Origin: Rubrivivax sp.
GTDB taxonomy: Bacteria; Pseudomonadota; Gammaproteobacteria; Burkholderiales; Burkholderiaceae_C
DNA length: 32,622 nucleotides
Direction of reading: 5' to 3'
Assembly (NCBI GenBank): GCA_025458805.1
Contig: JALORQ010000005.1
Span: forward strand, 1-32,622
Shown here: one piece after another, positions 1-32,622 of the stretch
How the letters are laid out: the number at the start of each line of letters is the position of its first letter
Numbering within the stretch: the first letter of the stretch is position 1
Notes under the pieces: model-generated
What the model saw: only the letters and a program-made list of their open reading frames with translations
Databases searched by the model: none
Told to the model about the DNA's origin: nothing
Program-made: the position numbers and the translations under genes

Positions 1-194
1 GCTTTCCGGGGCGATGTCGGGTGCCCATGGCGGCGGCGTACGGCCGGCCCCTCGCGAGCGTCCCGCCTCCCAGCGGCCCTGCACTGCGACTTGCCACGGG
101 GGCGGCAGCCCGTGCCTGTGGAGCCGCACCCTCGGGTTCAGTGCCGGTCGCGGGAGGCCTTCCCGGGAGCCGAAGCCGGCGCCGCACATGGCCA

Positions 195-208
195 TTGACC
201 TGCATCAA
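195..208 (+). promoter_or_regulatory. FNR/Anr-type box TTGACCTGCATCAA upstream of the DUF3300 gene
   Basis: TTGAC-N4-ATCAA read directly; centred about 77 bp upstream of the ATG at 279. Confidence 0.5.
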
Positions 209-278
209 TCGCTGCCGGGCTGGCCACCACGGACGGTCGTCTACAGTCGGCTCGCTGCATCGTCGAGCGGAGAACCCG

Positions 279-1619
279 ATGTCCAGGATCGTTCGTTGGC
301 TGCGCCTCTGCCTGCTCGGGGTCGTGCTCGGCACGCCGCTGGTGGCCTTCTCGCAGTCCTCCGGCGCGCCCGTCTTCAAGGACGAAGAGCTCGACCAGAT
401 GCTGGCGCCGATCGCGCTGTATCCGGATTCGCTGCTGTCGCAGGTGCTGATGGCCAGCACCTACCCGGCCGACGTCGCCGACGCCGCGAAGTACGTCAAG
501 GCCCACCCCGACGACAAGGGCGAGGCGGCGGTGAAGAAGGTGCAGGCCGACCCGCAGGGCAAGGACTGGGATCCCTCGGTGCAGTCGCTGGTGGCCTTCC
601 CGCAGGTGCTGGCGATGATGGGCGAGAAGCCCGACCAGGTGCAGCGCCTCGGCGACGCCTTCCTCGCCGACCCGGCGCGTGTGCTCGACCGCGTGCAGGT
701 GCTGCGCAAGAAGGCCCAGGACGCAGGCAACCTGAAGACGACCGAGCAGCAGAAGGTCGCGACGACGACGCAGGAGAGCAAGCAGGTCATCGTCATCGAG
801 CCTGCCCAGCCGGCCACCGTGTACGTGCCTGTCTACCAGCCGACCGTTGTCTACGGCGCATGGCCGTATCCGTCGTATCCGCCGTACTACTGGCCACCCC
901 CCGCCTACTACTACCCCACCGGCGGCTTCGTCGCCGGCGTGTTCTGGGGCGCGGCGATCGTCGGCATCGGCAACGCGTTCTGGGGTGGCGTCAACTGGGG
1001 CCGCGGCGACGTCAACATCGACATCGACCGCTACAACAACATCAACGTCGGCAACAAGATCAACAGCGGCAACTTCCAGCACAACGCCGAGCGACGGCGC
1101 GACGTGCCCTACCGCGACCAGGGCAGCCGCGACAGGTACGCCCGTCAGAACGCCGGCGCGCAGGACCGCCAGGCCTACCGTGGCAACGACAGCCGCGATT
1201 CCCAGCGTGCGCAGGCGCAGCAGCAGCTGGCCCAGCGCGGCGCCGACCCGGCGGCCAGTCGTGACCGGCTGCAGACGACCGACCGCGCGGCAGCGCAGCA
1301 GGCGATCGAGCGCGGAGGCGCCGACCGCGGAGGCGCCGACCGCGCAGGCGCCGACCGCGGCGCGGCCGGCGCCGGTTCGCGCGACCTCGGAGCCGGGGCC
1401 GGCACGCGCGATGCGGGTGGCGCCCGGGCGGGCACGGCCGATCGCGGCAGCGGCAGCTTCGGCTCGTCCGGCGCCGGCAACAACGCCTTCTCGGGCGCCA
1501 GCCGTCCCGATGCCTCGCGCGCGCAGGCCAGCCGCGGCAGCGCCAGCGCGGGGTCGATGCAGCGCAGCGCGCCGTCGCGCCCGGCGGGCGGCGGGGCGCG
1601 TGGCGGCGGCCGTCGCTGA
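279..1619 (+). CDS. DUF3300 domain-containing protein, low-complexity Ala/Arg/Gly-rich C-terminus
   Basis: Signal peptide then FKDEELDQMLAPIALYPDSLLSQVLMASTYPADV..., typical of DUF3300; start chosen at ATG 279 inside ORF 21..1619. Confidence 0.85.
   Translation: MSRIVRWLRLCLLGVVLGTPLVAFSQSSGAPVFKDEELDQMLAPIALYPDSLLSQVLMASTYPADVADAAKYVKAHPDDKGEAAVKKVQADPQGKDWDPSVQSLVAFPQVLAMMGEKPDQVQRLGDAFLADPARVLDRVQVLRKKAQDAGNLKTTEQQKVATTTQESKQVIVIEPAQPATVYVPVYQPTVVYGAWPYPSYPPYYWPPPAYYYPTGGFVAGVFWGAAIVGIGNAFWGGVNWGRGDVNIDIDRYNNINVGNKINSGNFQHNAERRRDVPYRDQGSRDRYARQNAGAQDRQAYRGNDSRDSQRAQAQQQLAQRGADPAASRDRLQTTDRAAAQQAIERGGADRGGADRAGADRGAAGAGSRDLGAGAGTRDAGGARAGTADRGSGSFGSSGAGNNAFSGASRPDASRAQASRGSASAGSMQRSAPSRPAGGGARGGGRR
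1311..1355 (+). repeat. 15-bp in-frame tandem repeat, 3 copies (cgcgg/caggcgccgac), encoding R-G/A-G-A-D units
   Basis: Units at 1311-1325, 1326-1340 and 1341-1355 read directly (one mismatch in the third), followed by a degenerate copy. Confidence 0.8.
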
Positions 1620-1634
1620 TCGGGGGACCTGACC

Positions 1635-2540
1635 ATGACGAAAGACATCTCCCTTCGCAGGCTGGTCGCCGGATCGCTGCTGGCCGGCGCGGCCGTGTTC
1701 GCGCCGCTCGCGGCCCAGGCGCAGGCGGCCTACCCGGACCCGGAGTCGGCCGCCGAGGACTTCGTGCGCGCCGTCGACTCCGGCGACGACGCGTCGAAGA
1801 CCCGCGTGCTGGGCCCGGGCTGGCCGTCGGTGATCCCGCCCGGCGCCGTCGACGACGCCGACCGCGACGCCTTCCTGCGCATGGCACGCGAGCGGCTCAA
1901 CGTCAGCGCCGTGCGTGCCGGCGTCGCGGAGATCACCGTCGGCGCGATCGAGACCTGGACGCTGCCGATCCCGCTCAAGGCCGACGCGCAGGGGCGTTGG
2001 TTCTTCGACCTCGACGGCGCGCGCGAGCAGATCCGCGAGCGCATCATCGGCCGCAACGAGCTCGCGACCATCCAGGCGATGCTCGCCTTCGTCGACGCGC
2101 AGCGCGAGTACGCGCTGGCCGATCGCAACCGCGACGGCGTGCTCGAGTATGCGCAGCGGCTGGTCAGCAGCCCGGGCCGGCAGGACGGCCTGATCTGGGA
2201 CGAGCGCCGCTTCGGCCCGAGCCCGCTGGGCCCCGACTTCCTGCCCAGCAAGCCGGGCGCCGGCTACCACGGCTACCGCTTCAAGCTGCTGACGAGCCAG
2301 GGTCCGACCGCGCCCGGCAAGGCGCGCGACTACAAGATCGGCGGCCGGCTGCTGACCGGCTTCGCGTTGCTCGGCTGGCCCGTCGAGTGGGGCGAGACCG
2401 GCGTGATGTCGTTCATGGTCGACCACACCGGACGCATCGTCCAGCGCGACCTGGGCCCGCAGACCGCGCTCATCGTGCAGCAGATCCTGCGCTACGAGCC
2501 CGACGCGGGCTGGGAACAGGTCGTGCCGGCCTCGCCCTGA
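1635..2540 (+). CDS. DUF2950 family protein
   Basis: Signal peptide; YPDPESAAEDFVRAVDSGD..., GYHGYRFKLLTSQG, and adjacency to a DUF3300 gene. Confidence 0.8.
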   Translation: MTKDISLRRLVAGSLLAGAAVFAPLAAQAQAAYPDPESAAEDFVRAVDSGDDASKTRVLGPGWPSVIPPGAVDDADRDAFLRMARERLNVSAVRAGVAEITVGAIETWTLPIPLKADAQGRWFFDLDGAREQIRERIIGRNELATIQAMLAFVDAQREYALADRNRDGVLEYAQRLVSSPGRQDGLIWDERRFGPSPLGPDFLPSKPGAGYHGYRFKLLTSQGPTAPGKARDYKIGGRLLTGFALLGWPVEWGETGVMSFMVDHTGRIVQRDLGPQTALIVQQILRYEPDAGWEQVVPASP

Positions 2541-2594
2541 GCCGCGGTCGCTGGACGGGCGGCGAGCGGGTCGGACACGGCCCCGCGGCGCCCG

Positions 2595-3833
2595 TCAGGC
2601 GCGCAGCAGGTCGAGCAGCGTGCGCGCGACGACCTTGGTGGCGCGCCGGAGGTCCTCGAGGACGATGTTCTCGTCGGCGCGCTTGGCGTTCGACTCGAGC
2701 ACGGTGCGCGGCCCGGCCCCGTAGATCACCGCCGGGATGCCGCGCTCGCTGAAGAGACGCGCGTCGGTGTACAGCGGCGTCCCGCAGGCCTCGACCTTCT
2801 CGCCGAACACCTCGGTCGCGTGGGCGCACAGCGCGTCGACCAGCGGCCGGTTGCCGGGCAACGGCTGCATCGCATGGGCCAGCAGCAGCCGCCGGATGTC
2901 GACGCCTGCGCCCGGCAGCGAGGTCGCCGCGCGCTCGATCAGCGCGCGCAGCCCGGCCTCGACCTGCACCGGATCCTCCTCGGGGATCATGCGGCGGTCG
3001 ATCTTCAGCACGACCTTGCCGGGGACGACGTTCGTGTTCGTCCCGCCGCTGATCTGGCCGACGTTGACGTAGCCGTGCCGGATGCCCTTCACCGCGCTGA
3101 GCGTCTGCCGCAGGCGGGTGTTCTCGTCGTAGAGCGCGACCAGCACCCGCGTCGCGGCCTGCAGTGCATCGACGGCGGTGTCCGGGACGGCGGCGTGGCC
3201 CATCCGGCCGTGGACGGTGGCCTCCAGCTGCAGGCAGCCGTTGTGGGCGGTCACGACCTCGTAGCCGAAGCCGGCGGCGATCTCGAGGTCGGGTGCCGTC
3301 AGCCCGTGGTCGAGCAGCCACTTCGGGCCGAGCTCGCCGCCGAACTCCTCGTCGTAGGTGAACAGCAGGTCGACGCCGCCCTTCAGCGCCACGCCCGCGG
3401 CCTCGAGCGCGCGCGTCGCGAAGGTGAAGGTCGAGAAGTCGCTCTTGCTGACCGCGGCGGCGCGGCCGTAGAGCCTGCCGTCGACGATCTGCGCGCCGTA
3501 GGGGTCGAAGGTCCACCCCTCGCCCGGCGGCACGACGTCGCCATGCGCGTTGAGCGCGACGATGCGGCCGCCGTCGCCGTAGCGCCGCCGCACGACCAGG
3601 TTGGTGATCGACTGCAGCCCGTGCCGCGCGACGACCTCGGGCGGCACCTCGACCGCCTGCGCGTCGAAGCCGAACGCGGCGAGCAGTTCGCGCGTGCGCA
3701 GCGCGTGCGGCGTGTTGTTCCCCGGCGGCGTGTCGGTCGGGACGCGCACCAGCTCCTGGAGGAACCGGACCTGCTCGTCGAAGTTCGCGTCGACATGGGC
3801 GTCGACGGCGGCGTAGAGGCTGGGCGCGGTCAT
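2595..3833 (-). CDS. M20 family metallopeptidase (ArgE/DapE-like deacylase)
   Basis: MTAPSLYAAVDAHVDANFDEQVRFLQELVRVPTDTPPGNN..., NAHGDVVPPGEGW, DEEFGG motifs; ATGA overlap with the upstream gene. Confidence 0.8.
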   Translation of the reverse strand: MTAPSLYAAVDAHVDANFDEQVRFLQELVRVPTDTPPGNNTPHALRTRELLAAFGFDAQAVEVPPEVVARHGLQSITNLVVRRRYGDGGRIVALNAHGDVVPPGEGWTFDPYGAQIVDGRLYGRAAAVSKSDFSTFTFATRALEAAGVALKGGVDLLFTYDEEFGGELGPKWLLDHGLTAPDLEIAAGFGYEVVTAHNGCLQLEATVHGRMGHAAVPDTAVDALQAATRVLVALYDENTRLRQTLSAVKGIRHGYVNVGQISGGTNTNVVPGKVVLKIDRRMIPEEDPVQVEAGLRALIERAATSLPGAGVDIRRLLLAHAMQPLPGNRPLVDALCAHATEVFGEKVEACGTPLYTDARLFSERGIPAVIYGAGPRTVLESNAKRADENIVLEDLRRATKVVARTLLDLLRA

Positions 3834-5614
3834 CGGGTCTCCGGGGCGAGGTGGTCGAGCAGGGACTGGAAGGCCTGCACGCACAGGTCGATGTCGTGGC
3901 TGGTCGTCGACTCGAGCGGGTTGTGGCTGATGCCGGCGTTCTCGCCGCGCGTGAACAGCATGGCCTGCGGCAGGATCTCGTGCAGCTTCATCGCGTCGTG
4001 CCCGGCGCCGCTGGGCATGCGGTGGACCTGCAGGCCGAGCGACTGCACGGCGCGCTCCCATCGCGCCTGCCACGCCGGCGCGCTCGGCGCTGCCGATGCG
4101 CGCAGCGTCTCCTCGAGGCGGAAGGCCACCGCCCGTCGGTCGCAGATCGCGCGCAACTCGGCGAGGACGTCGGCGGCGCAGGCATCGCGCGCCGCGTCGG
4201 TCGTCGCCCGGATGTCGAGGCTGAACCGGCAGCGGCCCGGCACCACGTTGATCGATCCGTTCGGCACCTCGAGCATCCCGACCGTGGCCACCACGTCGGG
4301 CACCGCCGAGGCGCGGCGCTCGACGAAGAGCACGAGCTCGGCGACCGCGGCCGCGGCATCGCGCCGCCGGCCCATCGGGGTCGTCCCGGCATGGCTGGCC
4401 ATGCCGGTCACCTCGCCGAGGTAGCGCACGCTGCCGTTGATCGAGGTCACGATGCCGAGCGGCAGGTCGAGCTCGTTGAGCACCGGACCCTGCTCGATGT
4501 GCACCTCGACGAAGCCGAGGTAGCGCTGCGGATCGCGCTTCAGCGCCGGGATCCCGGCCGGGTCGAGCCCGGCGTGCGCCATCGCGTCGCGCATGGTCAC
4601 GCCGTCGGCGTCCCGCTGGTCGAGCCAGGCCGGGTCGAAGTGGCCGGTGAGCGCGCCCGACCCGAGGAAGACGGCCTTGAAGCGCTGGCCTTCCTCCTCG
4701 GCGAAGCCGACCACCTCGAGGCCGAAAGGCAGCCGGCGACCGGCCCGCGAGAGCTCGCGCACGCAGGCCATCGGCACCAGGATGCCGAGCCGGCCGTCGA
4801 AGCGGCCGCCGTTGCGTACGGTGTCATAGTGGCTGCCGGTGAGCAGCCGCGGCGCCTCGCGATCCGCGCCGTGATAGACGCCCACGACGTTGCCGACCGC
4901 GTCGATCCCGACCTCGTCGAAGCCGCAGTCCTCGGACATCCACTGCGCCAGCTGACGCGCGACGGCGCGGTGCGCGTCCGTCAGGTAGGTGACGGTGAGC
5001 TCGCCGCGCTCCGCATAGCCGGGGTCGCTGTGGACGGCCAGGCGCTCGGCCCAGTCCCAGACGCGGTGGCCTAGGGCCGGCTGGGTGCCGAACTTGTCGT
5101 CGAGGCGGATCTCGGCGATGCGGTGGATGTTGCGCAGCGCCTCGGCGAACTCGAAGTCCGCCGGGTGTTGCAGGCGGCGCTCGAAGGCGGCGATGATGGC
5201 GCGCCGGTCCAGGCCGGTGCCGCGCGGGCCGCGCACCGCGAGCACGAACGGAAAGCCGAACTTGTCGTTGTAGCTCGCGTTGAGCTGCTGCAGGCGCTCG
5301 AACTCCGCCGGCGTGCAGTGCGTCAGCCCGGCCCGGCCCTGCTCGTCGGTGGACTCGGCGGTCAGCGCCTTCGCGACCATCGCCTTGCCGGCCAGCTCGG
5401 GGTGGGCGCGGATCAGCGCCCGTTGCGCGTCGCGTCCGCCGTCGCGCACGGCCTGGACGAGCGCGTGCTTCAGCGCCGCGAGCGTGGCGAACGGCCGCGC
5501 GTCCCAAGCCCGAGCCGCGATCCACGGCGAATGCTCGTAGGTGCCGTCGAGCAGCGCCGTGAACTCGTCGCGCGATGCGCGATTGAGCCGATCGAGCGAA
5601 AGGGCTGCGGTCAT
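3830..5614 (-). CDS. Fusion protein: N-terminal OHCU decarboxylase (UraD-like) and C-terminal allantoate amidohydrolase/hydantoinase-carbamoylase family (M20)
   Basis: N-term LNRASRDEFTALLDGTYEHSPWIAARAW...AHPELAGK...LNASYNDKFGFPFVLAVRG (UraD); C-term GSHYDTVRNGGRFDGRLGI...EEEGQRF...HIEQGPVLN...SGAGHDAM (AllC/HyuC family); one continuous frame. Confidence 0.85.
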   Translation of the reverse strand: MTAALSLDRLNRASRDEFTALLDGTYEHSPWIAARAWDARPFATLAALKHALVQAVRDGGRDAQRALIRAHPELAGKAMVAKALTAESTDEQGRAGLTHCTPAEFERLQQLNASYNDKFGFPFVLAVRGPRGTGLDRRAIIAAFERRLQHPADFEFAEALRNIHRIAEIRLDDKFGTQPALGHRVWDWAERLAVHSDPGYAERGELTVTYLTDAHRAVARQLAQWMSEDCGFDEVGIDAVGNVVGVYHGADREAPRLLTGSHYDTVRNGGRFDGRLGILVPMACVRELSRAGRRLPFGLEVVGFAEEEGQRFKAVFLGSGALTGHFDPAWLDQRDADGVTMRDAMAHAGLDPAGIPALKRDPQRYLGFVEVHIEQGPVLNELDLPLGIVTSINGSVRYLGEVTGMASHAGTTPMGRRRDAAAAVAELVLFVERRASAVPDVVATVGMLEVPNGSINVVPGRCRFSLDIRATTDAARDACAADVLAELRAICDRRAVAFRLEETLRASAAPSAPAWQARWERAVQSLGLQVHRMPSGAGHDAMKLHEILPQAMLFTRGENAGISHNPLESTTSHDIDLCVQAFQSLLDHLAPETR

Positions 5615-6582
5615 GCGCGCTCCCAGACGAAGGCGCTGGCGGCGTCGAACGGGTGCACGCGCCGCCAGTGGCGCGCGATGTCGATGCGCCGGGCGATCCA
5701 GACGCGGTCGTGCGACTGCACGTGATCGAGAAATCGCTGCAGCGCCCGCAGGCGGCCCGGGCGCCCGAGCAGCCGGCAGTGCATGCCGATGCTCATCATC
5801 GTCGGCCGCTCGTCGCCCTCGGCATAGTGCACGTCGAAGGCGTCGCGCAGGTAGGCGAAGAACTCGTCGCCGTGCGAGAAGCCCTGCGGCAGCGCGAAGC
5901 GCATGTCGTTGCAGTCCAGCGTGTAGGGCACCACGAGGTGCGGGGCGAGCGCGCCGTCGCTGCGGCGCACCTGGAGCCAGAACGGCAGGTCGTCGCCGTA
6001 GTGGTCGCTGTCGTACTCGAAGCCGCCGTGGTCGGCCACCAGCCGTCGCGTGTTCGGGCTGTCGCGGCCGGTGTACCAGCCGACCGGCCGCGCGCCGCTC
6101 AGGCGCTCGATGGTCTGCATCGCGAGGCGCAGGTGCTCGCGCTCGACGTCCTCGGGCACGTTCTGGTAGTGGATCCATCGCCAGCCGTGGCAGGCGATCT
6201 CGTGGCCCAGCTCGACGAAGGCCGCGGTCACCTCGGGGCAGCGTTCGAGCGCCATGCCGACCCCGAAGACCGTGAACGGCAGGCCGCGCCGCTCGAACTC
6301 GCGCAGCAGCCGCCACACGCCGACGCGCGACCCGTACTCGTAGGTGCTCTCCATGCTCAGGTGACGCGCGGGGTAGGCCGCCGGGTTGAACATCTCGGAC
6401 AGGAACTGCTCGCTCCCCGCGTCACCGTGCAGGACGCTGTTCTCGCCGCCTTCCTCGTAGTTGAGGACGAACTGCAGGGCGACGCGCGCGCGGCCCGGCC
6501 AGGCGGGGTCGGGGGCGCGACGTCCGTAGCCGCGCAGGTCTCGCGGGTAACGGTCCTCGTGCGGAGTGTTCATCGGGGTCAT
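5611..6582 (-). CDS. puuE: Allantoinase PuuE (polysaccharide deacetylase fold)
   Basis: YPRDLRGYGRRAPDPAWPGRARVALQFVLNYEEGGENSVLHGD...; ATGA overlap with the UraD fusion gene. Confidence 0.88.
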   Translation of the reverse strand: MTPMNTPHEDRYPRDLRGYGRRAPDPAWPGRARVALQFVLNYEEGGENSVLHGDAGSEQFLSEMFNPAAYPARHLSMESTYEYGSRVGVWRLLREFERRGLPFTVFGVGMALERCPEVTAAFVELGHEIACHGWRWIHYQNVPEDVEREHLRLAMQTIERLSGARPVGWYTGRDSPNTRRLVADHGGFEYDSDHYGDDLPFWLQVRRSDGALAPHLVVPYTLDCNDMRFALPQGFSHGDEFFAYLRDAFDVHYAEGDERPTMMSIGMHCRLLGRPGRLRALQRFLDHVQSHDRVWIARRIDIARHWRRVHPFDAASAFVWERA

Positions 6583-6712
6583 GCTCGGGAGGTCGTTGGG
6601 GCGCCGGGCCGGGCGCGCGACGGTCGCGGCGCGCGGTCCGTTTGGTGCGATGCACGTGACGTTCCACCCGCTGCGCGCGCGTCGTGCCGTCCGGAAGAGA
6701 CGGCGACCACAA

Positions 6713-6722
6713 TCGTATACAA
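6713..6722. promoter_or_regulatory. GTATAC-centred near-palindrome TCGTATACAA, possible GntR/FadR-type operator
   Basis: Read directly in the puuE/flavoprotein divergent region; one mismatch from TTGTATACAA. Confidence 0.35.
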
Positions 6723-6829
6723 GCCGGTCGCGTGCGGCCGGGGCGCCTTGACGGAGCCTCGCGCGCCGGTCCTAATGCCGGAGCACCTCATTGCCCCGAC
6801 GGGCTGCCGGCCCGGCAGCCGAGCACCCC

Positions 6830-8248
6830 ATGACCTTCGAGACCGACTACCTCGTGATCGGCGCTGGCGCCAGTGGGCTGGCCTTCGCCGACGAACTCGT
6901 GCGCCGCAGCGATGCCCACGTCACCCTGGTCGACCGGCGCGACGCACCCGGTGGCCACTGGAACGACGTCTATCCGTTCGTGCGGCTGCACCAGCCGGCC
7001 AGCTTCTACGGCGTCGAGTCGATCGAACTCGACCGCGGCGAACTCGAGGCGAGCGGGCCGAACGCAGGCTGGATGAGCCTGTCCGAGGGCCCGGAGATCG
7101 TCGCCTACTTCCACCGCGTGTGGCGCGAGAAGCTGCTGCCCACGGGACGGGTGCGCTTCATTCCGATGAGCGAGGCCGAGCCGGGCGATGCGCCCGGACC
7201 GGTGACGGTCCGGCATCGACTCAGCGGCGAGCGCACCTCGGTCACGGTGCGGCGCAAGGTCGTCGACGCTGCGCGCTTCACCAACGCGGTGCCGGCGACG
7301 CACCAGCCCGGGTTCGAGGTGGCGGCAGGGGTGACTTGCGTGCCGCCCAACGACCTGCCGCGCCGCGCAGCGGGGTTCGGCCACCACGTCGTGCTCGGGG
7401 CCGGGAAGACCGCGATCGACGCGCTGTGCTGGCTGCTCTCGCACGGGGCCCCGGCCAGCTCGATCACCTGGGTCGTGCCGCGCGACTCCTGGTTCTTCAA
7501 CCGCGCCAAGGTGCAGCCGACCATGGCGCACTTCGACGGGACGTTCACGAGTGCCGCCGAGCAGCGCGAGGCGATGGCCGCGGCAACCTCGGTGCGCGAC
7601 CTGGCGCAGCGCATGGAGGCCTGCGGCGCCTGGCTGCGCCTGGACCGCTCGATCGAGCCGACGATGTTTCACTTCGCGACGCTCTCGGAGGGCGAGCTCG
7701 GGCTGCTGCGCCGCGTCGGGCGCACGATCCGCATGGGTCGCGTGACCGCGGTCGAGCGCGGTCGACTCCGGCTGCAGCGGGGTGAAGTCGAGGTGCCGTC
7801 GGACAGCCTGTTCGTCGATTGCACGGCTTCGGCGCTGTCGTACAAGCCGCCCGTGCCGGTGTTTGCGGGGCCGCGCATCACGATCCAGATGGTGCGCATC
7901 CCGCAGCCGACGTTCAGTGCCGCGCTCACCGCGTTCCTCGAGACCCAGCCGGGATCCGACGACGAGCGGAATGCCTGCATGCGGCCGGTCGTGATGACCG
8001 ATACCGTCGACGATTACCCGCGCTCCCAGGTCACCGACCTGGCCAACCGTCACATGGCCGCGCGCATCCCCGCGGTGCGCGACTGGCTGGCGCGCTCGCG
8101 GCTCGAGGGCTTCACGCACCTGCTGGCCGCGATCGGGCCCGGCGACGTGGCCCGCCAGGCGATCGTGCAACGCATCCGTGCAGCTTCGCCGCCGGCGTTC
8201 GAGAATCTGCAGCGGCTCGCGGCCGCAACCAGGGGCGCGTCGGCCTGA
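6830..8248 (+). CDS. FAD/NAD(P)-binding oxidoreductase
   Basis: TDYLVIGAGASGLAFADELVRR (GxGxxG Rossmann), DRRDAPGGHWNDVYPFVRLHQPASFYG. Confidence 0.75.
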   Translation: MTFETDYLVIGAGASGLAFADELVRRSDAHVTLVDRRDAPGGHWNDVYPFVRLHQPASFYGVESIELDRGELEASGPNAGWMSLSEGPEIVAYFHRVWREKLLPTGRVRFIPMSEAEPGDAPGPVTVRHRLSGERTSVTVRRKVVDAARFTNAVPATHQPGFEVAAGVTCVPPNDLPRRAAGFGHHVVLGAGKTAIDALCWLLSHGAPASSITWVVPRDSWFFNRAKVQPTMAHFDGTFTSAAEQREAMAAATSVRDLAQRMEACGAWLRLDRSIEPTMFHFATLSEGELGLLRRVGRTIRMGRVTAVERGRLRLQRGEVEVPSDSLFVDCTASALSYKPPVPVFAGPRITIQMVRIPQPTFSAALTAFLETQPGSDDERNACMRPVVMTDTVDDYPRSQVTDLANRHMAARIPAVRDWLARSRLEGFTHLLAAIGPGDVARQAIVQRIRAASPPAFENLQRLAAATRGASA

Positions 8249-8310
8249 TGCGGCCGCCGCTCGCGGCCGGCCCGACGGACGGCCCACGCCGACGCGGCCC
8301 GGAAACGAAA

Positions 8311-8334
8311 GAGGCGGCCCTCTCGGGCCGCCTC
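8311..8334 (-). terminator. Perfect 10-bp stem/4-nt loop hairpin (gaggcggccc-tctc-gggccgcctc); T-rich tract on the minus strand after the stem
   Basis: Read directly; lies between convergent genes; minus strand reads ...ccgcctcTTTCGTTT. Confidence 0.85.
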
Positions 8335-8368
8335 CGCGTGATCGGGCAAGTGTCTCCTCGTGCCCGCG

Positions 8369-8674
8369 TCAGCCCTTCTTCGCCCAGGCGCTGCACCAGC
8401 CCGGGCCGGCCACGAGCTTGGTTCCGAACAGCGGGCAGCCGGCCCAGGCGTCGGTCGGCTTGCCCTGGTAGAGCGCGCAGTTGTTGCACTTCTGGTCGTT
8501 GCTGTGCTTCGGATACTTGGTCTTGTCGGCCTTCGTCGTGTCGTGCACGTAGCCGAGCGCGACCGCCTGCGGGTCCTTCTCGTCGATGCGCTGCGCCTGA
8601 GCGAAGGCCTGGCCGGCGCCCAGCGCCGAGCCGGCGACGGCAGCATGAAGGATGAAGGTGCGGCGGGTGGTCAT
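8369..8674 (-). CDS. hip: High-potential iron-sulfur protein (HiPIP), Tat signal
   Basis: MTTRRTFILHAAVAGSALG Tat leader; CNNCALYQGK...GCPLFGTKLVAGPGWCSAW four-Cys HiPIP pattern. Confidence 0.95.
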   Translation of the reverse strand: MTTRRTFILHAAVAGSALGAGQAFAQAQRIDEKDPQAVALGYVHDTTKADKTKYPKHSNDQKCNNCALYQGKPTDAWAGCPLFGTKLVAGPGWCSAWAKKG

Positions 8675-8774
8675 CGGAGTCTCCCTAGATGGAGCAGGGT
8701 TGAGAATAAGGGCGCACTTATATTAACGCGGGAAGCGCAGCCCGGGGAACAGGGGCAACGAGCCCCCGGGGAAA

Positions 8775-9029
8775 TCAGCTGGCAGCTGTCGCGGCGACGC
8801 CGAGGCAGTTGTTGCAGCGCCCGAGACCGCGGAGACGCGGGTCGGGCTTGCCTTCGCCGGTCTTGAAGTTGGCGTGGCAGCGGATGCACACGTACATCTT
8901 CGAACTGGACATCAGCGGCTTCACGCCGGGCTCGGCGTGCGGACGCGCGGCCGTGTACTCGGCCTGGGTCTGACGAAGCTTGAGTCCGGTCGGGGATACG
9001 GCGCTCGGGGCAGGTCGGCGAGTGGCCAT
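8775..9029 (-). CDS. Small Cys-rich protein (84 aa) with CIRCH and CNNC motifs
   Basis: MATRRPAPSAVSPTGLKLRQTQ...MYVCIRCHANFKTGEGKPDPRLRGLGRCNNCLGVAATAAS; ATG at 9029; divergent from the LysR gene; no signal peptide seen. Confidence 0.5.
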   Translation of the reverse strand: MATRRPAPSAVSPTGLKLRQTQAEYTAARPHAEPGVKPLMSSSKMYVCIRCHANFKTGEGKPDPRLRGLGRCNNCLGVAATAAS

Positions 9030-9266
9030 GGGCGATGTCGGCAGGGATGTCGCGTCGGACGACGCCTCACCGCGTATTGTCGCCTCAAACCGACGTGCCC
9101 CGGCCGGACGACCTCCGAACCCGAGCGCAGCGCAGGCGTCATCGCCCGAGACGCGGGGCATCCGGGCCGGCGCAGCTGTCGCGCGGATGCCGCTGTCTTG
9201 ACCTCGATCATGAAGACTCGCCCCCTGCGGGTTGGCATCGCCTTCAGTCGGCCTTAACCTCTCGGC

Positions 9267-10238
9267 GTGCGCAACGTCACGCTTCGTCAGCTGCGCGTCT
9301 TCGTCGAGGTGGCGCGACGCCTGAGCTTCGCACGCGCCGCCGAGGCGCTGCACCTCACGCCGCCCGCGGTGACGATGCAGGTCAAGGAGCTCGAGGCGGC
9401 GGTCGAGATGCCGCTGTTCGACCGCCAGGGGCGCGGGGTCTCGCTGACCACGGCTGGCGAGTACCTGCTGGTCTACGCCAAGCGCATGCTCGCGACGATG
9501 AAGGAGGCCGAGGACGCGATGTCGCGCTTCCGACGCGTCGAGACCGGGGTCCTGGTCGTCGGGCTCGTGAGCACCGCCGAGTACTTCGTGCCGCGCCTGC
9601 TCACCGCGTTCAGCGCCGGGCACCCGGGCATCGACGTCCGGCTGCAGGTCGCCAGCAACCGCGAGCAGTTGGTGGCGCTGCTGCACGCGGGCGACGTCGA
9701 CCTCGCGGTGATGGGGCGCCCGCCGCGCGAGATGGCCGCGCGCGCCGAGCCCTTCGCCGGTCATCCGTTGGTCTTCGTGGCGTCGCCGCGCCATCCGCTG
9801 GCGGCGCGGATCTCGGTGCCGCCGGCGGCGCTCGGCGAGCACGCGCTGATCGTGCGCGAGCCCGACTCGGGCACGCGCAAGGCGATGGAGGTGTTCCTGC
9901 AGGAGCACCGCGTGACGCCGCGCATCACGATGGAGATGTCCTCCAACGAGACCATCAAGCAGGCGGTGATCGCCGGCATGGGCATCAGCTTCCTGTCGCT
10001 GCACACGCTGGGCCTCGAGATCCGCAGCGGGATGCTCCGGATCCTCGAGGTCGACGGCACCCCGATCATGAAGACGTGGAACGTGGTGCACCTGATGTCG
10101 CGCGTGCTCTCGCCGGCCGCCGAGGCGTTCCGGCAGTACGTCCTGGCCGAGGCCGAGACCATGCTGCGCGAGCACGATGCGCCGCTGCTGCGCGGCGTCG
10201 CCGGGCCCCGGGCGGCCCACGCGAGCCCGGCCCACTGA
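9267..10238 (+). CDS. LysR family transcriptional regulator, CbbR-like; GTG start
   Basis: MRNVTLRQLRVFVEVARRLSFARAAEALHLTPPAVTMQVKELE HTH; effector domain resembling CbbR. Confidence 0.85.
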   Translation: MRNVTLRQLRVFVEVARRLSFARAAEALHLTPPAVTMQVKELEAAVEMPLFDRQGRGVSLTTAGEYLLVYAKRMLATMKEAEDAMSRFRRVETGVLVVGLVSTAEYFVPRLLTAFSAGHPGIDVRLQVASNREQLVALLHAGDVDLAVMGRPPREMAARAEPFAGHPLVFVASPRHPLAARISVPPAALGEHALIVREPDSGTRKAMEVFLQEHRVTPRITMEMSSNETIKQAVIAGMGISFLSLHTLGLEIRSGMLRILEVDGTPIMKTWNVVHLMSRVLSPAAEAFRQYVLAEAETMLREHDAPLLRGVAGPRAAHASPAH

Positions 10239-10260
10239 ACCCGTCGCGGACGCCGTGGCC

Positions 10261-11559
10261 ATGCCGTCTCTGCCTGCCGACCATCCGGATCGCCGCATGC
10301 TCGCCGACGAGGTCCATGCGCGGCCGCCCGAGCCGCTCGAGACCCCGTCGCGCGCGACGCACGTGGCCGTGCTGGTCGACCCCGAGGAGCGCGAGGCCGA
10401 GCGCCAGCACATCGCGCGCCTGTTCGCACGCTTCGACCTCGCCGCGCCAGCGGCGGGCGCAACACAGTTCAGCGTGCAGCTCGGGCCGCTGCGGCTGAAG
10501 TGGGAGCGTCACGGCGAGTTCTCCGGCTACTTCTTCATCGTCGCCGGTGCGGGGGACACGCCGTTCGGCGAGCCGGCGACGCTGCTGCTGCCGGACGGCT
10601 GGCTGCGCTCGATCCCCGGCCGCACGGTGGCCGCGGCGCATGCGCGGCTGCTGCGTGCCGACGCCGGGACGCCCGATCCGCTGATGCTGGCGCAGCACTT
10701 CGGCGCGCGCATCGTCATCGGGTCCGAGATCGCCGACGGTGCCGGCGCGGCGTTCACCGACTTCCACGTCCACGACGACGGCTGCCTGCGCTTCGTGGTG
10801 TTCGACCGCGGCATGACGCCGCGGCAGGCCGGCCGCATGGTCCAGCGCCTGTTCGAGATCGACGTCTACCGCATGCTCGCGCTGCTGGCGCTGCCGATCG
10901 CGCGGCGGCAGTCGCCGCGTGTGCTGGCCATCGAGAGGTCGCTCGCCGAGCTCACCGACGGCATGGGACGCGGCGACGGCGAGGACGAGGCCCTGCTGCA
11001 CGAGCTGACCCGGCTCGCCGCCGAGGTGGAGAGCGGGCTTGCGGCGAGCCAGTTCCGCTTCGGCGCCTGCCGCGCCTACAGCGACCTGGTGGCCACCCGG
11101 ATCGAGGAACTGCGCGAGCGCCGCATCCAGGGCACGCAGACGATCGAGGAGTTCATGGCGCGGCGCTTCACGCCCGCGGTCGCGACCTGTGCCTCCGTGT
11201 CGCAGCGGCTGCGCAACCTGTCCGACCGCGTCGCGCAGGCCAGCTCGCTGCTGGCGACGCGGGTGGGCATCGCGCGCGAGAAGCAGAACCAGTCGCTGCT
11301 GGCGTCGATGGACCGCCGCGCCAAGCTGCAGCTGCGGCTTCAGCAGACCGTCGAGGGCCTGTCGATCGCCGCCATCGTCTACTACGCCGCCGGACTCGTC
11401 GGCTACGTGGCCAAGGGCTTCAAGTCGGTCGGCATCCCGCTCAGCGCCGACCTGGCCACCGGCATCGCGGTGCCGCTGCTCGCGGTCGCGGCGCTGTTCA
11501 CCGTCCGCCGCGCCCGGCGGCATGCCACCGAGGGCTCCGAACGCGCGCGCACCCCGTGA
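10261..11559 (+). CDS. DUF3422 family membrane protein
   Basis: [32 protein letters not shown]...; two C-terminal hydrophobic segments. Confidence 0.85.
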
Positions 11560-11605
11560 CCCGCGGCGGCGGCTCGCCGCATGCCGGTCCCCACCCGGAT
11601 CACCC

Positions 11606-12637
11606 ATGTCCTTCGCCTTTCCCTTCTCTGCCATCGTCGGCCAGGACGAGATGAAGCTGGCCATCCTGATCGCCGCGACCGATCCGTCGGTTGGCGGCGT
11701 GCTGGTCTTCGGCGACCGCGGCACCGGCAAGTCCACCGCCGTGCGCGGACTGGCTGCCCTGCTGCCGAAGATGAAGGTGACGGTGGGCTGCGCCTACCAC
11801 TGCGACCCGGCCGACACCGCCGTCCGCTGCGACCAGTGCCCGTCGCTGAAGGGCAAGGGGGCCGCGAAGGTGAAGTCGGAACTGCTGCCGGTGCCGGTGG
11901 TCGACCTGCCGCTCGGTGCCACCGAGGACCGGGTCGTCGGCGCGCTCGACCTCGAGCGCGCGCTCGCGCAGGGCGTCAAGGCCTTCGAGCCCGGGCTGCT
12001 CGCGCGGGCGCACCGCGGCTTCCTCTACATCGACGAGGTCAACCTGCTCGAGGACCACCTCGTCGACCTGCTGATCGACGTGGCCGCATCGGGCGAGAAC
12101 GTCGTCGAGCGCGAGGGGCTGTCGGTCCGGCATCCGGCGCGCTTCGTGCTGGTCGGCAGCGGAAACCCCGAGGAGGGCGAACTGCGGCCGCAGCTGCTCG
12201 ACCGCTTCGGCCTTTCGGTCGAGGTCCGCACGCCGACCGACGTACCCACGCGCATCGAGGTCGTGCGCCGGCGCGACGCCTTCGAGCGCGACCCCGCGGC
12301 CTTCGTCGAGCGCTGGCATGCCGAGGACGAGCGGATCCGCCGGCGACTGGTCGCGGCGCGCAAGCGGCTGCCCGACGTCGAGGTGCCCGACGCCGCGCTC
12401 GAGCGCGCCGCGGCGCTGTGCATGAAGCTGGGCACCGACGGGCTGCGCGGGGAGCTCACGCTGATGCGCGCCGCACGCGCGCTCGCCGCTCTCGACGGGG
12501 AGCACGCGGTCGGCGACGCACAGCTGCGCCGCATCGCCGCCCCGGCGCTGCGCCACCGGCTGCGGCGCAACGTGCTCGACGACGCCGGCTCGACCGTGCG
12601 CGTCGAGCGCGTCCTGGCCGAGATGTTTCCGGCCTGA
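11606..12637 (+). CDS. bchI: Magnesium chelatase ATPase subunit I
   Basis: [50 protein letters not shown] (Walker A), [30 protein letters not shown]. Confidence 0.97.
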
Positions 12638-12639
12638 GC

Positions 12640-14487
12640 GTGGCCGGCGCCCAGCAACGCGGCGGCCCCGCGGGCGAAGCGGACCCGGCCGTGCCCGGCG
12701 AGGCCCCCGACGCATGGGCCGACGCCGCGCTCGTCGCGGCGATGCTGGCCGTCGACCCGGCCGGGCTCGGTGGCGTGCGCGTGCGTGCCGCGGCCGGGCC
12801 GGTGCGCGATCGCTGGCTGGCTCTGCTGCGGGCCTGGCTCCCGCCGGGGGTCCCGTGGCGGCGGTTGCCGCAGCACATCCGCGACGAGCGGCTGCTCGGC
12901 GGGCTCGACCTCGCCGCGACGCTGCAGACCGGGCGGCCGGTCGCGATGCGAGGGCTGCTCGCCGAGGCCGACGGGGGCGTCGTCGTCGTGCCGATGGCCG
13001 AGCGCATGTCGCCGGGCACTGCGGCCCGTGTGGCCTCGGCGATGGACCGCGGCGAGGTGGCGGTCGAGCGCGAAGGTCTGGCGCTGGCGCACCGGTCCCG
13101 CTTCGGCGTCGTCGCGCTCGATGAGGCGGTGCACGACGACGAGGTGCTGCCGGCGGCGGTCGCCGACCGGCTGGCCCTGCGCGTCGATCTCGACGCGGTG
13201 CGTCCGCGCGACGTGGCGGGGATCGACGGCGCGCCCGACGACGGCCTCGCCGACGCAGCGCGCGACGTCGCCGCGGCACGGACCCGGCTCCCCGCGGTGA
13301 CGCTGCCGGACGAGGCCCTGAAGGCGCTGGCCGCCACGTCGGTCGTGCTCGGCGTCGGGTCGCTGCGGCCGCTGTTGCAGGCCGCGCAGGCGGCGCGCGT
13401 GCACGCGGCACTCGCGGGCCGCGAGGTCGCTGGCGCCGAGGACGCGGCGGCCGCCGCCCGGCTGGTGCTCGCGCCGCGCGCGACACGGCTGCCGACCGCC
13501 GACGCGGCCGAGCCACCGCCGGACGCCGCCGAGCCCCCGCCGCCGCCCCCGCCCGAGACGCCGGACGACGCACCGCCTGCCGATGCCGAGCCGCCGTCGC
13601 AGCCGCAGGGGCCGATCGACGATCTCGTGCTCGCCGCCGCGCTGGCGGCACTGCCGCCCGGCCTGCTCGCGCGGCTGCGCGCCGAGCAGGCGGCGCGCGA
13701 CCGGGCCATGGGCGCCGGCAAGTCCGGCGCGCTGCAGAAGTCGGCCTCGCGCGGGCGCCCGGCCGGGGTGCGCCGCGGCGAACCGCGCGGCGGCCTGCGC
13801 CTCAACCTGCTCGAGACGCTTCGTGCCGCCGCGCCCTGGCAGCGGCTGCGCCGCCGAGGCGACGCGGCGCGGCGCGTCGAGGTGCGCGCCGAGGACTTCC
13901 ACGTCACCCACCACCGGCAGCGCCGCGAGACGACGACCATCTTCGCCGTCGACGCATCGGGCTCTGCCGCGCTGGCGCGGCTGGCCGAGGCCAAGGGCGC
14001 GGTCGAGTTGCTGCTGGCAGACTGCTACGTGCGGCGCGACAGCGTCGCGGTGATCGCGTTCCGCGGCCGTGGCGCCGAGCTGCTGCTGCCGCCGACGCGG
14101 TCGCTCGTGCGCGCCAAGCGCGCGCTTGCGGGACTGCCCGGCGGCGGCGGGACGCCGCTGGCGGCGGCCATCGATGCCGCGGCCACGCTCGCCGACGCCG
14201 TGCGGCGGCGAGGTGCGACGCCCGTCGTCGTGCTGCTCACCGACGGGCGCGCCAATGTCGCGCTCGACGGCACCGGTGGCCGCGGCCGGGCCGAGGCCGA
14301 CGCGCATGCGGCCGCCGCGCGCCTGCGCTCGCTCGGCTGCGCCGTGCTGGTCATCGACACCTCGCCGCAGCCGCAACCGCAGGGCCGGTCGCTCGCGGCG
14401 GCCATGGCCGCCACCTACCTGCCGCTGCCCTATGCCGGGGCGTCGCAGCTGTCGCAGGTGATGAAGGCCGGCGCCGGGTTGCGCTGA
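12640..14487 (+). CDS. bchD: Magnesium chelatase subunit D; GTG start
   Basis: AAA-like N-domain, Pro/Asp/Glu-rich linker (AEPPPDAAEPPPPPPPETPDDAPP), C-terminal VWA domain with DASGS; follows bchI. Confidence 0.95.
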   Translation: MAGAQQRGGPAGEADPAVPGEAPDAWADAALVAAMLAVDPAGLGGVRVRAAAGPVRDRWLALLRAWLPPGVPWRRLPQHIRDERLLGGLDLAATLQTGRPVAMRGLLAEADGGVVVVPMAERMSPGTAARVASAMDRGEVAVEREGLALAHRSRFGVVALDEAVHDDEVLPAAVADRLALRVDLDAVRPRDVAGIDGAPDDGLADAARDVAAARTRLPAVTLPDEALKALAATSVVLGVGSLRPLLQAAQAARVHAALAGREVAGAEDAAAAARLVLAPRATRLPTADAAEPPPDAAEPPPPPPPETPDDAPPADAEPPSQPQGPIDDLVLAAALAALPPGLLARLRAEQAARDRAMGAGKSGALQKSASRGRPAGVRRGEPRGGLRLNLLETLRAAAPWQRLRRRGDAARRVEVRAEDFHVTHHRQRRETTTIFAVDASGSAALARLAEAKGAVELLLADCYVRRDSVAVIAFRGRGAELLLPPTRSLVRAKRALAGLPGGGGTPLAAAIDAAATLADAVRRRGATPVVVLLTDGRANVALDGTGGRGRAEADAHAAAARLRSLGCAVLVIDTSPQPQPQGRSLAAAMAATYLPLPYAGASQLSQVMKAGAGLR

Positions 14488-14543
14488 GCCATGCCGCGCC
14501 GGATGCCGCCTGCCGGGTGCAGCACCTGCGGGACCACGGCGCG

Positions 14544-15440
14544 ATGACGCGGCCACTCGATTGGGCGATCGACGGCGCGCACTGGCCCTGGCGCGACGCG
14601 AGCCGGTTCGTCGACGCCGGAGGCCTGCGCTGGCACGTGCAGCGCGGGATCCCGGGCGCGGGCCGTCCGCGGCTGCTGCTGGTCCACGGCACCGGCGCGT
14701 CGACGCACACGTGGCGCGCGCTGTGGCCGCTGGTCGCCACGCGTTTCGAGCCGCTGGCGATGGACCTGCCCGGCCACGCCTTCAGCTCGGCGCCGGCGCC
14801 GCAGCGGCTCGCGCTGCCGGCGATGGCGCAGTCGGTCGCAGCGCTCCTGGAGGCGCTCGACTTCCGGCCGCACCTCGCGCTCGGACACTCGGCCGGCGCG
14901 GCGATCGTGGCGCGCATGGCCCTCGACGGACAACTCGACGGCGCGGGCCTGGCCGCGATCAACGGCGCCTACCTGCCATACGGCGGCCTCGCGGCGCCGC
15001 TGTTCACGCCGCTGGCGCGCGCGCTGCACGGCGCCGGTTGGGTGGCGCGGCTCTTTGCGCGCCGCGCGGCCGATCCCGCCGTCGTGCGACGACTGGTCGA
15101 AGGCACCGGGTCGCGGCTCGACGGGGACGGCCTCGCGCTCTATGGACGGCTCATGACGAGCCCGGCGCACGCCGCCGCCGCGCTCGGCATGATGGCGCAC
15201 TGGGACCTGCGCGCACTGGCGCGCGAACTGCCCGCGCTGCCCGCGCCGCTGCACCTGCTGGTCGGCGCAGCAGACCGTGCGACGCCACCGCGGCAGGCGC
15301 GCCGCGTGGCAGCGTTGCGGCCGGGCAGCACGGTCGAGGTGGTGCCGCGCGCGGGCCACCTGGTGCACGAGGAGGATGCCGCGGCGGTCGCGCGTTGGCT
15401 GGTCGGTCTGCCCTGCGCGTCACCGGCCCCTCGGGTATAA
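14544..15440 (+). CDS. bchO: Alpha/beta hydrolase BchO (putative magnesium chelatase accessory protein)
   Basis: LLLVHGTGASTHTWRALWPLVA...GHSAGAAIVARMAL...; follows bchID. Confidence 0.92.
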   Translation: MTRPLDWAIDGAHWPWRDASRFVDAGGLRWHVQRGIPGAGRPRLLLVHGTGASTHTWRALWPLVATRFEPLAMDLPGHAFSSAPAPQRLALPAMAQSVAALLEALDFRPHLALGHSAGAAIVARMALDGQLDGAGLAAINGAYLPYGGLAAPLFTPLARALHGAGWVARLFARRAADPAVVRRLVEGTGSRLDGDGLALYGRLMTSPAHAAAALGMMAHWDLRALARELPALPAPLHLLVGAADRATPPRQARRVAALRPGSTVEVVPRAGHLVHEEDAAAVARWLVGLPCASPAPRV

Positions 15441-15517
15441 ACCGCGCTCTTTCGCCGCGCCGACGGGACGGAGACCCGGCGCCCGTCCTCGACGCTGGAT
15501 TTCCGCTGGAGCATCCG

Positions 15518-17041
15518 ATGACCACGACCCTGCAGGCCCTGCTGTCCCAAGGCGCGGACGACGCGCCCGCCCTGTCCGCACCCGGACGCCGCGCGCTCAC
15601 CCACGGCGCGCTGCGCGCGCTGATCGGCGACACGCTCTCGACCCTCAACGGGCTGGGCATCGGCCGCAACGACCGGGTCGCCATCGTGCTGGCCAACGGC
15701 CCCGAGATGGCGGCCTGCTTCGTGGCCTGTGCCAGCGGGGTCACCAGCGCGCCCCTCAACCCGGCCTACCGGCTCGACGAGTTCGAGTTCTACATGTCCG
15801 ACCTCGGGGCGAAGGCGCTCATCGTCGAGCAGTCGAGCACGTCACCGGCGATCGACGCCGCCCGCAAGCTCGGCGTGCGGCTGATCGACCTCGTGGTCGA
15901 CGACGGCGCTCCGGCGGGTGCCTTCCGGCTGGTCGCGCGCGACGGCGCTGCCGGCGCCCCGGCGGCGCTGGGCGGGACTGCGCTGCCCGACGACATCTCG
16001 ATGCTGCTGCACACCTCGGGCACGACGTCGCGGCCGAAGATCGTCCCGCTGGCCCAGAAGAACCTCGCGGCTTCGGCGGTGCACATCGGACGCACGCTGC
16101 GCTTCACGAGCACCGACTGCGGACTCAACATCATGCCGCTGTTCCATATCCACGGCCTGATCGCCGGGGTGCTGGCGCCGCTGGCTGCCGGCTCGCAGGT
16201 GTTCTGCACGCCGGGCTTCAATGCGCTGAAGTTCTTCGCCTGGATGGACGAGGCGCGGCCGACCTGGTACACGGCGGTCCCGACCATGCACCAGACGATC
16301 CTCGCGCGCGCGCCGAAGAACGCCGAGGTCATCGCGCGCCATCCGCTGCGCTTCATCCGGTCGTCGTCGTCGTCGATCCCGCCGCAGGTCATCGCCGAGA
16401 TCGAGGCGGTGTTCAAGGCGCCGCTGATCGAGAGCTACGGCATGACCGAGGCGACGCACCAGATGGCCAGCAATCCGCTGCCGCCCGCGGTGCGCAAGCC
16501 GGGGACGGTCGGCATCGCCGCCGGCCCCGAGGTCGCGATCATGGGCGAGGACGGCACGCTGATGCCGCGCGGCGCCACCGGCGAGATCGTCATCCGCGGT
16601 CCCAACGTCACCGCCGGCTACGAGAACAACCCCAAGGCGAATGCCGAGGCGTTCGTCGACGGCTGGTTCCGCACCGGCGACCAGGGCGTGATGGACGAGG
16701 ACGGATACCTCAGCATCACCGGGCGCCTCAAGGAGATCATCAACCGCGGCGGCGAGAAGGTCAGCCCGCGCGAGGTCGACGAGATCCTCATGGATCACCC
16801 GGCGGTGGCCCAGGTCGTGACCTTCGGCATGCCGCACGACAAGCTGGGCGAGGAGGTCGCGGCCGCCGTGGTGCTGCGCGAGGGGCAGACCGCGACCGAG
16901 CGCGATCTGCAGACCTTCGTCAGCAGCCGCGCGGCCGACTTCAAGGTGCCGAAGAAGATCCTCATCATGGACGAGATCCCGAAGGGCGCCACCGGCAAGC
17001 TGCAGCGCATCGGCCTCGCGGCGAAGCTCGGGCTCGCATAG
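15518..17041 (+). CDS. AMP-dependent acyl-CoA synthetase, AAE3/oxalyl-CoA-synthetase-like
   Basis: LLHTSGTTSRPK, ESYGMTEATHQMASNPLPPAVRKPGTVG, GWFRTGDQG, GRLKEIINRGGEKVSPREVDEIL. Confidence 0.85.
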   Translation: MTTTLQALLSQGADDAPALSAPGRRALTHGALRALIGDTLSTLNGLGIGRNDRVAIVLANGPEMAACFVACASGVTSAPLNPAYRLDEFEFYMSDLGAKALIVEQSSTSPAIDAARKLGVRLIDLVVDDGAPAGAFRLVARDGAAGAPAALGGTALPDDISMLLHTSGTTSRPKIVPLAQKNLAASAVHIGRTLRFTSTDCGLNIMPLFHIHGLIAGVLAPLAAGSQVFCTPGFNALKFFAWMDEARPTWYTAVPTMHQTILARAPKNAEVIARHPLRFIRSSSSSIPPQVIAEIEAVFKAPLIESYGMTEATHQMASNPLPPAVRKPGTVGIAAGPEVAIMGEDGTLMPRGATGEIVIRGPNVTAGYENNPKANAEAFVDGWFRTGDQGVMDEDGYLSITGRLKEIINRGGEKVSPREVDEILMDHPAVAQVVTFGMPHDKLGEEVAAAVVLREGQTATERDLQTFVSSRAADFKVPKKILIMDEIPKGATGKLQRIGLAAKLGLA

Positions 17042-17152
17042 GGGCTGCTAGGCGTTTTCACCGAGAACGCTTCAGAAAGGCTTAACGCCGAACGCCAGAA
17101 CTTCTGAATTGCCGCGGTGGCGCGGCCTCCGTAAAGTCGGCGAGCTTGTCCT

Positions 17153-17174
17153 GGACAGATTTGCCTTTCTGTCC
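17153..17174. promoter_or_regulatory. Inverted repeat GGACAGA-N8-TCTGTCC upstream of tctC
   Basis: Perfect 7-bp arms read directly; about 43 bp upstream of the ATG at 17217. Confidence 0.4.
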
Positions 17175-17216
17175 GAGGCATTTCGCGACACCGACATCGA
17201 TCACGGAGACCAGCCG

Positions 17217-18230
17217 ATGGCCACGTTCAGGGGTTTGCAGTCGTTCAAGGGCTCTCTCGCCGCGTCGGCTCTGCTCGCCGCGACAGCTGCGGTGCAGGCC
17301 CAGGCCTGGGAGCCGACCAAGCCGATCGAGTTCGTCGTGCCCGCGGGCACCGGCGGCGGCGCCGACCAGATGGCCCGCTTCGTCCAGGGCGTGGTGGCCA
17401 AGCACAACCTGTCCAAGCAGCCGATCGTCGTCGTCAACAAGTCGGGCGGTGCGGGCGCCGAGGGCTTCCTCGACGTCAAGAACGACAAGGGCAACCCGCA
17501 CAAGATCGTCATCACGCTGTCGAACCTGTTCACGACGCCGCTGGCCACCGGGGTGCCGTTCAACTGGCGCGACCTGACGCCCGTCCAGATGCTGGCGCTC
17601 GACCAGTTCGTGCTGTGGGTCAACGCCGAGTCACCGCACAAGACCGCCAAGGAGTACCTCGATGCGGTGAAGGCCGCCCCGCCCAACACCTTCAAGATGG
17701 CGGGCACTGGCTCGCGCCAGGAAGACCAGATCATTACCGTGATGGTCGAGAAGGTCGCCGGCAAGAAGATCACCTACGTGCCGTTCAAGGGTGGCGGCGA
17801 CGTCGCGGTTCAGCTCGTGGGCAACCACGTCAGCTCCACCGTCAACAACCCGATCGAGGCCGAGTCGCACTGGCGCGCCGGCAAGCTGCGGCCGCTGTGC
17901 GTCTTCGACAAGCAGCCCATGCCCTACAAGACCAAGCTGACCGCCACGCAGAGCTGGGCCGACATCCCGACCTGCACGAGCGCGGGCGTGCCGGTCGAGT
18001 ACGTGATGCTGCGCGGCATCTTCATGCCCCCGGGCGTGACGCCGCAGCAGACTGCCTACTACCTGGACCTCTTCAAGAAGGTGCGCGCGACGCCGGACTG
18101 GAAGGAGTTCATGGAGAAGGGCGCCTTCAACCAGACCGCGCTCGCCGGCCAGGAGTATTTCGACTGGCTCGGACGCAACGAGCAGCTGCACCGCGAGCTG
18201 ATGAAGGAAGCCGGCTTCATCGCCAAGTGA
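17217..18230 (+). CDS. tctC: Tripartite tricarboxylate transporter substrate-binding protein (TctC/Bug family)
   Basis: Signal peptide then WEPTKPIEFVVPAGTGGGADQMARFVQ...; followed by tctB and tctA. Confidence 0.9.
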   Translation: MATFRGLQSFKGSLAASALLAATAAVQAQAWEPTKPIEFVVPAGTGGGADQMARFVQGVVAKHNLSKQPIVVVNKSGGAGAEGFLDVKNDKGNPHKIVITLSNLFTTPLATGVPFNWRDLTPVQMLALDQFVLWVNAESPHKTAKEYLDAVKAAPPNTFKMAGTGSRQEDQIITVMVEKVAGKKITYVPFKGGGDVAVQLVGNHVSSTVNNPIEAESHWRAGKLRPLCVFDKQPMPYKTKLTATQSWADIPTCTSAGVPVEYVMLRGIFMPPGVTPQQTAYYLDLFKKVRATPDWKEFMEKGAFNQTALAGQEYFDWLGRNEQLHRELMKEAGFIAK

Positions 18231-18369
18231 CGCCGGCGTCGGCCCGCCGCAGGGCGCGGCCGACGATGCGTCGCAGTCCGTCCGTGCCGGGCCGCCCCTG
18301 GGGCCCGCCCAGCGGCGTCGCCCTTTCGATGCCCCGCCGCCCGCCCGCGCGGCGGGCTGGAGTCTTGCC

Positions 18370-18867
18370 ATGAGCCAACCCGAGGATGCCGACTCCGTCG
18401 GCACGCGCTGGCCCGAAGTCGCGGTCGCGCTCGCGCTGCTCGCGGTCTCGGTGCTCGTCGTCACCGACAGCGTGCGGGTCGGCACCGGCTGGGCCGACGA
18501 CGGCCCGCAGTCCGGCTACTTCCCCTTCTACATCGGCATTGCGCTCATGGCGTCGAGCGCGTGGGTCCTCGTCGGCGCGCTGCTGAAGTGGCGCCGGCAC
18601 GAGCCCTTCGCCGAACGCGAGCAGCTCACGCGCGTCGTCGTCATGGCCATCCCGATGGCGGTCTACCTCGGGCTGATCTTCTTGCTCGGCATCTACCTGT
18701 CGTCGATGCTGCTGATCGCCTACTTCATGTTCCGCTACGGCCGCTTCGGGGCCGCGATCACGCTGCCGGTCGCGCTCGGCGTGCCGACGCTGTTCTTCCT
18801 CGTCTTCGAGCGCTGGTTCCTCGTGCCGCTCCCCAAGGGGCCGGTCGAGGCGCTGCTCGGCCTCTGA
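18370..18867 (+). CDS. tctB: Tripartite tricarboxylate transporter small membrane subunit (TctB)
   Basis: Four-TM small protein, GYFPFYIGIALM; between tctC and tctA. Confidence 0.9.
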   Translation: MSQPEDADSVGTRWPEVAVALALLAVSVLVVTDSVRVGTGWADDGPQSGYFPFYIGIALMASSAWVLVGALLKWRRHEPFAEREQLTRVVVMAIPMAVYLGLIFLLGIYLSSMLLIAYFMFRYGRFGAAITLPVALGVPTLFFLVFERWFLVPLPKGPVEALLGL

Positions 18868-18882
18868 CGCACGGGACGCCCG

Positions 18883-20409
18883 ATGCAGGAACTCGCCAAC
18901 CTCGCGCACGGCTTCTCGGTCGCGCTCACGCTCCCCAACCTCGGCTTCATGCTGGTGGGGATCACGCTGGGCGTGCTGATCGGCGTGCTGCCCGGCCTGG
19001 GCGGCGCCAACGGGATCGCGATCCTGCTGCCGCTGACGTTCAGCATGAACCCGACCTCGGCGATCATCATGCTGAGCTGCATCTACTGGGGTGCGCTGTT
19101 CGGCGGGGCGATCACGTCGATCCTGTTCAACATCCCGGGCGAGCCCTGGAGCGTGGCCACCACCTTCGACGGCCACCCGATGGCGCAGCAGGGCCGCGCG
19201 GCCCAGGCGCTGACCGCCGCCTTCACGTCGTCGTTCGTCGGCGCGGTGTTCGCGGTCGCGCTGATCACGTTCCTCGCGCCGCTGCTGGCGAAGTTCGCGC
19301 TCAAGTTCGGGCCGGCCGAGTTCTTCGCGGTGCAGTTGCTCACCTTCGCGAGCTTCATCGGGATGAGCAAGGAACCGCCGGCGAAGACCATCGCGGCGAT
19401 GATGCTCGGCTTCGCGCTCGCGGCGGTCGGCATGGATGCGGTCAGCGGCCAGCTGCGCATGACCTACGGCTTCCCGGAGCTGCTCAAGGGCTTCGACTTC
19501 CTGATCGCCGTGATCGGCCTGTTCGGCATCGGCGAGATCCTGCTCACGATGGAGGAGGGCCTGGCGTTCAAGGGCAAGAGCGCGAAGATCCGCGCCAAGA
19601 TCGTGATCGAGACCTGGGCCGGGATGATCCGCTACTGGAAGACCTTCCTGCGCAGCACCGCGATCGGCTGCTGGATGGGCATCACGCCGGGCGGCGCGAC
19701 GCCGGCCTCCTTCATGAGCTACGGCATGGCGCGCCGCGTCTCGAAGAACCCGCAGGGCTTCGGCAAGGGCGACATCGAGGGCGTGATCGCGCCGGAGACC
19801 GCGGCGCACGCCGCCGGCACCTCGGCGCTGCTGCCGATGCTGACGCTGGGCATCCCCGGCTCGCCGACCGCGGCCGTGCTGCTCGGCGGCCTGCTGATCT
19901 GGGGCCTGCAGCCCGGCCCGATGCTGTTCGTCGAGCAGAAGGACTTCGTCTGGGGCCTGATCGCGAGCATGTACCTCGGCAACGTTGTCGGCCTCATCGT
20001 CGTGCTGACCACGGTGCCGTGGTGGGCGGCGATCCTGCGCATCCCGTTCTCGGTCATCGCGCCGGTGATCCTGGTGATCTGCGCCATCGGCGCCTACACC
20101 GTCAACAACTCGATGTTCGACGTCGCGATGATGTTCTTCTTCGGCGTCGTCGGCTACCTGTTCAAGAAGCTCAAGTACCCGCTCGCGCCGCTGGTGCTGG
20201 CGCTGGTGCTCGGCGACATGGCCGAGAGCAGCTTCCGCCAGGCGATGCTGCTGTCGCAGGGCAGCCTGTCGATCTTCTGGGCCAACCCGCTGGTCGGGTC
20301 GATCTTCGCGCTGTCCATCGTCATGCTGCTGTGGCCGCTGTGGGGCGCGGCCAAGGACTTCGCCCGCGCCCGGGAGCGCGCGCGTCCGGTCCAGGAGGTC
20401 AAGGGATGA
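18883..20409 (+). CDS. tctA: Tripartite tricarboxylate transporter permease (TctA)
   Basis: GVLIGVLPGLGGANGIAILLPLTF, GITPGGATPASFMSYGMARR, TLGIPGSPTAAVLLGGLLIWGLQPGP. Confidence 0.97.
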   Translation: MQELANLAHGFSVALTLPNLGFMLVGITLGVLIGVLPGLGGANGIAILLPLTFSMNPTSAIIMLSCIYWGALFGGAITSILFNIPGEPWSVATTFDGHPMAQQGRAAQALTAAFTSSFVGAVFAVALITFLAPLLAKFALKFGPAEFFAVQLLTFASFIGMSKEPPAKTIAAMMLGFALAAVGMDAVSGQLRMTYGFPELLKGFDFLIAVIGLFGIGEILLTMEEGLAFKGKSAKIRAKIVIETWAGMIRYWKTFLRSTAIGCWMGITPGGATPASFMSYGMARRVSKNPQGFGKGDIEGVIAPETAAHAAGTSALLPMLTLGIPGSPTAAVLLGGLLIWGLQPGPMLFVEQKDFVWGLIASMYLGNVVGLIVVLTTVPWWAAILRIPFSVIAPVILVICAIGAYTVNNSMFDVAMMFFFGVVGYLFKKLKYPLAPLVLALVLGDMAESSFRQAMLLSQGSLSIFWANPLVGSIFALSIVMLLWPLWGAAKDFARARERARPVQEVKG

Positions 20410-21413
20410 AGATCACCGTCGTCGGCGCCGGCGCGATCGGCGGCTATCTCGGCGCGAGGCTGTCGGCCGCCGGCGAGGAAGTCACCTTCGTCGCGCGCAA
20501 CCGCAACCTCGAGGCGATCCGCGCGCGCGGCTTCCGGCTCATCCTCGAGGACGGCAGCGAGCTGCACGCGCCAGAGGCGAAGGCGGTGCAGCGCATGGCC
20601 GAGGCCGGCCCGCAGGACGTCGTGCTGCTCACCGTCAAGGCGCACCAGGTGGGCGACCTGCTGCCCGAGATGACCGAGCTCTTCGGGCCCGACACCGTGG
20701 TCGTCACGATGATCAACGGCGTGCCTTGGTGGTACTTCGACCGGCTCGAGGGGCCTTTCGAGGGGCGACGCATCGAGAGCGTCGATCCCGGCGGCCGCAT
20801 CGCCGCGCACATCGAGTCGCGCCGCGTCATCGGCAGCGTCGTCTATCCGGCCAGCGAACTCGTCGAACCCGGCGTCGTGCGCGTCATCGAGGGCAACCGG
20901 TTCACGCTCGGCGAGCTCGACGGATCGCGCAGCGAGCGCATCGAGCGCCTGTCCCAGTCGATGATGAAGGCCGGCTTCAAGGCTCCGGTGTCGCGCGACA
21001 TCCGCAGCGAGATCTGGATCAAGCTGTGGGGCAACCTGAGCTTCAACCCGATCAGTGCGCTGACGCATGCCACGCTCGAGGACATCTGCCGCTTCGGGCC
21101 GACGCGCGAGCTGGCGCGACGCATGATGGCCGAGGCGCAGGCGGTCGCCGAGGCGCTTGGCGTGCGCTTCAAGATCTCGCTGGAGCAGCGCCTGGCCGGT
21201 GCCGAGGCCGTGGGCGCGCACAAGACGTCGATGCTGCAGGACGTGGAGGCCGGTCGCGCGCTCGAGCTCGAGGCGCTCGTGGGATCGGTGGTCGAGCTCG
21301 GCCGCATCGCAGGCGTGCCCACGCCCACCATCGAGGCCGTCTACGCGGCGACGAGCCTGCTCGGCCGCTCGATCGCCGCGCAGAAGGGCCACCTGCGCAT
21401 CGAGCCGAACTGA
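20406..21413 (+). CDS. 2-dehydropantoate 2-reductase family protein
   Basis: MKITVVGAGAIGGYLGARLSAAGEEVTFVAR, KAHQ, KLWGNLSFNPISALT; ATGA overlap with tctA. Confidence 0.88.
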   Translation: MKITVVGAGAIGGYLGARLSAAGEEVTFVARNRNLEAIRARGFRLILEDGSELHAPEAKAVQRMAEAGPQDVVLLTVKAHQVGDLLPEMTELFGPDTVVVTMINGVPWWYFDRLEGPFEGRRIESVDPGGRIAAHIESRRVIGSVVYPASELVEPGVVRVIEGNRFTLGELDGSRSERIERLSQSMMKAGFKAPVSRDIRSEIWIKLWGNLSFNPISALTHATLEDICRFGPTRELARRMMAEAQAVAEALGVRFKISLEQRLAGAEAVGAHKTSMLQDVEAGRALELEALVGSVVELGRIAGVPTPTIEAVYAATSLLGRSIAAQKGHLRIEPN

Positions 21414-21434
21414 GGGCCTGACGGCCCGAGGCCT

Positions 21435-21968
21435 TCAGCCTGCGGGGGGAGCGTCTCCGGGCGCCGCGACGGCAGCCGGCGCGGCACCGGGGCCGCCTTC
21501 GGAGGACAGGGCGTCGGCGGGCGCTGCGGCGACCGGCGCGGCGAGCGCGCGTTCGACGAAGGCGTCGACCAGCCGGTCGGCGATGCGGTCGAACACCGGC
21601 CCGGCCGCATGCGTCGCGATGCGGCTCTCGAACTCGTAGTCGAGTGCGAACTCGACCTTGCAGGCGTCGGCCGCCAGCGGGCGCAAGCGCCACTCGCCGA
21701 AGAAGTGCCTGAACGGCCCCTGCTCGAGGTGGATCGCCATGTACTCGGGGCGCTGCTTGGGGTTGCGGGTGCGGAACCGCAGGTGCAGCCCGCGCCAGCG
21801 GATGTCGATGTCGGCGCTCACCACCGCGTCGTCGCGGGACACGATGGTCGCGTCATGGCACCAGGGCAGGAAGGCCGGGTAGTGTTCGGCGCCCTCGATG
21901 AGGTCGAACATCTGAGCTGCCGGGCGGCCGACGAGCGCGGTCCGGCGGATCGACCTCATCGCGCGCAT
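21435..21968 (-). CDS. SRPBCC/START-like protein, RatA/COQ10 family
   Basis: RSIRRTALVGRPAAQMFDLIEGAEHYPAFLPWCHDATIVSRDD... resembles RatA/COQ10; start 21968 or 21959. Confidence 0.85.
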   Translation of the reverse strand: MRAMRSIRRTALVGRPAAQMFDLIEGAEHYPAFLPWCHDATIVSRDDAVVSADIDIRWRGLHLRFRTRNPKQRPEYMAIHLEQGPFRHFFGEWRLRPLAADACKVEFALDYEFESRIATHAAGPVFDRIADRLVDAFVERALAAPVAAAPADALSSEGGPGAAPAAVAAPGDAPPAG

Positions 21969-21975
21969 GCGTCCA

Positions 21976-22965
21976 CTACTGCCGCGCCACGCGCCCTTCG
22001 GCGACGAGCGGGGCATAGAGCGCGAGGTCGGCCGCGACGCGATCGCGCAGGGCCTGGGGCGTCGACGGTGTCAGCTCGAAGCCGGCCTGCTCTGCGCGCT
22101 GGCGCACGCCTGCGTCGGCCAGCGCCTCGGAGACGTCCGATTGAAGCTGCTCGATCACCACGGCCGGGGTGCCCGCGACGGCGACCAGCGCGGCCCACGG
22201 ATGCATCTCGACGTCGGGGGCCCCGGCTTCGCGCAGCGTGGGGATGTCCGGGTGGGCCGGCAGACGCTGCCGCGCGGCCACCGCCAGCGGCCGCAGCCTG
22301 CCGCGCTGGTACAGGCCCGCGACGGTGTTCATGCTGAAGGCCGTGAAGTCGACCTCGCCGCTGGCCACTGCGGTGAGCATCGTCGCGGCCTCCTTGAACG
22401 GCACGTGCATCAGGTTCACCTGGGCGGCGCGTGCGAAGGTCTCGACCGCGACCTGGCTCGCATGACCGTTGCCCAGCGAGCCGTAGCTCACGCCGCGGCC
22501 GGGTGCGGCGCGCGCCGCCTGGAGCAGCTCGCCGATCGAGCGCCAGCGGCTGTCGCCGCCGACCCAGATCACGAAGGTCGCGCGGAACAGCAGCGTCAGC
22601 GGCACGAGGTCGCGCTGGGGGTCGTAAGGCAGCTGGGCATGCACAAGCGGGTTGACGGCCATCGTCGCGGTGTCGGCGACGAACAGCGTGTGCCCGTCCG
22701 GGAGCGTGCGGCGCACCTCGGAAAAGGCCACGATGCCCGATGCGCCGGGCTTGTTGTCGATGATCACCGGCTGCCCCCAGCGCTGCGCCAGGCGATCCCC
22801 GAGGCTGCGCGCGATGACGTCCGGTCCGACCCCCACCGAGTACGGCACGACGATGCGCACGGCGCGCTGCGGGAACGCGGCCGCGCGCGCCGCGGGCAGC
22901 CCGACCCCGGCGGCCAGTGCCGTGATCGCCGCGAGACCCCGGCGCCGCGAGAGCAGCCGGCTCAC
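21976..22965 (-). CDS. TctC/Bug family extracytoplasmic solute receptor; GTG start
   Basis: FPQRAVRIVVPYSVGVGPDVIARSLGDRLAQRWGQPVIIDNKPGASG...; GTGA overlap with menA stop. Confidence 0.88.
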   Translation of the reverse strand: MSRLLSRRRGLAAITALAAGVGLPAARAAAFPQRAVRIVVPYSVGVGPDVIARSLGDRLAQRWGQPVIIDNKPGASGIVAFSEVRRTLPDGHTLFVADTATMAVNPLVHAQLPYDPQRDLVPLTLLFRATFVIWVGGDSRWRSIGELLQAARAAPGRGVSYGSLGNGHASQVAVETFARAAQVNLMHVPFKEAATMLTAVASGEVDFTAFSMNTVAGLYQRGRLRPLAVAARQRLPAHPDIPTLREAGAPDVEMHPWAALVAVAGTPAVVIEQLQSDVSEALADAGVRQRAEQAGFELTPSTPQALRDRVAADLALYAPLVAEGRVARQ

Positions 22966-23906
22966 GTCGGAGCCCCGAGGCGCCCGCCGAGCGCGCCCAG
23001 CGACAGCAGCGCCGCGTACCAGAGCTCCAGGCGGAAGGTGCGAAACAGCAGCGCGTTGAAGGCGACGCCGGGCGGGCAGCGCAGGAAGTCGCGCCACAGC
23101 TGCACGGCCGAAGGGGCCAGCAGCAGCGGCAGCAGCAGGGCCGGCGACGCGGCGAGCCACGCCATCGCCGGAAGCAGCGCGAACGGCAGTGCCAGCAGCA
23201 GCGCGTAGAGACGTCGCGAGCCGGCCTCGCCGAAGGTCACGGCGAAAGTGCGCCGGCCGACGAGCCGGTCGTGCGCGATGTCGCGGTGGTTGTTGACCGC
23301 CAGCGCCGCGGCGGCGATCGCGCCGACGGCCACCGCGGCGAGCACGGTCACCGCGCCGACGCCGCCAGTCAGCACCCAGTCGGTGCCCGTGACCGCGACG
23401 AGTCCGAAGAACACGAAGACGGTCAGCTCGCCGAACGGCGAATATGCGATCGGCCGCGGGCCGCCCATGTAGGCGAGGGCGGCCAGCAGCGACGACACCC
23501 CGATCGCGAGCACCGGCCAGCCGCGATAGGCCACGAGGGCCAGCCCGAGCGCCGTGGCGACCAGCGAGCAGGCGACGATCGCCGCGCGCACGTGGCCGAC
23601 GCCCAGCCAACCGTTCGCCGTCGCGCGCGGCAACCCGGTGCGGGTGCCGCTCGAGTCGCCGCCGCGCACCGTGTAGCCGACGTCGTTCTGCATGTTCGTG
23701 ACGACCTGCATCAGCAGCGCCGCACCCAGGACCAGCAGCGCGGCGACGATGTCGACGCTGCCGGTGCGATCGAACCCGAGGGTCGCGCCGACCAGCACCG
23801 GGCTGAGCGCCACCAGCAGCGTGCGTGGTCGCACGGCGACGGCCCAGGCCTGCCACGAGCCCGCGCGTACCGAGCGGTCGCCGCCGACCGTTCGTCCGGC
23901 GTTCAT
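22962..23906 (-). CDS. menA: 1,4-dihydroxy-2-naphthoate polyprenyltransferase (UbiA superfamily)
   Basis: NMQNDVGYTVRGGDSSGTRTGLPRAT and NNHRDIAHDRLVGRRTFAVTFG motifs; multiple TM segments. Confidence 0.88.
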   Translation of the reverse strand: MNAGRTVGGDRSVRAGSWQAWAVAVRPRTLLVALSPVLVGATLGFDRTGSVDIVAALLVLGAALLMQVVTNMQNDVGYTVRGGDSSGTRTGLPRATANGWLGVGHVRAAIVACSLVATALGLALVAYRGWPVLAIGVSSLLAALAYMGGPRPIAYSPFGELTVFVFFGLVAVTGTDWVLTGGVGAVTVLAAVAVGAIAAAALAVNNHRDIAHDRLVGRRTFAVTFGEAGSRRLYALLLALPFALLPAMAWLAASPALLLPLLLAPSAVQLWRDFLRCPPGVAFNALLFRTFRLELWYAALLSLGALGGRLGAPT

Positions 23907-24105
23907 GCCGTCCCCTCGCCGGGGCGCCGGCCGTCGGGATCGAGTTGAGGGCGCACCGCCTGCGCGCGGCGGCCCGTGGTCGTTGGTGGGTGGTCCGTCA
24001 TCGTGAGCCTATGGCCTTCGTAGGGCCTGCCTGCTGTCCCTCGGGCCGATTGTGGTCGCGCCGGCGCCGGCGTCGGCGATGGCCGACCGTGGCGTGATCC
24101 CACTC

Positions 24106-24123
24106 TGTCAGACACCATTGACA
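24106..24123. promoter_or_regulatory. PpsR/CrtJ-type site TGTCAGACACCATTGACA (TGT-N12-ACA)
   Basis: Exact TGT-N12-ACA spacing counted in the sequence; in the menA / HemN-like divergent region. Confidence 0.7.
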
Positions 24124-24131
24124 TGTGTCAA
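24118..24131. promoter_or_regulatory. FNR-like inverted repeat TTGAC-ATGT-GTCAA overlapping the PpsR-type site
   Basis: Read directly; differs from TTGAT-N4-ATCAA at one position per arm. Confidence 0.5.
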
Positions 24132-24204
24132 CCGGGACCATGCCCGGGCACCTAGAGTGCAGCGGCGGGGGCTGACAGGGCCCCGTGAGGAAGGGGAGAC
24201 GGCG

Positions 24205-25578
24205 ATGAGCATGCTCAGCGGCGGACCGGCGGCCCTGTTCGAAGCCGCGTCGCCCGCCGAGGTGATGGTCCGATGCGCATGCGAGCGCGCGTTCGTGCAT
24301 GCGCGGCCGCCGCAGGCGGAAGCCGCGAGCGGGACGCAGGCCGTCGGGATGGTCGAGGACGCGCTCGCGAGGCTGTCGCATGCGCCCGAACTGCCCGTCG
24401 CGCTCGCGATCCGGCTGCCGTTCTGCGCGACGCATTGCCTGTTCTGCGAGCGCGACGTGCTGGCCGCGCAGCCGAGCGGCGTGATCGACGGCTACGCCGA
24501 GACGCTCGCCGGAGAGCTGGAGCTGCTGTCCTCGCGCGTCGGTCCGCGCAGACCGCTCGCGCAGGTGGTGCTCGGCGGCGGATGCGCCGACGAGCTGGGC
24601 GAGTCTGCGCTCGCCCGCCTGGCCTGCACGATCGAGCGGCGCTTCCGGGTGCTCGGAGAGACCGAGATGTCCGCCGAGTGCGACCCGCGGCGCGTCACGC
24701 GCGGCCAGCTGCAGCTGCTGCGCGGCCTGGGCTTCAGGCGCGTGACGTTCGGCGTCTTCGACCTCGACCCGGCCGTGCAGCGCTCGATCGGCCGCGTGCA
24801 GAGCGCGCGCCTGATCGACGACGCCTGTGCCGCGGCGCGCAGCAGCGGCCTGCGTACCGTCCAGCTCGACCTGATGACCGGGCTGCCCGGTCAGACGGCT
24901 TCCGGCTGGCGCGCGACGCTGGACCGCCTGCTGTCGATCGCGCCCGACCGCATCGGACTGCATCGCTATCGCCATCACCCGGAGCGGTTCGGCGGGCACG
25001 CGATGCTCGAGGCCGACGACGGTCCCGAAGACGGCGGCGAGTCGCTCGCCGCGCTGGCCGCCGAGCTGCTCCTCGATGCCGGCTACCGTTGGATCGGTGC
25101 CGGTCTGTTCGTGCTCGACGACGACGACCTCTTCGTCGCCGCGCAGCGCGGCAGACTGCGCTGCGGCGTGCTCTCGTACGGCGCCGGCGAGCCGGCGCCG
25201 GTGCTCGCCGTGGGCTCGGGCGCGCTGGGCGAGATCGGGGGCCTCCTGTACTGGAACATGCCGTCGATGCCGGCGTGGCGCTCGGCGGTGCAGCACGGTG
25301 GCCTGCCCGTCGCCGAGGCATGGCGTCCGGCCGCGCCGCAGTCGCGGCAGCGCGATGCCGTCGAGCATCTGCTGTGTCGTCTCGAGTTGCCGCGTGGCCT
25401 TTGCGAAGACGGGCTCGAAGCCGGCTGGCACCGGGTGGCGGGCCGCGCGACCGACGGCTTGGTGCGCGTGGTCGACGACCGGCTCGAACTCACGCCCAAG
25501 GGGCGGCTGTCGCTGCCGATGCTTTGCCGCGAGCTGGCGGTCTCGGCCGCCGTCGCCCGCGTCCAGGGGTTGCAATGA
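24205..25578 (+). CDS. HemN-like radical SAM protein (coproporphyrinogen III oxidase family)
   Basis: ALAIRLPFCATHCLFCERD (CX3CX2C), VVLGGG, SAECDPRRVT, FGVFDLDPAVQRSIGR, DLMTGLPGQT, HemN-like C-terminal region. Confidence 0.85.
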   Translation: MSMLSGGPAALFEAASPAEVMVRCACERAFVHARPPQAEAASGTQAVGMVEDALARLSHAPELPVALAIRLPFCATHCLFCERDVLAAQPSGVIDGYAETLAGELELLSSRVGPRRPLAQVVLGGGCADELGESALARLACTIERRFRVLGETEMSAECDPRRVTRGQLQLLRGLGFRRVTFGVFDLDPAVQRSIGRVQSARLIDDACAAARSSGLRTVQLDLMTGLPGQTASGWRATLDRLLSIAPDRIGLHRYRHHPERFGGHAMLEADDGPEDGGESLAALAAELLLDAGYRWIGAGLFVLDDDDLFVAAQRGRLRCGVLSYGAGEPAPVLAVGSGALGEIGGLLYWNMPSMPAWRSAVQHGGLPVAEAWRPAAPQSRQRDAVEHLLCRLELPRGLCEDGLEAGWHRVAGRATDGLVRVVDDRLELTPKGRLSLPMLCRELAVSAAVARVQGLQ

Positions 25579-26309
25579 CGGCCGGCAACCAAGACCTGCG
25601 CCGCGGCGGACCGTTGCTTCGGGCCGTCTGGCGGTTCGGCGCGGTCGTGCTCGGCGTGACGGCCATCGTGCTGTCCGCCACGGTGCCCGCGGCGGCAGCC
25701 GCCGAGGCCGCTGCGGCGTCGGCACCGGCCCCGACACACAGGCCGCTGCGGAGCCACGTGCCCGCGGAGCCTCCGCCGCCGACGGATCCCCAGGTGTTTG
25801 CCGGGTATCCGGGCGCGCCGGCCTTCACCGTGGTGCCGCGCAAGGGTGAACTGGTGTTCTATCCGTGCAGCAACTGCCACAAGGTGCTGCCGCTCAACCC
25901 GACCCCGCGCAAGCTCGTCGGCGCACCGCATCCGGCCGCGCTCGACCACGGCGCCGGACGCATGTGGTGTCTTGATTGCCACACCGGCACCGACCGCGAC
26001 GTCCTGCACTCGATCGGCGGCGAGCGGATCGACTTCGATCAGTCCGACCGGCTGTGCGGGCAGTGCCACGGCACGCGCCATCGCGACTGGTTCTTCGGCG
26101 GCCATGGCAAGCGGGTGGCACAGTGGCAGGGCGAGCGGCGGATCTACTCGTGCACGCACTGCCACGACCCCCACAGTCCGACGCTGAAGCCCCGCCAGGC
26201 CAGCAAGCCGCCCCCGGTGCGCGCCGGGCTGGAGCCGATGCCACGGCACGAGCGCCATGCCGATCCGCTGCAGCGACTCGTCGGCCCGGCAGCAGGAGGG
26301 ACGCGATGA
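25575..26309 (+). CDS. Tetraheme c-type cytochrome, N-terminal signal/anchor
   Basis: Hydrophobic N-terminal segment; four CxxCH motifs (CSNCH, CLDCH, CGQCH, CTHCH); ATGA overlap with HemN-like gene. Confidence 0.88.
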   Translation: MTAGNQDLRRGGPLLRAVWRFGAVVLGVTAIVLSATVPAAAAAEAAAASAPAPTHRPLRSHVPAEPPPPTDPQVFAGYPGAPAFTVVPRKGELVFYPCSNCHKVLPLNPTPRKLVGAPHPAALDHGAGRMWCLDCHTGTDRDVLHSIGGERIDFDQSDRLCGQCHGTRHRDWFFGGHGKRVAQWQGERRIYSCTHCHDPHSPTLKPRQASKPPPVRAGLEPMPRHERHADPLQRLVGPAAGGTR

Positions 26310-27304
26310 CGCAACACGACGAGTCGCCGGCGGCCGCGGGCGCCGAGACGGGCGCGCCGAAGGCCGCAGACGGCGGCGGCTTCGGCGCCTACCGGCGTCG
26401 CTTCCTTTCCGGCCTCGCCAAGGTCGGCGGTGCGATGGCCGCCGGCGGCGCCGCGGCGCAGGGGGCCTTCGGCGGCGCGACGCTGCAGGACGCGCTGGGC
26501 GGCTTCTTCCAGGACCACTACCAGCGCATGACGGCCGACGAGATCGCTTCGGCGCTCGAACGCATCGAGCGCCGTGCGCAGCGCAAGTTCGGCGTCGAGA
26601 TCGACTGCAAGAACACGCCGCCGTTGCCGAACACGGTGTTCGGCTACGCGATCAACATCAGCAAGTGCAAGGGCTACCGCGACTGCGTCGAGGCCTGCGT
26701 GCGCGAGAACAACCTCGGCCGCGACTCGCAGATGCAGTACATCCGCGTGCTCGAGATCCCGCGCGGCACGATGGAGCTCGAGCACGGCGACCACTACTAC
26801 GAAGGCGCGAGCGTTCCCGCGCCCGGCAAGTTCTACCTGCCGGTGCAGTGCATGCAGTGCGACAACCCGCCGTGCGTCAAGGCCTGCCCGACGAAGGCGA
26901 CGTGGAAGGAGCCCGACGGCATCGTCGTCGTCGACTACGACTGGTGCATCGGCTGCCGCTACTGCATGACGGCGTGCCCGTACTGGGCGCGGCACTTCAA
27001 CTGGACCGAGCCGCAGATCCCTGCTGCCGAGCTCAACCCGAACACGCACTACCTCGGCAACCGTCCGCGGCCCAAGGGCGTGGTCGAGAAGTGCCACTTC
27101 TGCACCCAGCGCACGCGCGAAGGCCGCCAGCCGGCCTGCCAGGAGGCCTGTCCGACCGGCGCCCGCATCTTCGGCAACCTGCTGGACCCGTCGAGCGAGA
27201 TCCGCTGGGTGCTCGCCAACAAGACCGTCTTCCGGCTCAAGGAGGACCTGGGCACCGAGCCCAAGTTCTGGTACTTCACCGACGACCGCTCGACCGCGCC
27301 ATGA
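26306..27304 (+). CDS. Tat-exported 4Fe-4S ferredoxin-type subunit (NrfC/HybA/DsrO-like)
   Basis: YRRRFLSGLAKVGG Tat-like leader; four Cys clusters incl. CMQCDNPPCVKACP, CIGCRYCMTACPYW, CHFCTQRTREGRQPACQEACP; ATGA overlap. Confidence 0.9.
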   Translation: MTQHDESPAAAGAETGAPKAADGGGFGAYRRRFLSGLAKVGGAMAAGGAAAQGAFGGATLQDALGGFFQDHYQRMTADEIASALERIERRAQRKFGVEIDCKNTPPLPNTVFGYAINISKCKGYRDCVEACVRENNLGRDSQMQYIRVLEIPRGTMELEHGDHYYEGASVPAPGKFYLPVQCMQCDNPPCVKACPTKATWKEPDGIVVVDYDWCIGCRYCMTACPYWARHFNWTEPQIPAAELNPNTHYLGNRPRPKGVVEKCHFCTQRTREGRQPACQEACPTGARIFGNLLDPSSEIRWVLANKTVFRLKEDLGTEPKFWYFTDDRSTAP

Positions 27305-28521
27305 ACCTCGCCCTCCGTTTCGTCGCCGACGGCCTGCGCGAGATGTTCCGCGGCGGGCGCGCCTACTGGCAGTGGCTGGCGCTGCTCGCCGCGCTGATGG
27401 CCGTGGGCGCCTTCGCCTACCTGGGCCAGCTCGACCGGGGCCTCGTGGTCACGGGGCTGAGCGACCAGGTGTCGTGGGGCTTCTACATCGCCAACTTCGC
27501 CTTCCTGGTCGGCATCGCGGCGGCGGCGGTGCTGCTCGTCATCCCCGCCTACCTGTTCCACCGGCAGGACGTGAAGGCGGTGGTGCTGCTCGGCGAAGGG
27601 CTCGCGGTGGCCGCGGTGCTGTGCGCGATGCTCTTCGTGACGGTCGACCTCGGCCGGCCCGAGCGCGTGTGGCACATGTTCCCGGTGGTCGGCCGTTTCA
27701 ACTGGCCGATGTCGCTGCTGGCCTGGGACGTCGTCGTGCTCAGCGGATACCTGGCGCTCAACCTGTCGCTGCCGCTCTACGTGCATTGGTGCCACTGGCG
27801 CGGGCGGCAGCCCGAGCTACGGCTGTACTTCCCGGTGGTCGTGATCGCGATGTTCTGGGCGATCTCGATCCATACCGTCACCGCGTTCCTCTTCTCGGCG
27901 AACGCGGGGCGCCCGTTCTGGCACACCTCGCTGCTCGGGCCCCGCTTCATCGCGTCGGCGTTCGTGTCCGGGCCGGCGTTGATCATCCTGCTGCTGCAGG
28001 TGATCCGCCGCACGACGCGCTATCCGGTGCAGCAGAGCGTCATCGACACCTTGGCGGTCGTGATGACGGTGGCGCTGCAGATCAGCCTGTTCTTCGTCGT
28101 CGCCGAGCTGTTCACCGACTTCTACAACGAGACGAGTCACGCGGGATCGATCCGGTACCTGTTCTTCGGGCTCGACGGGCTGGGCAGCCTGCGCGGCTGG
28201 ATCTGGAGCGCGCTGGCGCTGAACGTCGTGGCGGTCGTGATCCTCTCGGTCAACCCGTGGCGGCGCCAGATGCCGCTGCTCAACGTCGCCTGCGTGCTCG
28301 CGTTCGTCGGGATCTGGATCGAGAAGGGCATGGGGCTGGTCGTGCCCGGCTTCATCCCGACGCCGCTCGGCGAGGTCTTCGAGTACTCGCCGAGCTGGCG
28401 CGAACTGGCGGTGGCCATCGGCATCTGGGCCTTCGGTGCCCTCGTGTTCACTCTGCTCGCCAAGGCCAGCATCGCGATCGAAACCGGGCGCGTGCGCGAG
28501 GCCGGCCCGGCGCCGGCCTGA
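27301..28521 (+). CDS. NrfD/PsrC-type polytopic quinone-interacting membrane subunit
   Basis: Multiple TM segments, SWGFYIANFAFLVGIAAAAVLLVIPAYLF, VDLGRPERVWHMF; ATGA overlap with the FeS gene. Confidence 0.92.
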   Translation: MNLALRFVADGLREMFRGGRAYWQWLALLAALMAVGAFAYLGQLDRGLVVTGLSDQVSWGFYIANFAFLVGIAAAAVLLVIPAYLFHRQDVKAVVLLGEGLAVAAVLCAMLFVTVDLGRPERVWHMFPVVGRFNWPMSLLAWDVVVLSGYLALNLSLPLYVHWCHWRGRQPELRLYFPVVVIAMFWAISIHTVTAFLFSANAGRPFWHTSLLGPRFIASAFVSGPALIILLLQVIRRTTRYPVQQSVIDTLAVVMTVALQISLFFVVAELFTDFYNETSHAGSIRYLFFGLDGLGSLRGWIWSALALNVVAVVILSVNPWRRQMPLLNVACVLAFVGIWIEKGMGLVVPGFIPTPLGEVFEYSPSWRELAVAIGIWAFGALVFTLLAKASIAIETGRVREAGPAPA

Positions 28522-28559
28522 CCGTCACCCCGGCGGCTCTCCCACGGGCGCGACGGCGG

Positions 28560-28898
28560 TCAACCGCCCGTCTTGAGCAGCCAGGTCACGACCGTGTTGA
28601 GGTCGGCGTCGGACAGCCTGGACGCGTCGGTCGCCGGCATCGGGACCTTGCCCCACTCCCCGGTGCTTCCCTTGCGCACGCGCCCGGACAGCAGGGCCAC
28701 CGCGTCGGCCCGGCCCTTGTAGCGCGCCGCGATCTCCTTGTACGAGGGGCCGAGGAGCTTCTTGTCGACGGCGTGGCAGGCGCTGCAGCCAGCGCGCGTG
28801 GCGATCGCCTCCGAGGCACGTGCCGCGGTCGTCGCCGCCAGCATCAGCGCGGCCACCAGCAGGGGCGACATCAGTTGCATCTTCAGTGGGTCGTCCAT
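28560..28898 (-). CDS. Small monoheme class I cytochrome c (c551/c8-like)
   Basis: Signal peptide, AGCSACHAVDKKLLGPSYKEIAARYKG, PMPATDASRLSDADLNTVVTWLL (distal Met). Confidence 0.9.
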   Translation of the reverse strand: MDDPLKMQLMSPLLVAALMLAATTAARASEAIATRAGCSACHAVDKKLLGPSYKEIAARYKGRADAVALLSGRVRKGSTGEWGKVPMPATDASRLSDADLNTVVTWLLKTGG

Positions 28899-28944
28899 GA
28901 CGGGTCTCTCCTCGTGACTGCTCGCTTGACAGGTCCGAAGCCGG

Positions 28945-28962
28945 TGTCAGAATGCATTGACA
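28945..28962. promoter_or_regulatory. PpsR/CrtJ-type site TGTCAGAATGCATTGACA (TGT-N12-ACA)
   Basis: Exact spacing counted; in the divergent cytochrome c / crtE intergenic region. Confidence 0.75.
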
Positions 28963-29025
28963 CTCATGGTGACTCGATGACATGACACTCGTCGATCATA
29001 AGCCCCACCGGACCCGGAGCGCCAG

Positions 29026-29943
29026 ATGAACCCCATGCCTCGCATCGAGCAAGCCCTGCAGGCCGCGATCGACCTCGGCGAGGCGCCCGGCTGCCCGCCA
29101 CGGCTGGCCGCGGCCATGCGGCACGCCGTCTTCCCCGGGGGCGCCCGCATCCGCCCGCAGCTCTGTCTGGCCGTGGCGCGGGCATGCGGCGACAGCGATC
29201 CGGCACTGGCCGACGGGGCTGCTGCCGCGATCGAACTGCTGCACTGCGCATCGCTGGTGCACGACGACCTGCCTTGCTTCGACGATGCCGCGATGCGCCG
29301 TGGCCGCCCGTCGGTGCACGCCGCCTTCGGCGAGCGGCTGGCGGTGCTGGCCGGTGACGGTCTCATCGTTCTCGCGTTCCAGGCCCTTGGCGTTGCCGCT
29401 GCACGGTCGCCGCAGCGCCTGCCGCGCGTGATGGCCAGCGTGGCGCGTGGCGTCGGCATGCCGTTCGGCATCGTCGCCGGGCAGGCCTGGGAGTGCGAGC
29501 CGCGCGTCGCCCTCTCGGACTACCAGCGAGCGAAGACCGGTGCGCTGTTCGCCGCCGCGACGGCTGCCGGCGCGGAAGCCGCGGGCGTGGACGGCGAGCG
29601 CTGGCGGGCCCTCGGCGAGTGGCTCGGCGAGGCCTACCAGGTGGCCGACGACATCCGCGACGTGATGGCCGATCCCGCCGTCCTGGGCAAGCCGGTCGGG
29701 CAGGATCGTGCACTGGGCCGCCCGAGCTCGGCGATCGAGCAGGGGCTGTTGGGCGCCATCGAGCATTTCGAGCGCCTGGTGGCCTGCGCCATCGAGGCGG
29801 TGCCGCCATGCCGCGGTGCCTCCGGGCTGCGTGCGCTGGTGCGCAGCGAGTCGGAGCGCCTGGTGCCGAGGGCCTGGTGCGAGCGCGTGCAGCGTGGCGA
29901 GGTCGCCGAGCCGTCTGCACTGACGCCGACGACCGCGGGCTGA
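29026..29943 (+). CDS. crtE: Geranylgeranyl diphosphate synthase (polyprenyl synthetase)
   Basis: PGGARIRPQLCLAVARA, LVHDDLPCFDDAAMRRGRPSVHAAFGE, DDIRDVMAD; upstream of crtF. Confidence 0.93.
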   Translation: MNPMPRIEQALQAAIDLGEAPGCPPRLAAAMRHAVFPGGARIRPQLCLAVARACGDSDPALADGAAAAIELLHCASLVHDDLPCFDDAAMRRGRPSVHAAFGERLAVLAGDGLIVLAFQALGVAAARSPQRLPRVMASVARGVGMPFGIVAGQAWECEPRVALSDYQRAKTGALFAAATAAGAEAAGVDGERWRALGEWLGEAYQVADDIRDVMADPAVLGKPVGQDRALGRPSSAIEQGLLGAIEHFERLVACAIEAVPPCRGASGLRALVRSESERLVPRAWCERVQRGEVAEPSALTPTTAG

Positions 29944-29953
29944 GGGCCGCGAG

Positions 29954-31144
29954 ATGCGCGGTTCCGGACTGTCCGCAGGCCCGTTGCCCGCAGTGCCGCC
30001 GGCGACCACCTGGCGCGAGCGCTGGAACGACTGGCGCAACCGCACGGTTGCGCGGCCGGGCTTCCAGCGCTGGGCCGCAGCCTTTCCGCTGACCCGGCCG
30101 CTGGCCCGCTCGCACGCGCGCGAGCTCTTCGACCTCGTCGCCGGCTTCGTCTACTCGCAGGTGCTTCTGGCGTGCGTGCGGCTCGACCTTTTCGAGCGGC
30201 TCGCCGGCGGGCCGCTTCCGGAGGCGGAACTCGCGGGCCGTCTCGGGCTGGGCGAGGAGGGCGCCGAGCGACTGTTCGCCGCGGCCGATGCGCTCGAGCT
30301 GTTGGAACGCCGGCCGGGGGGGCGCATCGCCCTCGGTCGCGTCGGCGCGCCGATGGTGGGCAACCGGGCCGTGGCGGCCATGGTCGAGCACCACGCGACG
30401 CTGTACGCCGACCTCGCCGACCCGGTGGCGCTGCTGCGGCGCGAGACTCGGCCCGCAATGGCCGGCTACTGGCCGTATGCGGCCGTCGAGCCCGGCAGCT
30501 CGCCGGCCGCGCTGGCGCCCGACAAGGTGGCCGACTACTCGGCGCTGATGTCGGCCTCGCAGCCGCTCGTGACGCAGGAAGTCGTCGACGCCTACCGCTT
30601 CGACCGCCACTGCGCGCTGCTCGACGTCGGGGGTGGCGAGGGCAGCTTCGTCGCGGCGGTCGCCGCGCGGGCGCCGCGCCTGCAGCTGATGCTGTTCGAC
30701 CTGCCCGCCGTCGCAGAGCGAGCGCAGGCCCGGTTGTCGGCGGCCGGGCTGGGATCGCGCGCCCGCACCTTCGGCGGTGACTTCTTTGCCGACGAGTTGC
30801 CGCGCGGCGCCGACATCGTGTCGCTCGTGCGCGTCTGCTTCGACCACCCCGACGAGCGCGTGTTGCGGCTGCTCAAGGCGGTGCGCCGGGCCTTGCCCGA
30901 CAACGGCTGCGTGCTGCTTGCCGAGCCGATGTCCGACGTGCCGGGGGTCGAGGCGATGGGCGCGGCCTACTTCGGCTTCTACCTCCTCGCGATGGGGCGC
31001 GGCAGACCCCGGTCGGCGGCCCATCTGTCCCGGCTGCTCGTCGCGGCCGGCTTCGAGCCCGGGCGCGTCGTCCCGACGCGCATGCCGCTGCAGACCAGCG
31101 TGCTGGTGGCTCGTTGCCGGGCAGGACACTTCGACGGGGCATGA
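29954..31144 (+). CDS. crtF: Hydroxyneurosporene O-methyltransferase
   Basis: WRERWNDWRNRTVARPGFQRWAAAFPLTRPLARSHARELFDLVAGFVYSQVLLACVRLDLF; LDVGGGEGSF SAM motif. Confidence 0.95.
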   Translation: MRGSGLSAGPLPAVPPATTWRERWNDWRNRTVARPGFQRWAAAFPLTRPLARSHARELFDLVAGFVYSQVLLACVRLDLFERLAGGPLPEAELAGRLGLGEEGAERLFAAADALELLERRPGGRIALGRVGAPMVGNRAVAAMVEHHATLYADLADPVALLRRETRPAMAGYWPYAAVEPGSSPAALAPDKVADYSALMSASQPLVTQEVVDAYRFDRHCALLDVGGGEGSFVAAVAARAPRLQLMLFDLPAVAERAQARLSAAGLGSRARTFGGDFFADELPRGADIVSLVRVCFDHPDERVLRLLKAVRRALPDNGCVLLAEPMSDVPGVEAMGAAYFGFYLLAMGRGRPRSAAHLSRLLVAAGFEPGRVVPTRMPLQTSVLVARCRAGHFDGA

Positions 31145-31162
31145 TGTCAATTTGCCTTGACA
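31145..31162. promoter_or_regulatory. PpsR/CrtJ-type site TGTCAATTTGCCTTGACA (TGT-N12-ACA)
   Basis: Exact spacing counted; begins at the base after the crtF stop, upstream of bchC. Confidence 0.78.
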
Positions 31163-31312
31163 CGACTGTCAGTCAGATTAAGATGACAAGCGTCTCCCGA
31201 ACCTGCCGTTCCCGATGAAGTTCCCTTCGCCGTCCTGTCTCCTCGTCGCGCTGGTCCTCCAGGCGAACCGTGCGACTGACAGGCTGCCTCGTCCGTCTTC
31301 AAGGAGTTCCGC

Positions 31313-32266
31313 GTGAAGACCCAGGCCATCGTGCTCGAGAAGCCCGAGCACATCGCATTCACGTCCCTCGAGCTGACCCCGCCGGGGCCCGAGGACGTCG
31401 TCGTCGACATCGAGTTCAGCGGCATCAGCACCGGCACCGAGAAGCTGCTCTGGAGCGGCCGGATGCCCGCCTTCCCGGGCATGGGCTACCCGCTGGTTCC
31501 GGGCTACGAGTCGGTGGGCCGAGTGATCGAGGCCGGCCCGCAGGCCTCGCACCGCGTCGGCGAGCGTGTCTTCGTGCCCGGGGCGCGCTGCTACGGCGAG
31601 GTGCGCGGGCTGTTCGGAGGCGCCGCGTCGCGCATCGTCGTCGGCGACTCGCGCATCGTCGCCGTGCCCGATGCGCTCGAGGACCGTGCCGTGCTGCTGG
31701 CGCTGGCCGCGACCGCTTACCACGCCGTGGCGGATGCAGGCAAGCGCTCGCCGATCGTCGCACCCGATCTCATCGTCGGCCACGGCGTTCTCGGACGGCT
31801 GCTCGCACGCATGGTCGTCGTGGCCGGCTATGCGCCGCCGACGGTCTGGGAGATCAATCAGCAGCGCAGCAGCGGTGCCGAGGGCTACCCCGTCGTGCGG
31901 CCGCAGGACGACCCGCGGCGGGACTATCGGGCGATCTACGACGTGAGCGGCGACTCGGGCATCCTCGACCAGCTCGTCGCCCGCCTTGCCCCCGGCGGCG
32001 AGATCGTGCTGGCCGGCTTCTACACCGAGCCGCTGCACTTCCAGTTCGCGCCGGCGTTCATGCGCGAGGCGCAGATCCGATGCGCCGCCGAGTGGAAGCG
32101 GCCCGACCTGCTGGCGGTGAAGCAGCTCGCCGAGAGCGGCCGGCTGTCGCTCGACGGGCTGATCACGCACCACGACCGGCCGGAGCATGCCGATGCGGCC
32201 TACCGCACGGCATTCGGCGACCCGGCCTGCCTGAAGATGATCCTCGACTGGAGGCACCTGCAATGA
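31313..32266 (+). CDS. bchC: Bacteriochlorophyllide a dehydrogenase (3-hydroxyethyl bacteriochlorophyllide dehydrogenase)
   Basis: MKTQAIVLEKPEHIAFTSLELTPPGPEDVVVDIEFSGISTGTEKLLWSGRMPAFPGMGYPLVPGYESVG; upstream of bchX. Confidence 0.97.
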   Translation: MKTQAIVLEKPEHIAFTSLELTPPGPEDVVVDIEFSGISTGTEKLLWSGRMPAFPGMGYPLVPGYESVGRVIEAGPQASHRVGERVFVPGARCYGEVRGLFGGAASRIVVGDSRIVAVPDALEDRAVLLALAATAYHAVADAGKRSPIVAPDLIVGHGVLGRLLARMVVVAGYAPPTVWEINQQRSSGAEGYPVVRPQDDPRRDYRAIYDVSGDSGILDQLVARLAPGGEIVLAGFYTEPLHFQFAPAFMREAQIRCAAEWKRPDLLAVKQLAESGRLSLDGLITHHDRPEHADAAYRTAFGDPACLKMILDWRHLQ

Positions 32267-32622
32267 GCGGTACGCAAGCCACGGCCTCCAAGCCGGTGAT
32301 CTTCATGCGCGACGAGCGCCTCAGGGCCGAGGCGGCGGTCGAGCCCGATCCGGTGGCCACCGGCCCGGTGACCAAGGAAACGCAGATCATCGCCATCTAC
32401 GGCAAGGGCGGCATCGGCAAGAGCTTCACGCTTGCCAACCTCAGCTACATGATGGCCCAGCAGGGCAAGAAGGTGCTGCTGATCGGCTGCGATCCGAAGA
32501 GCGACACCACCTCGCTGCTGTTCGGAGGCAAGGCCTGCCCGACGATCATCGAGACCAGCTCGCGCAAGAAGCTCTCGGGCGAGACGGTGTCGATCGGCGA
32601 CGTCTGCTTCAAGCGCGACGGC
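32263..32622 (+). CDS. bchX: Chlorophyllide reductase iron protein subunit X, truncated by window end
   Basis: QIIAIYGKGGIGKSFTLANLSYMMAQQGKKVLLIGCDPKSDTTSLLFGGKACPTIIE; ATGA overlap with bchC. Confidence 0.96.
   Translation, partial: MSGTQATASKPVIFMRDERLRAEAAVEPDPVATGPVTKETQIIAIYGKGGIGKSFTLANLSYMMAQQGKKVLLIGCDPKSDTTSLLFGGKACPTIIETSSRKKLSGETVSIGDVCFKRDG

What the first reader, a model, noticed from the sequence alone, without database searches (positions are those of the whole stretch)
24205..28521. Orphan NrfBCD/DsrJOP-like electron transfer module fused by ATGA overlaps to a HemN-like radical SAM gene, inside the photosynthesis region
Four genes (HemN-like, tetraheme cytochrome c, Tat-exported 4-cluster ferredoxin, NrfD-type membrane protein) each overlap the next by ATGA, so they are probably translationally coupled. 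The last three match the periplasmic cytochrome + FeS + NrfD plan of NrfBCD and DsrJOP, which link the quinone pool to periplasmic redox partners. No catalytic subunit (NrfA, molybdopterin enzyme, octaheme reductase) is present. With menA divergent on one side and a small cytochrome c plus crtE on the other, I infer a light/anaerobiosis-regulated quinol:cytochrome c oxidoreductase that could feed the reaction centre donors (bc1-like) or run in reverse.
Basis: partly seen in the sequence, partly recalled or inferred. Interest (0 to 1): 0.85.

Follow-up and report, generated by a model that had tools for sequence, protein, structure and literature searches.

The report
Quinol-to-cytochrome module in photosynthesis cluster
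Some purple photosynthetic bacteria, including the laboratory species Rubrivivax gelatinosus, carry among their photosynthesis genes a small uncharacterised membrane complex that probably passes electrons from the quinone pool to a small periplasmic cytochrome of the type that feeds the photosynthetic reaction centre, alongside the textbook bc1 complex.

Summary
In detail: HemN-like, tetraheme cytochrome, Tat ferredoxin and NrfD-type genes overlap by ATGA, inside a photosynthesis gene cluster. The last three form a widespread module (tetraheme cytochrome, DsrO-like FeS protein, DsrP-like quinol subunit) that elsewhere sits beside NapA, octaheme or MtrC/OmcA-like partners. The window copy lies in a clade of beta- and gammaproteobacteria. 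Nine of its 11 members carry reaction-centre genes, a tenth has bchC on the same contig, and one (G155) has neither. Ten of 11 have a divergent gene for a cytochrome c8 (c551 family) beside the module; no other fetched module has one. PpsR/CrtJ-type sites precede the operon in the window, two Rubrivivax species and Piscinibacter MQ-18. Quinone-site residues are conserved. The complex coexists with bc1 and occurs in only 2 of 25 phototrophs of the genus, so it supplements bc1. HemN-like is a passenger: absent beside gamma modules, a remnant in MQ-18. Best explanation: a stand-alone quinol:cytochrome c8 oxidoreductase giving a second, probably bc1-inhibitor-insensitive, route from the quinone pool to the reaction-centre donors. 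Direction and acceptor are inferred. No description was found in the held literature; NCBI names relatives 'DsrMKJOP subunit DsrP', which does not fit.

The parts
24106..24123 (.). PpsR/CrtJ-type site TGTCAGACACCATTGACA, 99 bp upstream of the operon
   Evidence: TGT-N12-ACA site also in the same intergenic region of R. gelatinosus, R. benzoatilyticus and Piscinibacter MQ-18; by chance in 2% of shuffles of this 298-bp region
24205..25578 (+). HemN-like radical SAM protein, a divergent paralogue (CxxxCxxC kept, HemN YxHIPFC Tyr/His lost); probably a passenger of the photosynthesis cluster
   Evidence: (TIGR00538 201 bits against cut-off 325)
25575..26309 (+). exported tetraheme cytochrome c (Cytochrome_C7-like), three invariant distal His
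   Evidence: ATGA overlap with the gene before
26306..27304 (+). Tat-exported DsrO-like FeS protein, four cluster motifs; motif I is CxxYxxCxxxC (one Cys replaced by Tyr)
   Evidence: (DsrO 198.2 against cut-off 200); ATGA overlap
27301..28521 (+). NrfD-family (DsrP-like) integral membrane quinol subunit; D116, S138, K342 match the proposed quinone and proton-gate residues
   Evidence: (DsrP 410 bits, cut-off 350)
28560..28898 (-). exported monoheme cytochrome c551/c8, convergent with nrfD; conserved partner in 10 of 11 clade members
28945..28962 (.). PpsR/CrtJ-type site between cytochrome c8 and crtE, with a second imperfect palindrome 7 bp away (28970-28987)
22962..23906 (-). menA (context, divergent from the operon; conserved next to it in Rubrivivax and Piscinibacter)
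29026..29943 (+). crtE (context)

Best explanation
The three genes 25575-28521 encode a stand-alone membrane complex. Quinol is oxidised at the periplasmic-side site of the NrfD/DsrP-like subunit. Electrons pass through the clusters of the Tat-exported FeS protein to the tetraheme cytochrome and on to the neighbouring cytochrome c8, which reduces the reaction-centre cytochrome (PufC) in the light. It is thus a minimal ActABC-like quinol:cytochrome c oxidoreductase working beside bc1, probably relieving an over-reduced quinone pool and keeping cyclic flow going. In the betaproteobacteria it was brought under PpsR control in the photosynthesis cluster. Shown here: gene layout, family kinship, conserved quinone-site residues, the clade, the c8 neighbour, the pufLM association and PpsR-type sites. 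Inferred: complex formation, direction, c8 as acceptor, supply to the reaction centre, proton pumping. The HemN-like gene is probably co-transcribed but not part of the machine.
For: Clade of 11 NrfD sequences with support 94/97 (33-row careful tree, near-identical R. gelatinosus DSM 1709 left out of that tree; SH-aLRT 99 in the 100-row quick tree without G155). Whole-genome pufLM in 9 of these, bchC on the contig of L043; of 15 relatives outside the clade 3 have pufLM (Fisher p 0.004). A c8 gene beside the module in 10 of 11 clade members and in no other fetched module. High- and low-potential cytochrome c8 have been shown to donate to the reaction-centre cytochrome of R. gelatinosus (stated in PMC9395421). 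PpsR-type sites; PpsR binds TGT-N12-ACA in R. gelatinosus (PMC4452267). Quinone-site Asp/Ser and gate Lys equivalents. The only NrfD-family gene in R. gelatinosus DSM 1709 and R. benzoatilyticus JA2. Relatives place the same module beside NapA, octaheme or MtrC-type partners, so it looks like a quinol-side adapter. Nearest solved NrfD structures are ActC of ACIII, and in Roseiflexus ACIII serves cyclic photosynthetic electron transfer (PMC8552683).
Against: bc1 (cytochrome c1) is present in nearly all carriers. Only 2 of 25 phototrophs of the genus have the module. One clade member (G155, L174) has neither pufLM nor BchY and no c8 on its 4-kb contig. Gamma members keep the module on a contig other than the one with pufLM. 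A single clade of all pufLM carriers is rejected (AU p 0.014). No biochemical data; c8 can also serve nitrite reduction.
Confidence: 0.5

Rival explanations
1. The same complex runs in reverse: periplasmic cytochrome (c8 or the tetraheme protein) reduces quinone, as in QrcABCD, letting external or periplasmic donors feed the quinone pool in the light.
For: NrfD complexes such as Qrc reduce quinone from periplasmic cytochrome (established knowledge of Qrc); sister lineages in the tree sit beside MtrC/OmcA-like and other multiheme genes that could work either way.
Against: In the phototroph clade the only conserved partner is c8, of the family that reduces the reaction centre, which would drain electrons from c8; no donor-oxidising enzyme is adjacent.
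Confidence: 0.15
2. Quinol to c8 electron transfer is right, but the terminal acceptor is dark anaerobic or microaerobic (nitrite reductase, peroxidase, oxidase); the photosynthesis cluster offers only anaerobic (PpsR) regulation.
For: R. gelatinosus has a c8-family gene beside an apparent nirS cluster (identified by order and heme count), and a c8 of the nitrite pathway also donates to the reaction centre (title of Nagashima 2011, in the reference list read). One clade member lacks pufLM.
Against: The apparent nir gene set of R. gelatinosus has its own c8 elsewhere. The clade is strongly enriched for pufLM, and the operon carries PpsR-type sites in four species.
Confidence: 0.2
3. A remnant or variant of DsrMKJOP serving sulfur oxidation.
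For: NCBIfam DsrP above cut-off, DsrO just below; relatives are annotated as DsrMKJOP subunits.
Against: No DsrM/DsrK/DsrL genes beside it. The Dsr-type complex of a genus member (G001, L039) has an NrfD only 31% identical. DsrP1 and DsrP2 each form separate, fully supported groups. The cytochrome is not DsrJ.
Confidence: 0.05
4. The four-gene operon is one functional unit in which the HemN-like radical SAM protein matures the tetraheme cytochrome or a tetrapyrrole cofactor of the complex.
For: ATGA coupling in the window and conserved gene order in two Rubrivivax species.
Against: The HemN-like gene is a truncated remnant in Piscinibacter MQ-18 while the module is intact, none was found beside the gamma modules, and in the Halieaceae member a HemN-like gene lies on the pufLM contig away from the module.
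Confidence: 0.07

Closest known systems
DsrMKJOP, subunits DsrO and DsrP
   Same: FeS and NrfD subunits score at or near the DsrO and DsrP equivalog cut-offs; order cytochrome-FeS-NrfD as in DsrJOP; conserved Asp, Ser and Lys as in DsrP1
   Different: no DsrM or DsrK; tetraheme C7-like cytochrome instead of triheme DsrJ; falls outside the DsrP1 and DsrP2 groups of the tree
Alternative complex III (ActABC core)
   Same: multiheme cytochrome + FeS + NrfD order; ActC is the nearest solved NrfD relative; a quinol:cytochrome c function and, in Roseiflexus, a role in cyclic photosynthetic flow (PMC8552683)
   Different: no molybdopterin-like half of ActB and no ActD, ActE or ActF genes; the ActC/ActF-like rows form a separate group in the tree; coexists with bc1
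NrfBCD of cytochrome c nitrite reductase
   Same: same three-part plan (cytochrome, FeS protein, NrfD)
   Different: no NrfA adjacent; the FeS protein scores 120.6 bits on the NrfC model against a cut-off of 377.6; the NrfD subunit matches DsrP, QrcD and TtrC models
Same module beside NapA in Bacteroidota and others (for example Flammeovirga kamogawensis p1)
   Same: homologous cytochrome-FeS-NrfD, NrfD 49% identical
   Different: operon contains NapD, a NapA-like enzyme and a cytochrome c3-family gene; no c8, no photosynthesis genes
Cytochrome bc1 complex
   Same: proposed overall reaction (quinol to periplasmic cytochrome c)
   Different: unrelated proteins; bc1 is present as well in nearly all carriers

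Membership tests
DsrMKJOP | DsrP-type membrane subunit | tested here: met
   NF045798 410 bits against cut-off 350, but this model also passes NapA-linked and octaheme-linked modules
DsrMKJOP | DsrM and DsrK subunits in the operon | tested here: not met
   neighbourhoods of the window and Rubrivivax loci
DsrMKJOP | triheme DsrJ | tested here: not met
   four CXXCH, Cytochrome_C7-like, alignable with module cytochromes
DsrMKJOP | falls in the DsrP1 or DsrP2 group of the NrfD tree | tested here: not met
   both groups are monophyletic (100) without the window
NrfABCD | NrfA catalytic subunit linked | tested here: not met
   no such gene in the neighbourhoods; only 39% of the R. gelatinosus genome was scanned for multiheme frames
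NrfABCD | NrfC/NrfD-type subunits | tested here: not met
   NrfC model far below its cut-off
Alternative complex III | ActB with molybdopterin-enzyme-like half, plus ActD and ActF | tested here: not met
   FeS protein is 332 aa; no act genes near
Alternative complex III | quinol:cytochrome c oxidoreductase activity | not testable with these tools
   needs a purified complex
HemN (coproporphyrinogen dehydrogenase) | equivalog score and YxHIPFC signature | tested here: not met
   201 bits against cut-off 325; Tyr and His replaced; a HemN above cut-off lies elsewhere in R. gelatinosus (548 bits)
Cytochrome c8/c551 | c551-family sequence and single heme | tested here: met
   phmmer to Pseudomonas c551 3.8e-21 and Nitrosomonas c552
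PpsR/CrtJ regulon | TGT-N12-ACA operator upstream | tested here: met
   window and three further species; binding itself not tested

The most novel reading that the evidence does not exclude
A second, bc1-independent quinol:cytochrome c8 oxidoreductase of purple bacterial photosynthesis: a minimal ACIII-like complex under PpsR control that feeds the reaction centre from the quinone pool.
Probability: 0.4. Interest if true: 0.8.

Novelty: new variant of a known kind. Interest (0 to 1): 0.6.

Why it matters
Cyclic electron flow in purple bacteria is taught as reaction centre plus bc1. A stand-alone NrfD-type quinol:cytochrome c8 complex under photosynthetic control would add a second quinol-oxidising branch, could explain re-reduction of cytochromes when bc1 is blocked, and would link anaerobic-respiration adapters with photosynthesis. 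It sits in R. gelatinosus, in which gene deletions have been made (PMC9395421, PMC4452267), so it can be tested directly. It also shows that the present NCBI DsrP model labels other complexes as sulfate-reduction proteins.

Tried and rejected
A bc1-replacement reading was rejected: cytochrome c1 is present in 27 of 32 genomes searched; of the pufLM-bearing clade members only the 76%-complete G000 lacks a hit. Phototrophy linkage of the 45%-identical paralogue (type B, FeS-NrfD-cytochrome-hemerythrin in the genus) was rejected: 1 of 8 carriers in an order-wide sample has pufLM, the base rate. The idea that Cys to Tyr in FeS motif I marks the phototroph clade was rejected: it is shared by most proteobacterial and Bacteroidota modules. 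A fold search with the AlphaFold model of the cytochrome (pLDDT 69) gave nothing. Assigning this c8 to the low-potential c8 by elimination failed: 39% of the R. gelatinosus genome already holds at least two other close c8-family genes. One clade for all pufLM carriers is rejected. Paper searches for NrfD with purple bacteria or Rubrivivax found no description of this complex.

Full report
Observation. The four frames and the three ATGA overlaps are in the sequence, with families as follows: a HemN-like radical SAM protein (201 bits on TIGR00538, cut-off 325), a tetraheme Cytochrome_C7-like protein, a DsrO-like FeS protein (198.2 against cut-off 200) and a DsrP-like NrfD protein (410 against 350). 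The cytochrome has an export signal and the FeS protein an RRRFL Tat motif. The window is a photosynthesis gene cluster: bchI, bchD, crtE, crtF and bchC lie in it, and bchYZ-pufBALMC continue on contig C192 of the same 76%-complete genome. R. gelatinosus DSM 1709 and R. benzoatilyticus JA2 have the same genes in the same order.

What the module is. A scan of species genomes gave 80 loci. In them the set cytochrome-FeS-NrfD recurs in many phyla, with partners that differ by lineage: NapD, a NapA-like enzyme and a NapB-like cytochrome in Bacteroidota, Gemmatimonadota, SAR324 and Chloroflexota; octaheme cytochromes in Planctomycetota, Verrucomicrobiota and others; NapC-like and MtrC/OmcA-like multiheme proteins in several gammaproteobacteria and Verrucomicrobiota. 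In Flammeovirga kamogawensis the annotated operon is NapD, molybdopterin oxidoreductase, cytochrome c3, hypothetical, 4Fe-4S, 'DsrMKJOP subunit DsrP'. The constant part therefore looks like a quinol-side adapter. A published NrfD survey lists DsrP1 and DsrP2 but no such stand-alone group (PMC8076601).

The phototroph clade. In a 100-row NrfD tree the window falls with Rubrivivax, Piscinibacter MQ-18, an uncultured betaproteobacterium, a Burkholderiaceae MAG and Halieaceae, Woeseiaceae and Lysobacterales MAGs (SH-aLRT 99). In a 33-row careful tree the clade has 94/97 support and also takes in G155. Whole-genome searches found pufLM in 9 of the 11 members; L043 has bchC on its own contig; G155 has neither pufLM nor BchY. 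Outside the clade 3 of 15 tested relatives have pufLM (Fisher p 0.004; rows share ancestry, so this overstates the independence). Ten of the 11 have a gene of the c551/c8 family beside the module, on the opposite strand; in L044 one gene lies between. No other fetched module has it. The window protein matches Pseudomonas c551 at 3.8e-21 and Nitrosomonas c552. PMC9395421 states that high- and low-potential cytochrome c8 donate to the reaction-centre cytochrome of R. gelatinosus.

Regulation. TGT-N12-ACA palindromes, the PpsR target shown for R. gelatinosus (PMC4452267), lie before the operon in the window (24106), in R. gelatinosus, R. benzoatilyticus and Piscinibacter MQ-18, and between c8 and crtE in the window and Rubrivivax. 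In shuffles of the 298-bp window region such a site appeared in 2%. The gamma members lack such sites before the cytochrome or c8 gene, and where checked their module is on a contig other than the one with pufLM. Coupling to c8 is therefore older or wider than the move into the photosynthesis cluster (inference).

Competence. The Asp and Ser proposed for quinone binding and the Lys at the proposed proton gate in DsrP1 (PMC8076601) are D116, S138 and K342 here; S138 and K342 are invariant in 15 sequences. The cytochrome keeps three invariant distal His. The FeS protein has CxxYxxCxxxC in motif I, like most proteobacterial and Bacteroidota modules but not types with octaheme partners; a [3Fe-4S] cluster there is possible (inference).

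HemN-like gene. It lacks the Tyr and His of the HemN signature. R. gelatinosus has a HemN above the curated cut-off elsewhere (548 bits). In Piscinibacter MQ-18 the copy is a truncated remnant before an intact module. No HemN-like gene was found beside the module in gamma members, and in the Halieaceae member a HemN-like gene lies on the pufLM contig instead. It appears to belong to the photosynthesis cluster rather than to the electron-transfer machine.

Limits. bc1 is present in nearly all carriers, so the complex is an addition. In the genus 25 of 37 genomes have pufLM but only 2 carry this copy. A 45%-identical paralogue with a hemerythrin gene is not phototrophy-linked. R. gelatinosus and R. 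benzoatilyticus have no second NrfD-family gene, but a multiheme partner elsewhere was scanned for in only 2.0 of 5.1 Mb, and a molybdenum partner not at all. That stretch holds two further close c8-family genes, one beside an apparent nirS cluster (gene identities there are by order and heme count, not by a family search). Direction, acceptor, complex formation and energy coupling are inferred. My confidence is 0.9 that the module is a real, phototrophy-associated clade and 0.5 that it is a quinol:c8 oxidoreductase feeding the reaction centre.

Noticed in passing
L030-L037, L040, L024: A paralogous module FeS-NrfD-tetraheme cytochrome-142-aa unknown-hemerythrin in the genus (and NrfD relatives in other Burkholderiales), not linked to phototrophy; no catalytic subunit adjacent either.
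   Followed up: partly
L068, L072, L075, L077, L080, L081, L109, L189: NapD and a NapA-like enzyme next to cytochrome-FeS-NrfD in Bacteroidota, Gemmatimonadota, SAR324 and Chloroflexota; suggests that this module supplies quinol electrons to NapA there.
   Followed up: partly
L083, L085, L089, L091, L094, L098, L103-L108: The same module beside octaheme (OTR/ONR-like) cytochromes or porin and decaheme conduits in Verrucomicrobiota, Planctomycetota and others.
   Followed up: no
tree: DsrP1 of sulfate reducers nests inside the cytochrome-FeS-NrfD module family (SH-aLRT 92-97, with a long-branch warning); DsrMKJOP may have been built on such a module.
   Followed up: no
NCBIfam NF045798: The DsrP equivalog cut-off of 350 bits admits many modules that are not DsrMKJOP, so public annotation of them as sulfate-reduction proteins is misleading; the sulfate-reducer-type DsrP1 group scored 450-503, module members mostly 356-431.
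   Followed up: partly
L042:7736-8377: Piscinibacter MQ-18 keeps only a truncated HemN-like remnant before an intact module.
   Followed up: yes
L183 / L185 (G295:C222): NrfD gene of a related module cut at residue about 150, with a transposase-like frame just upstream.
   Followed up: no
L220:5988-6296 and 14823-15197: Two further c8-family genes in R. gelatinosus, one in an apparent nirS cluster; at least three c8-family genes in this genome.
   Followed up: partly
window 21435-22016 and 21976-22965 (-): RatA-like SRPBCC gene and a Bug-type solute-binding gene lie next to menA; the RatA-like gene and menA stay together in Rubrivivax and Piscinibacter.
   Followed up: no
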